A stretch of DNA of 64,000 nucleotides from Lysobacter capsici (GTDB lineage Bacteria > Pseudomonadota > Gammaproteobacteria > Xanthomonadales > Xanthomonadaceae): positions 6,014,001 to 6,078,000 of the forward strand of contig NZ_CP094357.1 in the NCBI RefSeq assembly GCF_014779555.2, given 5' to 3'. A program made the translations under genes and the position numbers. The notes below the pieces were generated by a model. That model was given only the letters and a program-made list of their open reading frames with translations. It searched no databases and had not been told where the DNA came from. Below are positions 1 through 64,000 of this stretch, piece after piece (position 1 is the stretch's first letter; each line of letters begins with the position of its first letter).

Positions 1-1092
1 GACTCCACGCTGGCGTCGCTGGACCCGGCCCTGGCCGGGCCGATGGCCGGCGTCACCGTGCAGCAACTGCTGACCCACACCTCGGGCATCAAGAACATCA
101 GCGGCATCGCCGCGTCGCGCGCGGCGCGGCGCGAAGACGCCGATGCGACGCGCCTGATCGGCTACTTCAAAGACTTGCCGCTGGAGTTCGCCCCGGGCAG
201 CCAGTTCCGTTACAGCAATTCCAACTACATTCTGCTGACCCATCTGATCGAGCGTCTCGACGGACGGCCCTATCCGCAGTACATGCAGCAGGCCGTGTTC
301 CAGCCGCTGGGCATGAGCCATACCCGCTACGACAACCACCTCGCGCTGATTCCGCAACGCGCCCACGGTTATCGCCGGGTCAAGGGCGAACTGCAGAACG
401 CCGACTTCATCAGCATGTCGCAGCCGCAGGGCGCCGGCGGCCTGATCAGCACGGTCGACGATCTCGCGATCTGGCACCGCGCGCTGCGCGACGGACGCCT
501 CGTGCCGCCCGCGTTGTTCGCCCAGGCCACGGGCAAGACCACGCTGACCAACGGCCGGCTGTCGCCCTACGGCTTCGGCTGGATCATCGGGCAAGTCGGC
601 GATCTGGCGGATGTGGAACACGGCGGCTTCATCAACGGCTTCAACAGCTATGTGGTGCGGGTGAAAGCTCCGGATGTGTTCGTGGCCGTGCTCACCAATG
701 CCGAGTTCATGGACCCCACCAACCTGTCGGTGCGCCTGGCGGCGATCGCGGCCGGTCGACCGTACCCGGCCGAGGACACAACCCGAAAGACGGACACGAG
801 CTGGACCGGTCGCTATGTATTCGCCGACGGCGGCGCCCGCGTCGTGCTGGAGAAAGACGGCGCGTTGCAGCTGCAACAGGAAGGAGACGATCCGGTCGCG
901 CTGCGCCCTCATCGCGACGGCCGCCACTATCTGGACGGCGGGCTGGATTCGCTGGAATTCGGACACGACGCGCAGGGCCGGGCGACCATCACCTTGCACG
1001 ATCGCCTGATGGGCGACAGCATCGGGGTGCGTGCGAACCAGTCCGCGAACTCGCCGGAGCGCGCCGCCGCTACAGACTCAGCAAGTCCTTGA
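1..1092 (+). CDS. Serine beta-lactamase-like hydrolase, 5' truncated by window edge
   Basis: The reading frame is open from the first base, so the N-terminus, including the signal peptide and the catalytic SxxK motif, lies outside the window. The visible part belongs to the class C beta-lactamase / penicillin-binding-protein-like family. It shows the 'LLTHTSGI' segment, the YxN motif as YSN within 'FRYSNSNY', and a 'HGGFINGF' segment in place of KTG. About 90 C-terminal residues form an extra beta-rich domain often seen in exported esterases or peptidases of this family. It ends 23 bp inside the 3' end of the response-regulator gene on the other strand. The substrate cannot be told from the sequence; the family assignment is secure. 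Confidence 0.85.
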   Translation, partial: DSTLASLDPALAGPMAGVTVQQLLTHTSGIKNISGIAASRAARREDADATRLIGYFKDLPLEFAPGSQFRYSNSNYILLTHLIERLDGRPYPQYMQQAVFQPLGMSHTRYDNHLALIPQRAHGYRRVKGELQNADFISMSQPQGAGGLISTVDDLAIWHRALRDGRLVPPALFAQATGKTTLTNGRLSPYGFGWIIGQVGDLADVEHGGFINGFNSYVVRVKAPDVFVAVLTNAEFMDPTNLSVRLAAIAAGRPYPAEDTTRKTDTSWTGRYVFADGGARVVLEKDGALQLQQEGDDPVALRPHRDGRHYLDGGLDSLEFGHDAQGRATITLHDRLMGDSIGVRANQSANSPERAAATDSASP

Positions 1093-1774
1093 AGCGCGCG
1101 CTCTGCCGCCGCGAAACCTCGACCTCCAGACCGCCGCGCAAGCTCAGCATCAGCCCGCCGTTGCTCCAGGGCGCGACCTGCTCCACGTAGTCGAGATTGA
1201 CGATGTAACGCCGGCTGGCGCGGAAGAATTTCTCCGGCGCCAGCTGCGTCTCGACCGCGCCCAGCGGGCGGTACAGCAGCGGCGATTGCGTCTGGAAATA
1301 CACCCGGCTGTAGTTCCCCACCGCCTCGATGACCCGCACGTCGCGCGGCTTGACCAGGAAGCAACGGTCCCCGTCCTTGATGAAGATGGGGCTGTCCATC
1401 GAGCGCCGCGCGGGCGCGGCCTGCATCGTGTCGGATAGTTTCTGGATCGCCTGCGCGAGCCGCCGCGGCTCGATCGGCTTGAGCAGGTAATCGATGGTAT
1501 TGAACGCGAACGACTTCAAGGCATATTCGTCGAAGGCCGTGGTGAAGACGATGCGCGGCACCCGGGTCAGACGCTCGAGCACGGTGAACGCATTGCCGCC
1601 GGGCAGGTCGATATCCAGGAACACCACGTCGGGCGACGCCGTTTCGATCAGCGACACCGCGGCATCGACGTCGCCGGCGTGGCCGACGATCGTCACCTGC
1701 GGATAGGACTTGAGCAGATGTTCCAGCTCGAAGCGGGCGAGCGGCGAATCTTCCACGATGACCGCATCGATCAT
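1070..1774 (-). CDS. LytTR-family response regulator
   Basis: This is a 234-residue two-domain regulator. Residues 1-120 are a receiver domain with acidic residues E8 and D9, the probable phosphoacceptor D54 in 'VFLDIDLPGG', and a conserved Lys in 'YLLKPIEP'. Residues about 130-234 are a LytTR DNA-binding domain ('FIKDGDRCFLVKPRDVRVIEAVGNYSRVYF'-type opening, 'RYIVNLDYV' near the end). The start ATG overlaps the stop of the upstream kinase gene by an ATGA, so the two are translationally coupled and form a two-component pair. The 3' end overlaps the convergent beta-lactamase-like gene by 23 bp. Target genes are unknown; the adjacent hydrolase is an obvious but untested candidate. Confidence 0.93.
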   Translation of the reverse strand: MIDAVIVEDSPLARFELEHLLKSYPQVTIVGHAGDVDAAVSLIETASPDVVFLDIDLPGGNAFTVLERLTRVPRIVFTTAFDEYALKSFAFNTIDYLLKPIEPRRLAQAIQKLSDTMQAAPARRSMDSPIFIKDGDRCFLVKPRDVRVIEAVGNYSRVYFQTQSPLLYRPLGAVETQLAPEKFFRASRRYIVNLDYVEQVAPWSNGGLMLSLRGGLEVEVSRRQSARFKDLLSL

Positions 1775-2802
1775 GCCGCCGCTCCTGTCCATACGCTGGC
1801 CACCACGCAATCGTCCTGCTGCAGCAAGCGCAAGCCCGCCGCGGGACCGAACGACAGCAGCAGCCGCTGGCGCAGATTGGCCAAGCCGGTGCCCGCGCCG
1901 TCCTGCGATCGCAGCTGGCCGGTGTTGCGCACGTCCATGCGCACACCGCCGCCCTGGACGGCGACCTGCACCTCCAGCACGCCGCCGCCGCGGCTCGGCG
2001 CCAGGCCGTGCTTGATCGCGTTCTCCACCAGCAGTTGCAGGCAGAAGCGCGGGACCTGCATGGTCAGCGCGCTCGCGTCCACCTGTTCGCGATACTCCAT
2101 GCGCTCGCCGAGCTGCAGGCGCACCAGCCCCAGATAATCGCGCACCACGTCCAGTTCCTCCGCCACCGTCACCAGCGCCTCGTCGCCGCCGGAAAACTGA
2201 TATCGCAAGGTCGCGGAGAATCGGGTCAGGTGTTCGCGCGCCAGTTCCGGATCGATCAGGATCAGCGCGCGGACATTGTTGAGGGCATTGAAGATGAAAT
2301 GCGGGCTGAGCTGGCTCAGCAGCCGCTGCAACTGCGCGTCCTTCAAGGCCAGCTGCAGGTCGCGCTGGGTGCGGGCCGCCTGCTCGAGCCGCGTCTGCCG
2401 GCTGATGGCGAGGTACAGCAGGCTCCAGGCCATGTAGGCGACGGCCAACAGCGGCGCGCGCGACATCGCCGGCTGCGCTTCGTGCAACGCGGAGAGCGAC
2501 GGCAAGAAACTGGCCGCCAGCAACAGCGCGTAATGGAACCCAAGATCGACGCCGATCGCCGCCAGCACGCTGGCGGCAAGCCCGATGCCCAGCCAGCGCA
2601 CGTCGCCGTAACCGTCGGCCTGCAGCCCGCGATAGACCCGGCGCAGCAGCACGCTGCCCGCCATCCCCGCCCCGCTCAGCGCGAGCGTCGCCACGAACTG
2701 CAGCGAATCGGAAACCTCGGTTTCGCTCGGGCGCGCTACATAGGCGAGCAGGAGAAAAAGCGACCAACCAAGCAGTTGCAGAAGCCAGAACTTGAGCGTC
2801 AC
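1771..2802 (-). CDS. LytS/YehU-type sensor histidine kinase
   Basis: The protein is a 343-residue membrane kinase with four predicted membrane segments in the first ~150 residues, no large periplasmic domain, then a His_kinase (LytS-type) domain. The phosphoacceptor is H168 in 'LSPHFIFNALNN', and the ATPase lobe follows with 'LVENAIKHGL' (N box) and 'GTGLANLRQRL' (G box). I chose the GTG at 2802 because it places the first membrane helix at the N-terminus; an in-frame ATG at 2937 would add 45 hydrophilic residues and is a possible alternative. No strong ribosome binding site decides between them. The stop overlaps the start of the LytTR regulator gene (ATGA), which makes these a cognate pair. 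Confidence 0.88.
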   Translation of the reverse strand: MTLKFWLLQLLGWSLFLLLAYVARPSETEVSDSLQFVATLALSGAGMAGSVLLRRVYRGLQADGYGDVRWLGIGLAASVLAAIGVDLGFHYALLLAASFLPSLSALHEAQPAMSRAPLLAVAYMAWSLLYLAISRQTRLEQAARTQRDLQLALKDAQLQRLLSQLSPHFIFNALNNVRALILIDPELAREHLTRFSATLRYQFSGGDEALVTVAEELDVVRDYLGLVRLQLGERMEYREQVDASALTMQVPRFCLQLLVENAIKHGLAPSRGGGVLEVQVAVQGGGVRMDVRNTGQLRSQDGAGTGLANLRQRLLLSFGPAAGLRLLQQDDCVVASVWTGAAA

Positions 2803-3106
2803 GGAATCGGACTTGCCGTCGGGAGCGCTACTGTAACGCACCGCGCGAAGCGGCAGACGGAGCGTTCGCGCGTGCCCTGGTGCCCCAGGCCCGGTCCGCA
2901 GATCGCGCTTGCTCGTCGATGGCGACACCGCGCTCATCGTTCGTGCGCATGCGTCCCGGGCAACGCGTGCCGACGGCGCGGGTCGCGGCGGCTTATCGGC
3001 AACGCTCGCCTCGAGGCGACCGCCCATCCAGCCGCGATTGCGTTTCGGCCGGACGTGCCGTGAAATGAGGCTCAGCGCGGCCAACGTTCCGTCGAAGCAG
3101 AGCCTT

Positions 3107-4690
3107 ATGCACCCGACCCAGTTATTCGAGTTGGTGATCGTGATGTTTCTGGCGATCATCGCGCTGCACTATGCGGCCCACCGGCTGGGACTGCCGCCGT
3201 CGGTGGGATTGCTCGCCGGCGGCGCGGCGCTCGCCTTCATCCCGGGCCTGCCCACCATCGCGGTGGACCCCGAGCTGGTGCTGGTCATCTTCCTGCCGCC
3301 GCTGTTGATGGACGGCGCCTGGTCGATCGCGCTGGCGCGGCTGCGCCGTCATCTGATCGGGATCGGCTCGCTGGCCGTCGGCGCGGTGCTGTTCACCTGC
3401 GTCGTCGTGGCGGTGGTGACCCATCTTCTGTTTCCGTCGCTGCCCTGGGCCGCCTGCGCCGCGCTCGGCGCGATCGTCTCGCCGCCCGATGCCGTGTCCG
3501 CGCGCGCCGTGCTGCAGCGGGTCAAACTACCGCGCCGCCTGCAGATCCTGCTCGAGGGCGAAAGCCTGCTCAACGATGCCAGCGGCCTGGTGCTGTTCCG
3601 CTTCGCCGTCGCCGCCGGCGTCACCGGTGCCTTCAGCGCCACCGAGGCGGTCGGGAGTTTCTTTGTGCTGGCGCTGGGCGGCGCGCTGGTCGGCGCGGCC
3701 GTGGGCACGGCATGGGTGATGCTGGTGCGCCGCCTCGGCGACGAGTATCTGATCATCGCCGCCACGGTGCTGCTGTCGTGGACCTCGTATCTGCTCGGCG
3801 AAATGCTGCACGTGTCCGGCGTCATCGCCACCGTGACCACGGGCCTGATCGCGAGCTGGCATCAGAGCAACGTGCTGTCGGCGTCCACGCGCATGCGCGG
3901 CACCTCGTTCTGGGAGGTGCTGGTGTTTCTGATGGAGGCGTCGGTCTTCATCCTGATCGGACTGTCGCTGCGCGGCGTGGTCGAACGCGGCGGCGGCTTC
4001 GGCGTGGTGGTGTCGACGATGGGCTGGGACATCCTCGCGATCCTGGTCGCGCTCACCCTCGCGCGCTTCGCCTGGGTGTTCGGGTCCGACGCGGCGATCA
4101 AGCTATGCAACCTGCTGGGGCTGCGACGCTACAAGCCCATCGGCGCGCGCGGCTCGACCGTGCTGAGCTGGGCGGGCGTGCGCGGCGTGGTTACTCTGGC
4201 GCTGGCGCTGAGCATTCCGGACGGCTTTCCCGGCCGCGATTTCATCCTGGTGACTTCGTTCGCGGTGATTCTCGTCACCGTGCTCGTGCAGGGCACGACC
4301 TTGGGATGGGTGATCGGCTGGGCGAAACTGACCGAGCCGGACGCGGAAAAGCCGCGCCTGACGATGAGCCAGGCCGAGGCCGCGATGGCCCAGGTGCAGT
4401 TCGCGATCGTCCAGACCCTGGCCTACGACAGCCAAGGCGAGCTCATCCATCCCAAGCTGCTGGAAAAGTATCAGCGCAAGGCAGTGGCGATCGTCGATTA
4501 CGCCGAGCGCACCGAGCACTACACCCCGCTGATCCACGCCCACTTCGATGTGGTGCTGGAAGCCGTCGCCTGCGGACGCCGCGAACTCATTCGCCTGCAC
4601 CGCGCCGGCGACATCGACGACGAGACCCTGCACGAACTTGAGCGCGACCTCGATCTGGAAGAGTTGAGCGCGATGTCGGCCAAGGCCTGA
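3107..4690 (+). CDS. CPA1-family Na+/H+ antiporter
   Basis: This 527-residue inner-membrane protein has about twelve hydrophobic segments and belongs to the Na_H_Exchanger (CPA1, bacterial YjcE-like) family. The family signature 'EGESLLNDASGLVLF' is present, with the adjacent Asn-Asp pair typical of electroneutral CPA1 exchangers. The first ~410 residues are transport domain, and the last ~110 form a hydrophilic cytosolic helical tail. The expected role is Na+ (or K+) export in exchange for protons. I took ATG 3107, which starts just before the first membrane helix; ATG 3066 upstream would add 14 residues. It is transcribed away from the two-component genes and stands alone. Confidence 0.9.
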   Translation: MHPTQLFELVIVMFLAIIALHYAAHRLGLPPSVGLLAGGAALAFIPGLPTIAVDPELVLVIFLPPLLMDGAWSIALARLRRHLIGIGSLAVGAVLFTCVVVAVVTHLLFPSLPWAACAALGAIVSPPDAVSARAVLQRVKLPRRLQILLEGESLLNDASGLVLFRFAVAAGVTGAFSATEAVGSFFVLALGGALVGAAVGTAWVMLVRRLGDEYLIIAATVLLSWTSYLLGEMLHVSGVIATVTTGLIASWHQSNVLSASTRMRGTSFWEVLVFLMEASVFILIGLSLRGVVERGGGFGVVVSTMGWDILAILVALTLARFAWVFGSDAAIKLCNLLGLRRYKPIGARGSTVLSWAGVRGVVTLALALSIPDGFPGRDFILVTSFAVILVTVLVQGTTLGWVIGWAKLTEPDAEKPRLTMSQAEAAMAQVQFAIVQTLAYDSQGELIHPKLLEKYQRKAVAIVDYAERTEHYTPLIHAHFDVVLEAVACGRRELIRLHRAGDIDDETLHELERDLDLEELSAMSAKA

Positions 4691-4746
4691 GGCCCCGCCT
4701 GCATCGTCAGAACTCCCACGACCACGCCAAGGAACGAAGGCCCTCG

Positions 4747-5268
4747 ATGTCGTACGCCGCCGAATTTGAAGGTCGTATCTTGCTCGACGACATCGTGCAC
4801 GGCACCGCCGTTTCGGCGTATCTGAGCGAGGACGAGCTGGTTTTGAGCAAGGCCGGGAGCCAGCTGCAGAAATTGAATATATTCCTGCGCCCTTTCAGCC
4901 CATCGATGCTCCTCGAACACAACCCGCAACGGATGACAGACGGGGTGTTCTTCGAAATCAAAGGCACGAAAGTCGGCTCGGTCACTCACGGCCCGCTTGG
5001 GCATCCCGGCGACGGCGAGTTCGATTTTCGCGACGTGACGTCTTATCGACTGGACATGAAGTGTCTTTCCGACCGAATCAACATCGAAATCGGCGGTGCG
5101 ACCACGGCCGGGATCAGCTGCCTGGACGGGCATACCTTGCTGTCGCCCATGCAATTTTCGGTGCGATTCGATATTCCAAGGCAAGGCATCGCCGAGTTCT
5201 TCAAGCTGACCGACGCGGCGCGGGACAGGCTGTTGATGGCCTTCGACTTGGCCTGTGCCGAAAGCTAG
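4747..5268 (+). CDS. Conserved-looking hypothetical protein, 173 aa
   Basis: I do not recognise this protein. It is 173 residues, soluble, without a signal peptide or membrane segment, rich in beta-type sequence, with two Cys residues well apart in the second half. It follows the antiporter by 56 bp on the same strand, close enough for co-transcription. Base composition in its first third is slightly lower in GC than its surroundings. Its mixed beta/alpha character with a C-terminal helix would fit a small PilZ-like or regulatory domain, but no motif supports a name. Confidence 0.65.
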   Translation: MSYAAEFEGRILLDDIVHGTAVSAYLSEDELVLSKAGSQLQKLNIFLRPFSPSMLLEHNPQRMTDGVFFEIKGTKVGSVTHGPLGHPGDGEFDFRDVTSYRLDMKCLSDRINIEIGGATTAGISCLDGHTLLSPMQFSVRFDIPRQGIAEFFKLTDAARDRLLMAFDLACAES

Positions 5269-5291
5269 CTGGTGCGAGCCCGCGGGAGATG

Positions 5292-5840
5292 TCAGGTATC
5301 GGCCCGCACCGTTTCCAGAACGTATGCCAATCGCTCGCGCACCGACCGTTGGGGGATGGTGCGCAAGCGGTATCCATCCTCGACATAGGCGGCCACCGTG
5401 GGCTCGAACGACCGCGCCGCACGCTCGAATGGCGCGCGACGCCAGCGATCGCAGACGTAGATGTCCGGCCACGGCTCGGCGACGAACACGGTGCCGGCGT
5501 AGCGACGCCGCGCGGCTTCAGCGGCAAGACCGGGCTCGATCCGCAGACCGAGCAGTCGCATATGGGCCAGGCATTCGGGCAGGCCCCGATCGAAGAACAC
5601 GGGCGAGCGCATCGCGCGAGCCGAATCGTAGGCCTGGATATTTCGTACCAGCACTGCCTCCATGAACGCCTGCAGATCGGTCCATGGATAGAGATGGCCG
5701 CCGCGCTGCTCCTGTTCCTGCACGATCGTCAAGGCGATTTCGGGAACCACGCAGTAGCCCAATTCGCCGAGCGCGTTCACGAGGGTCGACTTGCCGGCCC
5801 CGGAAGCGCCTGTGATTACGTAGAAGCGCGGATCGTCCAA
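5292..5840 (-). CDS. P-loop ATPase/kinase of the AAA_28 type
   Basis: A 182-residue cytosolic nucleotide-binding protein. The Walker A motif is 'GASGAGKST' at residues 10-18, only nine residues from the N-terminus, followed by 'LVNALGELGYCVVPE'. This arrangement is typical of the AAA_28 / NadR-kinase-like family of small predicted ATPases. A Walker B-like strand 'PVFFDRG' lies near residue 100, and Arg-rich segments near residues 105-140 could form the lid. The start codon is a TTG at 5840; no in-frame ATG lies just upstream and the P-loop position fits this start. It converges on the preceding hypothetical gene with a 23 bp gap. The substrate is unknown. Confidence 0.8.
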   Translation of the reverse strand: MDDPRFYVITGASGAGKSTLVNALGELGYCVVPEIALTIVQEQEQRGGHLYPWTDLQAFMEAVLVRNIQAYDSARAMRSPVFFDRGLPECLAHMRLLGLRIEPGLAAEAARRRYAGTVFVAEPWPDIYVCDRWRRAPFERAARSFEPTVAAYVEDGYRLRTIPQRSVRERLAYVLETVRADT

Positions 5841-6356
5841 GCGGCCATCTCTTCGTATGTTGAGGCCGATGCAGGCTCTGGCGGGTCCAGCGGTCGAGCC
5901 GTCCGCGCAGCAGCCGCCGTGATTGCCCGACGCTGGCCTGGCGCTGCCGGTATCCGCTTCGGGCAGTGGACAGCAGCGTGATCCGCGATTGTTTCATGGC
6001 GCAAGCGCATCGGGATCGAAAGCGCGGTGCGCTGCCGCGGGATCCGGGTCGATGGCGCGTTGGCCGTGACGGCCCCACCCAGGCCCGACGGGTCGCCGGC
6101 GGTAAGCGATGATCGCTGTCGACCATGGGCAGACGCGACCGCCGGACAGACAGGCCGGACCCTTGTCGATTTCGAGGCCGACCATTCGTCGATGTAAGGA
6201 ACGCGGGCCTCCAGCAACCATGACGCGGATGCCCGACCGGTTCGCCAGCGCCCGCCTCATGTGTATCGGATGGCGGGCGCGGCGTTAGCCAACAACGCCT
6301 TCGTCGAACAACCACGTAACCCGCGGCCACGACCTACAAACCACCGGAGCAAACCG
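5841..6356. other. Intergenic region without a supported gene
   Basis: This 516 bp stretch separates the divergent ATPase and GST genes. Several reading frames are open on both strands, but all have scrambled, Arg/Pro-rich composition typical of high-GC non-coding DNA, and none has a ribosome binding site. I see no tRNA, strong hairpin or repeat. It must contain the two divergent promoters. Confidence 0.5.
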
Positions 6357-7028
6357 ATGACCCCGACCATTACCGCATTCGAATCCTCGCCCGACCGCGG
6401 CAAGGGACTGGCGCGCGACATGCGCGTGCGCTGGACGCTCGAGGAACTCGGGCAGCCTTACCAGGTGCGCACGCTGTCCTTCGGCGACATGAAGCAACCG
6501 GCGCATCTGGCGCTTCATCCGTTCGGGCAGATCCCGACCTATGAGGACGGCGAGCTGGCGCTGTTCGAATCCGGCGCGATCGTGCTGCATCTCGCCGAGC
6601 GCCACGCCGGCCTGCTGCCGACCGACGCGAACGCGCGGATGCGCGCCATCGCCTGGATGTTCGCCGCGCTCAATACCGTCGAGCCGCCTATCGTCGAGCG
6701 GTCCATGGCCTGGATTTTCGAGCGCGAGCAGAGCTGGTACGCGCAGCGCCAGGCGATTGTGGACGAACGCGTGCGCCGGCGGCTAGGCGAGCTTTCCCGC
6801 CATCTCGGCGATGCCGAATGGCTCGACGGCGCTTTCAGCGCGGGCGACCTGTTGATGGTGTCGGTCCTGCTGCGGCTGCAAAGCACCGGCATGGTCGACG
6901 AATACCCCAACCTCGCCGCCTTCGTCGCCCGCGCCACCGCGCGGCCGGCCTATCAGCGCGCCTTCGAAGCGCAGCTGGCGGTATTCCTGCAGGCGCAGGC
7001 CGCGGACGGATCGTCGCCGGCGCGGTAG
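6357..7028 (+). CDS. Glutathione S-transferase family protein
   Basis: A 223-residue cytosolic protein with GST architecture. The N-terminal thioredoxin-like domain (residues 1-80) contains 'RVRWTLEELGQPYQV', 'HPFGQIPTYEDGELALFESGAIVLHLAE', where the cis-Pro and the glutathione-binding 'ES' pair are seen. An all-helical C-terminal domain follows with 'FSAGDLLMVSVLLRL' and 'YPNLAAFVARATARPAYQRA', the usual N-capping and family motifs. The ATG at 6357 has a GGAG-type ribosome binding site nine bases upstream. It probably conjugates glutathione to electrophiles, but the substrate is not evident. It converges on the TetR gene. Confidence 0.92.
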   Translation: MTPTITAFESSPDRGKGLARDMRVRWTLEELGQPYQVRTLSFGDMKQPAHLALHPFGQIPTYEDGELALFESGAIVLHLAERHAGLLPTDANARMRAIAWMFAALNTVEPPIVERSMAWIFEREQSWYAQRQAIVDERVRRRLGELSRHLGDAEWLDGAFSAGDLLMVSVLLRLQSTGMVDEYPNLAAFVARATARPAYQRAFEAQLAVFLQAQAADGSSPAR

Positions 7029-7136
7029 TTCTGCGCGCAGGCGACAATAAGGACAAGTTCTCCCGCTATGTCGCCTGCGGGATCGTGCTCTTACGCGGCT
7101 TGCGGCAGGCGCAACCCGACCCAAGTCGATGGACGA

Positions 7137-7742
7137 TCAAGCCTTTCTCAGACGATCGGTAGCCAGCTTCGCGATCTGCCAGAACACCGACGCATCGCCG
7201 ACCGCGCGCGCGGACAGCATCGCGCCGTGGATCGACGCCATGAACATGGACGCCTCGGCCGACGGGCTGTCGCTCAATCGCATCGCGCCCTTCGCCTGGC
7301 CTTCCTCCATGCTCGACGCGATCCAGGCATGCAGCTCGTTGAAATGCGCTTTGACTTCATCGGCGACTTCGGCCGGAATCGACGGCAGTTCCGCCGCCAG
7401 CAGCGCGCAGATGCAGATCGGCGGATTCGAGGCCTGGATGCATTCCGCCCAGAACCGGCTGTAGGCGACGAGGCGTTCGAGCGGATCGATGTCGAGCAGA
7501 CTCAGCGATTGCAGGCCATGCCGGGTCGCTTCGCGGTGCACAGCGACCGTCGCCTTGACCAGATCCGCCTTGGCGGGGAAGTGATGGTGAATGCTGGCTT
7601 TTCTTACATCGACCAACGCGGCGATGTCGGCGTAGCTGAAGCCGTTGTAGCCGCCCTTGGCCAGCAGCTCATTCGTGCGTTGAATGATCTCCAGGGCTTT
7701 GAGCGAGTACTGCGCTTGCGACTGCGATCGGGACGACGGCAT
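7137..7742 (-). CDS. TetR/AcrR-family transcriptional regulator
   Basis: A 201-residue regulator with an N-terminal TetR helix-turn-helix around residues 12-58 ('GFSYADIAALVDVRKASIHHHFPAKADLV') and a variable helical ligand-binding domain. It is the second gene of a two-gene unit: its ATG overlaps by one base the TGA of the small membrane-protein gene. The probable operator is the 16 bp palindrome at 8271-8286 upstream of that gene, so autorepression is expected. The start was set at the coupled ATG; the frame is open further upstream but without TetR-like sequence. Confidence 0.92.
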   Translation of the reverse strand: MPSSRSQSQAQYSLKALEIIQRTNELLAKGGYNGFSYADIAALVDVRKASIHHHFPAKADLVKATVAVHREATRHGLQSLSLLDIDPLERLVAYSRFWAECIQASNPPICICALLAAELPSIPAEVADEVKAHFNELHAWIASSMEEGQAKGAMRLSDSPSAEASMFMASIHGAMLSARAVGDASVFWQIAKLATDRLRKA

Positions 7743-8236
7743 CAACGCCCTGCCTTGGCTTGAACGGATTTTCGCCGGCGCAGCGCGCGCATCTGCAACG
7801 GTACGCCGACGATCAGCGCCAAGAATAGTGCGCCCTGCACGCCGAGCAAAAGCGGGTCCTTCAGATCGGTCACCAGCGGCTTGCCGACGGGCAGCCTGCG
7901 TAAAGTTTCGCTGACCGTCGGGATCATCAGAAAAAACACGCTGAGGCTGAGCGAAACCGTCTCGATGTACTTGCCGAATCGCCGCGCCGCGGACCATCGC
8001 GAGATGCCGTAGCCCACCAGCAGCACCACGAGGGTGATGGTCGCAATGATCGAGCTGATGGGCTGATGCGCGATCGGATACACCGTCAGCACGCCCAGCA
8101 GCATGAACCAGAAATAGGCGCGCCCGGCCCGGGACTCGGGAACGATCCGCCCGTGCTTGACCAGCATGTAGGCGGCGAGCGGGATGGCGGGGAGGCTTCC
8201 CAGGGTGTGGAGCCAGCCGATTGGAGAGATGCCCAT
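7742..8236 (-). CDS. Small four-helix membrane protein
   Basis: A 164-residue inner-membrane protein with four hydrophobic helices, resembling the DUF2306-like membrane proteins that often travel with TetR regulators. It opens with 'MGISPIGWLHTLGSLPAIPLAAYML', with a His in the first helix and another ('PIAHQPISS') in the second loop; such paired His residues could hold a heme or metal, though this is speculation. The gene is first in a unit with the TetR regulator (one-base stop/start overlap) and is preceded by the palindrome at 8271-8286. Its function is unknown and it is probably the main target of the regulator. Confidence 0.75.
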   Translation of the reverse strand: MGISPIGWLHTLGSLPAIPLAAYMLVKHGRIVPESRAGRAYFWFMLLGVLTVYPIAHQPISSIIATITLVVLLVGYGISRWSAARRFGKYIETVSLSLSVFFLMIPTVSETLRRLPVGKPLVTDLKDPLLLGVQGALFLALIVGVPLQMRALRRRKSVQAKAGR

Positions 8237-8270
8237 GGGGGTCGTTTCAACGGAAGGAGCATTCAGTCTA

Positions 8271-8286
8271 CCTACCAATAGGTAGG
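8271..8286. promoter_or_regulatory. TetR-type palindromic operator
   Basis: The sequence CCTACC-AATA-GGTAGG is a near-perfect 16 bp palindrome, 35 bp upstream of the start of the membrane-protein/TetR unit. Its form (two six-base arms with a four-base centre) is that of operators bound by many proteobacterial TetR proteins. It is the only such site in the surrounding sequence, so autoregulation by the adjacent TetR gene is the straightforward reading. Confidence 0.7.
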
Positions 8287-8523
8287 CTGTCAATTGATGG
8301 GGAGGATAACCGGGTGATCCGGCGTTTAGGCGGCGGCTTCTGCGCCTGTGCCGGGTCGGCAGCGGGCCTGTCGGACTGGTTGCGGGGATTGCGGGCTCAT
8401 GCTGTGAGCCATGAGCGGCAGCCGTAACGCAGGCCATGACGGCCGCCACGACTCAAGCGCTACGCGGCAAGTCCGATGGCCCCAGCCAGCGTGGCCCGAC
8501 TGCGAAATCGGCCGCGCGCGGAT

Positions 8524-9165
8524 TCAACTTTCAGGAATGGTGGCAGCGGCCAATGGCGCGAGCACCGTCCAGCCAAGATTCGCATAGAGGCTGCGACCGT
8601 CGTCGGTCGCGACCAGAAGCTGCGCAGTCGCAAGCGATTTTCTCGCCGCGCCCAGAGCGCTCATGACCGCGACGCCCAAGCCTTTGCGCCGATGCGGCTG
8701 CGCGGTCTCGATTCGATCGTAGATGAAGACATCCCTCGTTTCCGCCGCGCATCCGCTCGCGGCCACATCGCCATCGGGCGCGATGACGGTGGCGCGGGTG
8801 ACCGAACCGGCCTGATGCAACTCCATCGCATAGCCGCTCGGCAACGACGCCGCGACCAGGGTCGCCGCCGTCGCGACCATGAAATAGTTCGTGGGCTGAA
8901 TCTCCCAGCGAGCCGGCAATGCGCTTCGCAGTTCCTCGTCGGATCCGCACAGCTTCAGGTAATGCCGCGGCGCGGTGATGGCGTGGGCGATGTCGCGCAA
9001 GCTGTCGCATGGCTCGGGAAACACCCAGCGCTTCACTTCCTTCTCCGAATGGGTATCCACTCGGAAGCCGCCGCGATCGAGCACCGGCGGCGGGGAGTTC
9101 CGGGCGATGGAGTGGGCCGCCTGCCAGGCGAAGACGAGTTTAGGATCGACGCGGGACACAGTCAT
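8524..9165 (-). CDS. GNAT-family acetyltransferase
   Basis: A 213-residue cytosolic protein. The C-terminal half carries the GNAT acetyl-CoA-binding loop as 'QPHRRKGLGVAVMSAL' (Q/RxxGxG/A type), preceded by a strand with 'RDVFIYDRIET' and followed by the beta-5/alpha-4 segment 'ATDDGRSLYANLGW', a common GNAT ending. The N-terminal ~100 residues are less typical and probably form the acceptor-substrate pocket. The acceptor is unknown. The gene stands alone next to the low-GC patch that begins near 9240. Confidence 0.85.
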   Translation of the reverse strand: MTVSRVDPKLVFAWQAAHSIARNSPPPVLDRGGFRVDTHSEKEVKRWVFPEPCDSLRDIAHAITAPRHYLKLCGSDEELRSALPARWEIQPTNYFMVATAATLVAASLPSGYAMELHQAGSVTRATVIAPDGDVAASGCAAETRDVFIYDRIETAQPHRRKGLGVAVMSALGAARKSLATAQLLVATDDGRSLYANLGWTVLAPLAAATIPES

Positions 9166-9570
9166 GATGGATCGTATGGGTGCGCGGATGAACAGGATTC
9201 TGCAATGAGCGCAAGTCGCGTGTCATCTCGGCTTCTTGCCGCAGCACCTGCGTGACTCACGACTAAAGCATCGCCTTGTCTCAACAGCTGAGACGATAGC
9301 TTTGGTGAAAACTGGAAAAATGATCCAAGCAAATCATGCAGTACAAGTGTTCCGCATATCCGGGTTCATGGCTACTCCCGCCTCGTATGCAGACATCCCC
9401 ATCTACATCGAAAGATGTCCGTTTAGGATCGAGTGCAGCCGCTCACAATTACATGGGCTTCCGGAATAACGAAGTCCACTCCCGGCCAAAAACGAACACG
9501 CATTCGACACCAGAATTAAATCGCGCCGCGAGCCGCGTCGGTCCAAATTAATTGCTAGGTTCGTAGCCCA
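9166..9570. other. Intergenic, low-GC stretch
   Basis: From about 9240 the base composition drops well below the surrounding sequence, and it stays low through the next gene to about 10410. Two short frames can be read here on the plus strand, but neither has a ribosome binding site nor protein-like composition. No repeat or attachment-site signature could be seen by eye. The composition change suggests imported or decayed DNA. Confidence 0.5.
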
Positions 9571-10092
9571 CTACTCGGCCGGCCTCAACTGAATAGAAAC
9601 CTGCCATGTGGTTGATCCTGCTCGCCCCATAACCTCAGGCAGCGAGCTAATTAGCAGTTCCTTCGTATGCTTGTTGAACAGAGCGATCTTGTAGCGGTCG
9701 CCAAGCTGGGTAGAAGCGGATATTTCGTTCTCAGTAAAAGCAAAGAAGAAACCTGAAAATCCTGGCTTGACGCGCTTTTGGGTAGCAGTCTTGACCTCGA
9801 TGAATGTCATTTGCGGCAAGCGGTGGAATAAATCTTCCTCGCTATCAAACGAGATAGTTTGGCTTTCAGGAAGTGAAATGAAGTCGAACGCTGTTGCCTT
9901 GATTTCTATTCCTGTTCGCTTGAGCGCAGTGAGTAGGTTCCTACGTGCTTGACCCTTAGGCCGGGCAATCCAGTTAGGCGATGTCGAGCGCGCGGCCGAT
10001 TCTCCCTGCGATCCATTGCTACTTGAGAGGCGCGCGAGATGAGAGCGCTTTGCTTCAAGCAGGGCAGTGAGCGATGTCGTCACGGCAATCAC
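9571..10092 (-). CDS. Low-GC gene with a DUF3883/NO VEIN-like, nuclease-type C-terminal domain
   Basis: A 173-residue protein encoded in the low-GC patch. Residues 60-145 contain an Asp at 70 ('AFDFISL'), then 'FIEVKTAT' with E99 and K101, followed by 'GFFFAFTENEISASTQLGDRYKIALFN'. The D...ExK spacing and the following helix and strand resemble the DUF3883 / 'NO VEIN' C-terminal domain, a PD-(D/E)XK nuclease-like fold found in restriction and defence proteins. The first ~50 residues are low-complexity and Ser/Arg-rich. The start is a GTG without a visible ribosome binding site, so the true start, or intactness, is uncertain. The enzymatic role is inferred from fold motifs only. Confidence 0.6.
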   Translation of the reverse strand: MIAVTTSLTALLEAKRSHLARLSSSNGSQGESAARSTSPNWIARPKGQARRNLLTALKRTGIEIKATAFDFISLPESQTISFDSEEDLFHRLPQMTFIEVKTATQKRVKPGFSGFFFAFTENEISASTQLGDRYKIALFNKHTKELLISSLPEVMGRAGSTTWQVSIQLRPAE

Positions 10093-10413
10093 CTAACTAC
10101 GATTAAACCCCGAAGCAGGGGGAGCCCGAATTTTTGGCATGCTTGCGAAAGACAGTCAACCAAGCCTTTCCTACAGAAGATCCTAGACCCAGATCAATTC
10201 CGTCGGGCTGGAGTGAGGCGAGAATTGATACGTTATGCGGGAAATCCAATGCGGCAACTCGGAAATTTCGTAGTCATAAGCAACCGAAGGCCGCAGCTCC
10301 AACGCCAAAACTGTCCGCAGATGACAACAACTCAGCAGCCGCTATGGATCAAAAACGGCCATTCAATGCGACGATCAAGCTGCACGCGAAATCACATGAA
10401 CTCGAATGGCCGA
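10093..10413. other. Intergenic, low-GC stretch between nuclease-like gene and GNAT gene
   Basis: This 321 bp stretch continues the low-GC patch. Overlapping plus-strand frames of about 130-140 codons run through it, but their translations are Arg/Asn/Gln-rich, show no recognisable domain, and run antisense into the 3' end of the GNAT gene. I regard it as non-coding or as remains of imported DNA. Confidence 0.45.
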
Positions 10414-10869
10414 TCAGACACTACCCGCCAAGTCTGATTCGATATAACCGTTCGCAAGCGCCCACTGCGGATCGTCGTACTTCGCCATCGCGGTCGTCAT
10501 CGGCCGATAGCCCAGCCGCGCATAGAAATCCTGTTTCCCGGGCACCGACTGCAGCATGACGTTGCGCGCTCCCGATCCCGACGCGAGCGCCTCGACCATC
10601 ATTTTCCCCAGACCCTTGCCCTGGCAATCCGGGTCGACGACCACGTCGAAGATGATCGTCCAGCTGACCTTGTCGGTGAGCGCGCGCCCGGCGGCCACCA
10701 GGCGATCGCCGTCGTACGCGAACAACGCGATCTGGCTGTTGCGGAAGACCTGTTCGAGCGCGGCGGCGCTTCGTGCGCCGAGGGGCGCGCGGATAAACAG
10801 CTCTTCAAGGCAGGTCCAGTCGACCGACTCGATTGATTGGGAGATCGAAATAGCCAATAGCGGCTCCAT
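10414..10869 (-). CDS. GNAT-family acetyltransferase
   Basis: A 151-residue GNAT enzyme. It has 'DRLVAAGRAL', the beta-4 strand 'WTIIFDVVVDPDCQGKGLGKMMVEAL' with the acetyl-CoA-binding Q-G-K-G-L-G loop, and the C-terminal 'FYARLGYRPMTTAMAKY' typical of the small single-domain GNAT proteins near the aminoglycoside/arylalkylamine-type enzymes. I chose ATG 10869; an in-frame GTG at 10932 would add 21 residues without family resemblance. The acceptor is unknown. Composition returns to normal high GC here. Confidence 0.85.
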   Translation of the reverse strand: MEPLLAISISQSIESVDWTCLEELFIRAPLGARSAAALEQVFRNSQIALFAYDGDRLVAAGRALTDKVSWTIIFDVVVDPDCQGKGLGKMMVEALASGSGARNVMLQSVPGKQDFYARLGYRPMTTAMAKYDDPQWALANGYIESDLAGSV

Positions 10870-11171
10870 CACGGACGGAATCGGGTCGCCCCGCGGCGAG
10901 GCGGCGACGGTGATGCGTATTGTCGCAGACACGAATCACGCGATGCCGATTAATTCGCGCGTCGATCGGCGCCGGGCGCATGGGCGGCGAACGACGATCG
11001 TCGCGGCGGGTTTTGCCTGGATGACGAAATCGAATTCGAAACCTTGTCGGCTTTCGTGAGACCGGTCGCCTTTCGCGCGGCCTGCATGGTGCGCCGCGTA
11101 ATGCAAACGCGCGGTGGAAGCATCACCCTCGCTGGGTCGGCGACAAGTCGACGACATCGAAGGAGATAGGG

Positions 11172-11399
11172 ATGAACCACAAGAAGCTATGGCTGGCGGC
11201 GGCGCTCGGGTTCGTTGCCGTCGCGAGCGGACCGATATCCGCGAAAGGCGGCTATCTGCCGGCTCCTGGCGAAGTACGCACCTATTACCAGAACGGGGTC
11301 GAGGTCGGCCGGGCCGTCCATAACCAATGCACGGGCCAGATCAGCATCCAGGGCACGGTCACGCCCGATTACATCGGCTCGTTCACGGTCAGCTGTTGA
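11172..11399 (+). CDS. Small exported DUF6289-like protein
   Basis: A 75-residue protein with a clear Sec signal peptide (Lys-Lys, hydrophobic core, cleavage after 'PISA', residue ~24). The mature part is about 50 residues: 'RTYYQNGVEVGR', then a pair of Cys residues, one in 'NQCTGQ' and one as the very last residue, likely disulfide-bonded. The 'RTYY...VG...C.G' pattern matches the DUF6289 family of tiny secreted proteins common in Lysobacter-type genomes. The ribosome binding site is a strong AAGGAGA seven bases before the ATG. It is monocistronic and its function is not known. Confidence 0.82.
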   Translation: MNHKKLWLAAALGFVAVASGPISAKGGYLPAPGEVRTYYQNGVEVGRAVHNQCTGQISIQGTVTPDYIGSFTVSC

Positions 11400-11584
11400 T
11401 GCCGAAACGGCTTGGGTGAGGCCAGGCCCGCGGATCGGCCGCGCATATCGCTGTCGCCGTGCTCATTGCGCTGCTGCGCGCCGACAAGGGGGGCAGCAGC
11501 GCAACTTCGTCTAGATCGGATAGAACCGAAACTGCGCCATCGCATGTGTTCCCGCAGCGGACTCGACTTCGACTGCAGGCTTGG

Positions 11585-12532
11585 TTACCGATTCGATTTG
11601 TCCGTCGCCGCAGCGTCATCGAGCGCGTAGTCGACCAGATACAAGCCCATTTCGGCCGCGCCGTCGCGTCGGGTGGAAACGGTAAAGCGTCCGCGCGTGG
11701 ACCAATCCAGCATCGGCCCATAGGTATCGTGTTCGCGGTTGTTCACCGTGTCGGGCAAGCGCTCGCCGGCATCGTAACGGCCGTTGCGCACGTGGCTGAC
11801 GAACAGATCGGCGCGGTCCTTGCTGAAGTCCTTGGCGCGGCCGAACACCACGGTGGCGCCGTCGGCGAGAAAGGTCGCATCGAATTCGTGGCCCGCGGTA
11901 TTGAGCGATCCCGGCAGACGTTGCGCGGCGGCGAAGCCCGCATCGACGCGCCTGGCCACATACAGATCCTGGCCGCCGGCGCCGCCGACGCGATCGCTGG
12001 AAAACAGCAGCCGGGTCCCGTCAGGCGACAGCATCGGCGCGAACTCCTTGCCGGCGCTGTTGACCGCGGCGCCGAGGTGCTCGACCGCGCCGAACCCCTG
12101 CGCGGTGACCGCCACCCGGTACAGATCGTCGTCGCCCACGCCGCCGGGGCGATTGGAGCTGAAATACACGTACCGGCCGTCGGCCGAGAAAGCCGGATCG
12201 AAGTCGCGGTCGGGCGTGTTGAACGACACCGGCGTCGAGTCGGTCCAGCGCGCGCCCTCGCGTCGCGACATCCAGATGTCGTAGCTGCCCGCGCCGCCCG
12301 GCCGGTTGCGGCTGAACCATAGCGCGGTATTGCCGTCCGGACTCAGGGTCAGGCGGATCCGGGCGAACTGGGCCGGCGCGACGGTCGGCGCGAACGCGGT
12401 CGCCTCGCCCACGATCCGCAAACCGCCGGCATGCGGTCGCGCGCGGTCGGCCGCCGCGCAGTCCCAGATCGAAGTCGTCGCCATCAACGCGATGACGAAT
12501 GCGCAACACCGCGGCAAGTACGAACCTGGCAT
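11585..12532 (-). CDS. Exported PD40/TolB-like beta-propeller protein
   Basis: A 315-residue protein with an N-terminal signal peptide ending near 'DCAAADRA'. It then has at least five repeats of the PD40 (WD40-like TolB) type: 'LSPDGNTALWFSRNRPGGAG', 'FSADGRYVYFSSNRPGGVG', 'LSPDGTRLLFSSDRVGGAG', 'FLADGATVVFGRAKDF' and a final 'DWSTRGRFTVSTRRDG'. Each repeat carries 'DLY/DIW' strands, so the whole is a periplasmic propeller. The family includes TolB-like scaffolds and sugar- or peptide-binding proteins; there is no enzymatic signature. It may be co-transcribed with the upstream DUF1579-like gene on the same strand, 10 bp away. Confidence 0.85.
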   Translation of the reverse strand: MPGSYLPRCCAFVIALMATTSIWDCAAADRARPHAGGLRIVGEATAFAPTVAPAQFARIRLTLSPDGNTALWFSRNRPGGAGSYDIWMSRREGARWTDSTPVSFNTPDRDFDPAFSADGRYVYFSSNRPGGVGDDDLYRVAVTAQGFGAVEHLGAAVNSAGKEFAPMLSPDGTRLLFSSDRVGGAGGQDLYVARRVDAGFAAAQRLPGSLNTAGHEFDATFLADGATVVFGRAKDFSKDRADLFVSHVRNGRYDAGERLPDTVNNREHDTYGPMLDWSTRGRFTVSTRRDGAAEMGLYLVDYALDDAAATDKSNR

Positions 12533-12542
12533 GGCCGGTCTC

Positions 12543-13619
12543 CTAATCGATACGCTGGAAGGTGCTGATCCAATTGGTTTCCCAGGTGGCGCCGCCGTCC
12601 GCGGACGCCGCCTGTTCCCATCGCGCCGAACGTGCGGTGATCTGCGACCACACCACGCGAGTGAGGATGGCCTTGCCGTCGTGCGTGTCCTCGCCCTGCA
12701 GCGTGCCGACGCCGTCGACGAAGCGCCCGCGCAGCGGCGCGCCGATGCGCGTGGGATCGCGGCCGTCGAGCCACCAGCTCAGCCATTGCCGGCGGTCGGG
12801 ATCGTACTGACGCAGGCCGATGCCGCGCACCTCGCCACCCGGAAAGCGCATCAGGTTGTCGCCGACATTGCCGTGACCGCCCAGCACCGGCCAGTTCACC
12901 AAGGTGCCGTCGAAAACATCCCACTCGTCGCTGCCCGTCAGGCGCTGGCGCAGCCGACGATGCTGCACCTGCCAGCGGCCGACCAGAAACGCCCAGTCGT
13001 CCGGCGCATCCGTCAGCGGCGGCAGCGGTTTGGGAACAGCATCCGTGCGGGTGAACCAGTTGCGCCAATTGACTTCCCAGGTGGCGCCGTCGTCCGCGGA
13101 AAAGGCCTGCTCCCACCACGGACGCCGGCCGTGGATCGCGCGCCAGGTGAAGCGCATGACGATCGGCTTGCCGCGCAGCGTGTCGCGGCCGAAAAAGCGG
13201 CCGCTGTCGCCGTCGAACTTGCCGCGCACCGGCGGATCGATGTGGCCGGGCCTGCGTCCGTCGAGCCACCAGATCGCCCAGCTGTCGCTGACCGCATCGA
13301 AGGCGCGGATGCCCAGGCCGCGGTAGGGATCGCCGGGCAGGTCGACGAGGTTGTCGTCGATGGTGCCCAGCCCGCCCAAGGTCGACCAGACCGCGCTCTT
13401 GCCGCCGAAGTCCTGCCAGTCGTCGCTGCCGACCAGGCGCTCGCGCAGGCGGCGGTGGCGCACGTCCCAACTGCCGATCAGCCAGTCCCAATCGTGCGCG
13501 CGTCCTTTGGACCGGTGCGACGGTTCGGTCGGGGTTCGCGCCAGCGCGGCCGACAGCGGCAGCGCGGCGGCCGCCGCCGCGCTCCATACGTACCAGCGCA
13601 GGAAATCACGTCTGAGCAT
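12543..13619 (-). CDS. Exported protein made of two DUF1579-like domains in tandem
   Basis: A 358-residue protein with a twin-arginine-like start ('RRDFLRW') and a hydrophobic segment to about residue 28. The rest is an internal duplication. Residues ~43-195 and ~209-358 align almost throughout, sharing 'DW.FL.G.W.V.HRRLR.RL.GSD.W', 'LGG.G...DNL...PGG', 'SWWLDGR.P..I' and a final 'SADGGATWE.NW'-type ending. The domain resembles the lipocalin-like DUF1579 family of small-molecule binding proteins. No catalytic motif is seen. It lies 10 bp upstream of the PD40 gene in the same orientation and is divergent from a LysR gene, which may control it. Confidence 0.78.
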   Translation of the reverse strand: MLRRDFLRWYVWSAAAAAALPLSAALARTPTEPSHRSKGRAHDWDWLIGSWDVRHRRLRERLVGSDDWQDFGGKSAVWSTLGGLGTIDDNLVDLPGDPYRGLGIRAFDAVSDSWAIWWLDGRRPGHIDPPVRGKFDGDSGRFFGRDTLRGKPIVMRFTWRAIHGRRPWWEQAFSADDGATWEVNWRNWFTRTDAVPKPLPPLTDAPDDWAFLVGRWQVQHRRLRQRLTGSDEWDVFDGTLVNWPVLGGHGNVGDNLMRFPGGEVRGIGLRQYDPDRRQWLSWWLDGRDPTRIGAPLRGRFVDGVGTLQGEDTHDGKAILTRVVWSQITARSARWEQAASADGGATWETNWISTFQRID

Positions 13620-13709
13620 GCTCGCAGTTCCGATGGGCGGTAGCCGATGGTTGCAAACCGCCGCGCCGGTTGACCATCCGATTACGAGCCCGCAGGCTAA
13701 GCCACGCTT

Positions 13710-14639
13710 ATGGTCGACACCCCTCGCATGCCGTCCCTGATCGCGATCCGCGCCTTCGAGGCGGCGGCGCGCCTGGGCAGTTTCGCTCAGGCCGCGCAGG
13801 AGCTCGACACCAGCGCCGCGTCGGTCAGCTATCACGTGCGCCGGCTCGAGGATCAGGTCGGCGTCCGGCTGTTCGTGCGTCACCCGCAGCGGGTGACCTT
13901 GACCGCGCCGGGCGAGGTCATGGCCGCGGAGGCGACCAAGGCCTTCGCCGCCTTGCGCGCGAGCTTCATCCGCGCGGTCGAGACCGATCGCTCGCAACTG
14001 AGCCTGACCGCGCTGCCGAGCTTCGGCACCAGCTGGCTGACGCCGCGGCTGGGTCGGTTCCGCGCGCGCCATCCGGACATCTCGCTGGAGCTGGACCTGT
14101 CGGCCGAAGCGCAGGACCTCAGCGCGGGCAAGTTCGACGCCGCCATCCGCAACGGTCACGGCCAATGGGCCGGACTGCACACCACCGAACTGTTTCCGAG
14201 CGTGTTCATGCCGCTGTGCGCGCCGGCCTTGCGCGCGGCCGCGGCCGCCATCGCCGATCCGCGCGAACCCGTGCGCGTGCCGCTGCTCGGCCGCTCCGAT
14301 TGGTGGCAGCTGTGGTATCAGGCGCGCGGCTTCGCCGACGTCGATCTGCGCGGCCGGTTCGGCACCCATCTTTCCGCCGAATATCTCGACATCGCCGCCG
14401 CCATCGCCGGCCACGGCATCGCGATCGGCTCGCCGATCCTGTTCCATCACGCGCTGCAATCCGGCGAACTGGTCCCCGCCCACGACTTCGTCGCCCGCGA
14501 CGGCCGTGCGTTCTGGTTCACCTGCCCGGCCGGGCGCCAGCACAGCGCGAAGATCGTCAAGTTCCGCGAGTGGGTCGGGGATGAAGCGTCCGCGGCGCGA
14601 CATGCCGCGCGGCATTTCCTGGCGCCCTTGCATCGGTGA
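13710..14639 (+). CDS. LysR-family transcriptional regulator (GcvA-like)
   Basis: A 309-residue regulator with an N-terminal winged helix ('SLIAIRAFEAAARLGSFAQAAQELDTSAASVSYHVRRLEDQVG' region, residues 7-50) and a substrate-binding domain with the GcvA-type 'TALPSFGTSWLTPRLGRFRARHPDI'. The gene is divergent from the duplicated DUF1579-like gene, 90 bp away, the usual geometry for a LysR regulator and its target. Two in-frame starts exist (ATG 13710 and 13728); I took the first. The inducer is unknown. Confidence 0.92.
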   Translation: MVDTPRMPSLIAIRAFEAAARLGSFAQAAQELDTSAASVSYHVRRLEDQVGVRLFVRHPQRVTLTAPGEVMAAEATKAFAALRASFIRAVETDRSQLSLTALPSFGTSWLTPRLGRFRARHPDISLELDLSAEAQDLSAGKFDAAIRNGHGQWAGLHTTELFPSVFMPLCAPALRAAAAAIADPREPVRVPLLGRSDWWQLWYQARGFADVDLRGRFGTHLSAEYLDIAAAIAGHGIAIGSPILFHHALQSGELVPAHDFVARDGRAFWFTCPAGRQHSAKIVKFREWVGDEASAARHAARHFLAPLHR

Positions 14640-14666
14640 TGCGCGCTAGGCGCTGCACCGGCCGGC

Positions 14667-15710
14667 TCAGTACCGATGCCGGCGCAGGAAGTCGCGCATC
14701 AGCCGGGCGATCTCGACGTAATGGGTTTCGGCGGCGAAATGGCCGGCGTCGAGAAAGTTGATCTCGGCGTCGGGCAGGTCGCGTTTGAAGGCTTGCGCGC
14801 CCGGCGGAATGAAGAACACATCGTGCTTGCCCCACACCGCCAGCAACGGCGGACGATACTCGCGGAAATAGTTCTGGAACGCGGGATACAGCGCGACGTT
14901 GCTGCGGTAGCTGAGGATCAGGTCGAGCTGGATCTCTTGGGCTTCAGGGCGGCGCATATGGAAGCTGTCGAGCTGATAGCCGTCCGGCGAGAGCCGATGC
15001 GCCGGCGCGCCATGCGCATGCTGGAAACGGATCGCCTCATCGGTCAACGCGGCCCGGCAGGCGTCGCGATTGTGCGCGCTGGGATCGCGCCAGTAGGCCT
15101 GCCACGGCTCCCATTCCTGGCTCAGCCCCTCGATGTAGGCATTGCCGTTCTGGCTGACGATCGCGGCGATGCGCTCGGGGTGTTTCATCGCCAGGCGAAA
15201 ACCGATCGGCGCACCGTAGTCGAAGACGTACAGCGCATAGCGGGTGAGTTCGAGCGCATCGACGAACCCCGCCATCACCTGCGCCAGGCGATCGAAGCTG
15301 TACTCGAACGACGCGCGCGGCGGCGCCAGCGTGTTGCCGAAACCCGGCAGGTCCGGCGCGATCACCCGGTAGCGCTGCGCGAGCAAGGGGATCAGGTCGC
15401 GGAACATGTGGCTGGCGCTCGGAAACCCGTGCAGCAACAGCAGCACTGGCGCATCGGACGGCCCCGACTCGCGATAGAAAACGCTCACCTCGCCGACTTG
15501 CTGCGTGGCATAGCGAACCGATGCGGTCGCGGTGCTCGCTTCCAATGCCGATGGGTTGTTAGTCGTCGGCTTGCGCCCGTCGCCGTTGGCCCAGGCCGCG
15601 CCGCTGATCGCGCCCAGGCCGATCGCGGTGACGAGACTGCGTCGGCCTTGATCCAACGCGCTCTTGTCCAGCCCGCCCTTATTCAACTCGTTCCGATCGA
15701 ACCCGTTCAT
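14667..15710 (-). CDS. Exported alpha/beta hydrolase of the epoxide hydrolase / haloalkane dehalogenase type
   Basis: A 347-residue protein. The N-terminus has a twin-arginine motif ('GRRSLVTAIGLGAISG', residues 22-37), so folded export by Tat is likely. The hydrolase core shows the oxyanion 'LLHGFPSASHMFRDLIP', 'VIAPDLPGFG', and a nucleophile elbow 'YVFDYGAPIG' in which Asp164, not Ser, occupies the nucleophile position. The catalytic His is in 'DAGHFAAET' near the end. An Asp nucleophile points to epoxide hydrolases or haloalkane dehalogenases. The start ATG 15710 has a GGAG eight bases upstream; ATG 15740 lacks one. It is divergent from a LysR gene, its likely regulator. Confidence 0.88.
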   Translation of the reverse strand: MNGFDRNELNKGGLDKSALDQGRRSLVTAIGLGAISGAAWANGDGRKPTTNNPSALEASTATASVRYATQQVGEVSVFYRESGPSDAPVLLLLHGFPSASHMFRDLIPLLAQRYRVIAPDLPGFGNTLAPPRASFEYSFDRLAQVMAGFVDALELTRYALYVFDYGAPIGFRLAMKHPERIAAIVSQNGNAYIEGLSQEWEPWQAYWRDPSAHNRDACRAALTDEAIRFQHAHGAPAHRLSPDGYQLDSFHMRRPEAQEIQLDLILSYRSNVALYPAFQNYFREYRPPLLAVWGKHDVFFIPPGAQAFKRDLPDAEINFLDAGHFAAETHYVEIARLMRDFLRRHRY

Positions 15711-15807
15711 CGCCAGTGTCTCCAACGCCGCTGCGTCCATCGACGCGTCGAGCGGGAGTCTAGGCAGTTTCAATAGCGGTAATAAGCCGGTACCGTGGAA
15801 ATCCAAT

Positions 15808-15824
15808 ATTTCAGATGATGAAAT
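15808..15824. promoter_or_regulatory. LysR-type dyad (T-N11-A) between hydrolase and LysR genes
   Basis: ATTTCA-GATGA-TGAAAT is a perfect dyad with six-base arms and contains the T-N11-A core of LysR-type boxes. It sits one base upstream of the LysR start codon and about 100 bp upstream of the divergent hydrolase gene. Such a position suits autorepression of the regulator together with control of the hydrolase. Confidence 0.6.
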
Positions 15825-15825
15825 C

Positions 15826-16761
15826 ATGGACCGGCTCGACGCGATGCTGATTTTCCTGTCCGTGGTGGACAAGGGTTCGCTGGTCGCGGCCTCGCGCGCG
15901 CTGGGGCGATCGCCCGCGACCGTGACCCGCGCGGTGACCCTGCTCGAACAACGCTCGGGCGAGCGGCTACTGCACCGCAGCGCGCGCCGCCTGCGGCTCA
16001 CCGACAGCGGCGAACGCCATGCCGCCGTGTACCGCTCGGTGCTGGCCGAATTGTCGGAGGTCGAGGACGCGGACAAGCGCGGGATCAAGAACGACAGCGC
16101 GCTGAGCGGAAGTTTCGCCATCACCGCGCCGGACTTGTTCGGCCGGCTCAAGCTGTTGCCGGTGGTCGAGGACTTCCTCGCCGAACATCCGCTGGTGCGC
16201 GCGCGGGTGCTGCTGTTGAACCGGATCGTGAATCTGGTCGACGAAGGCGTCGACATGGCCGTGCGCCTGGCGCCCCTGCCCGACTCGGGCATCGTCGCGG
16301 TCCGGCTCGGCGAGGTCAGGCGCCTGGTGTGCGCGTCGCCCGGCTACATCGCGCGTTGCGGCGCGCCGCGGGCACCGGCCGAGCTTCGCGCGCACGCCTG
16401 CCTCGGCGAGGACGAGGCGAAGGAGCGCGAGCTGTGGCAGTTCGTCGATCGCAGCTCGCCGCGCCAGCGCGCGATATCGGTCGCGGTGCAGCCGCGCATC
16501 GCCCTCAACGGCGCGGTGGCGGCGATCGACGCGGCGATCCGCGGCAACGGTATTTGCCGAGCGCGTTGCTATCAGGTCATCGAACACCTCGCCGCCGGCC
16601 GGCTGGTGCGGGTGCTGCCCGCGTTCGAACCCGAACCGGTGCCGGTGAACCTGCTGTTCCATCGCGTGCCGCGCCGCAATCGGGTGTTGCGGGCCTTCAT
16701 CGATTACGCGACGCCGCGCCTGCGCGCGGAACTGACGGCGATCGCCGCGGCGATGGTGTAG
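15826..16761 (+). CDS. LysR-family transcriptional regulator
   Basis: A 311-residue LysR regulator. The helix-turn-helix is at residues 5-50 ('FLSVVDKGSLVAASRALGRSPATVTRAVTLLEQRSG'), followed by a linker helix and a type 2 periplasmic-binding-protein-like effector domain ('GSFAITAPDLFGRLKLLPVVEDFLAEHP'). The sequence is of the group that regulates divergent oxidoreductases and hydrolases (the 'AVRLAPLPDSGIVAVRLG' segment is typical). ATG 15826 was chosen because it places the helix-turn-helix at the usual distance from the N-terminus. It is divergent from the Asp-nucleophile hydrolase, with the dyad at 15808-15824 between them. Confidence 0.92.
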   Translation: MDRLDAMLIFLSVVDKGSLVAASRALGRSPATVTRAVTLLEQRSGERLLHRSARRLRLTDSGERHAAVYRSVLAELSEVEDADKRGIKNDSALSGSFAITAPDLFGRLKLLPVVEDFLAEHPLVRARVLLLNRIVNLVDEGVDMAVRLAPLPDSGIVAVRLGEVRRLVCASPGYIARCGAPRAPAELRAHACLGEDEAKERELWQFVDRSSPRQRAISVAVQPRIALNGAVAAIDAAIRGNGICRARCYQVIEHLAAGRLVRVLPAFEPEPVPVNLLFHRVPRRNRVLRAFIDYATPRLRAELTAIAAAMV

Positions 16762-16832
16762 GCGATGGCTCGACTTCGACGAAAACGATCCAGACGCGTG
16801 TGCCGCGCGCCCTGCCCCGGCCGGCCTGCGTT

Positions 16833-16860
16833 TTGAGAACCCCCGGCGGCGGCCTATAAT
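16833..16860 (+). promoter_or_regulatory. Sigma-70-type promoter upstream of the TonB-dependent receptor
   Basis: TTGAGA at 16833-16838 and a perfect TATAAT at 16855-16860 are separated by 16 bp, about 90 bp upstream of the receptor start. No convincing 19 bp Fur box was visible by eye around it, although the receptor is of a siderophore class. Confidence 0.55.
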
Positions 16861-16951
16861 CGCCGCTCGCCGCGGGCTGCACGCCGCGCGACCACCACCG
16901 CACCCTCAAGCCGACGCCAGAGGAATTCACCCCTTTCTGGAAGCGCTTGTC

Positions 16952-19195
16952 ATGCCGGTTTCTACTCGTCCGTGGTTTTCCCGTCGCCTGCCTGGGTCGC
17001 GGCCGAATGGCCCGGGCTTACTCGCACCCAGCTCGCTCGCACTCAGCCTGCATCGCATCCTCGCGGCCGGCCTGCTCGGCCTCGGCGCCGTCGGTAGCGC
17101 CAGCGCGCAAACGTCGCCCGATCGCGATACGCCGCCGCCGGCAGCGGCCGATCCGCGGACCCTGGAAACCGTCGAGGTCACCGCCAACCAGCTCGGCACC
17201 GTCACCGAAGGCAGCGGCGCCTACACGCCCGGCACCATCGCCACCGCCACGCGCCTGGTGCTGACGCCGCGGCAGACCCCGCAGTCGATCAGCGTGATCA
17301 CCCGCCAGGAGATGGACGACTTCGGCCTGACCGGGATCGACGATGTCATGCGCGTCACCCCGGGCCTGAGCATCGTCACCTACGACAGCGAACGCACCGA
17401 GTATTACGCGCGCGGCTTCGCGGTGCAGAACTTCCAGTACGACGGCATCCCGATGCAGCGCGATTCGGCCTATTCGGCCGGCAACACGCTCAGCGACATG
17501 GCGATCTACGACCGCGTCGAAGTGCTCAAGGGCGCGACCGGCCTGCTGACCGGCATGGGCGATCCGGGCGCGACCATCAACCTGATCCGCAAGAAACCCT
17601 CGCGCGACGCCGTGCGCGGCAGCGCCACGCTCGGCGCCGGTTCGTGGGACGACTACCGCGCCGAGGTCGACGTCGGCGGCCCGCTGACCGACGACGGACG
17701 CGTGCGCGGCCGCACGGTGGCCGCGTTCCAGGACGGTCACACGCACAGCGATCATTACCAGCGCAGCACCCAGGTGCTGTACGGCATCGTCGAAGCCGAC
17801 CTGGGCGAATCCACCTTGCTGAGCGTCGGCGCCGACGCGCAGGACAGCGATCCCAAGGGCTCGAGCTGGGGCGGCATCCCGCTGCTCGACAGCAACGGCG
17901 ACTTCAACGACAAGCCGCGCTCGTTCAACAACGGCGCGCGCTGGAGCCATTGGCGCCAGTACACGCGCACCGGTTTCGCCACGCTGGAGCATCGCTTCGG
18001 CAACGACTGGCTCGTCAAGCTGCAGCTCAACCATCAGGTCAACGGCTACGACGCCGCGCTCGGCGCGGCCGCGTCCGGCAATCCCGATCCGCTCACCGGC
18101 GCGGGGGTCGGCCTGTGGCTGGGCCAGTACATCGGCAAGACCGTCAGCAACGCCGCCGACGTATACGTCAGCGGCCGCTTCGATTGGTTCGGCCGCGAGC
18201 ACGAACTGGTGGTCGGCGGCAGCCTGTCGCGCAAGCGCTGGACCAACACCGGTTACTTCGCGCCGGCCGACTATCCGACCGAGGTGCCCGATTACCGCGC
18301 ATGGAACGGCGACATCCCCGAGCCGGCCTGGCAGCGCGGTTTCGGCGACAACGTCGTGACCCGCGAGAATGGCGCCTACATCGTCGGCCGCTTCGACCTG
18401 GCCGACCCGCTCAAGCTGATCGTCGGCAGCCGCATCGGCAGCTACAAGTCGGTCGACATCGACAAGAGCGGCGTGGTGGTGCCGTACGCCGGCGTGGTCT
18501 ACGACCTGAACCGGAATTTCTCCGCGTTCGCCAGCTACAGCACCATCTTCAAGCCGCAGAGCTATCAGGACGAACGCGGCCGCGCGCTGGATCCGCTGGA
18601 AGGACAGAACTACGAAGTCGGCCTGAAGGGCGAGTTCTACGACGGCCGCCTCAACGCCAGCGCGGCGGTGTTCCAGCTCGATCAGGACAACTACCCCGAT
18701 CCGACCGGCGGTCGCACGCCGTCGGGCGGCATCGCCTACCGCGCCCTGCCCGGCGTGCGCACCAAGGGTTACGAATTCGAGATCTCGGGCCAGTTGCTGC
18801 CGGGCTGGCAAATCCAGGCCGGTTACGCGCACAAACTCGCGCGTCAGGCCGGCGCCAAGGTCTCGACCCTGGAACCGGAAGACCAATTCAGCATTCACAC
18901 CAGCTACCGTCTGCGCGGCGGTCTGCAGGGCTGGACCGTCGGCGGCGGCGCGCGCTGGCAGAACCAGACCTTCGGCTCGATCCCGCATCCGTCGCTGGGC
19001 ACGGTCGAACACCGCACGCAGCCGTACTGGTTGCTCGACCTGATGACCCGTTACGAGATCAACGACAAACTGTCGGCGACGCTCAACGTCAGCAATCTGC
19101 TCGACAAGCGCTATTACACGATCTTCAGCTACTACAGCACCTACACCTGGGGCGAACCGCGCAACGTGCGCGTGGCGCTGACCTATCGGTTCTGA
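16952..19195 (+). CDS. TonB-dependent siderophore receptor (FhuE/FpvA/FecA-like)
   Basis: A 747-residue outer-membrane receptor. A long signal peptide ends near 'GSASAQ' (residue ~53), followed by a TonB-box-like 'ETVEVTA' at residues 72-78. The plug domain then has 'TPRQTPQSISVITRQEMDDFGLTGIDDVMRVTPG', the signature of the siderophore receptor family. A 22-strand barrel follows and ends in an aromatic residue ('VALTYRF'). The final strands include 'LSATLNVSNLLDKRYYT', again typical. It should bind and import a ferric siderophore using TonB energy. Which siderophore is not clear. No N-terminal signalling extension is present, so it does not signal through an anti-sigma factor. Confidence 0.93.
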   Translation: MPVSTRPWFSRRLPGSRPNGPGLLAPSSLALSLHRILAAGLLGLGAVGSASAQTSPDRDTPPPAAADPRTLETVEVTANQLGTVTEGSGAYTPGTIATATRLVLTPRQTPQSISVITRQEMDDFGLTGIDDVMRVTPGLSIVTYDSERTEYYARGFAVQNFQYDGIPMQRDSAYSAGNTLSDMAIYDRVEVLKGATGLLTGMGDPGATINLIRKKPSRDAVRGSATLGAGSWDDYRAEVDVGGPLTDDGRVRGRTVAAFQDGHTHSDHYQRSTQVLYGIVEADLGESTLLSVGADAQDSDPKGSSWGGIPLLDSNGDFNDKPRSFNNGARWSHWRQYTRTGFATLEHRFGNDWLVKLQLNHQVNGYDAALGAAASGNPDPLTGAGVGLWLGQYIGKTVSNAADVYVSGRFDWFGREHELVVGGSLSRKRWTNTGYFAPADYPTEVPDYRAWNGDIPEPAWQRGFGDNVVTRENGAYIVGRFDLADPLKLIVGSRIGSYKSVDIDKSGVVVPYAGVVYDLNRNFSAFASYSTIFKPQSYQDERGRALDPLEGQNYEVGLKGEFYDGRLNASAAVFQLDQDNYPDPTGGRTPSGGIAYRALPGVRTKGYEFEISGQLLPGWQIQAGYAHKLARQAGAKVSTLEPEDQFSIHTSYRLRGGLQGWTVGGGARWQNQTFGSIPHPSLGTVEHRTQPYWLLDLMTRYEINDKLSATLNVSNLLDKRYYTIFSYYSTYTWGEPRNVRVALTYRF

Positions 19196-19332
19196 CGAAA
19201 TTCGCGACGAAAGCTATCGAAGATCATCGCCAGGCAACCGGAACTTTCCCGCAACCCCATCACTCCGACTTGTACCAGGCCCCTGCCGCGGCAACCGCGG
19301 CAGTTCGGCCGGACACAGCAGGAGCCAAGGAT

Positions 19333-19566
19333 GTGAGCGAGCGAACGACCACGAAGCGGATCTGGTTCACGGCATCGGGCATCAGCCGCGACGGTTCGAT
19401 AAAACATTTTGCGGTGTCGCGCAAAGCGGGCGCGATCTACATCCGCGACTTCAGCGGCAAGGAGCATCGCTGCAACCTGCCCACGCCCAGCATCGCCGCG
19501 GTGCGGCGGCTGATCGCCTCGCTGTTCAACGTGAGGATCAGCGGCGTGGTGATGCAGCCGGCCTAG
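19333..19566 (+). CDS. Small hypothetical protein, 77 aa
   Basis: A small frame starting at a GTG that is preceded by AGGAG eight bases upstream, 137 bp after the TonB-dependent receptor stop. The 77-residue product is basic, with no signal peptide; it reads as beta-rich in the first half ('RIWFTASG', 'AIYIRDFSGKEH') and ends with a helix and a strand. One Cys is present. I know no family for it. Coding is supported by the good ribosome binding site and a protein-like composition; the evidence is moderate. Confidence 0.5.
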   Translation: MSERTTTKRIWFTASGISRDGSIKHFAVSRKAGAIYIRDFSGKEHRCNLPTPSIAAVRRLIASLFNVRISGVVMQPA

Positions 19567-19638
19567 AGGTTGTGCATCGACACACGGCCAGAGGACGCGC
19601 GGTCACTGCGCAGTCGCGCCGCGCATCGTCACCGGACG

Positions 19639-19675
19639 CCAAAACCAAAGCGCCCCATCCACACGGATGAGGCGC
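19639..19675 (-). terminator. Rho-independent terminator of the Cys-rich peptide gene
   Basis: An 11-position stem with one mismatch (GCGCCCCATCC / GGATGAGGCGC, loop ACAC) lies 32 bp past the stop of the minus-strand peptide gene. It is followed in that direction by a T-rich tract (TTTGGTTTTGG). This indicates a monocistronic transcript. Confidence 0.7.
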
Positions 19676-19706
19676 GCGCATCGACTGCCGCGGTGGCGAT
19701 CCACGA

Positions 19707-19919
19707 TCAGGGAATGATGCAGCCGCAATTGCGATAGCAGTGGTAGTACGTGACGTCCGTATAGCAATCGTCGCCGCCGCCGTCGGCCAGGCACTGATTG
19801 ATCGCGGCCGTCTGGCAACGCGAGAAACAGCCGGAATTGCAGGCCGCGAACGCCGTGGTGGCGAAGCTCAGGCCGAACACGAAAGCACACAGGGTCATCA
19901 ACTTGGTGGTGCGGATCAT
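19707..19919 (-). CDS. Small secreted Cys-rich peptide (eight Cys), member of a dispersed family
   Basis: A 70-residue precursor with a Sec signal peptide, including the leader segment 'CAFVFGLSFATTAFA', cleaved near residue 25. The mature ~45 residues contain eight Cys in the order C-x3-C-x3-C-x7-C-x8-C-x8-C-x3-C-x-C, plus several Tyr and Asp residues. A strong AAGGAGAG ribosome binding site precedes the ATG and a terminator follows, so it is a stand-alone gene. The 'AFVFG.S' leader motif is shared with the peptides at 44913-45122 and 55889-56110. The function is unknown; a disulfide-stabilised secreted peptide (envelope, toxin-like or metal-binding) is all that can be said. Confidence 0.8.
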   Translation of the reverse strand: MIRTTKLMTLCAFVFGLSFATTAFAACNSGCFSRCQTAAINQCLADGGGDDCYTDVTYYHCYRNCGCIIP

Positions 19920-20207
19920 GCGTCTCTCTCCTTGAGGCCCAGGATCGGGCGCAGGCAGCCTAGCATCGGTGCTGCGTCGCGGAAGAAGGCGATTGCGCAC
20001 CTGCGTCGCAGAAAAAACGGCTCCGTGTACGCACTAACGCGATCGAAGCGTCGCGCCGACGATCATGGGAACGTGGCGATTAATCGATCGCGCCGGTTCG
20101 GCATCGAACCGCGGAATCCTCGCCGATATCGGCACGCGATTGGCGCGACGGCATTCGACTCGATTTCGCACGGCGGTCGACTGGCGCGCCACCGAGCCTG
20201 TCGTCGT

Positions 20208-21158
20208 TCAATCCGCGGCTTCAATGGACTCCGGCAACTTCATGCCCGGCGTCCAGCCGCTTTTCGCCAGGAACGCCTTGGGATCGTCGAGTTCGATGAT
20301 CTCCTTCAGCACGGCCTTTCGATCCTTCGCTTGCAGGTAATACGCCTTGACGATGCGATAGCCGACCCAGTAGCCCATGTCGTAGGGCTCGTCCGAACCG
20401 CTGCGGTAATCGTAGAACCACGCGGTCAAATCGATGCCGTCCATGTCGCGCACGAACGCCGATTCGATCTCAAGCTCCTTGCCGCGCGTCCAGCCCGCAT
20501 GCTTCGCATTGGCGACCTTGCCGGAAATCAGTTCGCCGATGAATTCGGCCGCGCCTTCGGCCAGCGCGAACCGCAGCACCGTGGCGTTCGGATCGCCCTT
20601 CTCGAACTCGGTGACTATCGTCTGCTGGATGTGGGCGTATTCGTGGGCGATGACATGGACGAAACGGTCTTCCACGTCCGGGTTCATGAAGTCCGCGGCG
20701 CACAGGGCTTCCAGGCCGATGGTGACGCCGGCCGGGTTGGTGATGCCCACCGGCCGGCCGCGGCCGACCACGATCGCGACCGGCGGGAATCGCGCCTGCG
20801 GGTACAAGTCCGCGAGGCGCTCGAACGATACGACGAGGCGTTTTTTCACCGCCGGCAGCGCCGCGAGGCAGTCCTTGGCCTTCGCATACATGGCCGGATC
20901 GCTGGCCAGGCGATCGGCGATGCGCTGCGCGGTGACGCGGCGGAGCTTGGCGAACTCGTGCAGGCTCTGGGTGCCGCCGGCGAGGTAGTCCTGTTCGATC
21001 TGCGCCACGCTCGGCTTGCCGCCGGTGGCGTCGTACAGCGCATAGAAACGCGTGACATCGTCGATGCGGATGTCCGGGCCTTGCACCTTGCCGGCGTGAG
21101 CGGCGGCGGACGCTGCCAGCGCAGCGAGGAAAATCGTCAGACGCAATAGTGTCGGCAT
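20208..21158 (-). CDS. Exported DUF2268-type zinc metallopeptidase
   Basis: A 316-residue protein with a Sec signal peptide (cleavage near 'AAAHAG', residue 22). The zinc site is H172-E173-x2-H176 in 'HVIAHEYAHIQQ', with a probable third ligand E201 in 'ALAEGAAEF' 25 residues later. This layout is that of the DUF2268 (predicted Zn-dependent protease) family. The region 'PYDMGYWVGYRIVKAYY' near residue 265 is also typical of the family. It likely acts in the periplasm or outside; the substrate is unknown. ATG 21158 was chosen because the signal peptide begins there. Confidence 0.88.
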   Translation of the reverse strand: MPTLLRLTIFLAALAASAAAHAGKVQGPDIRIDDVTRFYALYDATGGKPSVAQIEQDYLAGGTQSLHEFAKLRRVTAQRIADRLASDPAMYAKAKDCLAALPAVKKRLVVSFERLADLYPQARFPPVAIVVGRGRPVGITNPAGVTIGLEALCAADFMNPDVEDRFVHVIAHEYAHIQQTIVTEFEKGDPNATVLRFALAEGAAEFIGELISGKVANAKHAGWTRGKELEIESAFVRDMDGIDLTAWFYDYRSGSDEPYDMGYWVGYRIVKAYYLQAKDRKAVLKEIIELDDPKAFLAKSGWTPGMKLPESIEAAD

Positions 21159-21295
21159 GATAGCGAACCTGGAATGGATTGCGTGGCGGCGCATCGGTCG
21201 CGGCCATCGCGTGGATAACGGCCCGGCGGTGTCACTCGATGCCGGCATGAAGGCTTCGCCTTGGGCTTGCGCCCGCCGCGAGACCGAAGCTTTGC

Positions 21296-22102
21296 TTACC
21301 GGCCGCGAGGCCGGATGGTGAGGCATTGCGACATCGCGCCGATCGGGCCGTGGCGGTCGTGAAGAATGCTGTGGGTCAGGCCGATGCCGTTGGCGCCGAA
21401 GCTGACGCTGGTATCGAGCCCCAGCCATTCGCCGCGCGGCGACGCGAACAGATGCGCGGTGAGATCGAGATTCGGAAACACGACCTCGTCGGTCGAAGCG
21501 CGCGGAGTGATGCCGTTGGCGATATCGAGCATGCCCAGCGCGCGCGCGGTGGCGCTGACCTGTTCGCCCGCGATCAGCGAACACGCGGTGCGCAGCCAAT
21601 AGGATGCGCGTCCTGGTTCGACCTGCGCGCGACGCACCTCGACGCTGCGGACGAAGCCGCCCGGCCACACGCTGCCCGGTTCCCACACCGGCATGGTCTC
21701 GACCGGCGCGATCGGCGGCAGCGTGCTGCCGGCCCAGGCCGCGGTGTCGTAGTCCTGCATCAGCCAGGCCCGCAGGATCACCGCGACCCGGCCGGCGTGG
21801 CTCAGGCGCGCTTCGACCAGTTCGATCGTGCGGCCGGGCCGCAGCACCGCCACTTCGATGTCGACCACGTCGATCGGCAGCACCCCGAGGATGTCGTAGG
21901 ACAGGCGCGCGAGCCGCAGCCCGTCGTCGCGTCGCGCATCGCGGTCGGCCTCGACCGCGTGGGCCAGCAGCCCGAACGCGGGTGCGATGTGCTGCTCGGC
22001 GGGGTTCCAGCCGCCGCCGACCTGCTCGGTCGCGCGGAAACGATGGCGGTCGACCCGTTCGAAATACGCCGCCGGTGACGGCGGGCCTGGCGAATGCGGC
22101 AT
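21296..22102 (-). CDS. Acyl-CoA thioesterase family protein (double hotdog)
   Basis: A 268-residue cytosolic protein with two hotdog-type halves, as in TesB-like and 4HBT_3 thioesterases. The first half has 'GGGWNPAEQHIAPAFGLLAHAVE' and 'LSYDILGVLPIDVVDIEVAVLRPGRTIELVEARLSHAGR', the classic acyl-chain tunnel and core strands. The second ends in 'PNLDLTAHLFASPRGEWLGLDTSVSFGANGIGLTHSILHDRHGPIG', matching the C-terminal hotdog where a conserved Asp/Thr sits. It probably hydrolyses acyl-CoA esters. It converges on nothing and is followed by the metallopeptidase gene on the same strand, 137 bp downstream. Confidence 0.85.
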   Translation of the reverse strand: MPHSPGPPSPAAYFERVDRHRFRATEQVGGGWNPAEQHIAPAFGLLAHAVEADRDARRDDGLRLARLSYDILGVLPIDVVDIEVAVLRPGRTIELVEARLSHAGRVAVILRAWLMQDYDTAAWAGSTLPPIAPVETMPVWEPGSVWPGGFVRSVEVRRAQVEPGRASYWLRTACSLIAGEQVSATARALGMLDIANGITPRASTDEVVFPNLDLTAHLFASPRGEWLGLDTSVSFGANGIGLTHSILHDRHGPIGAMSQCLTIRPRGR

Positions 22103-22257
22103 CTGCGGTTCTCTGCTGCGCGGGCGCTGTTGCGCGCGCTTGTCGGGATGGTACCGATTCGGACGCGATCCACTGTTTTTTTTCGTCACCGCCGCGGCGC
22201 GATCGGGCGCGACCGGCTCAGCATCGACTGCGCACCGCGGCGGCGCGCGACGATCGC

Positions 22258-23163
22258 TCAGGCCGCGCATGCCTCGTTGCGCAACCAGCGGCAAAACGCC
22301 TCGACCGCCGGCGAGGCGTCGTCGCCTTGCCGACGCACGATCCAGAAACCGTAGGCGTTCGCCAGGACCGGCTCGAAGGGCTTGATCAGGCGGCCGCGCC
22401 GCAGATCGTCCTCGACCAGCGGTGCCACGCCGAGCGCGATGCCGTGCCCGGCGACCGCCGCTTCCTGGGCCAGGTAGATGCTCGCGAACACCGGACCGCG
22501 CGTCGCGTCCACCTTGTCCACGCCGCTGGCCTTCAGCCACGCCGCCCAATCCGGCACGCCGGCGCGGCCGGTGGCGCTTTCGTCGTGCAGCAGCGTGTGC
22601 TGCCGCAGATCGTCGGGCGTCGCCGGCGGCGACTGTCCATCGGCCAACACCGGCGCGCAGACCGGGAACACCGGCGCGTCCAGGAATCGCTCGGCCCGCA
22701 CCCCGCTGTAGCCGCCCGGCCCGTAACGGATGGCCACGTCGATGCCGTCGCGGACGAAATCGGCCGGCTCGTTGCCGGTCTCGATGCGCAGCTTGAGCTC
22801 GGGGCAGTCGCGATGGAAGCGGTGCAGCCTCGGCGCGAGCCACTTCGCGGCGAACGATTCCATGGTGCTCACGCGCAGGTGCGCGGTGGTGGGCGCGATG
22901 GCGCGGTCCAGGGCCAGATCGAGCGAGGCGAACAACTCGCCCAGCGACGCGGCCAGCGCATCGCCCTCGGCGGTCAGCTCGACCGCGCGATGGCCGCGGT
23001 GGAACAGTTTCACTCCCAGGTAAGCCTCCAGGCGCTTGACCTGATGGCTGACCGCGGCCGGCGTGACGAACAACTGCTCGGCGGCGAGCTGAAAACTCAG
23101 GCATCGCGCGGCCGCTTCGAAGGCCCGCAAGGCATTGAGCGGAACTGGATGGCGGGGCTTCAC
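22258..23163 (-). CDS. LysR-family transcriptional regulator (GcvA-like)
   Basis: A 301-residue regulator of the GcvA/AmpR group: N-terminal 'PLNALRAFEAAARCLSFQLAAEQLFVTPAAVSHQVKRLEAYLG' helix-turn-helix, then 'LRVSTMESFAAKWLAPRLHRFHRDCPELKLRIET'. The start is a GTG at 23163 with an AGG-type site upstream; the frame is open to a TTG at 23205, but that extension is not LysR-like. It is divergent from the metallo-beta-lactamase-fold gene pair, with a small dyad at 23207-23219 in between. Confidence 0.9.
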   Translation of the reverse strand: MKPRHPVPLNALRAFEAAARCLSFQLAAEQLFVTPAAVSHQVKRLEAYLGVKLFHRGHRAVELTAEGDALAASLGELFASLDLALDRAIAPTTAHLRVSTMESFAAKWLAPRLHRFHRDCPELKLRIETGNEPADFVRDGIDVAIRYGPGGYSGVRAERFLDAPVFPVCAPVLADGQSPPATPDDLRQHTLLHDESATGRAGVPDWAAWLKASGVDKVDATRGPVFASIYLAQEAAVAGHGIALGVAPLVEDDLRRGRLIKPFEPVLANAYGFWIVRRQGDDASPAVEAFCRWLRNEACAA

Positions 23164-23206
23164 GAGGAACCTCGAACGCACGGTGCCGGGGTCGCATCCT
23201 ATCAAG

Positions 23207-23219
23207 TTAGTTTTACTAA
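23207..23219. promoter_or_regulatory. Short LysR-type dyad
   Basis: TTAGT-TTT-ACTAA has five-base arms and a T-N11-A layout. It lies 44 bp upstream of the LysR start and 80 bp upstream of the divergent MBL-fold gene in an AT-rich spot of an otherwise GC-rich gap, a plausible regulator site. Confidence 0.4.
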
Positions 23220-23298
23220 GGCGTGCGCGAAAACATCTCGTTTGTCGGCGACGGCGCCGGCGGAAATGATGCGGCCATCGAAACGGCGGACACGCGGC

Positions 23299-24123
23299 AT
23301 GCGATTCGAACTACTGGACCAGGACGTAGCGATGTTCGTCGGCGACGATCACGAATCGGTCGCTTGCGCCTTCTTCGACGGCGACGACGCGCTGCTGGTC
23401 GATACGCTCGGCAGCCTGGACGACGCGCGCTGGCTGCGCCGCGTGCTGTGCGAGGAACTGGGCAAGACCGTGCGCGCGATCGTATCGACCCACTTCATGA
23501 GCGACCACCTCGCCGGCCTGTCGTTGTTCCCCGACGCGCTGACGATCGCGCATCGGCATTACCGCCACTGCTTCCTGTCGCAGAACCAACGGGTCGACAG
23601 GTTCTATCGCGAACCGCGGCTGCTGTTCGACAGCGCGATGACGCTGCGATGGGGCCGGCACGAACTGCGGCTGATCCATAACCCCGGCAAGACCATGGAT
23701 CACCTCAGCATCGACGTCGCCAGCGCCGATCTGGTCTGCGCCGGCGACAACATCGTCGGCAACATCGTGTACCTGTCCAAGGCCGATCCCGAACTGATCC
23801 GCGCGGCGATCGAACGAATGCGGCAATTCGGCCGGCGCAGCGTCGTCGGCGGGCATATCGGCCGGTTTCCCGCCGCCGCGCTCGACAATGCGCTCCATTA
23901 CCTGGACCAGTTGCAACAAGCGGTCGTGCGCATCCGCGTGGCCGCGACCGCGCAGGCCATCGACGATCGCATCGCCGCGATTGCGATCGAGGCCTGCCTG
24001 GCGCCACGGGTCGAACCGACCGGCTTCGAACGCGAATGGCATCGACGCAATCTGGATGTGATCGTCGCCCAGTCGGTGTTCGCGCTCGATGCCGCGCTCG
24101 CGCCGCGGGCGGTGCAAGCATGA
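23299..24123 (+). CDS. Metallo-beta-lactamase-fold protein with altered HxHxDH motif
   Basis: A 274-residue cytosolic protein with an MBL fold. The first metal motif reads 'THFMSDHLAG' (H65, M67, D69, H70), so the second His of HxHxDH is Met. The other ligands are in place: H135 in 'GKTMDHLSID', D150 in 'CAGDN' and H186 in 'GGHIGRF'. One site may therefore be weakened. The family includes hydrolases and flavin-linked proteins; no substrate can be inferred. Its stop overlaps the next gene's start (ATGA), so the two MBL-fold genes are one transcript. A LysR gene is divergent. Confidence 0.85.
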   Translation: MRFELLDQDVAMFVGDDHESVACAFFDGDDALLVDTLGSLDDARWLRRVLCEELGKTVRAIVSTHFMSDHLAGLSLFPDALTIAHRHYRHCFLSQNQRVDRFYREPRLLFDSAMTLRWGRHELRLIHNPGKTMDHLSIDVASADLVCAGDNIVGNIVYLSKADPELIRAAIERMRQFGRRSVVGGHIGRFPAAALDNALHYLDQLQQAVVRIRVAATAQAIDDRIAAIAIEACLAPRVEPTGFEREWHRRNLDVIVAQSVFALDAALAPRAVQA

Positions 24124-24986
24124 GTCGCGACGATCTGACGCTGCGCCGCCGCATAGGCCGGCGCGAGTTCCTGTCCGGTTGCGCCGGCCTCGCCGCCGCG
24201 GCCTTGCTTCCCGGTGCTCGCGCGTTCGCGGCCACAGGCAGCGACGAACTGCGCATCCAGCGGCTGGCGTGGGCGGGCATCCGCCTGCAACTGCCGCAGG
24301 CGACCTTGTTCATCGACCCGCTGATCAATCCCGATGCCTGGGGCGCCGCGCTCAAGGACCCTCTGATTCGCGTCAACGATACCGTCGGCGATACCAGCGT
24401 CCTGATCACGCACGCGCATCCCGACCATTTCGACGCGACGGCCGCGGCGCAGGCGCTGAGCCAGGGCGGCACCCTGGCGTATCCGCTGGGAACCAACCCG
24501 CTGCCCATGCCCGCGAAGGCGCGCGCGCGGCCCAGCGCGCCGTGGGAGCCGCAACTGCTCGGCGACTTCACCGCCACCGCCGTGCCCGCGTCGGACGGTT
24601 ACGGCGATCCGCAGGTCTCGTGGGTGGTGTCGGCCGGCGATCGCCGCATCTTCCACGGCGGCGACACGCTCTGGCACGGGCACTGGTGGCGGATCGGGCG
24701 CCAGTTCGGTCCGTTCGACGCGGCCTTCCTGCCGGTCAACGGCGCGCGCTTCGGCTGGCGCAAACCGGTCAGCGGCCTGCCCGGCGTGCTGACCCCGGAA
24801 CAGGCGGTCGCGGCCACGACCATCCTGCGCGCGCGCCGCTTGATTCCCATCCACTACGGCGTGACCGGCATGGACGACTACGTCGAAGTCGACGATCCGA
24901 TCGGCCGCTTGCGCGAGGCCGCGCGCGACAAGCCCGTCGTCATCCAGCCGATGGCGCCGGGGACGTGGCTGGACTGGACATCCTGA
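24120..24986 (+). CDS. Tat-exported metallo-beta-lactamase-fold hydrolase (UlaG-like)
   Basis: A 288-residue protein with a twin-arginine signal ('RRIGRREFLSG' followed by a hydrophobic run and 'ARAFA' cleavage). The metal motif is the complete 'THAHPDHFDA' (H98, H100, D102, H103), with further ligands in 'FHGGDTLWHG' and 'IPIHYGV'. The absence of an extended inserted loop and the order of strands resemble the UlaG/YycJ-like beta-lactamase_2 group that cleaves phosphoesters or lactones. It overlaps the preceding MBL-fold gene by an ATGA and is thus translationally coupled. Confidence 0.87.
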   Translation: MSRDDLTLRRRIGRREFLSGCAGLAAAALLPGARAFAATGSDELRIQRLAWAGIRLQLPQATLFIDPLINPDAWGAALKDPLIRVNDTVGDTSVLITHAHPDHFDATAAAQALSQGGTLAYPLGTNPLPMPAKARARPSAPWEPQLLGDFTATAVPASDGYGDPQVSWVVSAGDRRIFHGGDTLWHGHWWRIGRQFGPFDAAFLPVNGARFGWRKPVSGLPGVLTPEQAVAATTILRARRLIPIHYGVTGMDDYVEVDDPIGRLREAARDKPVVIQPMAPGTWLDWTS

Positions 24987-25031
24987 CAACGCATGCCCGC
25001 GATCGATCCGATCGCGAGCGCCTTGGCCCGG

Positions 25032-26678
25032 TCATTCCAGCGCCGCATCCACGATCTGCTGCGCTTCTTGCAGCAACCGCCGCAGCTGATCCTCGCTCTT
25101 GAAGCTTTCGGCGTAGATCTTGTAGATCGCCTCGGTGCCCGACGGCCGCGCGGCGAACCAACCCTCGGCGGCGACGACCTTGATCCCGCCGATCGCCTCG
25201 CCGTTGCCGGGCGCCGCGCTGAGCACCTGTTCGATGGCGTCGCCGGCCAGGCGGTCGGTGCGCAATTGCGCCGGCGACAGCTTCGATAGTTTCGCTTTCT
25301 GCGCCGGGGTCGCGGCCGCATCGATACGGCTGGCGAAGGGCTTGCCGAGTTCGTCGGTCAATCGCGCGTAGGCATCGCCGGGGTCCTGGCCGCGACGCGC
25401 GGTGATTTCGGCCGACAGCAACGCCGGCACCAGGCCGTCCTTGTCGGTCGACCAGGCCGTGCCGTCGCGCCGCAGCAACGATGCGCCCGCGCTTTCTTCG
25501 CAACCGAAGCCGAGCGAGCCGTCGAGCAGGCCGTCGGAAAACCATTTAAAACCCACCGGCACTTCAAACAGCCTGCGGCCCAGACGCTTGACCACGCGAT
25601 CGATCAGCGCGGTGCTCACCACGGTCTTGCCGACCGCGGCCCGGTCGTCCCAGTGCGGCCGATGCTGGAACAAATAATCGATCAGCACCGACAGATAATG
25701 ATTCGGCTCCATCAAGCCGCCGCTGCGGGTGACCACACCGTGGCGGTCGTGATCCGGATCGCAGGCGAAGGCCACGTCGTACTGGTCTTTCAACCCGATC
25801 AGGCGCTGCATCGCGTAGTTCGACGACGGGTCCATGCGGATCTTGCCGTCCCAATCCGCGGTCATGAACGCGAAGCGCGGATCGACCACGTCGCTGACCA
25901 CGGTGAGGTCGAGCCGGTAACGCTCGGCGATCGCGGACCAATAGCGCACACCCGCTCCGCCCAGGGGATCGACGCCCATGTGCACACCGGCGCCGCGGAT
26001 GAGATCGAAGTCGACGATGCTCGCCAGATCGGCGACATAGGTGTTGAGGTAGTCGTGCTCGTGGATGCACGAGGCCGCGCGCGCCTGTGCGTACGGCATG
26101 CGCTCGACGCCTTTCAGCCCGGCCTCGATCAATGCGTTCGCGCGATGCTGCACCCACGCGGTGATCTCGGTGCCGGCCGGGCCGCCGTTGATCGCGTTGT
26201 ACTTGAAGCCGCCGTTGTCGGGCGGATTGTGCGACGGGGTGATCACGATGCCGTCGGCCAAACCGGTGGCGCGGCCGCGGTTGTAGGCCACGATCGCGTG
26301 CGAGATCGCCGGCGTCGGGGTGAATTCGCCGCCGCTCGCGATCATCGTCTCCACGCCGTTGGCGGCCAGCACCTCCAGCGCGTTCTCGAACGCCGGCTGC
26401 GACAGCGCATGCGTGTCCAGGCCGATGAACAAGGGCCCGTCGATGCCCTGGCTGGTGCGGTAATCGCAGATCGCCTGGCTGATCGCGAGGATATGCCAGG
26501 CGTTGAAACTGCGATCGAGCGAGCTGCCGCGATGGCCGGAGGTGCCGAAGGCGACGCGCTGCGCCGCGACCGACGCATCGGGGCGCAGGTCGGCATAGGC
26601 GGACAGCAACGCCGGGATGTCGGCCAGAATCGAGGCCGGCGCCGGCTTTCCGGCCAATGGACTGATGATCTGGCTCAC
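25032..26678 (-). CDS. pgm: Phosphoglucomutase, alpha-D-glucose phosphate-specific
   Basis: A 548-residue enzyme, close to the 546 residues of the E. coli Pgm. It interconverts glucose 1-phosphate and glucose 6-phosphate in the cytosol, feeding UDP-glucose and glycogen or exopolysaccharide synthesis. All four domains show signatures: 'FGTSGHRGS' at residues 44-52, the phosphoserine loop '[11 protein letters not shown]' (S149), the metal-binding 'DPDHDRHG', the sugar-binding 'CEESAGAS' and the phosphate-binding '[16 protein letters not shown]' near the end. The start is a GTG at 26678; no other in-frame start fits the E. coli-like N-terminus. It is monocistronic. Confidence 0.96.
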
Positions 26679-26848
26679 GGATGCGATCGCATGGTTGCAA
26701 TGCCCTGCCGATGGATGCGGCTTGCACTGTACAAAGCCGCGCGTGAGCGCGGCGATGAAAGCCTCGGCATCGGCCGGATGATCCTTCGGCGGCTCGATGC
26801 CGTAACACACTGCAGCGCGGCGCCATGCCTTAGCCCAGGCAGACGCCG

Positions 26849-27925
26849 TCAAGCGCGTGCTTCGTACCAGCCCTTGGACGCATTGACGATACGCACCACC
26901 GACAGCATCACCGGCACTTCGACCAGCACGCCGACCACCGTCGCCAGCGCGGCGCCGGAATGCACGCCGTAAATGCCGACCGCCGCGGCGACGGCGAGTT
27001 CGAAGAAATTGCTGGCGCCGATCAGCGCCGAAGGCCCGGCCACGCAATGGGCGACGCCAAGCTTGCGATTGAGCAGATAGGAGACGCCGGAATTGAAATA
27101 GACCTGGATCAGGATCGGCACCGCGAGCATCGCGATGATCGCCGGCTGGGCGACGATCTGCCGGCCCTGGAAACCGAACAGCAGCACCAGCATCGACAGC
27201 AGCGCGACCAGCGAGATCGGCCCGAGCCGCTGCAGCAACGTTTGCAACGCGGCCTCGCCGCCTCGCGCGAGCACCGCCTTGCGCACCACCACGGCGATCG
27301 CCACCGGCACCACGATGTACAGGCCCACCGACAGCATCAGGGTCTGCCACGGCACCGTGATCGAGGACAGCCCCAGCAGCAGGGCGACGATCGGCGCGAA
27401 CGCCACCACCATGATCAGGTCGTTCAACGCGACCTGACTCAGGGTGAACTCCGGGTCGCCGTCGCACAGGTTGCTCCAGACGAACACCATCGCCGTGCAC
27501 GGCGCGGCCGCCAGCAGGATCAGCCCGGCGACATAAGCGTCGATCTGCTCGACCGGCAGCCACGGCGCGAACACATGGCGGATGAAGATCCAGCCCAGCA
27601 AGGCCATCGAGAACGGCTTGATCGCCCAGTTGACGAACAAGGTCACGCCGATGCCGCGCCAATGCCGGCCGACCCGGCGCATCGCGCCGAAATCGATCTT
27701 CAGCAGCATCGGCACGATCATCAGCCAGATCAGCACGGCGACCGGCAGATTGACCCGGGCGATCTCGAGCGCGCCCAGCGCGGCGAACGCATCGGGAAAC
27801 CCATGGCCCAGCGCGGTGCCGGCGACGATGCAGGCCGACACCCACCAGGTGAGATTGCGTTCGAACGAGGCCATCCGCTTGGCCGCTGGCGGCGCCTCGA
27901 CGGCGGCGTGGCCGCGGTCGCTCAT
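26849..27925 (-). CDS. acr3: Arsenite efflux transporter, ACR3 family
   Basis: A 358-residue inner-membrane protein with ten hydrophobic helices of the ACR3 (arsenical-resistance-3) family, which expels arsenite using the proton gradient. Family signatures are '[18 protein letters not shown]', the conserved Cys in '[18 protein letters not shown]', 'NDLIMV' and '[20 protein letters not shown]'. The start ATG at 27925 overlaps the stop of arsR (ATGA), so it is coupled to the repressor; upstream in-frame ATGs lie within arsR. Its partners arsR, arsH and arsC surround it. Confidence 0.95.
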
Positions 27926-28278
27926 CGGCCGCCGGTCTTGCATGTCGTCACCGCGGTCGTGCATTGGTTCGCGTCCGGCCCGCAGGCCTCGGCGTCGCCG
28001 GCGCAGCAGTTGTGGGTCAGGAACGCGATCAGGCCGTTCATCGCCTCGAAGTCCGCGCGGTAGTTGACGTAACGCCCGCGCGCCTCGCCGTGGATCAGGC
28101 CGGCGGCCATCAATTCCTTCAAGTGGAAGGACAAGGTCGCGCCCGGCAGCGACAGCGCCTGTGCCAGTTCGCCGGCCATGCGGCCGCCATGTCCGGCTTC
28201 CACCAGCTGGCGGAAGATCGCCAGCCGCGAGGCATGGCCCAGTGCGGCCAGGGATTGGGTTGCCTCTGTCATTTCCAT
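27922..28278 (-). CDS. arsR: ArsR-family arsenite-responsive repressor
   Basis: A 118-residue winged-helix repressor ('[15 protein letters not shown]', '[14 protein letters not shown]', '[20 protein letters not shown]'). The classical CxCxxC site in the DNA-recognition helix is absent. Instead a C-terminal cluster '[10 protein letters not shown]' (C91, C92, C99, plus C106) is present, the layout of the Acidithiobacillus-type As(III) sensors that use a CC...C triad. It represses the divergent arsenic genes until arsenite binds. It starts 41 bp from arsH on the other strand, so one operator may serve both transcripts. Confidence 0.94.
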
Positions 28279-28319
28279 TAATCTAGAATAATCGAACAGA
28301 CAGTCGCGAGCAACCCGTC
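28279..28319. promoter_or_regulatory. Divergent arsR-acr3 / arsH-arsC promoter-operator
   Basis: The 41 bp between the two divergent starts is AT-rich at one end (an ATTAATCTAGAATAATCG stretch starting just inside arsR and centred on the TCTAGA palindrome). It must hold both promoters and the ArsR operator. I cannot define exact operator boundaries by eye. Confidence 0.5.
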
Positions 28320-29129
28320 ATGGCCTCTTCGCCCCCGCCTCTTATCGACCTGCCGCATATCGACGCGGCGGCGCTGCCCACGCCCGATCCGGCGCGGCTC
28401 GGCGCCGCAAGCCATCGGCCGCGCATCCTGATCCTGTACGGCTCGCTGCGCCCGCAATCGTTCAGCCGCAAGCTGGCGCTAGAGGCCGAGCGCCTGCTGC
28501 AACACTTCGGCGCCGACACCCGCGTGTTCGATCCGCACGACTTGCCGATGCTCGACAGCGTCGCCGCCACGCATCCCAAGGTGCAGGAACTGCGCGCGTT
28601 GTCGCTGTGGTCGGAAGGCCAGGTCTGGGTCAGTCCAGAGCGGCACGGCGGGGTGACCGCCGTGTTCAAGAACCAGATCGACTGGCTGCCGCTGGAAGAA
28701 GGCAGCGTGCGCCCGACCCAGGGCCGCACCCTCGCGGTGATGCAGGTCTGCGGCGGCTCGCAGTCGTTCAACGTGGTCAACGCCTTGCGCCTGCTCGGCC
28801 GCTGGATGCGCATGATCACCATCCCGAATCAGTCGTCGGTGGCCAAGGCCTGGCAGGAATTCGACGAACACGGCCGGATGAAACCGTCCGCGTACTACGA
28901 CCGCGTGGTCGACGTGATGGAAGAGCTGGTCAAGTTCACCCTGCTGACCCGCGCGCACAGCGACTACCTCACCGACCGCTACAGCGAACGCAAGGGCGAT
29001 CTTGTCTCGCAGCGGCTCGCGGTCGCGTCCGCGGCGATCGAAACTGCCGCGAAGACCGCCACCGAAACCGTCGCCGCGCCGATCGCCGCCGCAACGCCCG
29101 CGCCGTGTTGCGCGACCGCCTGCTCTTGA
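28320..29129 (+). CDS. arsH: Organoarsenical oxidase ArsH with Cys-rich tail
   Basis: A 269-residue flavodoxin-fold FMN protein. ArsH proteins are NADPH-dependent and oxidise trivalent organoarsenicals. The FMN phosphate loop is '[22 protein letters not shown]' (residues ~39-60), followed by 'FDPHDLP', '[22 protein letters not shown]' and '[21 protein letters not shown]', all family signatures. The last ~40 residues are an Ala/Thr-rich tail ending in 'APCCATACS' (C263, C264, C268), which normal ArsH proteins do not need and which mirrors the CC motif of the adjacent ArsR. It is followed 7 bp later by arsC. Confidence 0.94.
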
Positions 29130-29136
29130 GAACGCC

Positions 29137-29568
29137 ATGCACGCCGTCATCTATCACAATCCGAACTGCGCGACCTCGCGCAACACGCTGGCGCTGATCC
29201 GTCACGCCGGCATCGAACCGCAGGTGATCGAGTACCTGCAGCATCCGCCCAGCCGCGAGCGCCTGATCGAATTGATCGCCGCCGCCGGCTTGAGCGTGCG
29301 CGAGGCGATCCGCCAAAGCGGTACGCCGTATCTCGAACTGGGCCTGGACGATCCGCGACTGAGCGACGCGGCCTTGCTGGATGCGATGCTGCGCACGCCG
29401 GTGCTGATCAACCGCCCGTTCGTGCAGACCGAACTGGGCGTGCGCCTGTGCCGCCCATCGGAACAGGTGCTGGATATCCTGCCGCCGGTCAGCGCGCCGT
29501 TCGCGAAGGAAGACGGCGAGGTGGTGATCGACGCGAACGGACAGCGCACTCGATCGCCGCGGCCATGA
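29137..29568 (+). CDS. arsC: Arsenate reductase (glutaredoxin-dependent)
   Basis: A 143-residue cytosolic enzyme of the E. coli R773 ArsC type that reduces arsenate to arsenite with glutathione/glutaredoxin. The catalytic Cys is C11 in 'HNPNCATSRNT'. The family Arg residues in 'TPVLINRPFVQTELGVRLCRPSEQVLDIL' are present. It is the second gene after arsH (7 bp spacing), completing a locus in which ArsC makes arsenite, Acr3 exports it, ArsH deals with methylated forms and ArsR controls both units. Confidence 0.95.
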   Translation: MHAVIYHNPNCATSRNTLALIRHAGIEPQVIEYLQHPPSRERLIELIAAAGLSVREAIRQSGTPYLELGLDDPRLSDAALLDAMLRTPVLINRPFVQTELGVRLCRPSEQVLDILPPVSAPFAKEDGEVVIDANGQRTRSPRP

Positions 29569-29661
29569 ACGGCGCGCGCCAGGATCGGCCGCGCTATTTA
29601 CCGATATCGATCCTGTCGCTTGCGTTCGGACCCGCGGTTTCGAACGCCGTCCCGAGCGCCG

Positions 29662-30054
29662 TCAATGGGCCGGCGTCGCCGCGCTCTCGGTGTGCATCAC
29701 GCAGCGCCATTGATCGTCCAGCTTGACCCAGGTCGAGGTGTCGTACACCTCCATTTCAATGGGCTTTCCGTTCTGCTCGAATTTCTGATTGACGTGGTAA
29801 CTGGCGACCGCCACATCGTCGCGCGGAAACACCACGTCCATCCCGGATATCTCGTAGGCGGTCAGTTTGTACCTGCCGTCCTTCGCCATGCGGGTGTAGG
29901 CCGCATGGTCGAACTTGTTCGTGCCATGCCCGCTCACCATGACCGCCGGTTCGGTCAGCATCGCGGTGGCGACCTCGGGGGCGCCGTCCATCATCGATTT
30001 CCAGAATTCGTTCTCGAGTCGTTCGATCTCGCCTTGCTGTTTGCTCACCGTCAT
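29662..30054 (-). CDS. DUF4440 / SnoaL-type NTF2-fold protein
   Basis: A 130-residue single-domain protein of the NTF2-like superfamily, DUF4440 branch: 'IERLENEFWKSMMDGAPEVATAMLTEPAVMVSGHGTNKFDHAAYTRM' and 'VFPRDDVAVASYHVNQKFEQNGKPIEMEVYDTSTWVKLDDQWRCVMHTES' are typical of the fold. It is cytosolic, probably a small-molecule binding protein or ketosteroid-isomerase-like enzyme. ATG 30054 has a GGAGAGGA site upstream; an in-frame ATG at 30087 is possible but weaker. It is convergent with arsC and divergent from the VOC gene. Confidence 0.82.
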   Translation of the reverse strand: MTVSKQQGEIERLENEFWKSMMDGAPEVATAMLTEPAVMVSGHGTNKFDHAAYTRMAKDGRYKLTAYEISGMDVVFPRDDVAVASYHVNQKFEQNGKPIEMEVYDTSTWVKLDDQWRCVMHTESAATPAH

Positions 30055-30213
30055 GACCGCGATCCTCTCCAGGATGATCACGCTCATGGATAAGCGCCGC
30101 GGCGTTATCATCGGGTGAGCGACGTTGCAACGGCGACCGACCATCCGTCCACGCGCGGGCCGCGTCGCGGCTGACGTGAATTCAGCCACCACCCATCGAG
30201 CCAGAGGCCGACG

Positions 30214-30624
30214 ATGTACGCCAAAGCGATGACGCCCATCCTGAACGTCTCGGACATGCAGCGCAGCTTCGCGTGGTTCGAAAAACTCGGCTGGAGGAAA
30301 TGCTGGGACTGGGGCACGCCGCCGACGTTCGGCAGTGTCGGCTCGGGCGAATGCGAAATCTTTTTCTGCCTGAACGGGCAAGGCGGCCGCGGCGGCGGCG
30401 AACGCAGGCCGACCTTCGGCCCGGGCGCCGACGAGGCCGCGGAAACCGGCGTGTGGATCTCGGTGTGGGTCGACGACGTCGATGCCGTTCACCAACGTTG
30501 CCTCGAGCAGGGCATCGACATCGCCTGGCCGCCGACCGACATGCCCTGGGGCGTGCGCGAAATGCATGTGCGTCATCCCGACGGACACGTGCTGCGGATC
30601 GGCCGCGGTATCGGGCCGAGCTAG
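30214..30624 (+). CDS. VOC-family (glyoxalase / bleomycin-resistance-like) protein
   Basis: A 136-residue vicinal-oxygen-chelate protein with two beta-alpha-beta-beta-beta units: 'MTPILNVSDMQRSFAWFEKLGWRKCW' and 'WISVWVDDVDAVHQRCLEQGIDIAWPPTDMPWGVREMHVRHPDGHVLRIGRG'. The ending with 'MHVRHPDGHVLRIG' is typical of the glyoxalase-like branch; the metal ligands are not certain. Substrate unknown; such proteins often sequester or open small electrophiles. It converges on the MarR gene. Confidence 0.87.
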   Translation: MYAKAMTPILNVSDMQRSFAWFEKLGWRKCWDWGTPPTFGSVGSGECEIFFCLNGQGGRGGGERRPTFGPGADEAAETGVWISVWVDDVDAVHQRCLEQGIDIAWPPTDMPWGVREMHVRHPDGHVLRIGRGIGPS

Positions 30625-30645
30625 CGTCAACGCCTGCGGCCGCGA

Positions 30646-31137
30646 TCAGCCGCCGCGGTCGGCCTCGTGCTGGCGCAGACGTTCGATAAAGGGTTTCTCG
30701 CGCAGGCTGCGTTCGATCGCCCACAGCACCGCCAACGCGGCCTCGCTGTCGGGCCCGAGCAATTCGGCCGAGGCGCTCGCCATCGTCGTCAGCGCCGCGC
30801 GGATGTTCACAAGTTCCTTGCGCCCCTTGGGCGTCAGCACGATCACGGTGCGGCGTCCGTCGGCCGGATCGGATTTCGAGCGCACCAGCGACAGGCGGGT
30901 GAGTTCGCGTATCCACACGATCACCAGCGAATGCGATTGCCGCAGCACGCCGGCCAGTTCGGTCACGCCGAGCGGGCCGTGCTCGTCCAGCGCGAGCAGG
31001 GTCGAGATCGTGCGCGGCGGCGCATCGACGCCGACGCTGGGATACCAGTCCTTCGCGCCTTGCACCAGTTCGTCGGCCAGACGCCGCAGCAGATGGGCCA
31101 GGAACGCAGGGCCCTGCCGATGGATGAAATCGTTCAT
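30646..31137 (-). CDS. MarR-family transcriptional regulator
   Basis: A 163-residue regulator with the winged helix 'LGVTELAGVLRQSHSLVIVWIRELTRLSLVRSKSDPADGRRTVIVLTPKGRK' (residues ~56-108), including the DxRR-type wing. The dimer helices lie at both ends. It starts 115 bp from the divergent exported hydrolase, and the gap holds a palindrome at 31213-31222, so it likely controls that gene and itself. Effector unknown. Confidence 0.9.
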   Translation of the reverse strand: MNDFIHRQGPAFLAHLLRRLADELVQGAKDWYPSVGVDAPPRTISTLLALDEHGPLGVTELAGVLRQSHSLVIVWIRELTRLSLVRSKSDPADGRRTVIVLTPKGRKELVNIRAALTTMASASAELLGPDSEAALAVLWAIERSLREKPFIERLRQHEADRGG

Positions 31138-31204
31138 GCGTGCGGCCCTTGCCCGGAGGTCGCCGATCCTGCGACGAAACCATATTGCCGGCGGCCCAGA
31201 TATA

Positions 31205-31222
31205 TGTCAACGTTTACGTAAA
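31205..31222. promoter_or_regulatory. TTGACA-type -35 (minus strand) and TTTACGTAAA palindrome
   Basis: On the minus strand a perfect TTGACA (31205-31210) faces the MarR gene, with only a weak -10 (CAATAT, 17 bp on). Right beside it is a perfect 10 bp palindrome TTTACGTAAA (31213-31222), 31 bp upstream of the plus-strand hydrolase start. It is a candidate MarR operator, placed to block both promoters. Confidence 0.45.
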
Positions 31223-31252
31223 TCGGAACGTATCCGAGCCGGAAGCGTAGCC

Positions 31253-32575
31253 ATGATCCAACTGCGACATGCACAACTCGCCCTGCTGCTGACCTGGGCG
31301 GGCGCGACCGTGCCGGCCATGCACAGCGCACAGGCCGCGGCGGCGAGTTCGGCCACGACCGCGCGCTGCGAGATCGGCAGCTATCGCATGGCCGACGGCA
31401 GCGCGCTCGACATCGGTCCGGGCGAACCGGGTCAGCTGCGCTGGCGCCGTACCGACGGACGCACCGGCGCGCTCACCGCCACCGGCGAAGGCCGCTGGAT
31501 CAGCCGTTACGGCTGGACCGATCGATCCGACGGCCACGTGGTCACCATCGCCGATTGCGGCCAGCGCGGCATCCGCTTCGACGATGTCGCCGGCCGGCGC
31601 GAAGCGCTGATTCAAGTGGACACGCGATTCCGCAGCAACGGCGTCGAACTCGCCGGACGCCTGACCCTGCCGCCCGGCGATGCGCGCGTGCCGATCGTGG
31701 TGCTGATCCACGGCGCCGAACACAGCTCGGCGCTGGAGGACTATTCGCTGCAACGCCAGTTCGCCAGCGCTGGCATCGGCGTGTTCGCCTACGACAAGCG
31801 CGGCACCGGCGTGTCGTCGGGTCGCTACACCCAGGACTATCTGCTGCTGGCGGTCGATGCCGTGCAGGCCGCGCGCGAAGCGCGTCGTCTCGCCGCGGGC
31901 CGCGCGGGCCGCATCGGCTACCAGGGCGGCAGCCAGGGCGGCTGGGTCGCGCCCTTGGCCGCGCGTATCGAGCCGGTGGATTTCGTCATCGTCAGCTTCG
32001 GCCTGGCGGTGTCGCCGTTCGAGGAGGATCGCGAGGCGATCGAATTCGACCTCAAGCGCGCGGGTTTCGGCGCCGACGCCGTGGCCCCGGCGATGGAAGT
32101 GGCGGATGCGACCGCGGCGGTGGTCGAAAGCGATTTTCGCGAAGGCTTCGAACGGCTCGAGGAAGTGAAGCGCAAGTACGCCAGGCAGCCATGGTTCGCG
32201 TCGATCCGCGGCAACTACAGCGGCTTCGTGCTGGGCGCGTCGGAGCAGGTGCTGCGCAAGGACGCGCCCGGCATGGTCGAAGGCATCCCGCTGCGCTACG
32301 ACCCGATGCCGGTGCTGGCCAATCTGAGCGTGCCGCAGCTGTGGCTGCTCGGCGGCCAGGACCGCGACGCGCCGCCCGCCGAAACCCTGCGCCGCCTGGC
32401 GAGCTTGAAGCAGGCCGGCCGGCCGATCCGCTGGGTCGTGTTCGCCGATGCCGATCACGGCATGTACGAATTCGAGACGCGCGCGGACGGCGAACGCATC
32501 TCCACGCGCCAGCCGGAAAACTATTTCTCGCTGATGCGCGACTTCATCATCGGCGGCTCCGCGGCGACGCCTTAG
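31253..32575 (+). CDS. Exported alpha/beta hydrolase (serine nucleophile)
   Basis: A 440-residue protein with a signal peptide ending near 'SAQAAA' (residue 30). Residues 38-125 form a small beta-rich domain, and the rest is an alpha/beta hydrolase core: 'IVVLIHGAEHSSALEDYSLQRQFASAGIGVFAYDKRGTGVSSG', nucleophile elbow 'GGSQGGWVAP' with S227, and His in 'DADHGMYEF'. This is the dienelactone-hydrolase/peptidase_S9-like group found as periplasmic esterases or prolyl peptidases. It is divergent from a MarR gene, which may regulate it in response to a small aromatic or lipid; that is inference. Confidence 0.86.
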   Translation: MIQLRHAQLALLLTWAGATVPAMHSAQAAAASSATTARCEIGSYRMADGSALDIGPGEPGQLRWRRTDGRTGALTATGEGRWISRYGWTDRSDGHVVTIADCGQRGIRFDDVAGRREALIQVDTRFRSNGVELAGRLTLPPGDARVPIVVLIHGAEHSSALEDYSLQRQFASAGIGVFAYDKRGTGVSSGRYTQDYLLLAVDAVQAAREARRLAAGRAGRIGYQGGSQGGWVAPLAARIEPVDFVIVSFGLAVSPFEEDREAIEFDLKRAGFGADAVAPAMEVADATAAVVESDFREGFERLEEVKRKYARQPWFASIRGNYSGFVLGASEQVLRKDAPGMVEGIPLRYDPMPVLANLSVPQLWLLGGQDRDAPPAETLRRLASLKQAGRPIRWVVFADADHGMYEFETRADGERISTRQPENYFSLMRDFIIGGSAATP

Positions 32576-32593
32576 CGCGATCGGGCCGCGCGC

Positions 32594-34195
32594 TCACCGC
32601 TTGCCGCAAGGCACATCGGGGCAGACGCGCGGCGACGGCAGGCGCTGGAAGGTGTCGTCGTTCCAGCGCAAGGAATCGGCGGCCTGGTCGTAGCGAAACG
32701 GCTCGGGCGCATCCAGTCGGGATTTGCTGGCGCCGAACAGGTCCGGGCTGGCCGGTATCAAGCTCAGTCGCATCGCGCCCAGTCGCGCCTGCAGTCCGTC
32801 GCGCCCGTGCACGACCTCGAGCCGGCCCAGCCGCTCGCTTTGAAAACTGCCCAGGTAGCGCCGGGTTTGCGCGCGCGGCGGCGACCACGCCCAACCGTTC
32901 CAGGCGCTTTCGCCGCGGACCTTTTCCACCGCGTCGCGACGCTTGGCGACGGTGCGGGCCAGACGCGCGGGATACCCGTCGACCAGCGCGCGCAGGCGTT
33001 CGCTTTCGCCGCCCTGCCCTGTCGCCAGGCCGATAAACGCTTTCATCAGTTCCAGTTGCACGCCTTCCATCGCACTGTCGCTGTTGACCACCAGCGACAG
33101 GCCGGTGTCCAAGGCCGGCAACAGCAGCGTGACCGACACCACGCCGACGTAACCGCCCGGGTGCATCAACACCTGCTGGTTCTTGTACGCACACGAATAC
33201 CAACCCAGGCTGTAGCCATCGCAGACGAACTCGCCATCGGACAATTCCGCCTTCGCGCGCGGACGTTGCGCGAGCGCGAAACTTCCGGCCGACGGCGTGC
33301 CGGTCGGCGAGCGCCGCCGCAGGTTGGCCCGCATCCACGCGGCCATGTCGTCCGACGACGCCAGCAGACCGCCGGCGGCGTGCATGAGTTCATCGGGCTT
33401 GGGCGGATACGCGATCCAGGCCTGACCGTCCCAGCGATGATTCCACGTCAGCCGGCGCGCGGGCGCGCGCGAGCCCCGGCTGTAGACCTGATCGAGCCGC
33501 AAGGGGCTCAGCACTTCGTGTTGCAGCCACGCCTGCCATGGCCGGCCGGTGCGCGTTTCCAGCGCGGCGCCGTAGATCAGGTCGCCGAGGTTGGCGTAAC
33601 GAAAGCCCTCACTGCGCGTTTGCGTGTAACACGCGAGCATCGCCGGGTAGTCGGCGGCGGGCACGTCGCGGACGTAGGCGGTCAGGAAGTTCAAGGTGTC
33701 GGTCTTCAGGTTTTCCTGATGCGACAACAGGTCGGCCATCGTGATCGTGGCCGGGTCGGCCGGCGCCGGCAGTTCGAGCCGCGGCCAGATCTGCGCGAGC
33801 GTTGTATCGAGCGGCAGCACGCCCGTTTCGTCCAGGCGCGCCGCAAGCAGCGCGAGGAAGGATTTGGTCTGCGAAGCGATATAGAACAGCGACCGATGAT
33901 CGACCCGCCCCGGATGCCCGGCGTGCGCGGTTCCCTGCACGAACAACAGCGGCGTGGCGTCGCCCTGCACGACCACCGCCGACACCGCGGGAAATGCGCC
34001 GGGGATCTGTTGCATCCGAGCGAGCGTCTGGCGAATTTCGTTGCTTGCCGTGCGCACCTGTTGCGTGGCGAGCGCGTCGCTGTCGGCGCGGGGCGATTGC
34101 GCGGCGGCGGTCGAGGCGATCAACGCCAGTACGATGCCGCCGAGACCGCGTCGAAACGCGGCCGCGCCCGGGCCATGGGTGTTTCGTGTATGCAT
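32594..34195 (-). CDS. Exported serine beta-lactamase-like hydrolase with C-terminal extension
   Basis: A 533-residue protein with a Sec signal peptide (cleavage near 'STAAAQ'). The class C beta-lactamase/PBP-like domain has the SxxK motif 'SQTK' (S108-K111), the YxN motif 'YAN' (Y200-N202) and an 'HPGG' segment in place of KTG. About 130 C-terminal residues form a separate beta-rich domain ('YLGSFQSERLGRLEVVHGRDG'), as in exported peptidases or esterases of this family. Start ATG 34195 has a GGAG eight to nine bases upstream. It converges on the alpha/beta hydrolase gene. Confidence 0.9.
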   Translation of the reverse strand: MHTRNTHGPGAAAFRRGLGGIVLALIASTAAAQSPRADSDALATQQVRTASNEIRQTLARMQQIPGAFPAVSAVVVQGDATPLLFVQGTAHAGHPGRVDHRSLFYIASQTKSFLALLAARLDETGVLPLDTTLAQIWPRLELPAPADPATITMADLLSHQENLKTDTLNFLTAYVRDVPAADYPAMLACYTQTRSEGFRYANLGDLIYGAALETRTGRPWQAWLQHEVLSPLRLDQVYSRGSRAPARRLTWNHRWDGQAWIAYPPKPDELMHAAGGLLASSDDMAAWMRANLRRRSPTGTPSAGSFALAQRPRAKAELSDGEFVCDGYSLGWYSCAYKNQQVLMHPGGYVGVVSVTLLLPALDTGLSLVVNSDSAMEGVQLELMKAFIGLATGQGGESERLRALVDGYPARLARTVAKRRDAVEKVRGESAWNGWAWSPPRAQTRRYLGSFQSERLGRLEVVHGRDGLQARLGAMRLSLIPASPDLFGASKSRLDAPEPFRYDQAADSLRWNDDTFQRLPSPRVCPDVPCGKR

Positions 34196-34355
34196 GCCGA
34201 TCTCCGTCGTCCGCTGTCGGGGCCTCGCGTGGGTGTCGAGGGTTACGGGGAATGGATACGGTGGATGGCGTTGTGGTTGCGATGTTGGCGCTTGAGGCGA
34301 GAGCCGCGGTCGCGGCAATGCGGTCGCGACATAATTTCGAAGTTAGTGTGGTGAC

Positions 34356-34386
34356 GCGGTCGCGGCTTGCGCCGCTCCTACAGGTA
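34356..34386. repeat. REP-type hairpin
   Basis: The segment contains GCGGC-TTGC-GCCGC, a five-base-pair stem with a four-base loop, followed by TCCTACAGGTAG. Elements of this 'GCGGCTTGCGCCGCTCCTAC' type are scattered in intergenic DNA of Lysobacter- and Pseudomonas-like genomes (recalled, not searched). It lies at the left edge of the larger repeat region. Confidence 0.55.
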
Positions 34387-34423
34387 GGCCATGTGGCTTT
34401 TTCTCGAAGTCGCGCCTACCTTC

Positions 34424-34650
34424 CAGCGCTGCGAGGCTTGTAGCTCGCGCTAGCAACAGCACACCCGAAGGGCGGCGCACATGGATGTGCGCCGTGCGCC
34501 ACCGGGACAGGATGTCCCGTGTGGCGCATGCCTGCGTCGGCACCGATCGCGCGGGCCCTTGATTCAAAGAAAAGCATTTTTCTTTGGTTACCTTTTGACC
34601 GAAGGGAATCCAGGCGGACTTTTGTCGCTTTTGACAAAAGAAAGTAACTC
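34424..34650 (-). repeat. Intergenic repeat element, copy A (inverted relative to copies B and C)
   Basis: Read on the minus strand this copy matches copy B: the edge CAGCGCT, the 'acacccgaagggcggcgcacat' and 'gggaca...tgtccc' hairpins, the 'aaagcatttttctttggttacc' tract, and the 'acaaaagaaag' arm. Relative to copy B it carries an insertion of about 30 bp near 34600-34625. Together with copy B it forms an imperfect inverted repeat of over 500 bp with a ~100 bp centre. Frames read through it are not genes. Confidence 0.75.
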
Positions 34651-34750
34651 GGCCGCTTGCGGACGAAAGCTGTTGATCTTGTCTCTGGCTTTAGAGCTTC
34701 AAAGCTTTCAAAGCTGCAAGCAGGATCAAAAGCGTTCCGCCGCTAAAGCG

Positions 34751-34964
34751 GCGGGTCACTTTCTTTTGTCTAAAGCAACAAAAGAAAGGTAACCAAAGAA
34801 AAATGCTTTTTTTTGAATCAAATGCCCGCAAGATCGTTGCCGACGCGGGCACGCGCCACACGGGACATCCTTGTCCCGGTGGCGCGCGGCGCACATCCAT
34901 GTGCGCCGCCCTTCGGGTGTGCTGTTGCTAACGCGAGTTACAAGCCTCGCAGCGCTTGGGGAAC
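34751..34964 (+). repeat. Intergenic repeat element, copy B
   Basis: A 214 bp copy matching copy C (62822-63035) at about nine in ten positions without net length change. It contains a perfect 11 bp hairpin (CTTTCTTTTGT / ACAAAAGAAAG, 34759-34788), a second long hairpin around 34850-34885 (GGGACA / TGTCCC extended by GCGCCAC / GTGGCGC) and a third, GGCGCACAT / ATGTGCGCC (34888-34907). It ends 14 bp past the stop of the minus-strand gene at 34978, so it would be read as that gene's 3' untranslated region. Confidence 0.8.
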
Positions 34965-34977
34965 ACCTGATTTTTGG

Positions 34978-35898
34978 CTAAAGCACAAGCGAAGCATTGA
35001 ATAATGTGCCGGGCATGCTGCGATCGTCTCCATCGGTCGCCAGCAGCAAGCGGATGGTGCCCGCCTCCATCTGCGCATCGATTCCCTCGATCTTCTGCAG
35101 CGGACTCACCGGCTCGACACGCTCAACTCGCCCATCACTATCGACAATCCCTATCGCCGCGCCGACGCAAGGACCATCGTGATAGGTATCGTCGACATTC
35201 TCCGCGACCGCGCTGAACACGATCCGGCCATCGGCCAACACCGACCCATCGGTGAAACCCAATGGAACGCCATCGACCCGGCCCAGATCGACGCTGACGA
35301 TGCGCGCGGGCAACTCGGGCAAACGCGGGTCGTCGGAGCCGCCCAGCGCATCCAGCACCTCGGCCAGCGGGTAGCCGATCAATGCGTTTTCCGGATGACC
35401 GCCGCTGGCGCGTTGCAACAGCACCAGTTCCTGGCCGCGCACCACCGCGCCTTCGATGTTCAAACCGGGAAAACGCGCCTGCAACGCCGCGTACGGCGCG
35501 GACAGATCGACCGGACGCGGCGGGCCGCGCAATGCGCCCGATGCGTCCAGACCCAGCAGCACACCGGTGCGTCGGTTCGACTTGGAACCCGAAGCCAGCG
35601 CCAACAAGGCGCCATGCGGGTGGCCGGCGAACGGCGGCAGACGGACCAGCGCTTCGAGGTCGGGCTTGAGCGCCTTGCGCGCGGCCGCATCGTCGGGCAA
35701 CTCGCCCGGGAAGATCCGCGTCCAGCCCGCATCGTGGCGTCCCGCCAGACCGAAGACACCCAAGTGCAGTTCGTCGTCGGCGATCGCGTACAGGACATCG
35801 CCGACGACCACGATGCCGCTGGCCGCGCTCAGCCGATCGGGCAGGGCGGCTTGCGCGGCGGAAAACTTCAGCGGACGCAGCGGACGCAGATCGATCAT
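34978..35898 (-). CDS. DUF6929-like predicted beta-propeller protein
   Basis: A 306-residue protein with no signal peptide. Sequence features such as 'AASGIVVVGDVLYAIADDELHLGVF', 'LEALVRLPPFAGHPHGALLALASGSKSNRRTGVLL' and 'LNIEGAVVRGQELVLLQRASG' are typical of the DUF6929 / esterase-like propeller group, in which repeated short strands surround a central channel. No catalytic triad is visible. It lies upstream of repeat copy B and downstream, 10 bp, of the NTF2-like gene on the same strand, so these two may be co-transcribed. Name given with moderate confidence; function unknown. Confidence 0.65.
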   Translation of the reverse strand: MIDLRPLRPLKFSAAQAALPDRLSAASGIVVVGDVLYAIADDELHLGVFGLAGRHDAGWTRIFPGELPDDAAARKALKPDLEALVRLPPFAGHPHGALLALASGSKSNRRTGVLLGLDASGALRGPPRPVDLSAPYAALQARFPGLNIEGAVVRGQELVLLQRASGGHPENALIGYPLAEVLDALGGSDDPRLPELPARIVSVDLGRVDGVPLGFTDGSVLADGRIVFSAVAENVDDTYHDGPCVGAAIGIVDSDGRVERVEPVSPLQKIEGIDAQMEAGTIRLLLATDGDDRSMPGTLFNASLVL

Positions 35899-35908
35899 GG
35901 CGTTCGCG

Positions 35909-36349
35909 TCACCGGCGCTTGGGTTTGCTGTGCCACAGCGCGTTGACGATGATCCATTTGCCGTCGAACCGGCCCATATGGAAATAGTCGACGAACCACG
36001 GCGTTTCCAGGCGCACCGATGCGGCCTCGTCGGTCACGTCGAGGACCCGGCAAGTCCGGTTCCATTGATCTTTCGGGGTCTTCAGCGCGCCCTGCCTGGT
36101 CAGTTCGACCAGTTCTTCCTTCGACATGCGGCGCAGGCCCAGCCGTTCGTATGGCGTGTCGCCGATCACCGCGCGCTTGGCCAGGTCCGGATGCAGTGCG
36201 CGCGCGACCCGCTGCGGGTTCGCTTCGAGCTGACCGTCCACGTAATCGAAGCAGGTCGCTTCGATCGCGGCGATCGTGGCCGGGTCGGCGACGGGTGCGG
36301 CGGGCGCCGCCGCGGATGCGGCCGCAAGAACCAGCGAAAACGCCAACAT
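35909..36349 (-). CDS. Exported NTF2-like (lumazine-binding-type) protein
   Basis: A 146-residue protein with an N-terminal hydrophobic segment of a signal peptide ('LAFSLVLAAASAAAPAAP'). The mature part is of the NTF2-like 'putative lumazine-binding' group: 'CFDYVDGQLEANPQRVARALHPDLAKRAV', 'MSKEELVELTR' and 'VRLETPWFVDYFHMGRFDGKWIIVNALWHSKP' are the family's hallmarks. ATG 36349 has a GGAGG six to seven bases upstream; the in-frame ATG at 36361 has none. It precedes the propeller gene by 10 bp on the same strand. Confidence 0.8.
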   Translation of the reverse strand: MLAFSLVLAAASAAAPAAPVADPATIAAIEATCFDYVDGQLEANPQRVARALHPDLAKRAVIGDTPYERLGLRRMSKEELVELTRQGALKTPKDQWNRTCRVLDVTDEAASVRLETPWFVDYFHMGRFDGKWIIVNALWHSKPKRR

Positions 36350-36607
36350 CGTGACCTCCATGGGTCGAAACGAAACAGTGTGGGTGCGGTCGTGAACTGC
36401 ATGCAATCGCGCAATCGCACCACGGACCATGCGTGCGCCACGCATCGAGGCGTACGCGCCGGCGATCATCGGCGCTGCAAACCTCGCCGCACAAGTGCCG
36501 CGGTCCACGCGCGATATTCGGACGACTGCCGAAGCATCTGCGTCATCGCCGCCAACGCGCCGGGACATCCGCATGCGCGAGGTCCCGGCACGCCGACGGC
36601 GCAACGC

Positions 36608-37147
36608 TCATCGCGATCCGGCGCCGCCATGCTGGGCGAATGGCCGCGCGCTCCCGTCCATGGCGATCAACTCCACCGTGTACGGCTCCACCCGGCCGTC
36701 GGGCATTTCCATGCCCGGCGATCCGGCCGGCATGCCGGGCAGCGTCAGGCCGCGCGCCTGCGGACGCTCGGCGAGCAGGCGCTTGATGTCCTCGACCGGA
36801 ACATGGCCTTCGATCACGTAGCCGTCGATCTGAGCGGTGTGGCACGAGCCCTTGCCGAACGGAATCCCGAGCCGCTCTTTGATCGGGTGGATGTTGTCCT
36901 GATCGCGGACCTCGACCGGAAACCCCGCCTGGCGCAGGTGATCGACCCACAGGCCGCAGCAGCCGCAGGTCGGACTCTTGTGCACCAGCACGCGCGGCCA
37001 GGTGTCGGCGACCGCCGACTGCTGAGCCGATGCCGTTGCCGGGACCGGCGTCGCCGCGAGCGCGGTCTCGGGCGGGCGGGCGCAGGCGCTCAAGGCCAAC
37101 CCGGTTGCCAGCAACAGCGAGCGTCCCGCCGCATGGCTTATTCGCAT
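36608..37147 (-). CDS. DUF411 metal-binding lipoprotein
   Basis: A 179-residue protein. The N-terminus has a lipobox ('LALSAC', Cys ~22), so it is a lipoprotein. The DUF411 domain follows: 'VHKSPTCGCCGLWVDHLRQAGFPVEV', with a CxCC cluster, and 'IPFGKGSCHTAQIDGYVIEGHVPVEDIKRLL', with a Cys-His pair. DUF411 proteins accompany copper-resistance genes and probably bind Cu(I) in the periplasm. It follows the cytochrome c gene by 51 bp in the same orientation, together with CopL, suggesting a copper-responsive unit. Confidence 0.9.
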   Translation of the reverse strand: MRISHAAGRSLLLATGLALSACARPPETALAATPVPATASAQQSAVADTWPRVLVHKSPTCGCCGLWVDHLRQAGFPVEVRDQDNIHPIKERLGIPFGKGSCHTAQIDGYVIEGHVPVEDIKRLLAERPQARGLTLPGMPAGSPGMEMPDGRVEPYTVELIAMDGSARPFAQHGGAGSR

Positions 37148-37198
37148 GTCCGTTCTCCTTGGTGCTGGTTCGCAATAACCGATGGAGTGGGTGAAAGA

Positions 37199-38029
37199 TC
37201 AATGTTGATGCTCATGACTGTCTTCCGTTGTCGAGGATGGTTTGGCTGGTGTCGCCGGCTGGGCCATGTCCGCGTGGGTGTCGGCGGCCGGCCGGTTCTG
37301 CGAGGACGTCGATTGGCGCGGCGTGGCCGCCGATGCATGGGCATGCGGCTTGCCGTCGGCGTGGGTGTGCGGCGTAGCGCTGCGCGCCGGCGACGGATCG
37401 GACGCGTCGCTCATCGCGTCGTGGCCGGCGTGGTCCCGCGGCATGACGCCATCGTGGTCCATCGCTTCGGCCGCATGCGCATGCCCGCCGGTCTCGCCGC
37501 CGCCGTGCGAATGGCCGCCGCTGGCGGCGACCAAGGCCTCGTACTTCGGCCGGTCGAGTTTGGGCAGCTGTTGAAGAAATGCCGCCAGATTCCAGATGTA
37601 GTCGTCGCCCATGCTCCCGCCCCAGGCCGGCATGCCGCTGGCCTTGATGCCGTGCTTGATCACCCAGAACGCCTCACCGGCGGATACGGTTTTCCGAGTG
37701 AGGTCCGGCGGCGCCGGATACAGGCCCTTGCTCAGTTCGGTCGGCTCCATGCCCGGCGCGAGGTGGCAGCCCATGCACATCGCGGCGTAGTTGCCCGCGC
37801 CCTGACGGATACGCGCCTCGTCGCCGAGATCGGCCGGCACCCGCAAGGCGTCGGCGCGCACGGCGATGGAGCGGACGCGAGCGGTTTCCAGCAACGCGTA
37901 CACCGCGCGCGTGTGCGGTTCGTCGGCGGCGACGTTGTAGGCGCCGCTGTAGACGGCGATCGCGCCGACCAGGCTGATGAAACCCGCCGCAACGGCGACG
38001 GAAAGGATGGATCGCGCAGCGACGTTCAT
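37199..38029 (-). CDS. Membrane-anchored c-type cytochrome with His-rich tail
   Basis: A 276-residue protein. Residues 8-30 form a signal anchor. One heme-binding motif CxxCH is present as 'CMGCHLAPG', and the axial Met is likely in 'ASGMPAWGG'. This is the small cytochrome c domain seen downstream of copper-resistance genes. The C-terminal ~110 residues are low-complexity and rich in His, Asp, Gly and Ser ('SGGHSHGGGETGGHAHAAEAMDHDG' region), a likely metal-buffering tail. It lies between CopL and the DUF411 gene on the same strand. Confidence 0.88.
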   Translation of the reverse strand: MNVAARSILSVAVAAGFISLVGAIAVYSGAYNVAADEPHTRAVYALLETARVRSIAVRADALRVPADLGDEARIRQGAGNYAAMCMGCHLAPGMEPTELSKGLYPAPPDLTRKTVSAGEAFWVIKHGIKASGMPAWGGSMGDDYIWNLAAFLQQLPKLDRPKYEALVAASGGHSHGGGETGGHAHAAEAMDHDGVMPRDHAGHDAMSDASDPSPARSATPHTHADGKPHAHASAATPRQSTSSQNRPAADTHADMAQPATPAKPSSTTEDSHEHQH

Positions 38030-38302
38030 GGCGCCTCCTTGCGATCAGCTGCAGAACCAAAACCGGAATAGCTATCGGACCTGCCGCGACCTGGCGGAAC
38101 CCACCGGGACCTAGAGCGAAGGGCTTGCGCGAAGCGGTACGCCTGATGCGGCGCACAGACGCGGCCGCCCAAAGAATCGAATGACATGGGAACTCCACAT
38201 GCGTCGAGAGATGTCCGTTGAACACGGACACGACCGCCGCGACCGCCGCGCGACAGGCGGGGCGGACACGGCGACACAGGCGCGCGAGGCGCCGATGCAT
38301 GC

Positions 38303-38752
38303 TCAGGCGATGGGAGGTCGGATCAAATGCGGCAAGGCCGGCGCGGGGTACGCGAGCGCCAAGTCCCCGGCCGCGCGATCGCGCGCGGCCAGCAACGGCG
38401 CCTGAGGCACCATGGGAATCAGCGACGCGCACACCTGCGGGCAGGCGCAGCGACATGCCGAGGATTTGCAGCAGTCCGGCGCGGCGGGGTCGCAAGGTTC
38501 TGGCGCCGCGGCGGGCGCATCGGCGTGGTCCGCGTCGTGCTGACTCGCCGTCATCGCCAAGGCATGGCCGGCGCAATGCGATCCCGCGGCCTTGTCCGCC
38601 GCGCCGATCGCCCGCTCGCTCCACGGCATCGCCATGTTCACGGACATTTGCACCGACGCGTGCGCCGACCCGATCCCGTTCAAGACCAGGATCAGGCTCA
38701 GCAGAACGCGCAGCAGCACGGTCGATACGGACATCGCCGCACGATAACGCAT
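38303..38752 (-). CDS. copL: CopL-family metal-binding regulatory protein
   Basis: A 149-residue protein with a signal/anchor segment ('VLLRVLLSLILVLNGIGSAHAS') followed by a His-rich and then Cys-rich part ('CDPAAPDCCKSSACRCACPQVC') and a conserved end, 'LPHLIRPPIA'. CopL of Xanthomonas is needed for copper-dependent expression of copAB. Here the next genes on the strand are cytochrome c and DUF411, and copA/copB are not present. A paralogue is at 54113-54544, ending 'RLFRPPIA'. ATG 38752 or 38734 may be the start. Confidence 0.82.
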   Translation of the reverse strand: MRYRAAMSVSTVLLRVLLSLILVLNGIGSAHASVQMSVNMAMPWSERAIGAADKAAGSHCAGHALAMTASQHDADHADAPAAAPEPCDPAAPDCCKSSACRCACPQVCASLIPMVPQAPLLAARDRAAGDLALAYPAPALPHLIRPPIA

Positions 38753-38841
38753 CGCGAAGCGCGCGGCATGTTTACCGGCGTGGGAAGGTTGTCGCGCACG
38801 GCCTCGCGCTGTCGCGATACCGACCGCGCCTTCGCGCCGCT

Positions 38842-39528
38842 TCAACGATACGGCGGCGGCGTCTTCTGTCCGAAAAACACCGGCCAGTGAAGCACCGAGG
38901 CGACCGGTTCGCCGTCGAGCACGGCGGGCCGATAGGTCCATTGCAGCGCCGCGAACACGGCCGCGGTGTCGACATCGTCATGCCCGCTGGACTCGCCGAC
39001 CTTGAGGTTTTTCCTGCCGCCGTCGCGATCGATCTGGATCAGCAGCACGACCTTACCGCGCAGCTTGTCGTCCTTGACCGAGGCGGGCCACTTCGGCGGA
39101 TTCGCCTTCATCGAGGCGCTGTCGGGCCGGGCCTCGACATCGACTTCGACCGAGGCCCAGCAGCCCTCGTACACCGGAAAATCCACGGGTATGCGCAACC
39201 TTCCCGCCGCGGACTGGCCGCCTTCCATGGCCGGGTTGTAACGCCAATGCTTCGCCGCCTCCAGCGCCGCCTCGTCGAAATAGGCCTGGCCACCGGATCG
39301 TTCGACCGTCGCCTTGCTGAACTCGCCGTTCTTGTCGACGTCCACCAGCACGATCACCGTGCCGCCCACGCAGGCCTCGATCGCTTGCGACGGATATTTG
39401 GCTGGATTGAGCCTGCGCGAGGAAATATCGACGCTGGCACCGATATCCGATGCGTGCTCGGCGGCGACGGGCGCCGCGGCGAATATCGCGACCGCGCCGA
39501 GCACGAGCGAAGCAACGGCTTGTTTCAT
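38842..39528 (-). CDS. Periplasmic protein with two TonB C-terminal domains
   Basis: A 228-residue protein with a Sec signal peptide cleaved near 'PVAAEH'. Residues ~35-115 and ~130-222 each resemble the TonB C-terminal fold ('ACVGGTVIVLVDVDKNGEFSKATVERSGGQAYFDEAALEAAKHWRYNPA' and 'LRGKVVLLIQIDRDGGRKNLKVGESSGHDDVDTAAVFAALQWTYRPAV'). A normal TonB has an N-terminal anchor and a Pro-rich linker; both are missing, so this is a soluble tandem. ATG 39528 is favoured because an AAGGG lies eight bases upstream. It is followed by copL in the same direction, 89 bp away. Confidence 0.82.
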   Translation of the reverse strand: MKQAVASLVLGAVAIFAAAPVAAEHASDIGASVDISSRRLNPAKYPSQAIEACVGGTVIVLVDVDKNGEFSKATVERSGGQAYFDEAALEAAKHWRYNPAMEGGQSAAGRLRIPVDFPVYEGCWASVEVDVEARPDSASMKANPPKWPASVKDDKLRGKVVLLIQIDRDGGRKNLKVGESSGHDDVDTAAVFAALQWTYRPAVLDGEPVASVLHWPVFFGQKTPPPYR

Positions 39529-39534
39529 GAGCAT

Positions 39535-39898
39535 CCCTTCATCGAGCCGCGGCCCGTCTCGGGCCCGGTGTTGGTGGTGTGGACGAAGGCTAGCACGCGC
39601 GCCGCGACGCCCAGGCCGGCGTTCGATGGCGCGAACGAGGGCGACACGCCGAGCCGCCCTGGAGCGCGCCGGCACGCTGCGCGCGATCACCCACAAGGCG
39701 GCCGCGCCTACGACGATCCAGACGCGAGACCGCGAACCTCAATCCGGACTTCGTAACGGCTCCCGGCCGCGTCCCTCACGCCGCGCTTCCGCCATGGAGT
39801 CGGCGCGAGTGAGCGCGCCGCGAAGCCGAACTGCCATGAAACTGAAACACAAGCGGCGCCCAATGTCCGTCATTGCGCACTCACTCGTATTCGGTTCG
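39535..39898. other. Intergenic region upstream of the TelA-type operon
   Basis: The 364 bp between the divergent tandem TonB_C gene and the small RHH-like gene holds no supported gene unless that small gene starts at ATG 39836. I see no obvious terminator or repeat. The promoter of the operon should lie in its right half, but no good -35/-10 pair could be picked by eye. Confidence 0.4.
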
Positions 39899-40120
39899 AT
39901 GCCGAAAGCCGCCAACCGCACCGTGGTCACCACCTTCCGCACCCAGCCGGGCGTCCGCGAGGCGCTGGAGATCGCGGCGGGCATGGAGAACCGCAGCATG
40001 TCGAACCTGATGGAGCGGCTGGCGATCGAACACTGCCGCAGCAAGGGGATTGCGATCGCCGGACTGGAAGCCGACGACGACACCCGCGGCCACCGCGGCC
40101 CATCCGGTCAAACGGGCTGA
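39899..40120 (+). CDS. Small ribbon-helix-helix-like protein
   Basis: A 73-residue protein: a short basic strand ('NRTVVTTFRTQPGVREALEIAAGMENRSMSNLMERLAIEHCRSKGI' region) followed by a long helix, turn and second helix, the layout of ribbon-helix-helix DNA-binding proteins. It ends 29 bp upstream of the next gene, so it may be the first gene of the TelA operon and its regulator. Starts at 39836, 39863 or 39899 are all possible and none has a good ribosome binding site; I chose 39899, directly before the strand. Fold assignment is by eye. Confidence 0.55.
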   Translation: MPKAANRTVVTTFRTQPGVREALEIAAGMENRSMSNLMERLAIEHCRSKGIAIAGLEADDDTRGHRGPSGQTG

Positions 40121-40149
40121 TCCGCAATCGACACACAGGGGACGTGCTG

Positions 40150-41277
40150 ATGAAGAAATTCCTGGGACCCGGTCTGGCCCTCCTGCTTCTGCTGGGGGTG
40201 GCCGCCGGGATCGTGTTTTCGGCCAAGGACAAGCGCGCCGGCGACCAAGCGGCGCGGCAGGCCGCCGCCAGCGATGCCGCGGCCGCGCGCCAGATCACCG
40301 TGCGGGTGCTGACCGGCTCGGAGAAACTGGACTTCCTGCGCGACCCCGAACTGACCCGCATCCTCGCCGGCGAAGGCATCGCGCTGGACGTGCAGAAGGC
40401 CGGCTCGCGCGAGATCGCGACCCGCCCGGACCTCAAGCAATTCGACGTCGCCTACCCGGCCGGCGCCGCCGCGGCCAAGAAGATCGCCGCGGTCACCGGC
40501 TCGCGCCGCGTGTTCAACAGCTTCTACACGCCGATGGCGGTGGCCAGCTGGAAGCAGCTGCTGCCGACATTGGAAGGCAACGGCATCGTCCACCAGCAGG
40601 GCGGCACCTATTTCATCGTCGACATGCGCAAGCTGGTCGAGCTGATGGAAAAGGGCGCGCGCTGGAAGGAACTGCAGCCCAATCCCAACTACGCGGTCAG
40701 CAAGTCGGTGTTGATCACCAGCACCGACGTGCGCACCAGCAACTCGGCGGCGATGTACCTCGCGCTGGCGAGTTATCTGGCCAACGGCGACAACGTGGTC
40801 GATACCGAAACCGTCGCCGACGGTGTCGCCGATCGCCTGGTCCATCTGTTCGCCAAGCAGGGCTATCAGGAAGCCAGCTCGTCCGGTCCGTTCGAGGACT
40901 ACGTGACCATGAAGCTCGGCAAGAGCCCGCTGGTGATGATCTACGAGCAGCAGTTCCTCGAATACGCCTTCAAGCACCCCGCCGTGGACCCGAACATGGT
41001 CCTGCTGTACCCGCAGCCGACCATCCTGACCAAGCACACCATCGTCGCGATCAGCGACAAGGGCGAGCGCTTCGCGCAGGTGTTCGAACGCGATCCGCGC
41101 ATCCAGGCGATCGCGCACCGCTATGGCCTGCGCGGCACCGACAACGCCGCGCTGTTCGCTCAGGCCAAGGCGCGCAAGCTCGAGGTGCCGCAGACCCTGG
41201 TCGACGTGGTCGATCCGCCGACCTACGACCTGCTCGAACGCATGATCTCCCGCATCGAATCCACTCTCGGACACTGA
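40150..41277 (+). CDS. Membrane-anchored binding-protein-like protein of the TelA operon
   Basis: A 375-residue protein with an N-terminal membrane anchor ('KKFLGPGLALLLLLGVAAGIVFSA') and no lipobox or clear cleavage site. The rest resembles a type 2 periplasmic substrate-binding protein: 'ITVRVLTGSEKLDFLRDPELTRIL' opening, 'DVAYPAGAAAAKKIA', 'VSKSVLITSTDVRTSNSAAMYLALASYLA' and 'SPLVMIYEQQFLEYAF'. It shares its opening pattern with the binding domain of the third gene. ATG 40150 has an AGGGGA seven bases upstream; a GTG at 40144 also exists. It lies 4 bp before telA. Ligand unknown. Confidence 0.78.
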   Translation: MKKFLGPGLALLLLLGVAAGIVFSAKDKRAGDQAARQAAASDAAAARQITVRVLTGSEKLDFLRDPELTRILAGEGIALDVQKAGSREIATRPDLKQFDVAYPAGAAAAKKIAAVTGSRRVFNSFYTPMAVASWKQLLPTLEGNGIVHQQGGTYFIVDMRKLVELMEKGARWKELQPNPNYAVSKSVLITSTDVRTSNSAAMYLALASYLANGDNVVDTETVADGVADRLVHLFAKQGYQEASSSGPFEDYVTMKLGKSPLVMIYEQQFLEYAFKHPAVDPNMVLLYPQPTILTKHTIVAISDKGERFAQVFERDPRIQAIAHRYGLRGTDNAALFAQAKARKLEVPQTLVDVVDPPTYDLLERMISRIESTLGH

Positions 41278-41281
41278 TCCC

Positions 41282-42496
41282 ATGACCATGCAGACTTCGT
41301 CGCAGCCGGCCGCAGAAACCTCGGTGCTGACCCTGGACATGCCCGAACCGGCCGCGATCGTGCGCGAGCCCGATCAGGCCAGCGCGATGATCCCGTTCAA
41401 GGACGAACTGCGCACGCAGCTGTTGTCGCAGGCCGACGGCTTCATCCAGGACCTGCTGACCCTCGACCCGCATTCGGAGGATTTCCGCAGCCGCGTCGAC
41501 AGCGCGTTCCGCCTGGGCCGCAAGGAAATCGGCGACAGCACCTTGCTGACCAACAAGTTCCTCGACAAGAGTTTCGTCAAGGACGCCGACAGCCCGGCGT
41601 TCAAGGTGATGAGCGAGATGCGCATGCTGTTCGAGGACCTCAACCCCTCGAAGGAAGGCGACCTGCTCGGCGTGCACAAGCTGCTCGGCCTGATCCCGTT
41701 CGGCAACAAGCTGCGCGCCTATCTGCTGCGCTTCGATGCCGCCGGCGATTCGATCCGCAAGACCATCGACCATCTATACGGCGTGCAGGACGAACTCGCG
41801 CGCGACGATCAGGCGCTGTACGCGACCATGCAGAAACTGCTGGAGGCGCTGACCCGACTCAAGGCCGCCGATATGTTCGCCAACGAACTCGACGCCAAGC
41901 TGTCGGCCGCGATCGACGGCCTCAAGGCCACCGATCCCGCGCGCGCCAAGGCGGTCGAACAGGAAGTGCTGTTCTACGTGCGCCAGGCGAGCCAGGACAT
42001 CAAGACCCAGATCCTGGTCTGCATCAACGGCTACAAGATGCTCGAAGGCCTGCGCAAGACCGGGCGCGAGTTGCGCAACGGCTGCGACCGCATGGCCACC
42101 ATCGGCATGTCCAGCCTGTCGATCGCGGTAACCCTGGCGCGCGCGCAGGGCTACCAGATCAAGGTGATGGATGCATTGGCGTCGAGTTCGAAAGCCATCG
42201 AAGGCTTGATTGCCTCGACCTCGACTCAGTTCGGCCAGCACGTCGACCGCGTCGCCGAGTTCCAGAGCAATCCGCTGATCGGCGTGCAGGCGCTGCAGAC
42301 CGCGTTCGACACCACCTTCGCCGCGCTCGACCGCATGGACGAGTTCCGCGGCAAGGCGATCCAGACCATGGGCGTGAACATCGGCAACCTCAAGACCCTG
42401 ATCGACAAGGGCGAGGCGCGCATGAACCGCGAAGGCACCGCGATCGCGGCGATGCAGCACGCGACCGCCGCGCCGGCCGGTCCGGTCGCGCTCTGA
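41282..42496 (+). CDS. telA: TelA-family toxic-anion resistance protein
   Basis: A 404-residue soluble, largely helical protein of the TelA (toxic anion resistance; KlaA/YaaN) family. Typical parts are 'LLTNKFLDKSFVKDADSPAFKVMSEMRMLFEDLNPSKEGDLLG', 'IPFGNKLRAYLLRFDAAGDSIRKTIDHLYGVQDELARDDQALYATMQ' and the C-terminal helices 'SSSKAIEGLIASTSTQFGQHVDRVAEFQSNP'. Members confer tellurite or other anion or peptide tolerance, by a mechanism not settled. It starts 4 bp after the preceding gene and is followed 47 bp later by the VWA fusion. In Bacillus the homologue pairs with xpaC, as here with the fourth gene. Confidence 0.9.
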   Translation: MTMQTSSQPAAETSVLTLDMPEPAAIVREPDQASAMIPFKDELRTQLLSQADGFIQDLLTLDPHSEDFRSRVDSAFRLGRKEIGDSTLLTNKFLDKSFVKDADSPAFKVMSEMRMLFEDLNPSKEGDLLGVHKLLGLIPFGNKLRAYLLRFDAAGDSIRKTIDHLYGVQDELARDDQALYATMQKLLEALTRLKAADMFANELDAKLSAAIDGLKATDPARAKAVEQEVLFYVRQASQDIKTQILVCINGYKMLEGLRKTGRELRNGCDRMATIGMSSLSIAVTLARAQGYQIKVMDALASSSKAIEGLIASTSTQFGQHVDRVAEFQSNPLIGVQALQTAFDTTFAALDRMDEFRGKAIQTMGVNIGNLKTLIDKGEARMNREGTAIAAMQHATAAPAGPVAL

Positions 42497-42543
42497 CCTT
42501 GCCCGCGACTTCGCCAGGACCCGCCTTGTCAGGAACGACCGCC

Positions 42544-44151
42544 ATGATCCGACTGTTACGCCTGTTCGCCGCCGCCGTGGCCGTGTCCGTGCTGGCCGCG
42601 TGCGGCGGCGGCGCGCAGGACGGCGCCTCGCCCGACAGCGACGCCCGTCCGCGACGCGCGTTCACCGTGCTCGCCGGTTCCGAGATCAAGGACGTCGATA
42701 CGCAGCTCGGCGACGACATCCGCAAGGCGACCGGCATCGATGTGCGCTTCACCTATTCGGGCACGCTCGACGCGATCGACCGGCTCAACGCGGGCGAAGC
42801 CTTCGATGCGGTGTGGGTCAGCCACGGCAAGTACCTGGCGATGAATCCCACGCTCAAGTCGCGGATCAAGGCGCAGGAAAAAATCATGCTGTCGCCGGTG
42901 ATACTCGGCGTAAAGGCATCGAAGGCCGCGGCGCTGGGCTGGGACAAGACCGACCCGACCTGGAAGGACATCGCCGACGCCGCCGGCAGCGGCCGCTTCA
43001 CCTTCGGCATGACCAATCCGACCGCGAGCAACACCGGCTTCACCGCGGTGATCGGCATCGCCGCGGCGCTGGCGTCCAATCCCGATGCGCTGACCGAAGC
43101 CGACGTCGCCAACCCGGCGCTCAAGGCGTTCTATCAGGGCCAGCGCATGACCGCCGGTTCCTCGGGTTGGCTCGCCGATGCCTACGCAAGCGACCCGTCC
43201 AAGGCCGACGGCCTCATCAACTACGAGTCGGTGATCCTCTCGCTCAATCACGGCGGCAAGCTGCCCGAGCCGCTGGTGCCGGTGTATCCCAAGGAAGGCA
43301 TCATCACCGCCGACTATCCGCTGATGCTGCTCGACACCGGCAAGCGCGGCGACTACGACACGCTGGTGGCGTATCTGCGCTCGCCCGCGTTCCAGACCCG
43401 GTTGTCGGCCGCGACCTTGCGCCGCCCGGTCAGTCCGGACGCGACCGCGGCGTCGGAGATTCCCAACCGTACCCTGATCGAATTGCCGTTCCCCGGCCAG
43501 CCACAGGTCATCGATCGCCTGCTCGACAGTTTCCTCGCCGACATGCGCATCCCGTCGACCTCGCGCTACGTGCTCGACCTGTCGGGCTCGATGGAACGCG
43601 ACGATCGCCTGGGCCAGCTCAAGACGGCGATGAACACCCTGGCCGGCGGCGACAGCGCATCGCTGAGCTCGCGTTATGCGCGCTTCCAGAACCGCGAACG
43701 CATCGGCCTGCTGCCGTTCTCCAGCCGGCCGATGCCGACCCGCACCTTCGACATGGGCAGCGGCGCCGACAGCAACCGCGCCACCCTCGCGGCGATCCAG
43801 GCCGCGGTGGAGCCGATGGCCGCCGACGGCGGCACCGCGATCTACGACAGCGTGCGCCAGGCCTTGCTCGAACTGGCCGGCGAGAAACGCAGCCGTCCGG
43901 ACAAGCGCTATTACACCGTGGTGCTGATGACCGACGGCGAAAACAACGAAGGCATCGACCTGCAGGAATTTCTGCGCTGGCGCGAGAGCCAGGACGATGC
44001 GGTCCGATCGATCCGGGTATTCCCGATCATCTTCGGCGAGGCCGACGCCTCGGAAATGAAGTCGCTGGCCGATGCCACCGGCGGCAAGGCCTTCGATGCG
44101 AAGTCGCAATCGCTTGCGCTCGTGTTCAAGGACATCCGCGGCTACCAGTGA
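42544..44151 (+). CDS. Lipoprotein fusing a substrate-binding domain to a VWA domain
   Basis: A 535-residue lipoprotein (lipobox 'VLAAC', Cys20). Residues ~35-325 form a type 2 periplasmic-binding-protein-like domain ('FTVLAGSEIKDVDTQLGDDIRKATGIDVRFTYSGTLDAIDRLNAGE', 'SGRFTFGMTNPTASNTGF'). From residue ~340 to the end is a von Willebrand factor A domain with an intact MIDAS: D345-x-S347-x-S349 in 'VLDLSGSMERD', and D464 in 'MTDGENNEGID'. The fusion suggests metal-dependent protein contacts in the periplasm. It follows telA by 47 bp and precedes the XpaC-like gene by 12 bp. Confidence 0.85.
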   Translation: MIRLLRLFAAAVAVSVLAACGGGAQDGASPDSDARPRRAFTVLAGSEIKDVDTQLGDDIRKATGIDVRFTYSGTLDAIDRLNAGEAFDAVWVSHGKYLAMNPTLKSRIKAQEKIMLSPVILGVKASKAAALGWDKTDPTWKDIADAAGSGRFTFGMTNPTASNTGFTAVIGIAAALASNPDALTEADVANPALKAFYQGQRMTAGSSGWLADAYASDPSKADGLINYESVILSLNHGGKLPEPLVPVYPKEGIITADYPLMLLDTGKRGDYDTLVAYLRSPAFQTRLSAATLRRPVSPDATAASEIPNRTLIELPFPGQPQVIDRLLDSFLADMRIPSTSRYVLDLSGSMERDDRLGQLKTAMNTLAGGDSASLSSRYARFQNRERIGLLPFSSRPMPTRTFDMGSGADSNRATLAAIQAAVEPMAADGGTAIYDSVRQALLELAGEKRSRPDKRYYTVVLMTDGENNEGIDLQEFLRWRESQDDAVRSIRVFPIIFGEADASEMKSLADATGGKAFDAKSQSLALVFKDIRGYQ

Positions 44152-44163
44152 CCTCATCGATCG

Positions 44164-44847
44164 ATGGATAAGCCAGTCGCCCTTCCGACCGCGAACAAAC
44201 TGCAGCTGTATCTGTACAGCACGCGCAATATCGTCGGCTGCTGCCTGGGCGCGATCGGGCTGGTGTTGCTGTTCACCGGGGTGATCGGCGCGGGCTGGCC
44301 GTTGATCGTGGCTGGGCTGTACGCGGCCGGCGCGATCGGCTGGCCGCGCAGCACCCTGGCCGATGCGGTGGCGAACCACGAAATCTCCGCCGATCAATTG
44401 GTGCAGCATCTGGACCGGCTGGTGAGCCAGGTCGCCAAGGCTTTGCCGGCCGCAGCGCTGGAATCGTTGCGCAGCATCCAGAACACCTTGCGCGACCTGT
44501 TGCCGCGTCTGCGCACGCTCAAGGATTCCAGCGCGCTGTCGGCGCAATCGGCCTTCACCATCCAGGAAACCCTTCGCCGCTATCTGCCGGACATGCTGGC
44601 CAGCTATCTGCGGTTGCCGCCGGCGTTCGCGAAGATGCAGGCGCTCGAGGACGGTCGCACCGCCGCGCAGACCTTGACCGATCAGCTGCAATTGCTGGAT
44701 GGGTCGTTGAAGAAGATCGCGCAGGAAGCCTTCGCCGGCGATGCCGAGGCGCTGATCGACAGCGGCCGGTTCCTGCAGCAGAAGTTCGATCCCAAGCCGG
44801 CGTACGAGCTCGCCGTCGATACCAAGGCCGGGGATTCCAAGCCGTAA
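44164..44847 (+). CDS. XpaC-like membrane protein
   Basis: A 227-residue protein with a pair of membrane helices at residues ~22-60 ('NIVGCCLGAIGLVLLFTGVIGAGWPLIVAGLYAAGAIGW') and a long cytosolic coiled-coil/helical domain ('LVQHLDRLVSQVAKALPAAALESLRSIQNTLRDLLPRL...QETLRRYLPDMLASYL'). It matches the XpaC family ('5-bromo-4-chloroindolyl phosphate hydrolysis'), which in Bacillus is paired with the TelA homologue YaaN. Its name does not reflect a known enzyme activity. It is the last gene of the operon. Confidence 0.78.
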   Translation: MDKPVALPTANKLQLYLYSTRNIVGCCLGAIGLVLLFTGVIGAGWPLIVAGLYAAGAIGWPRSTLADAVANHEISADQLVQHLDRLVSQVAKALPAAALESLRSIQNTLRDLLPRLRTLKDSSALSAQSAFTIQETLRRYLPDMLASYLRLPPAFAKMQALEDGRTAAQTLTDQLQLLDGSLKKIAQEAFAGDAEALIDSGRFLQQKFDPKPAYELAVDTKAGDSKP

Positions 44848-44851
44848 CCGC

Positions 44852-44874
44852 GGCGTCGCGATCGAGGCGACGCC
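44852..44874. terminator. GC-rich hairpin at the end of the TelA operon
   Basis: GGCGTCGC / GCGACGCC form a perfect eight-base stem with a seven-base loop just after the XpaC-like stop. No T tract follows, so it may act as a terminator only weakly or as a stabiliser between the converging genes. Confidence 0.4.
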
Positions 44875-44912
44875 CACGACCCGATGCGGGCCGCGGGCGT
44901 CACCGGTAAACA

Positions 44913-45122
44913 TCAGAGCGGGCAGGGACGGGTGCCGTCTCCGCGCTTGAGGCAGGTGATGAGGTTGGTTTCGCACTGCGCGCTGGTGCCGGCGGCAACG
45001 CACAGATCGTAGGTGTTCCAGCAACGGGTGCATGCATTGATGGCCGCGCTGGCGCTCATGAACATCGAACAGCCGAAGACGAATGCGGCCAGGGCCGCGG
45101 TGGTGCGTCGCTGCATCTTCAT
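44913..45122 (-). CDS. Small secreted Cys-rich peptide (six-Cys family)
   Basis: A 69-residue precursor with a Sec signal peptide ('RRTTAALAAFVFGCSMFMSASA', cleavage near residue 26). The mature ~43 residues have six Cys in C-x2-C-x6-C-x8-C-x6-C-x9-C-P, ending 'GDGTRPCPL'. The pattern and the leader 'ALAAFVFG.SMF.SA.A' are nearly identical to the peptide at 55889-56110, so the two are paralogues. It is a single gene that converges on the TelA operon. Function unknown; three disulfides would make it a stable exported mini-protein. Confidence 0.82.
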   Translation of the reverse strand: MKMQRRTTAALAAFVFGCSMFMSASAAINACTRCWNTYDLCVAAGTSAQCETNLITCLKRGDGTRPCPL

Positions 45123-45391
45123 GAAAATCTCCGTTTAGTTGTGTGCTTCCCTACCGCCCGGTCACTCATTGACGGGCCGGCCGATGGTAGGCCCGGGCGA
45201 AAATCGTGTCCACACGCGACGAAACGGCCGTGACCGACGGCGCGTTTCGGCCTTCAAGCGGGCTCCGCGATGAGGCGAGTGCATCGTCGTTCGCCGCGAG
45301 CGGCATCGATATCATGATGCGCGCCCCATTGCCCGCATCCTCGCCCTCATGCCGACGCGACGGCCGACGCGCTTCGACGATCGCGGCGTTT

Positions 45392-46219
45392 ATGATCGCG
45401 TATCGGCCAATCCTGGATGGCGCATTGAACGCTCCCGTCGCGACAAAGAGAAGGCGCATCCGGCGCCGCTGGTATGTCCTGGTGGCGATGGCGCTGGTCG
45501 GGGCGGCGTTGTGGCGGCAGTTTCCGGGGCCGCGTTTCGGCCTGGCCTTCACCCTCGCCACCGGCATCGGCCGCGACGCGCTGCAGCAACGCATCGACGG
45601 CCTGGAGGACGCGGCGATCCGACGCGCGCCGATGACTGCGCAGGACAGGCAATTCCTAAGTGATTTCTACCGCACCCTGGCCAGCGGCGGAAAGCTGGTG
45701 ATCCTGGCGCGGCAGACCGGTCGCATGATGGATCACTATCTCGATGGATCGGGCCGCGACTATCGCCTGGATTCGGCCATCTTCACCGGCAACGCCAAGG
45801 TCCGCGCGCAGATGGCGCTGCTGGACAGACGCCTCGCCGGCCTGCCCTGTCTCGATGGACAACGCGTCTCCAGCGCGACGTTCTACATGCCCGACCGCAG
45901 TCAGACCGATTCGGTGTTCGGCCTGTACTACGGCCGCGTGCATCTCACTCAGAACAAAACCGCCGACGGCTGCCGGCATCACTGGCGCGCCGAGGTCCCA
46001 TGGGTGTGGCCGTCCTATCCGAGCCTGCGAGCGAAATACGGCGACCCGCATGCGGAAAGTTTTCCGCTGCCCAATCTTCAATCGATCCTGCTTGGCCCGC
46101 GACGCGCGCTGCGGGTCGACAACGGGCTGGGCGAGTACCTGACCCAGATCGGGCTGGCGAGGTCGTTCCTGGCCTATGCCGAGTGGGATGAGCAATCGCG
46201 AGCCGCCGCCGCGAAGTGA
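45392..46219 (+). CDS. Hypothetical single-pass membrane protein
   Basis: I do not recognise this 275-residue protein. A basic cluster ('KRRRIRRRWYV') precedes one membrane helix (residues ~30-48), so the bulk is probably periplasmic. Two Cys residues ('GLPCLDG' and 'DGCRHHW') could be disulfide-bonded. Later segments ('SVFGLYYGRVHLTQNKT', 'EVPWVWPSYPSLRAKYGDP') look globular and conserved-like. The frame is open ~60 codons further upstream; I chose ATG 45392, which leaves a short cytosolic N-terminus. Its TGA overlaps a possible GTG of the next gene's frame. Confidence 0.6.
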   Translation: MIAYRPILDGALNAPVATKRRRIRRRWYVLVAMALVGAALWRQFPGPRFGLAFTLATGIGRDALQQRIDGLEDAAIRRAPMTAQDRQFLSDFYRTLASGGKLVILARQTGRMMDHYLDGSGRDYRLDSAIFTGNAKVRAQMALLDRRLAGLPCLDGQRVSSATFYMPDRSQTDSVFGLYYGRVHLTQNKTADGCRHHWRAEVPWVWPSYPSLRAKYGDPHAESFPLPNLQSILLGPRRALRVDNGLGEYLTQIGLARSFLAYAEWDEQSRAAAAK

Positions 46220-46374
46220 TCGACCGCGCGTATCGGCGATTGCTCCAGGCGTCCCGAATCACGTACGTTTGCCGACCGTGCGCGCATCGCGACGGCGCAC
46301 AACACGCGAAGTCGCCGGCCACCCAGGCGCGGCGGCGAATGGATGCAACACCCGGACAGCCAAGGAGCCGCACC

Positions 46375-47316
46375 GTGTCGATGGACGATCGAATCTGGAA
46401 CCTGATGGTGGCCGCCATCGGACAACGCATCGACAGCGCGCCCGCGCTGGCCTTGATCGAGGCCATCGGCGCCAAGCCGCTGCGCGCGGTGACACCGCGC
46501 AACCTCTACGATCACACCGCCTCCAAACAGCACGGCCTTTCGGTGACGTGCAAACCGACGCCGAAGCATCGGCCGTATTGGCCGGAGCGCAAGGAAAAGC
46601 GCGCCTACATCAACTACATCACCCAGATCATGATCGAGCCGGCCTACACCGGCCCGCTGCCCGGCGGCCTGCGCTGGGGCCTGAGCAAGCCCGAGCTCGA
46701 TGCGATCGCGAATTTCGAACTGCGTGGTTCGGGCGGTATTCCGTACTGGAATTTGCACGCGCCCGGCCCGCAGGTGAAGCTCGCCGCGACAACCTCCAGC
46801 TATGCGCTGTTCCCCGAGGGCCAGCCCGCTTTCGACCGGATCTGGATGCAGCTGGATGAGGAGTCGGACTTCGTGTCCGCCTACGCCGAGTACGAACAGA
46901 CCAAGCCGCTGGTCTATGTCGAGGACGCTTTCTTCACCGTGTGGTGCGGCTTGAACGGGCTGCTAGACGAAGAGCGATTCAACGCGCAGGTACTGCAACC
47001 GCTGCGCGATCGCTCGACCACGCCGCTGGCGTTTCTGCACGGCCCGTGCGGCCGGCTGCTGTGGAGCGGCGACATCCGGCCGCAGTATCTGGCGTTCGTG
47101 GCCTTGTACTACAACGGCATCGGCCTGCCGGACGAGCAACGCTGGGTGTCCGATATCAACAAGGCGTTCGCGGTCTCCAACCATTTCCAGGACGACCCCG
47201 AGCGGATGACCCAGGACGATTGGGCCAACTACGACGCGATCGCGCCGCTGATCGACGAGCGCTTCGCCCAGTGGCAGCGCGGCGAGCTCAAGGCGGAAGC
47301 CAGGACGCCGCGCTAG
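46375..47316 (+). CDS. Hypothetical cytosolic protein, 313 aa
   Basis: The product is unrecognised. It is soluble, with no signal peptide, and shows two apparent halves: an N-terminal part with 'YINYITQIMIEPAYTGPLPGGLRWGLSKPELDAIANFELRG' and a C-terminal helical part with 'CGLNGLLDEERFNAQVLQPLRDRS' and 'LVYVEDAFFTVWC'. The 'LPGGLRWGLSKPELDAI' segment is reminiscent of small immunity-type proteins, but this is weak. I chose a GTG at 46375 because AAGGAG lies seven bases upstream; an ATG two codons later is also possible, and the frame is open back to 46216, where it overlaps the preceding stop. Confidence 0.6.
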   Translation: MSMDDRIWNLMVAAIGQRIDSAPALALIEAIGAKPLRAVTPRNLYDHTASKQHGLSVTCKPTPKHRPYWPERKEKRAYINYITQIMIEPAYTGPLPGGLRWGLSKPELDAIANFELRGSGGIPYWNLHAPGPQVKLAATTSSYALFPEGQPAFDRIWMQLDEESDFVSAYAEYEQTKPLVYVEDAFFTVWCGLNGLLDEERFNAQVLQPLRDRSTTPLAFLHGPCGRLLWSGDIRPQYLAFVALYYNGIGLPDEQRWVSDINKAFAVSNHFQDDPERMTQDDWANYDAIAPLIDERFAQWQRGELKAEARTPR

Positions 47317-47462
47317 TCGGACCGGCTCGCTCAACCGCGGCAGCGACGCGGCGAGAGAGGGTCGCTAAAGATTTCGATAGCCGCCTGCGCGCCCGGCTGG
47401 TCTCATGACGCCTCGAACAGCGCCACGGATACCGCCCTGGCGCAACCCTCTCGGAGCAACGC

Positions 47463-48482
47463 ATGACCACCCACAATCGAACCGCCACCGTGTTCGGTGC
47501 CTATGGCCATACCGGCCGTTTCGTCGTCGCCGAGTTGGTCGCGCGCGGCTGGACCCCGATCCTGTCCGGCCGCGACGCGGGCAAGCTGGCTGACCTCGGC
47601 CAGGCGTTTCCCGGACTGCAGCAGCGGCCCGCGTCGATCGAAGACGCCGCCTCGCTGGATCGCGCGCTGGACGGTGCGGCGGCGGTGATCAATTGCGCCG
47701 GGCCGTTCCTGGACACCGCCGCGCCGGTGATCGAAGCCGCGCTGCGCGCGCGCATCCACTACCTCGATGTCTGCGCCGAGCAGCAGGCGGTGATCGATAT
47801 CTACGAACGCTTCGCCGAATCGGCGAAAGCCGCCGGCATCACGATCCTGCCGGCGATGGCGTTCTACGGCGGCCTCGCCGATCTGCTCGCCACCGCGGCG
47901 CTCGGCGACTGGAATGATGCCGAGGCCATCGAGATCGCGGTCGCGCTCGACAGCTGGCATCCCACCGTCGGCACCCGCCTGACCGGCGAGCGCAATCATT
48001 ACCGGCGCCGGGTGGTGTCGAACGGCGCGCTGGCGTTCGTCGCCGATCCGGCGCCGACGCGCGAATGGAGCTTTCCCGCGCCGTTCGCCACCCAGGAAGT
48101 GGTCGCGATACCGTTGTCGGAGATCATCACCCTGTCGCGGCATGTGCGCAGCGACGAGGTGCATTCGTACATGAATCTCGCGCCGCTCAAGGATCTGCGC
48201 GATCCGAAAACGCCGACGCCGGTGGCGACCGATGCGCAGGGGCGTTCGTCGCAACGGTTCGTGATGGATACCGTGGTGCGCAGGAACGGACAGGCCCGCC
48301 ATGCCAGCGCGAGCGGACGCGACATCTACGCGATCACCGCGCCGTTGATCGTGGAAGCGCTGCGGCGCATCGGCGATGGACGCAGTCACGCGACCGGGGT
48401 CGTCGCACCCGGCGAGGCCTTCGACGCGCGCGACTTTCTCGAAGCCTTGCCGGCGCTCAGTCTGTCGTTCCGGCAGCAGTGA
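47463..48482 (+). CDS. Saccharopine dehydrogenase-like NAD(P)-binding protein
   Basis: A 339-residue protein with an N-terminal Rossmann fold, 'TATVFGAYGHTGRFVVAELVARGWTPILSGRD' (GxxGxxG), and 'AAAVINCAGPFLDTAAPVIEAALRARIHYLDVCAEQQAV', the signature of saccharopine-dehydrogenase-like oxidoreductases including trans-acting enoyl reductases. The C-terminal part has the family's substrate domain. The actual reaction is unknown. A clear intrinsic terminator follows at 48537-48569. Confidence 0.85.
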   Translation: MTTHNRTATVFGAYGHTGRFVVAELVARGWTPILSGRDAGKLADLGQAFPGLQQRPASIEDAASLDRALDGAAAVINCAGPFLDTAAPVIEAALRARIHYLDVCAEQQAVIDIYERFAESAKAAGITILPAMAFYGGLADLLATAALGDWNDAEAIEIAVALDSWHPTVGTRLTGERNHYRRRVVSNGALAFVADPAPTREWSFPAPFATQEVVAIPLSEIITLSRHVRSDEVHSYMNLAPLKDLRDPKTPTPVATDAQGRSSQRFVMDTVVRRNGQARHASASGRDIYAITAPLIVEALRRIGDGRSHATGVVAPGEAFDARDFLEALPALSLSFRQQ

Positions 48483-48536
48483 GGTCCATGCGGCCGTCGC
48501 ATCGCGGCGACCGTCGGATCATTACGCATCGTGATG

Positions 48537-48569
48537 AAAGGCCGGACCGTTTCGCGGCCCGGCTTTTTC
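48537..48569 (+). terminator. Rho-independent terminator
   Basis: AAAGGCCGGACCG folds with CGGCCCGGCTTT (one internal A-C mismatch, five-base loop) and is followed by a run of five T. It ends the saccharopine-dehydrogenase-like transcript; the opposite strand reads only a short T run, so it is mainly one-directional. Confidence 0.75.
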
Positions 48570-48651
48570 ATTTAAGCCAGCGACTAAGCCAGCGAATCAC
48601 GAGCCGCCCAGCGACGACCCGTGAATCCATCCAGCAACATCGCGGCGACCG

Positions 48652-50478
48652 CTAGATCTTGAAATCGTCGAACGCCACCTGCTCGTCCGGCACGCCGAGG
48701 CGATGCAACAACTGCCGCGTCGCCGCCAGCATCGCCGGCGGGCCGCACAGGTAGAAATCGCAGTCCAGCAACGCGGGATGATCCTTCAGCAGGCGATCGT
48801 GCGCGGCCTCATGCACCAGGCCACGCACCAGCGCATCGTCGCATTCGGCCGCTTCCGACAGCACCAGATGCCAGCTGAAGTTAGCGTTGCGCTGCGCCAG
48901 CGAAGCCATTTCATCCACGTACGGCGCATCGCGCAGTACCCGCGCGCCGTACCAGTAATGGATGCGTTCCTGCGCGCCCTGGCTGAGCAGCGAATGGATC
49001 ATCGCGCGCAACGGCGCCATGCCGGCGCCGCCGCCGATGAAGACCTTCTCGCGTGCGTTCGGACGAATCGCGAAGTCGCCGAACGGGCCGCTGAAGTTGA
49101 CCCGGTCGCCGGGCTGCAAGGTGTACAGATAGGTCGAGCCCTTGCCCGGTGGCTGACGTTTGCGATCCTGCCGGCCCGGACTGAAACGCGCCAGCAAGGT
49201 CAGGCGGCCGTCAGTCGCATCGATCGGCAACGACAACGAGTACGAACGACGCACGGCCTCACGGTTGGACAAGGTATCGGGCAAGTCCAGCGCGGCCCAG
49301 TCGCCGTGATGCTCGTCGGGCCGGACAATGCGATCGCAAGGCAGTTCGTAGTCGGGCACATGCACCTGCAGATACGCGCCGGGCTGGTACTCCGGCCCCG
49401 GCGGCTGCGCCGGCTTGAGCACGATCTCGCGCAGGAACGGCGTGACCGCGCTGACCCGCTCGACCGTGGCCTCGTGCTCGGTCCACAGACTCGCGCCGCC
49501 GGCCACCTCGACCTCCATATCGGCGTCCAGCGGCAGATTGCAGGCCAGGCGATGACCGATCTTGAGCTTGCTCTCGCTCAGGTGCGCGCGATCGGCCGCG
49601 GTCGGCGCGGGCGGCACGCCGCGATAACGCACCTCGCACAGCCCGCAACTCTGGCCGCCGCCGCAGTTGGACGGCAGTTGCAGGCCGTTGCGCGCCAAGG
49701 CCACGTACACGCTGTCGCCGGCCGCGGCCTTGACCGTGCGCAGCTTGCTGCCGTTGGGTGCGTACACGGTCAGTTCGCGCGCGCGGCGCCAACGCTGCGG
49801 AACGAACTCGCGCAGATGGAAGCTGGCGACCAGCAGCCACACGCCGGTCAACGCCAGCCACAGGCCGCCGATGCCGGCGCCGATCACCAGCGGGTTGTTG
49901 AAGTTCGAGCGATTGGCGTAGTCCATGATGTGCAACATCCAGAACACATCGAACAAGCGCCAGGTGCTGTTGCGATGTTCCAGCACTTCGCCGGTCTGCG
50001 CCGACAGGTATACGGTCGTATCCTGCGCATCGTCGAAGTCGACCCGCCACGAACGCGCCTGGTGATCGCGCACTTCCTGGGTCCAGTCCAGCAGGATCGG
50101 CGTTTGCGGCTTGCCGGGACCGCTGTACGAGGCCACCGCCAGCGCGCGCGCGAGTTCGCGGTCGATGACTACCGCGCGGCCGGTGCGGGCATCGAACAAA
50201 CGTTGCCGCTTGCCGTCGAGCGCCTGATACACCGGGCGATCGAGCAACCAGCCCGACACGATCACCTGCGCCGATCCGGCCTGCTTCAACACCTCGCCCG
50301 CCGCCAGCACGTCCGCCGGCCAGGCGCGCGGCGCGGGAGCATGCGCGCGGAACTCGTGGCCCTGCACTTTGTCGTGCGGCAGCAACCCCATCATCAGGCC
50401 GCTGGCCATCCACAGCACGAACTGCAGACCGATCAACAGGCCGACCCATTTATGCAGCCAACGCATCCACGGCGTCAT
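48652..50478 (-). CDS. PepSY membrane domain fused to 2Fe-2S ferredoxin and FAD/NAD(P) reductase
   Basis: A 608-residue inner-membrane protein. Residues 1-225 are a PepSY_TM unit with membrane helices at the start (~12-32) and near 197-220, including 'MLHIMDYANRSNFNNPL'. Residues ~236-330 are a ferredoxin-type domain with C272, C278, C281 and C313 as 2Fe-2S ligands. Residues ~335-608 are an NqrF-like reductase: FAD motif 'RRSYSLSLP' (410-418), nucleotide-binding 'GGGAGMAPLR' (482-491) and 'CGPPAM'. It should carry electrons from NAD(P)H via FAD and 2Fe-2S toward the membrane or periplasm, for example to reduce imported metal. The start overlaps the upstream PepSY gene (ATGA). Confidence 0.88.
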   Translation of the reverse strand: MTPWMRWLHKWVGLLIGLQFVLWMASGLMMGLLPHDKVQGHEFRAHAPAPRAWPADVLAAGEVLKQAGSAQVIVSGWLLDRPVYQALDGKRQRLFDARTGRAVVIDRELARALAVASYSGPGKPQTPILLDWTQEVRDHQARSWRVDFDDAQDTTVYLSAQTGEVLEHRNSTWRLFDVFWMLHIMDYANRSNFNNPLVIGAGIGGLWLALTGVWLLVASFHLREFVPQRWRRARELTVYAPNGSKLRTVKAAAGDSVYVALARNGLQLPSNCGGGQSCGLCEVRYRGVPPAPTAADRAHLSESKLKIGHRLACNLPLDADMEVEVAGGASLWTEHEATVERVSAVTPFLREIVLKPAQPPGPEYQPGAYLQVHVPDYELPCDRIVRPDEHHGDWAALDLPDTLSNREAVRRSYSLSLPIDATDGRLTLLARFSPGRQDRKRQPPGKGSTYLYTLQPGDRVNFSGPFGDFAIRPNAREKVFIGGGAGMAPLRAMIHSLLSQGAQERIHYWYGARVLRDAPYVDEMASLAQRNANFSWHLVLSEAAECDDALVRGLVHEAAHDRLLKDHPALLDCDFYLCGPPAMLAATRQLLHRLGVPDEQVAFDDFKI

Positions 50479-51182
50479 GCGGTTCGCCTCCAGCGGAAGC
50501 TGTAGAACACCAGCCACGCGCCGCTCAGCGCGAACAGCAGGCCGACCGACGCGGCGATGCGCAACAAGGTGTTGTTGACGTCGCTGCGCTCCTGGTAATC
50601 CATGATGTGGAACATCCACAGGAAATCGAACCAGCGCCACAGGCTGTGGCGGCGCGCCAGCAGGTCGCCGGTGTCGGGCGAAAAATAGAACGTGGTCGCG
50701 CCGCTGTCGGCGAAACGCACCGCCCACATCGGCACCGGCCGTTTCGCCACTTCCTGCGGCGCCTTGGTTACCCATTCCACGCCGATGATCTCGGCTTCGC
50801 CCTGGTAGGCCTTGCGCGCCAGCGCGACCACCGTGGCGCGTTCCAGCGGGGTGATCTTCGCGCCGCTGCGCGCGTCGATCAGCGAGGCTTGTTTGTCCTG
50901 CCCGATTTTTTCCTGCTTGATCTCGTACACCTCCTGATCCAGCAAGCGCTTGAGCTTGATCGAGGTGATGTTCGGATAACGATCGAGCAAGGCGGCCTGC
51001 CCGATCCGCGGCGTGGCCGCGGCGAGCGATTGATTGTGCGCGTGGGCGAGGTGATCGCCGTGAATGATCTCGAGCGGAACGACGGTCATATAGACCCCGC
51101 TGATCATCCATAGCAGCGCCTGCACGCCGACGATCAGGCCGATCCACTTGTGGGCGCGGCGCGCCCAGAATGCCGGTTTCAT
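50475..51182 (-). CDS. PepSY-associated membrane protein
   Basis: A 235-residue inner-membrane protein of the PepSY_TM type, alike in plan to the N-terminal part of its neighbour: first helix 'WARRAHKWIGLIVGVQALLWMISGVYM', a periplasmic PepSY-type region (residues ~50-175), the 'WMFHIMDYQERSDVNNTLLRIAASV' segment and a last helix. Conserved His residues near the helices could bind heme or metal. It overlaps the PepSY/FNR gene by an ATGA and lies 70 bp downstream of the TonB-dependent receptor, in the same transcript direction, pointing to a shared role in metal acquisition. Confidence 0.85.
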   Translation of the reverse strand: MKPAFWARRAHKWIGLIVGVQALLWMISGVYMTVVPLEIIHGDHLAHAHNQSLAAATPRIGQAALLDRYPNITSIKLKRLLDQEVYEIKQEKIGQDKQASLIDARSGAKITPLERATVVALARKAYQGEAEIIGVEWVTKAPQEVAKRPVPMWAVRFADSGATTFYFSPDTGDLLARRHSLWRWFDFLWMFHIMDYQERSDVNNTLLRIAASVGLLFALSGAWLVFYSFRWRRTA

Positions 51183-51252
51183 AAAATGTCTCGCAATGCC
51201 TGGATACCCTGCCCGCCCCACCGGCTCGCGCCGATGGAACGGGCACCGTCGA

Positions 51253-53997
51253 CTACCAGCGGTAGCCGAACCGCGCATACCAACGCCGACCCAGCAGATC
51301 GTAGGTCATGGTGTCGGTGTTGGCGTCGGTGTAGCTCTGGATGAAAGGCGGCTTCTTGTCGAACAGGTTGTCGATGCCGAACGACACCTCGAACGATTTC
51401 ACCGGCGAGTACTTCAGCTGCACGTTGTGATAACTCACGCTCGGCGAGTGATCGCCGATATCGCCGCGCGCGGCATTGATGTCGTCGGCCTTGCCGATGT
51501 ACTGCAGGCTGTAGGTCCCCGACCATTCGTCGCGGCTCATGGTCAACGAGGTGAACGCGCGCCAGTGGGTGTAGCTGCCGCGCCCGCCGGTGATCTTGCC
51601 CGCGTAGTGGATGACCTGCGCGCCGGGGAACGGGCGCACGTCGTACTTGTCCAGGTACGACACGTCCAGGCTGATACTGGAATCGAACCCGGCCAGCTCG
51701 AACTCGTACAGGCCGCCCAGGTCGATGCCCGACACGCGTTCGTCGGCGGCGTTGACCGGCTGCGAGGACAGGAAATCGACCTCGCCAGTGATCGGGTTGC
51801 GGGTGAAGTTCTCGTTGCCGCAGAACGGATGCGCCAGCCCGGGCGTGTTGTAGCAGATCGCCAGCTTGGTCGATCCGTCGATGCGCTGGATGGCGTTGTC
51901 GATGCGGATGTTGAAGTAGTCCGCGGTCAAGGTCAGGCCCGGCGCGAAGCCCGGCGTCCACACCGCGCCGAGGGTCAGCGAACGCGCGTCCTCCGGTTCC
52001 AGGTTCCTGTTGCCGCCCGAGGTGGTCAAAATGGTGTTGCCCGGTTGCACGTAACCGGCCGGCACGCCATAGGCCTGGCAGTTCTGCCGCACCTGCGAGC
52101 CGGCCGGCTGGCTGGCCCAGCCGCTGCACGGATCGGTGGTGGTCAGGTTGCCTTCGGCGATGCCGCCGAACAGCTCAGGGATGTTGGGGATGCGGAACGC
52201 GGTCGCGTAGTTGGCGCGCAACTTCAACGACGGCACCACCTGCCAGTCCAGCCCGACCTTGTAGTTGATGTCCTCGCCGAACAGGTCGTAGTCCGAATAG
52301 CGCACGGCCAGGTTCAAGGTCAGCGATTCGGCCAGCGCGCGGCCCTGCAGCAGCGGCACGGCGAATTCGGCGAAGGCTTCCTTGGCCAGATATTCGCCGG
52401 CGATCGGATCTTGTTGGTTGGTGTTGGCGATGCCGAGCACGGTCAGCGGGTCCGGATCGCGCCAGCCGCGCTCCTTGCGCACCTCGATGCCCGAGGCGAA
52501 CCCGACCCAGCCGGCCGGCAGTTCGAACAGCTGGCCGCTCAGGTTCGCGGTGAAGCTCTTCTGTTCGTTGCCGCCGTGATCGCGGGTGGTGAACAGGATG
52601 TAGTCCAGCACCTTCTGCGAGATATCGCCGTAACCGAGGTAATCGCCGCAGGGAATCGCCGCGCCCGGCGCGTTGCTGCAGATCGCCGGGTTGAGCGTGT
52701 TGTCGACGCGGTCGAGATTGGCGACCTTGGTCGATCCGTCGGTGCCGGTGTTACGGCCCCAGTTGATCGCGGCCGACCAGTCCCAGTTCATGCCGAGGCG
52801 TCCTTCCAGCCCGACCACCGCGCGGAAGGTGTTGGTTTCCTGGAAGAACTCGCGCGGCCCGGCTTCCTGCAGGCGTCTGCGTTGCAGCAGCAGGTTCTGC
52901 CCGGTCGGGTTGGTCGGGTGATTGGCCGCGATGTTGATCGGACGATAGACGCCCAATCCGCCCGGCGCCGCCAGCTGGTCCGACTGCCGGTTGGTGTACA
53001 TCAGCTCGGTGAACAGACTCAGGTCGTCGCTCAACTGCATGTCGCCCAGCATGCTGGCGCTGATGCGCTTGATCGGATTGACCGCGTTGAGGGTCGGGTT
53101 GCCGTTGTAGTTGTGCTTGGCGGCCGAGTACGGTTCGTAGAAATTGCCGTCGCCGCCCGGCACCTGGTTGAAATTGATCCGCCGGCCGTCGGCGAGCAAG
53201 GCGCGGCCGCCGATCGTGGTCGAACTGCCGACGCACTGCAGACGGCCGTCGACTTCGCCCAGGCCGCACGGCGCGCGCGAAGCCATGTTGACCGTGCCGC
53301 CTTCGGAATAACTCAGGCCCGCCATCAGCGAACCGCGATCGCTGTGGGTGCCCCAGACCAGGTCGAACGCGGCATCGTCGCCGTCGTTCTCGAAGGTCTG
53401 GCCGTAACGCACCGCCACCTCGGCGCCGTCGTATTTTTTCTTGGTGATGATGTTGACCACGCCGGCGACGGCGTCGGCGCCGTAGATCGCCGAGGCGCCG
53501 TCCTTGAGCACTTCGATGCGTTCGATCAACGCCACCGGGATCATGTTGAGATCCACCGAGCTGTTGGCGCCGGTGCCGCCGTTGACGACGCGGCGGCCGT
53601 TCAACAGCACCAGGGTGCGGTTGATGCCCAGGCCGCGCAGATTGACCTGGCTGGTGCCGTAGCCGTTCTCGGCCCAGTACGCGTTGGATTGGCTGCCGGC
53701 GAAACCGGCCGAGGCCGGCAGGCGTTGCAGCAAGGTGTCGACCGAGGTCGCGCCGGAGCGCTGGATCGCTTCGGCGTCGAGCACGGTGACCGGGCCGACG
53801 CCGGACAATTGCAGCCGCTTGATGTGGCTGCCGGTGACCTGGACCGCATCGAGCGTGGTGGCCTGGCCGGTGGTCTGCTCGCCGGCCTGCCCGGCCGCCG
53901 GTTGCGCGCCGCTGTCCTGGGCGAACGACGACGGAACAAAACCAACGCACAGCAGCAGGCCGACGGCCGCCGCGAGAGGGTCGCGCTTGAAAAACAT
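51253..53997 (-). CDS. TonB-dependent outer-membrane receptor
   Basis: A 914-residue receptor with a signal peptide (cleavage near 'PSSFAQ'), TonB-box-like 'TLDAVQVTG', a plug domain ('VGPVTVLDAEAIQRSGATSVDTLLQRLPASAGF', 'GGTGANSSVDLNMIPVALIERIEVLKDGASAIYGADAVAGVVNIITKKKYDG') and a barrel ending in 'YARFGYRW'. This is the large TonB receptor group abundant in Xanthomonadaceae. The substrate is not evident, but the PepSY/reductase genes 70 bp downstream suggest a metal complex. It lies downstream of a CopL-like gene on the same strand. Confidence 0.93.
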   Translation of the reverse strand: MFFKRDPLAAAVGLLLCVGFVPSSFAQDSGAQPAAGQAGEQTTGQATTLDAVQVTGSHIKRLQLSGVGPVTVLDAEAIQRSGATSVDTLLQRLPASAGFAGSQSNAYWAENGYGTSQVNLRGLGINRTLVLLNGRRVVNGGTGANSSVDLNMIPVALIERIEVLKDGASAIYGADAVAGVVNIITKKKYDGAEVAVRYGQTFENDGDDAAFDLVWGTHSDRGSLMAGLSYSEGGTVNMASRAPCGLGEVDGRLQCVGSSTTIGGRALLADGRRINFNQVPGGDGNFYEPYSAAKHNYNGNPTLNAVNPIKRISASMLGDMQLSDDLSLFTELMYTNRQSDQLAAPGGLGVYRPINIAANHPTNPTGQNLLLQRRRLQEAGPREFFQETNTFRAVVGLEGRLGMNWDWSAAINWGRNTGTDGSTKVANLDRVDNTLNPAICSNAPGAAIPCGDYLGYGDISQKVLDYILFTTRDHGGNEQKSFTANLSGQLFELPAGWVGFASGIEVRKERGWRDPDPLTVLGIANTNQQDPIAGEYLAKEAFAEFAVPLLQGRALAESLTLNLAVRYSDYDLFGEDINYKVGLDWQVVPSLKLRANYATAFRIPNIPELFGGIAEGNLTTTDPCSGWASQPAGSQVRQNCQAYGVPAGYVQPGNTILTTSGGNRNLEPEDARSLTLGAVWTPGFAPGLTLTADYFNIRIDNAIQRIDGSTKLAICYNTPGLAHPFCGNENFTRNPITGEVDFLSSQPVNAADERVSGIDLGGLYEFELAGFDSSISLDVSYLDKYDVRPFPGAQVIHYAGKITGGRGSYTHWRAFTSLTMSRDEWSGTYSLQYIGKADDINAARGDIGDHSPSVSYHNVQLKYSPVKSFEVSFGIDNLFDKKPPFIQSYTDANTDTMTYDLLGRRWYARFGYRW

Positions 53998-54112
53998 GGG
54001 TTCTCTCTCCCCGAAAGCTATGACGTGTTCGAAGCCGGCCCGCGGTTCCCGATCGGGAACCAGGCGAATGCCAAGGGCGCGGCGGAATGTCGCCGGAGGC
54101 GACCGAACAGGG

Positions 54113-54544
54113 TCAGGCGATCGGAGGTCGGAACAGTCGCGAGATTTCCTCGCCCACCGGCGGCAGCAGATGTTGGGCGAGATAGTCCGAGGCCAGCAGG
54201 TGCTGGGCGGCGAACAAGGGCGCGTTGCGCCCCGGGAAGAAGGTCAGCATGCAGCTGCAGGCGCAGCCGGACAGGCCGTCGCAGTCGCAGTCGTCGTGAT
54301 GGGCCAGCGGCGAAGCGGGATCGGTGCCGGCGGTCTGCTTGCTCTTATCGACACCGCTGGCGGTGTCGGCGATGGTTGCTTCGGTCTTGGCGGTGGACGT
54401 ACCCGAATGATGCGATGCACTGCTCTGAGTTCCGCGCCCCAACTCGTTCACCGCCATCCGCGTCGCCGCCCACGCGCTGAAGATTCCGTCCGTGCAGAGC
54501 ACCAGAATAAGGGCAATTCGCAGGAGCACGCGGAGCGACGGCAT
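54113..54544 (-). CDS. CopL-like exported metal-binding protein
   Basis: A 143-residue protein that parallels CopL at 38303-38752: hydrophobic N-terminal segment ('LRVLLRIALILVLCTDGIFSAWA'), a His-containing linker ('SSASHHSGTS'), a Cys cluster ('DDCDCDGLSGCACSCML') and the same ending, 'RLFRPPIA'. It is first in line before the TonB receptor and PepSY genes and divergent from the HutC-like regulator. It may sense or buffer the metal handled by this unit. A start further upstream at 54601 is possible but not CopL-like. Confidence 0.78.
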   Translation of the reverse strand: MPSLRVLLRIALILVLCTDGIFSAWAATRMAVNELGRGTQSSASHHSGTSTAKTEATIADTASGVDKSKQTAGTDPASPLAHHDDCDCDGLSGCACSCMLTFFPGRNAPLFAAQHLLASDYLAQHLLPPVGEEISRLFRPPIA

Positions 54545-54566
54545 GAGCGTGTAGCGAGACCATGAG

Positions 54567-54602
54567 CTTGTATATACCACAGCAATAACATGCCTATACA
54601 AG
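54567..54602. promoter_or_regulatory. HutC-type inverted repeat, candidate operator
   Basis: CTTGTATA (54567-54574) and TATACAAG (54595-54602) are perfect inverted eight-base arms 20 bp apart. HutC-type GntR proteins bind TTGTATATACAA-like sites (established for the family). The pair lies just upstream of the CopL-like start, inside its probable promoter, and ~75 bp upstream of the divergent regulator. Confidence 0.6.
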
Positions 54603-54648
54603 CACTGTCAAACGCATCGCAGCGCGGCATGCGCGGCCGTTGGCGCGG

Positions 54649-54658
54649 TTGTATAGAC
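54649..54658. promoter_or_regulatory. Third HutC-type half-site
   Basis: TTGTATAGAC repeats the half-site of 54567-54574 and lies 18 bp upstream of the ATG of the GntR-family gene, where binding would repress that gene. Confidence 0.5.
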
Positions 54659-54675
54659 CTGTAATGCTACGGTGC

Positions 54676-55395
54676 ATGGACGCTCCCAAGCCGCACTATC
54701 TCAAGCTCAAGCACTACATTCTTCGGCATGTCACCGACGGCGACTGGAAGCCCGCCAGCCGCATTCCCAGCGAGAACGACCTGGTCAAGAAGTTCGGCAT
54801 CTCGCGCATGACCGTGAACCGCGCGCTGCGCGAATTGACCGACAGCGGCGTGCTCGAGCGGGTCCAGGGCGTGGGCACCTTCGTGGCCGGGCCGAAGGCG
54901 GAATCGGCGATGTTCGAGGTGCGCAGCATCCGCGACGAGATCGTGTCGCGCGGCCAGACCCACAGCGTGCAGGTGCTGACCTGCGAATCGGTGCGGGCGC
55001 GCGCGACCGTCACCGCGCAGTTCGCGCTGGCGCCGGGCAGCGAGCTGTTCCACACCCGCCTGCTGCACAACGCCAACGGCAAGCCGCTGCAACTGGAGGA
55101 TCGCTTCGTCAATCCGGCTTGCGCGCCCGAGTACCTGGACCTGGATTTCCACGTCGAGATTCCGCACCAATACCTGATGCGGGTCGCGCCGCTGGAACGC
55201 ACCGAGCACATCATCGAGGCCGAAGTCGCGCAAAAGCGCATGGCCGCGCAGCTGGCCGTCCACGAAGGCGACCCGCTGCTGGTGCTGACCCGGCGCACCT
55301 GGTCGCGCAGTCAGGTCGCCAGCTATGTGCGGTTGATCTGTCCGGCCTCGCAGTACCGCTTCGTCGGCTCGTTCTCGGTCGGCGATTCGCGCTAG
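54676..55395 (+). CDS. HutC-like GntR-family regulator (UTRA domain)
   Basis: A 239-residue regulator. Residues 5-70 are a GntR winged helix ('HYLKLKHYILRHVTDGDWKPASRIPSENDLVKKFGISRMTVNRALRELTDSGVLERVQGVGTFV'). Residues ~95-235 are a UTRA ligand-binding domain ('LLHNANGKPLQLEDRFVNPACAPEYLDLDF', 'SYVRLICPASQYRFVGSF'). The whole strongly resembles HutC, the histidine/urocanate-responsive repressor. No hut genes (hutH, hutU, hutI) are next to it; instead the divergent unit is CopL-like/TonB receptor/PepSY/reductase, with HutC-type half-sites in the gap. Start ATG 54676 chosen; earlier starts lack support. Confidence 0.88.
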   Translation: MDAPKPHYLKLKHYILRHVTDGDWKPASRIPSENDLVKKFGISRMTVNRALRELTDSGVLERVQGVGTFVAGPKAESAMFEVRSIRDEIVSRGQTHSVQVLTCESVRARATVTAQFALAPGSELFHTRLLHNANGKPLQLEDRFVNPACAPEYLDLDFHVEIPHQYLMRVAPLERTEHIIEAEVAQKRMAAQLAVHEGDPLLVLTRRTWSRSQVASYVRLICPASQYRFVGSFSVGDSR

Positions 55396-55485
55396 CCCCG
55401 CTGTCGCCGCATCGGTCGCGCCGCCTGGCGGCGGTCGCGGTTTGCGCCGGCTATAGTGCCCGCCGTTCCCTCACGATCGCGCGCC

Positions 55486-55851
55486 ATGAACCTGATTGCC
55501 CACGTAGAAATTCCGGTCCTCGACCTGGATCGCGCCATCGGCTTCTACAGCAGTGTCTTCGGCATCGCGTTCGGCCGGACCGTGCAGGTGCACGACAGCA
55601 CGATGGCGTATTTCCCGTTCGAACCGGGCCGCGACGGCGCCAGCGGCGCGCTCGCGCAAGGCCCGGAATACGCGCCGGCGACGACCGGCGCGGTGGTGTA
55701 CTTCAGCGTCGACGACGTCGGCGCGACCCTCGACAAAGCCGTCGCGCTGGGCAGCACGATCCTGTTCCTAGCCTCCGCCGTCACCGAGCGCGGCATGGTC
55801 GCCGAGATCAGCGACAGCGAAGGCAATCGCATCGCGATCCAGTCGCGCTGA
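55486..55851 (+). CDS. VOC-family (glyoxalase-like) protein
   Basis: A 121-residue single VOC domain: 'AHVEIPVLDLDRAIGFYSSVFGIAFG', then 'TGAVVYFSVDDVGATLDKAVALGSTILF' and 'GMVAEISDSEGNRIAIQSR'. The pattern fits the glyoxalase/lactoylglutathione-lyase-like enzymes and bleomycin-binding proteins, with His and Glu metal ligands in 'AHVE' and 'AEI.D'. It follows the GntR gene by 90 bp on the same strand. Substrate unknown. Confidence 0.88.
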   Translation: MNLIAHVEIPVLDLDRAIGFYSSVFGIAFGRTVQVHDSTMAYFPFEPGRDGASGALAQGPEYAPATTGAVVYFSVDDVGATLDKAVALGSTILFLASAVTERGMVAEISDSEGNRIAIQSR

Positions 55852-55888
55852 GGGTTCCCCCGCTGTCCGTGGGTCGCTGCTCAGTGGC

Positions 55889-56110
55889 TCAACGCGGCGC
55901 CGGGCAGGGACGCTGGCCGTCGCCGTAGCTCAGGCAGCCGAGGTAGGACGAGAAGCAATAGGCCGGATCGACGCCGCCGCTGCTCAGGCAGGACTCGTAA
56001 TTGAGTTCGCAACGCTTGCATACATCGGTCGCGGCGTTCGCGCTGACGAACATCGACATGCCGAATACGAATGCGGCCAATGCCACGGTGCTGATTCCCT
56101 GCGCTTTCAT
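55889..56110 (-). CDS. Small secreted Cys-rich peptide (six-Cys family)
   Basis: A 73-residue precursor with a signal peptide ('STVALAAFVFGMSMFVSANA', cleavage near residue 26). The mature part has six Cys in C-x2-C-x6-C-x10-C-x6-C-x9-C-P and ends 'GDGQRPCPAPR'. Only the middle loop differs in length from the paralogue at 44913-45122. The ribosome binding site AGGAGG is a consensus one. It is monocistronic. The role is unknown; the two paralogues and the eight-Cys peptide at 19707-19919 suggest a family scattered over the chromosome. Confidence 0.84.
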   Translation of the reverse strand: MKAQGISTVALAAFVFGMSMFVSANAATDVCKRCELNYESCLSSGGVDPAYCFSSYLGCLSYGDGQRPCPAPR

Positions 56111-56390
56111 CGAAGCCTCCTGAAGTTTCGTCGCCGGCGGATGCGCCGGACCTCGCGCCTTGCATGGCGCCGTGCATAGCCGCCTGATCGTAGGCGCGCA
56201 TGGCGGCGCGATGTGTGCGCGGCGACGCAGTTCGCCGGCTGCGGCCGATGCTCGGCGATCGGCATTGCGGCGCCCAAGGCAGGCCGTCGAGCCGAATCGC
56301 TCGCCGGCCTGCCCGACCGCTTTAAACCATTTCGCGGCCGGCATCATCACAAGCCTTCCTGTCGCTGGCGAATCCGCCTGAGGAAGCTGC

Positions 56391-57518
56391 ATGTCACCCG
56401 CAACCCACCGTGTCATCACGATCGTCGTCGCCGTGTTGTTGTCGTGGCCGTGGCTAGGCGCGGCCGCGGCCAGCCCGGATCAGGCCTATGCGCGGGCCAA
56501 CGCGCAGGCCCCGCAGCTGATTCAAAAGACGATGCAGGACCGACGCATCCCGGGCCTGCAGATCGCGGTGGTCAAGGACGGCAAGGTGGTGCTGTCGGAA
56601 AGCTACGGCCTGGCCAACGTCGAGAACCGCCTGCCCGCGACCCGGACCACGCTGTTCCCGATCAACTCGGCGACCAAGTCGTTCACCGGCGTGGCGATGA
56701 TGCAACTGGCCGAAGCCGGACTGGTGGACCTCGATGCGCCGGTGTCGCGCTATCTGGACGACTTGCCCGAAGCATGGCGCGCGGTGCGCGTGCGCCAGTT
56801 GCTCGCGCATACCTCCGGGCTGCCGGATATCCTCGATGAGCAGGGCCTGCTCGGCGGCGGCACCGAGTCGAATGCGTGGGGATTGGTCAAGAAGCTGCCG
56901 ATGCAGGCGGCGATCGGCGAGCGCTTCGAGTACAACCAGGTCAACTACGCCCTGCTCGCCCGAATCATCGCCAAGCAGAGCAAGATGCCGTACGAACGCT
57001 ACCTCGCGCAGCGGCAGTTCGCCGTCGTCGGCATGCCCTCGACCCGGTTCGGCGACAGCTACGACCTCGTTCCCGGCGCGGCCACGATCTACAGCTACTT
57101 CCCGCGCAAGACCGACGACCCGGGCAGCGCCGAGCGCCTGTCGCACTGGTTCTACGACATGACGCCGAGCCTGTGGGCGGGCGGCGGCATCCTGACCACC
57201 GCCGATGAAGTCGCGCGCTGGATGGTCGCGCTGTCGGACGGCCGGTTGATCAACGACGCCAGCCTGCGCGGCATGTGGACGCCGGAGAAATTGAACGACG
57301 GCAGCGATGGAAGCTGGTCGGCCGGCTGGCCGGTGCTCGGCACCGCCGCGAATCCGCAACGCGCGGGTATCGGCGGCGCGCGCGCCGCGTTTATCGTCTA
57401 TCCAAACGAGAAGCTCGCGGTGATCGTGCTGACCAACCTGGTCGGGGCGAATCCCGAGCGCTTCATTCCGCAGATCGCCGCGCTGTATCAACCGGCGCAG
57501 CGCGCGGCTGCGCGTTGA
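56391..57518 (+). CDS. Exported serine beta-lactamase-like hydrolase
   Basis: A 375-residue protein with a signal peptide (cleavage near 'GAAAAS'). The class C beta-lactamase/PBP-like domain has 'SATK' (S93-K96). The YxN motif reads 'YNQ' (Y181-Q183), so the Asn is replaced by Gln in the aligned 'FEYNQVNY'. The third motif is 'AGIGG', without a Lys/His before the glycines. It may be an esterase or peptidase, or of reduced activity. It is followed by two TraB-like exported proteins in the same direction. Confidence 0.87.
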   Translation: MSPATHRVITIVVAVLLSWPWLGAAAASPDQAYARANAQAPQLIQKTMQDRRIPGLQIAVVKDGKVVLSESYGLANVENRLPATRTTLFPINSATKSFTGVAMMQLAEAGLVDLDAPVSRYLDDLPEAWRAVRVRQLLAHTSGLPDILDEQGLLGGGTESNAWGLVKKLPMQAAIGERFEYNQVNYALLARIIAKQSKMPYERYLAQRQFAVVGMPSTRFGDSYDLVPGAATIYSYFPRKTDDPGSAERLSHWFYDMTPSLWAGGGILTTADEVARWMVALSDGRLINDASLRGMWTPEKLNDGSDGSWSAGWPVLGTAANPQRAGIGGARAAFIVYPNEKLAVIVLTNLVGANPERFIPQIAALYQPAQRAAAR

Positions 57519-57577
57519 TTCGCCACCGCAACCGCTCGCGCGTAAACCTCACCCCCATCGCCCATCGGAGCAAGACC

Positions 57578-58645
57578 GTGCGCAAACTACTCCTCATCGC
57601 AGGACTGTCCCTGGGCCTGATCGGCCCGGCCATCGCCGAGTCGCAGGTCGACCTGTCCAAGCTCGACACCGGCATGGCCGGGCCGCGCGCGCAGGTGCTG
57701 GTGCTCGGCTCGGTACATCTGTCTGGCATGCCTAAGACCTTCAAGCCCGAGTCGCTGGAACCGGTGCTCGACCGGCTCGCCGCGTTCAAGCCGCAGATCA
57801 TCACCATCGAGGCGCTCTCCGGCGAAACCTGCGATCTGATGGCGCGCCATCCGGCCGTGTACGCGCTTGAAGACGTGCGCACGTATTGCCGCGACCCCGC
57901 GCCCGCGCGGACCGCGACCGGCCTGGACGTGCCCGCGGCCATCGCCGAGGTGCGCAAGACCTTGAAGGACTGGCCGGCGCAACCCACGCCGGCGCAGCGG
58001 CGGCGATTGGCGGCGACCTTCCTGGCCGCCAACGATAGCGCTTCGGCGTTCGTGCAGTGGTTGTACCTGCCCAAGTCCGAACGCCATGTCGGCGACGGCC
58101 TGGACGCGGCCTTGGTCGCGCTGCTGCAGAAGTTCGAAACGCGCAACGACGAGAGCTTCCAGATCGCTGCGTCCCTGGCGGTGCGGCTGGGGTTGCAACG
58201 GCTGTACGCGGTCGACGACCACACGGGCGACAACATTTACATCGACGATCCGCAGCGTTACGGCCAGGCGATCCAGAAAGCCTGGGACACCGCCGGCGAA
58301 GCGGCGCTGGCATCGCGTAAACGGCAAGATCAGTTGTCGGCCGATTCGCAGATGCTGGCCCTGTACCGATTAATCAACCAGCCCGAGGCGCAGCGCCTGG
58401 CGATCGACGCCGACTTCGCCGCGGCCATGCGCGACGCCTCGCCGCAGCACTATGGCCAGCGCTATGTCGCCGGCTGGGAAGGGCGCAATCTGCGCATGGT
58501 CGCCAACATCCGCGCGGCGTTCGCCGATTACCCCGGCGCGCGCGTGCTGTCGATCGTCGGCGCCTCGCACAAGCCCTGGTTCGACAACCTGCTCGGGCAG
58601 ATGCAGGGCGTGGATGTGATCGACGCCGGAAAAATCCTGAAGTAA
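57578..58645 (+). CDS. Exported DUF5694 protein (TraB-related)
   Basis: A 355-residue protein with a Sec signal peptide cleaved near 'PAIAES' (residue ~20). The DUF5694 domain shows 'VLVLGSVHLSGMPKTFKPESLEPVLDRLAAFKPQIITIEALSGETCDLMARHP' and, near the end, 'VLSIVGASHKPWFDNLL'. The two GxxH elements link it to the TraB/PrgY superfamily, thought to be metal-dependent peptidases. The start is a GTG at 57578 with GGAG eight bases upstream. It follows the beta-lactamase-like gene by 59 bp. Confidence 0.85.
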   Translation: MRKLLLIAGLSLGLIGPAIAESQVDLSKLDTGMAGPRAQVLVLGSVHLSGMPKTFKPESLEPVLDRLAAFKPQIITIEALSGETCDLMARHPAVYALEDVRTYCRDPAPARTATGLDVPAAIAEVRKTLKDWPAQPTPAQRRRLAATFLAANDSASAFVQWLYLPKSERHVGDGLDAALVALLQKFETRNDESFQIAASLAVRLGLQRLYAVDDHTGDNIYIDDPQRYGQAIQKAWDTAGEAALASRKRQDQLSADSQMLALYRLINQPEAQRLAIDADFAAAMRDASPQHYGQRYVAGWEGRNLRMVANIRAAFADYPGARVLSIVGASHKPWFDNLLGQMQGVDVIDAGKILK

Positions 58646-58766
58646 CCCCGTGCGGCCGGGCCGCGCCGCGGTTATCGTCACCGCAGCGCGGCCGTTGCTT
58701 GCGACGGCTTGCCTCGAGCGCGAGCGCGCGACGGCCGCGCGCTGGTTCACTCCGGGAGAGCAGGCA

Positions 58767-59813
58767 ATGCAAAGGACACTGCGGGCGGGCGTGTTGATCG
58801 CGGCTCTCGCCGTCGCCGCGAGCGCGCACGCGGCGACGACGACGACGACGGCCAGTCCACCTGACACGGTCACCGCGGGCGCGGGCGCGCCCCTGCCGAT
58901 CGTCGATATGGACGCGGTCGTGGTCACCGGCGCGCAGCCAGGGCCGGGCTTGTGGAAGTTCCACAAGGGCGATCGCACCTTGTGGGTGCTCGGCACCTTG
59001 TCGCCGCTGCCCCAGCATATGACCTGGGTGTCGCGCGATGTGGATGCGGCCATCGCGCAGTCTGGTATCGCGTTGCAGCCACCCGGCTTGTCGGTCAATG
59101 CCGACATCGGCCTGTTCGGCCGGCTGTCGCTGATCCCGTCGCTATTCAAGCTGCGCAAGAATCCCGACGGCGCCACCCTCGAGCAGCGACTGCCGCCGGA
59201 GCTGTATGCGCGCTGGAGCGTGCTGAAAGCGAAATACATCGGCGGCGACCGCGCGATCGAGCGCTGGCGCCCGGTCTTCGCCGCCAGCGAGCTGTACCAG
59301 GCCGCGCTGAAGAAGAACGGCCTGGTCGAAACCGGCGGCATCATCGGGCCGGTGCTGGAAAACGCGGTCAAGAGCGCCGGCATCGCCAAGCAGCCCACCA
59401 CCTTCACGATCAAGGTCGACGATCCCAAGGCCACGCTCAAGGCCTTCAATGCCTCCTCGCTGGACGACGTCGCCTGCCTGCGCAAGACCCTGGAGCGGCT
59501 GGAGACCGATCTCGCGGTGATGCGGACCCGCGCCAACGCCTGGGCCACGGGCGATATCGACACGCTGCGCGCGTTGCCTTACGACGATCAGAACCTGGCC
59601 TGCCTCAGCGCGCTGACCGAATCGGGTTTCAGCCAGCGGATGGGCATCGCCAATATCCAGGAGAAGATCGCCGAACGCTGGTATCGCAGCGTGGACGAGG
59701 CGGTGCGCGACCATCGCGTGGTGTTCGCCGTGCTGCCGATCACGCAGTTGCTCAAGCCCGACGGCGTGGTCGCCAAGCTGCAGGCGAAAGGCTACGAGGT
59801 CGAAGCGCCCTGA
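58767..59813 (+). CDS. Exported TraB/GumN-family protein
   Basis: A 348-residue protein with a signal peptide (cleavage near 'ASAHAA'). After a Thr-rich linker comes the GumN-like domain: 'LWKFHKGDRTLWVLGTLSPLPQHMTWVSRDVDAAI', typical of the Xanthomonadaceae GumN/TraB proteins, in which the first GxxH is degenerate (GTLSPLP), and 'RVVFAVLPITQLLKPDGVVAKLQAKGYEV' at the end. The ATG has a GGGAGAG site. It may be co-transcribed with the DUF5694 gene 121 bp upstream. Function unknown; catalytic loss is possible. Confidence 0.84.
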   Translation: MQRTLRAGVLIAALAVAASAHAATTTTTASPPDTVTAGAGAPLPIVDMDAVVVTGAQPGPGLWKFHKGDRTLWVLGTLSPLPQHMTWVSRDVDAAIAQSGIALQPPGLSVNADIGLFGRLSLIPSLFKLRKNPDGATLEQRLPPELYARWSVLKAKYIGGDRAIERWRPVFAASELYQAALKKNGLVETGGIIGPVLENAVKSAGIAKQPTTFTIKVDDPKATLKAFNASSLDDVACLRKTLERLETDLAVMRTRANAWATGDIDTLRALPYDDQNLACLSALTESGFSQRMGIANIQEKIAERWYRSVDEAVRDHRVVFAVLPITQLLKPDGVVAKLQAKGYEVEAP

Positions 59814-59984
59814 TCGGTTCGGATTGCTCGGGCCGCCTGTGTACCGGTGGTCAAAGCAGGCCGATGGCGCGACACTGGCGGCCGTCACCGCATGGGCCGC
59901 CAGCGTGATCGCGCGGCGGCCCGTCCCGCGATCTTCGATCACAGACAAGTGAGTCGAACGCCGATCCCGCACAGGAGCCGCCCG

Positions 59985-60938
59985 ATGGCCACCGCCTCCA
60001 GCAAGAAGGTCGTGCTCGCCGCATTGTTCGGCAACACCGCCATCGCGGTCACCAAGCTGATCGCGGCCGCGATCACCGGCAGCTCGGCGATGCTGAGCGA
60101 AGGCATCCACTCGCTGGTCGATACCTGCAACGAACTCCTGCTGCTGTACGGCATGAAGCGCGCGCAGCGGCCACCCGACGCGACCCAGCCGTTCGGTTAC
60201 GGCCGCGAAGTGTATTTCTGGAGTTTCATCGTCGCCTTGCTGGTGTTCGCGCTGGGCGCGGGCATTTCCTTCTACGAAGGCATCACCCACCTGCAGCATC
60301 CAACGCCGATGGAACGCCCGCTCATCAACTATGCGGTGCTCGGGATTTCCATGGTGTTCGAAGGCATTTCCTGGTGGGTGGCGATGAAGGCTTTCCGCGC
60401 GACCAAGGGCAGCCGCGGCTGGTTCGAGACCTTTCGCGCCAGCAAGGATGCCAGCACCTTCACCGTGTTGTTCGAAGACACCGCGGCGCTGTGCGGCCTG
60501 TCGATCGCGTTCGCGGGCGTCGCCCTGTCGCATGCCACCGGCAATCCGATCTACGACGGCTACGCCTCGATCGGGATCGGCGTGGTACTCGCGGTCGCCT
60601 CGTTCCTGCTCGCGCGGGAAACCAAGGGCCTGCTGCTCGGCGAGGCCGCGCATCCGCATGTGCGCGACTCGATCCTGCGCATCGCCGACAGCGACGAGGG
60701 CATCCGTTCGGCGAACGGCGTGTTGACCATGCAGCTCGGTCCTAATTCGGTGCTCGCCACCTTGAGCGCTGAATTCGAAGACGATTTGCTGATCCCGCAG
60801 GTCGAAGCCTGCGTCAATCGCATCGAGGCCGCGGTGCGCCGCGAGCATCCCGACGTGGTGGCCTTGTTCGTGAAACCGCAGACCGCGCAGGTCTGGCGGC
60901 AGCGCATGGCCCGGTTGCGCGACGATCCGCCATCATGA
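59985..60938 (+). CDS. Cation diffusion facilitator (CDF) exporter
   Basis: A 317-residue inner-membrane protein with six helices and a cytosolic C-terminal domain. The first helices carry 'SSAMLSEGIHSLVDTCNELLLLYGMKRAQRPPDATQPFGYGRE', with H42 and D46 in 'HSLVD' as transport-site ligands, and the fifth 'FTVLFEDTAALCGLSIAF' with the ED pair. This is the SLC30A9/YdfM-like branch of the CDF family, exporting Zn2+, Mn2+ or Fe2+ against protons. An AGGAG lies eight bases upstream of the ATG. Monocistronic. Confidence 0.9.
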   Translation: MATASSKKVVLAALFGNTAIAVTKLIAAAITGSSAMLSEGIHSLVDTCNELLLLYGMKRAQRPPDATQPFGYGREVYFWSFIVALLVFALGAGISFYEGITHLQHPTPMERPLINYAVLGISMVFEGISWWVAMKAFRATKGSRGWFETFRASKDASTFTVLFEDTAALCGLSIAFAGVALSHATGNPIYDGYASIGIGVVLAVASFLLARETKGLLLGEAAHPHVRDSILRIADSDEGIRSANGVLTMQLGPNSVLATLSAEFEDDLLIPQVEACVNRIEAAVRREHPDVVALFVKPQTAQVWRQRMARLRDDPPS

Positions 60939-61112
60939 CGATGGTCTGAGCGCGGCGCGGTCGGCCTGCATCGCCAAGGCGCGCCAACGCATCATCCGGA
61001 CTCTTCGTGAGCGGCTCGTTGTCGCCGCGAACCGCGCCGTGCCTGCGTTTAATGCTCTCTTCACCGTGCCACCGTAGGCTGCTTGTGTACCGATCCCCCC
61101 GGTTCGGCGGAG

Positions 61113-62393
61113 ATGAAGCGCATTCGCCTGCTGCACGCTCCCATCCGCGCCGTCGCGATCGCGGCGCTCGCGATGTCGTTCGCCGGTTCGGTCGCCGCGG
61201 CGGCCGGCACGCAGGCGTGCAAGCAACGCGTGCTGCGGGAATTCGGCTGGCGCTTCGTTTCTTCCGAGAGCAACGCGGTCGAGATCCATCCCGGGCATCC
61301 CTGCGACCGGCGCGATCTGGCCGAAGCGAAGGCCGCCGGCGATCTGACCGTCGCGATGCCCGCCGGCCTCGCGGCGAGCGAACGCGAACGCGTGTTCGAC
61401 GGTTTGTTGCGGCATCCGGCCACTCACTGCGCCTACGGCTTCGCGCTGGGCGCGGCGACGCGGCGCGCGGTCGATCGGCTGGTCGACAACCGCGGCTTCG
61501 CTTTCACCGCCGTGCAGATCGGCTGGATCGGCTTCGGCGCGAGCGGATCGGCGCACGACGGCTGGACGCCGATCGCCTTGTTCGGCCGCGGCTACAAGCC
61601 TCGCGGCGGCAATTCGCGCGCGATCGACGCCTTCTACGGCGGCCGGGTCCGCGCCGAATGCGGCGTCGGCCGGCAGGTCGCGCAATACGCCACCCAGGCT
61701 GAACTCTATGGCCGCGACGGCTTCGACAGCCAGTTCGACGCCGACGAAATCGTCATCGGCACCTTCAATCGCCTGCACCGCACACGCAGCATTCTGCTGG
61801 GCAGCTCCGCCGGCGACTTCACCCACGACGGTCGCGCCAGCGCCGCCGCGGCGAGCGGGCGACAGGCGTTCATGGGCTTGCCGGGCTTCGTCTTCCACGT
61901 GTTCGACCGCGCCAGCCTGGACGATCTGAACAACCAGGCCGAGAACTTCGTCGTCTACGACGTCAGTGCGCAGGCGGCTGCGGCACTGCGCCGTCATGGC
62001 GGCTTCGAGTACTACAACGACCGCAACCGCGAAATCTGGTCGCTGGCGCGATCGTTGAAACTGGACAAGTCGAAACGCTTGTTCGAGCGCCTGCTGTACG
62101 AGCGCGATACCGCCCTGCGCGCCGCGTTGTCGGACGATGCGCGCGTCACCGTCGCGAAGATCGACCGCCTGCTCGCCGATCCGTTCTATCGCGGCTTTTC
62201 GATCTATGTTCACAAGCTCGGGATCAAGCCGGTCGGTTTCCATATCGCCCGCTTGCTCGACCGCAATCCGCGCACGCCGTTCCGGGTCGAACTGGCCCTA
62301 CACAATCTGCACACGAGCTTGTACGACCGCTATGTGGCGTATCGGCTGGCGCAGTGCGCCGGCACGGTTACCGACGTTAGTCGCGGATCTTGA
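61113..62393 (+). CDS. Exported protein with possible transglutaminase (Tgl-like) resemblance
   Basis: A 426-residue protein with a Sec signal peptide (cleavage near 'SVAAAAG', residue ~31). I do not recognise it surely. The segment with C183 in 'RAECGVG' followed by 'GRDGFDSQFDADEIVIGTF', and later E277 in 'NNQAENFVVYDV', is similar in spacing to the catalytic region of Bacillus-type Tgl protein-glutamine gamma-glutamyltransferases. The rest is unlike that short enzyme. Several other Cys (36, 64, 106) suggest disulfides. ATG 61113 has GGAG immediately before it, an awkward spacing. Its 3' end overlaps the next gene on the other strand by 17 bp. Confidence 0.6.
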   Translation: MKRIRLLHAPIRAVAIAALAMSFAGSVAAAAGTQACKQRVLREFGWRFVSSESNAVEIHPGHPCDRRDLAEAKAAGDLTVAMPAGLAASERERVFDGLLRHPATHCAYGFALGAATRRAVDRLVDNRGFAFTAVQIGWIGFGASGSAHDGWTPIALFGRGYKPRGGNSRAIDAFYGGRVRAECGVGRQVAQYATQAELYGRDGFDSQFDADEIVIGTFNRLHRTRSILLGSSAGDFTHDGRASAAAASGRQAFMGLPGFVFHVFDRASLDDLNNQAENFVVYDVSAQAAAALRRHGGFEYYNDRNREIWSLARSLKLDKSKRLFERLLYERDTALRAALSDDARVTVAKIDRLLADPFYRGFSIYVHKLGIKPVGFHIARLLDRNPRTPFRVELALHNLHTSLYDRYVAYRLAQCAGTVTDVSRGS

Positions 62394-62625
62394 AGTCCGG
62401 GTTTTCATTGAGGCTGCCATCGACTTCGAGCACTACGAAGCGCTGGCCGTTGGCATGGAATACGACCGGGATCGGGTCGAGGAACATCGGCCGTCGTACG
62501 AAGCGCAAGGTCCAGCCGAATTGTTCCAGCGTGGCCAGCGCGTCGAGCTGGGCTGGCTTCAGGCCCTCGCGCAGGCCTGCCGGGCTGACGACTTGCGCGG
62601 ATTGGCGGCGGTCGCGGTCGGTCAT
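62377..62625 (-). CDS. Conserved small protein, 82 aa
   Basis: A short cytosolic protein with 'GLREGLKPAQLDALATLEQFGWTLRFVRRPMFLDPIPVVFHANGQRFVVLEVDGSLNENPDFKIRD'-type composition; the core 'TLEQFGW.LRFVRRPMF...PVVF' is of a kind seen as a conserved uncharacterised protein across gammaproteobacteria (recalled, not searched). An AGGAGA site precedes the ATG. It overlaps the convergent exported protein gene by 17 bp. Function unknown. Confidence 0.75.
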   Translation of the reverse strand: MTDRDRRQSAQVVSPAGLREGLKPAQLDALATLEQFGWTLRFVRRPMFLDPIPVVFHANGQRFVVLEVDGSLNENPDFKIRD

Positions 62626-62821
62626 GGGGCGGCGTCTCCTCGCGCGCTACGGGGTAGTGCGCACATTAACGCATGATCGAGGTGGGTCCTGTCGTGTGAT
62701 GGGGGCCTTATTTTTGGGTTTGCTTTTGAACGGATGGAATCCGGCTGGAACCTTCAAAGGCTTCAAAGGCTTCAAAGCTTCGGAGCTTTGAGGCAAAGGC
62801 AACAGCTTCCGCCCGCAAGCG
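62626..62821. other. Intergenic leader of repeat copy C
   Basis: It contains GCTTTTGAACGGATGGAATCC, which resembles CTTTTGACCGAAGGGAATCC inside copy A, and short tandem CTTCAAAGG units (62753-62780). It looks like a decayed left part of the composite element whose intact form is at 34424-34964. No gene is supported. Confidence 0.5.
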
Positions 62822-63035
62822 GGCGGGTTACTTTCTTTTGTCTAAAGCAACAAAAGAAAGGTAACCAAAGAAAAATGCTTTGTTGTGAATCAAGTGCCCT
62901 CAAGTTCGGTGCTGACGCGGGCACGCGCCACACGGGACATCCTGTCCCGGTGGCGCGCGGCGCACATCCCTGTGCGCCGCCCTTCGGGTGTGCTTTTGTT
63001 CTCGCGAGTTACATGCTTCGCAGCGCTTGAGGAAC
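62822..63035 (+). repeat. Intergenic repeat element, copy C
   Basis: A 214 bp copy nearly matching copy B (34751-34964), with the same three hairpins (arms at 62831-62841 and 62850-62860 for the first) and the same right edge, CAGCGCTT..GGAAC. It lies 42 bp past the stop of the minus-strand katE gene, in the same position and orientation relative to the gene as copy B. Open frames across it are not genes. Confidence 0.8.
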
Positions 63036-63077
63036 GTTGAGTTCGATGCTGAAAGGCCGGTATTTACGGCGAATCTA

Positions 63078-64000
63078 TTACGCCAACGTACGCAACGTGG
63101 GCTCGCGTTCCCATTGCCGGGTCTTGGCCAGCTTGACGAAGGTGGCGGGCTTGTCGGCGGCGACTACGCCGTCGTCGGGCTTGATGCCGGCCGCGGCCAA
63201 TACCTGGCGTGCGCCGTCGTCGAGGGCGATCGCTTTGAGATGGCCGAATGCGTCGCGGACGAAATCGATCGCCGCCGCTTCGCTCGCCAGGCGTTTGCCC
63301 GCGGCTGGCGACAGCACCAGCGCGACCGCGTCGAACACCAGAGACGGCGTGCCGGCGAGTTGTCCGTCGGCGGGTTGTTGCTTGCCGTCGCTGAGCTTGG
63401 CGCCGCCGAGTTTCGGCGCGACGATCTTGACCCGCGCGCCGGCCGCCTCCACCGCCTTGCGCAAGGCCTTGAGCGTGGCCGCGTCGGAGCCTTCGTCGAT
63501 CAGGATGCCGACGCAACGCCCGGCCAGGGTGTCCTTCATCTTGCCGATTAGCTGCAGCATCGGCGAAGGCGGCATGTCCACCGGCTCCACCGCCGCGGGC
63601 GGCGCTGGCGGCAGGCGCTCGAGTCCCAGGCCATCTGCGACCCGTTTCGCGAGATCGGCATCGATGTGGCGCAGATGGCCGACGATCGCTTCGCGCACAT
63701 GCGCGGTCCCGACCTTGGACAGTTCGAACACCAGCGCCGACGCCATGTGCGCCTGTTCGGGCACGGTCTGGCTGCGGTAGAAAAGCCGCGCCTGGCTGTA
63801 ATGATCGGCGAAGCTTTCCGCGCGGATGCGGCTCTTGACGCCGTCGTCGCCGGCCACCGCCGCACTGCGGAAACCGGCCGGGGTTTCGCGCGGCGAGGTC
63901 GGGTCGAGCGAACTGGGTTCGTAGTTGACCCGCCCCTTCGGCACCTGCATCTGCATGTGGCCGTCGCGTTGCTGATTGGTGAACGGGCACTTGGGCGCGT
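63078..64000 (-). CDS. katE: Large-subunit catalase (HPII type), 5' truncated by window edge
   Basis: The frame runs off the right edge, so only the C-terminal ~307 residues are visible. They begin with the end of the catalase core ('NQQRDGHMQMQVPKGRVNYEPSSLDP', then 'GDDGVKSRIRAESFADHYSQARLFYRSQTVPEQAHMASALVFELSKV'), typical of clade II catalases. They continue with the flavodoxin/DJ-1-like C-terminal domain ('LAGRCVGILIDEGSDAATLKALRKAVEAAGARVKIVAPKLGG', 'FDAVALVLSPAAGKRLASEAAAIDFVRDAFGHLKAIALDDGARQVLAAAGI'). Large-subunit catalases decompose H2O2 in the cytosol, mostly in stationary phase. Repeat copy C follows its stop. Confidence 0.93.
   Translation of the reverse strand, partial: APKCPFTNQQRDGHMQMQVPKGRVNYEPSSLDPTSPRETPAGFRSAAVAGDDGVKSRIRAESFADHYSQARLFYRSQTVPEQAHMASALVFELSKVGTAHVREAIVGHLRHIDADLAKRVADGLGLERLPPAPPAAVEPVDMPPSPMLQLIGKMKDTLAGRCVGILIDEGSDAATLKALRKAVEAAGARVKIVAPKLGGAKLSDGKQQPADGQLAGTPSLVFDAVALVLSPAAGKRLASEAAAIDFVRDAFGHLKAIALDDGARQVLAAAGIKPDDGVVAADKPATFVKLAKTRQWEREPTLRTLA

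What the first reader, a model, noticed from the sequence alone, without database searches (positions are those of the whole stretch)
39899..44847. Five-gene TelA / VWA / binding-protein / XpaC operon: candidate envelope stress system
A small RHH-like protein, a membrane-anchored binding-protein-like protein, TelA, a lipoprotein fusing a substrate-binding domain to a VWA domain with intact MIDAS, and an XpaC-like membrane protein follow each other with gaps of 29, 4, 47 and 12 bp. TelA with XpaC is a known pair in Firmicutes, and VWA proteins occur with tellurite-type stress genes. A lipoprotein that joins a ligand sensor to a metal-dependent adhesion domain, accompanied by a second, anchored binding-like protein, is not something I know to be characterised. 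A model is a periplasmic sensing pair acting on a cytosolic TelA/XpaC complex. The function is inference.
Basis: partly seen in the sequence, partly recalled or inferred. Interest (0 to 1): 0.7.

Follow-up and report, generated by a model that had tools for sequence, protein, structure and literature searches.

The report
Conserved TelA envelope-sensor gene cassette
Four neighbouring genes, kept together as a unit in very different bacteria, appear to encode a sensor spanning the cell envelope that links two binding proteins outside the inner membrane to the stress protein TelA inside the cell; what it senses is not known.

Summary
The conserved unit is four genes; the RHH-like gene was found only in some Lysobacteraceae loci. 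Of 74 named loci carrying the anchored protein g2, 68 hold enough DNA: 62 have g2-TelA-g4-g5 in order, 4 lack TelA, 2 lack g4 and g5. They come from several phyla. g2 and the first half of g4 are paralogous binding-protein folds; g4 adds a VWA domain with intact MIDAS and a nearly invariant C-terminal R-[GAS]-Y-[QN] tail. g5 matches no Pfam family, but its profile resembles XpaC, and five genomes with a rearranged cassette carry genuine XpaC in its place. TelA+XpaC(-like) pairs and TelA-less g2-g4-g5 triads both occur, so the XpaC-like membrane protein is the common element. Best reading: a trans-envelope sensing module in which the XpaC-like protein joins a periplasmic pair to TelA. Ligand, complex and phenotype are inference. 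Nine paper searches found no description of the cassette.

The parts
39899..40120 (+). g1, 73-aa RHH-like protein; lineage-specific, probably a regulator, not part of the conserved cassette
   Evidence: RHH_5 E 0.0013, below cut-off; found in 4 of 74 named loci and, in a tblastn of L012-L029, in L012, L013, L020, L021, L024, L028
40150..41277 (+). g2, 375-aa membrane-anchored type II binding-protein fold, paralogue of the g4 N-terminal half
41282..42496 (+). TelA (g3), 404 aa, no predicted membrane segment; only TelA of this genome
   Evidence: PF05816 2.6e-46; single copy; no hydrophobic segment in 67 of 68 homologues under 450 aa
42544..44151 (+). g4, 535-aa lipoprotein: SBP half about residues 37-337 fused to VWA half about 338-535, intact MIDAS, C-terminal IRGYQ
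44164..44847 (+). g5, 227-aa XpaC-like protein: hydrophobic N-terminal hairpin (windows from residues 19 and 40) and a C-terminal part inferred to be cytosolic
   Evidence: no Pfam hit above cut-off; profile match to PF10112 sequences, score 41.3 against at most 19.8 in 100 column shuffles; XpaC found in its place in five genomes

Best explanation
A self-contained trans-envelope sensing module. SHOWN by sequence and models: a conserved cassette encoding (1) a binding-protein fold with an N-terminal hydrophobic anchor, (2) a lipoprotein with a paralogous binding-protein fold fused to a MIDAS-bearing VWA domain, (3) an XpaC-like membrane protein and (4) TelA; no transporter gene at a fixed place beside it; sub-sets occur as TelA+XpaC(-like) pairs and as g2-g4-g5 triads. 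INFERRED: both periplasmic domains bind the same kind of small, probably anionic, ligand or envelope-damage product; ligand state and Mg2+ at the MIDAS control docking of the lipoprotein, perhaps through its C-terminal RGYQ tail, onto g2 and/or the XpaC-like protein; the XpaC-like protein passes the signal through the inner membrane and recruits or assembles TelA beneath it, which stabilises the membrane or changes its permeability under stress.
For: Order kept in 62 of 68 loci from several phyla. All-or-none in 20 Lysobacter-genus genomes: the same 9 have g2, g4 and TelA, 11 have none. In 299 sampled Pseudomonadota genomes full-length g4 occurs in 7, with TelA adjacent in 7 of 7. XpaC replaces g5 in 5 of those 7, order TelA-g4-XpaC-g2. 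Paralogy of the two binding domains with matching GSE, SN[ST] and tyrosine motifs. MIDAS and C-terminal tail conserved. TelA+XpaC or TelA+g5-like pairs without g4 and g2-g4-g5 without TelA make the XpaC-like protein the shared element. Bacillus xpaC-yaaN belong to the sigma-W envelope-stress regulon (passages of PMC3498285); a Listeria lmo1967 (TelA) mutant is more sensitive to nisin and tellurite (passage of PMC12791056 citing others).
Against: No physical interaction, ligand or phenotype was tested. The g5-XpaC likeness leans on the hydrophobic hairpin: quarter-permuted controls reach 32.2 against 41.3, and the cytosolic parts alone score only 19.4-20.9 (E about 0.01) against 11.7-12.6 reversed. 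The variants without TelA show that TelA is not indispensable. One g4-like gene on a Miltoncostaea plasmid (27% identity) has no g2, TelA or g5 match within 6 kb. Two MAG loci keep g2 but no g4 or g5 (L077, L082). Close SBP neighbours in the PDB are importer receptors for varied ligands, so the ligand class is open.
Confidence: 0.5

Rival explanations
1. Oxyanion resistance device: the two binding proteins capture tellurite or a similar toxic oxyanion in the periplasm, and TelA with the XpaC-like protein limits its entry or the damage it does.
For: TelA family is named for toxic anion resistance; sulfate-binding proteins are among the nearest folds of both binding domains; reduced levels of an operon with TelA go with tellurite sensitivity in Lactococcus cremoris (passages of PMC13109727).
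Against: Nearest folds also bind thiamin, ferric ion, polyamines and sugar phosphates; Listeria TelA affects nisin more than tellurite (4-fold against 2-fold, passage); sequestration needs no VWA domain or conserved C terminus.
Confidence: 0.17
2. Exclusion of phage or xenobiotics: the module changes the membrane to block entry, TelA forming a sub-membrane structure.
For: A comparative study proposes that TelA and a TerF VWA protein form sub-membrane structures that prevent phage or xenobiotic entry (passage of PMC7824862); patchy, all-or-none distribution; one cassette lies 2.4 kb from Wadjet genes on a Variovorax plasmid.
Against: Only weak PADLOC matches (TerY 0.0071, ZorA 0.0079); g4 not found in the phage collection; no defence gene stood out as a flank shared between genera, though the flanks were not scanned with PADLOC.
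Confidence: 0.12
3. Orphan importer receptors: g2 and g4 hand a nutrient to an ABC transporter encoded elsewhere, and the link with TelA is regulatory.
For: Both are type II SBP folds like importer receptors.
Against: No permease or ATPase at a fixed place beside the cassette; the widest flank cluster, ABC-ATPase-type ORFs in 18 of 74 loci, lies at scattered positions; VWA fusion, g2 anchor and the tie to TelA do not fit a plain receptor.
Confidence: 0.1

Closest known systems
XpaC-YaaN (XpaC-TelA) pair of Bacillus subtilis and lmo1966-lmo1967 of Listeria
   Same: TelA family protein next to an XpaC or XpaC-like membrane protein; sub-sets of this kind occur in other Pseudomonadota
   Different: Here two periplasmic binding-protein genes, one fused to VWA, belong to the unit; g5 is below any Pfam threshold for XpaC; TelA is divergent (159 bits against over 300 in many others)
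Ter stress systems (TerD, TerC, TerY/TerF, TelA)
   Same: TelA together with a VWA protein
   Different: No TerD in this genome; two TerC genes lie far from the cassette; the VWA is periplasmic by its lipobox and fused to an SBP half
ABC-importer binding proteins, type II (sulfate, thiamin, ferric)
   Same: Fold of g2 and of g4 residues about 37-337
   Different: 8-17% identity in the listed SBP rows; no linked permease at a fixed place; one anchored, one fused to VWA
VWA proteins named 'Ca-activated chloride channel homolog'
   Same: VWA fold with MIDAS; database relatives of g4 bear this name
   Different: Name comes from the VWA half alone; nothing here suggests a channel

Membership tests
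TelA family (PF05816) | Pfam score above the curated cut-off | tested here: met
   158.7 bits against 30
TelA family (PF05816) | Role in tolerance of toxic anions or cell-wall agents | not testable with these tools
   Needs mutants
XpaC / Halogen_Hydrol (PF10112), for g5 | Pfam score above the curated cut-off | tested here: not met
   No PF10112 match at E<=1 for the window protein; not among the 25 of 39 families listed for 34 members at E<=10; own genome has no PF10112 match at E<=0.001
XpaC / Halogen_Hydrol (PF10112), for g5 | Collinear profile similarity over hairpin and cytosolic part | tested here: inconclusive
   Score 41.3 over 145 columns against at most 19.8 in 100 column shuffles, but up to 32.2 with quarters permuted; so 'works like', not filed as member
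XpaC / Halogen_Hydrol (PF10112), for g5 | Gene neighbour of TelA | tested here: met
   g5 shares the cassette with TelA; XpaC stands in its place in five genomes
Type II solute-binding protein fold, for g2 and g4 | Fold | tested here: met
ABC-importer receptor | Linked permease and ATPase | tested here: not met
   No such gene at a fixed place in flanks of up to 8 kb of 74 loci; unlinked partners cannot be excluded
VWA domain with MIDAS, for g4 | DxSxS, T and D residues | tested here: met
   D345, S349, T431, D464 in 44 of 44, S347 in 42 with T in 2
Ter stress system | TerD together with TelA | tested here: not met
   No TerD in the genome; TerC copies unlinked

The most novel reading that the evidence does not exclude
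An undescribed, horizontally moving trans-envelope sensor in which an XpaC-type membrane hub couples two paralogous periplasmic binding domains, one fused to a MIDAS VWA domain that docks through a conserved C-terminal R-x-Y-[QN] tail, to assembly of TelA beneath the membrane; this would say what XpaC is for and what TelA responds to.
Probability: 0.35. Interest if true: 0.8.

Novelty: new variant of a known kind. Interest (0 to 1): 0.6.

Why it matters
How TelA protects is stated to be unknown (passage in PMC12791056). The cassette ties TelA and an XpaC-like protein to periplasmic binding domains whose ligand can be measured, which makes the question of what this pair responds to directly testable. 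It also gives a context to two protein families that the annotated records seen here call 'hypothetical protein', and a sharp handle for mutation, the conserved C-terminal tail of g4.

Tried and rejected
RHH as part of the unit: rejected, 4 of 74 named loci plus L012 and L013. Chance adjacency: rejected. Link to the copper-type genes upstream (DUF411, cytochrome c): seven neighbour proteins were searched in the fetched loci and hit only loci of the two closest relatives, G001 and G003; one of the seven queries was mis-framed in the script. Fixed ABC transporter: not found. Defence system: weak PADLOC matches only, no phage hits. Ter operon: no TerD. Rfam: no match. Promoters and terminators: 1 and 2 sites, not above shuffles. 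PDB by sequence: none for g2, a weak VWA match for g4, a chance-level one for TelA.

Weak points of method. The first g2-g4 profile comparison, with 16 g4 rows, gave probability 4% (E 0.009); with 44 rows 92% (E 5.9e-7). The first XpaC extraction took wrong frames for several loci and was redone. The flank clustering holds many spurious overlapping frames. The TelA tree is quick, has long branches, and L145 was labelled 'other' though it is a cassette-A locus; I use it only for the Lysobacter-Acidobacteria grouping. In the g4 genome search only the best 4 candidates per genome were scored. Seven proteins beside TelA in other genomes gave no SBP-VWA partner; one is an NMT1-type binding protein, not followed.
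Full report
WHAT IS THERE. The host is a Lysobacter close to L. capsici (best g4 database match 99%); the window is 6014001-6078000 of a single-contig genome of 6,239,188 bases. Against the close relatives L012 and L013, g2-g5 show dN/dS 0.03-0.19, so they are constrained genes; g1 gives 0.25 and 0.78. Pfam names TelA and the two halves of g4; g1 is below the cut-off.

HOW FAR THE CASSETTE REACHES. A scan of named genome contigs with a g2 profile returned 74 loci. Six end inside the cassette (L030, L037, L042, L044, L059, L087). Of the other 68, 62 carry g2-TelA-g4-g5 in that order on one strand, four lack TelA (L021, L024, L028, L038), and two MAG loci lack g4 and g5 (L077, L082). Among the 62, L090 has TelA in two frames, L035 starts inside g2, and L036 and L080 have inserts of 669 and 1020 bp. 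Record titles name beta- and gammaproteobacteria, Acidobacteria, Deinococcales, Eremiobacterota, Spartobacteria, an actinomycete and one MAG called Bacteroidetes. Flanking genes recur mainly within a genus such as Variovorax. In the genus Lysobacter the cassette is all-or-none: the same 9 of 20 genomes have g2, g4 and TelA, 11 have none. All four window proteins are closer to four Acidobacteria loci (g2 59-64, TelA 66-69, g4 59-62, g5 53-56% identity) than to 13 Betaproteobacteria loci (43-51, 30-47, 42-51, 36-45%), and the TelA tree puts Lysobacter with Acidobacteria (SH-aLRT 100, quick method). This suggests transfer as a unit. Seven records of the plasmid collection hold g4 relatives; of five examined, three have all four genes, one has g2-g4-g5 without TelA, one has g4 alone. 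No phage record matched.

THE TAIL OF g4. MIDAS residues are fixed. The chain ends in IRGYQ in 120 of 120 listed database homologues (the best 120 of 4215); in the named loci RGYQ ends 65 of 68, the others being RSYQ (L045) and two incomplete frames (L030, L047); RGYN ends 5 of 5 rearranged cassettes; RAYQ ends the Deinococcus and Variovorax plasmid proteins and RGYQ the Sphaerotilus one. The remote Miltoncostaea protein ends otherwise; the Nonomuraea frame was mis-set in my script and not read. A conserved free C terminus suggests a docking peptide; that is inference.

THE g5-XpaC QUESTION. g5 hits no Pfam family above cut-off, and none of the 120 listed database relatives carries a precomputed Pfam domain. 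The likeness is there but leans on the hydrophobic hairpin. Hydropathy finds two hydrophobic segments in 21 of 66 g5 homologues, one in 45. Independent support is gene content: in five genomes of the phylum but outside the window's class (G129, G109, G113, G309, G090; loci L159, L179-L182) the cassette reads TelA-g4-XpaC-g2, XpaC standing directly after g4 as g5 does (Pfam check of L159: XpaC 1.7e-21, SBP_bac_11 1e-10 and VWA 1.4e-8, TelA 9.9e-96).

MODULES. In 299 sampled Pseudomonadota genomes TelA passes its cut-off in 45, XpaC in 22, and full-length g4 occurs in 7 (407-811 bits; the other listed matches cover at most about 210 of 525 positions). TelA is adjacent in 7 of 7 (positions). In family f58 TelA lies beside XpaC in 12 of 13 genomes (my reading of the positions); in f48 TelA lies beside a g5-like gene in 8 of 8 loci examined, out of 11 TelA-positive genomes. 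Neither family shows full-length g4. The converse, g2-g4-g5 without TelA, occurs in 4 of 68 loci, whose genomes show no TelA at all (0 of 4, completeness not told), and on a Deinococcus taeanensis plasmid region. The XpaC-like protein is thus the element shared by these versions, which is why I place it as the hub.

MECHANISM. The anatomy is two periplasmic binding domains, one anchored and one on a lipoprotein with a metal-dependent docking domain, a membrane protein, and a protein without membrane segments. No transporter is fixed beside them. I infer a sensor that reports a ligand or damage in the periplasm to TelA through the XpaC-like protein. Nearest published facts, seen as passages only: sigma-W control of xpaC-yaaN in B. 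subtilis (PMC3498285); nisin and tellurite sensitivity of a Listeria lmo1967 mutant, mechanism unknown (PMC12791056, citing Collins et al. 2010, which is not held); tellurite sensitivity when ORF53-TelA-TelB-TelC levels fall in L. cremoris (PMC13109727); the proposal that TelA forms sub-membrane structures (PMC7824862). A reference title relates the major vault protein to TelA (PMC7916137).

PRINT SEARCH. Paper searches, seen as listings, showed no paper that describes this cassette, with five annotation phrases, found none holding two of them. The library lacks most subscription papers. 'Ter-dependent stress response systems' (authors and year recalled: Anantharaman and colleagues, 2012; not read; the title phrase was used as a search term) may mention TelA-VWA neighbourhoods, so novelty carries that reserve. 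Databases already name g4 relatives 'substrate-binding and VWA domain-containing protein'.

VERDICT. Observation confirmed; interpretation partly supported; a new variant of the TelA/XpaC kind with a periplasmic half that I found no description of.

Noticed in passing
window 39700-40150; L014-L019, L022, L023 just before g2: Two alternative front ends in Lysobacter: an RHH gene with its own leader, or no RHH and a conserved short element containing repeated CATA steps right before g2 (8 loci from 6 genomes).
   Followed up: partly
L050, L057, L058, L062, L067, L073, 60-300 bp after g5: An ORF cluster in six Burkholderiales-type loci; the L058 copy matches the PIN domain at the Pfam cut-off (8.7e-5), perhaps a toxin-antitoxin gene beside the cassette.
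   Followed up: partly
L186 8126-13458 (Variovorax sp. SRS16 plasmid): Wadjet-type genes (JetA and others) begin about 2.4 kb after the cassette.
   Followed up: no
L132, L134, L136, L138, L139, L141, L142, L143: Family f48 genomes carry TelA with a g5-like gene and no full-length g4: a minimal two-gene version.
   Followed up: partly
L148 4944-8996: Two TelA relatives in a row and a ParA-like ATPase on the same strand.
   Followed up: no
L144 and L147, upstream of TelA: An unannotated protein of about 315 aa precedes a separate clade of TelA in two genomes of the window's class.
   Followed up: no
window 36608-39696, minus strand: DUF411 protein, cbb3-type cytochrome c and a TonB C-terminal-domain protein lie on the other strand before the cassette; neighbours like these recur only in the closest relatives.
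   Followed up: partly
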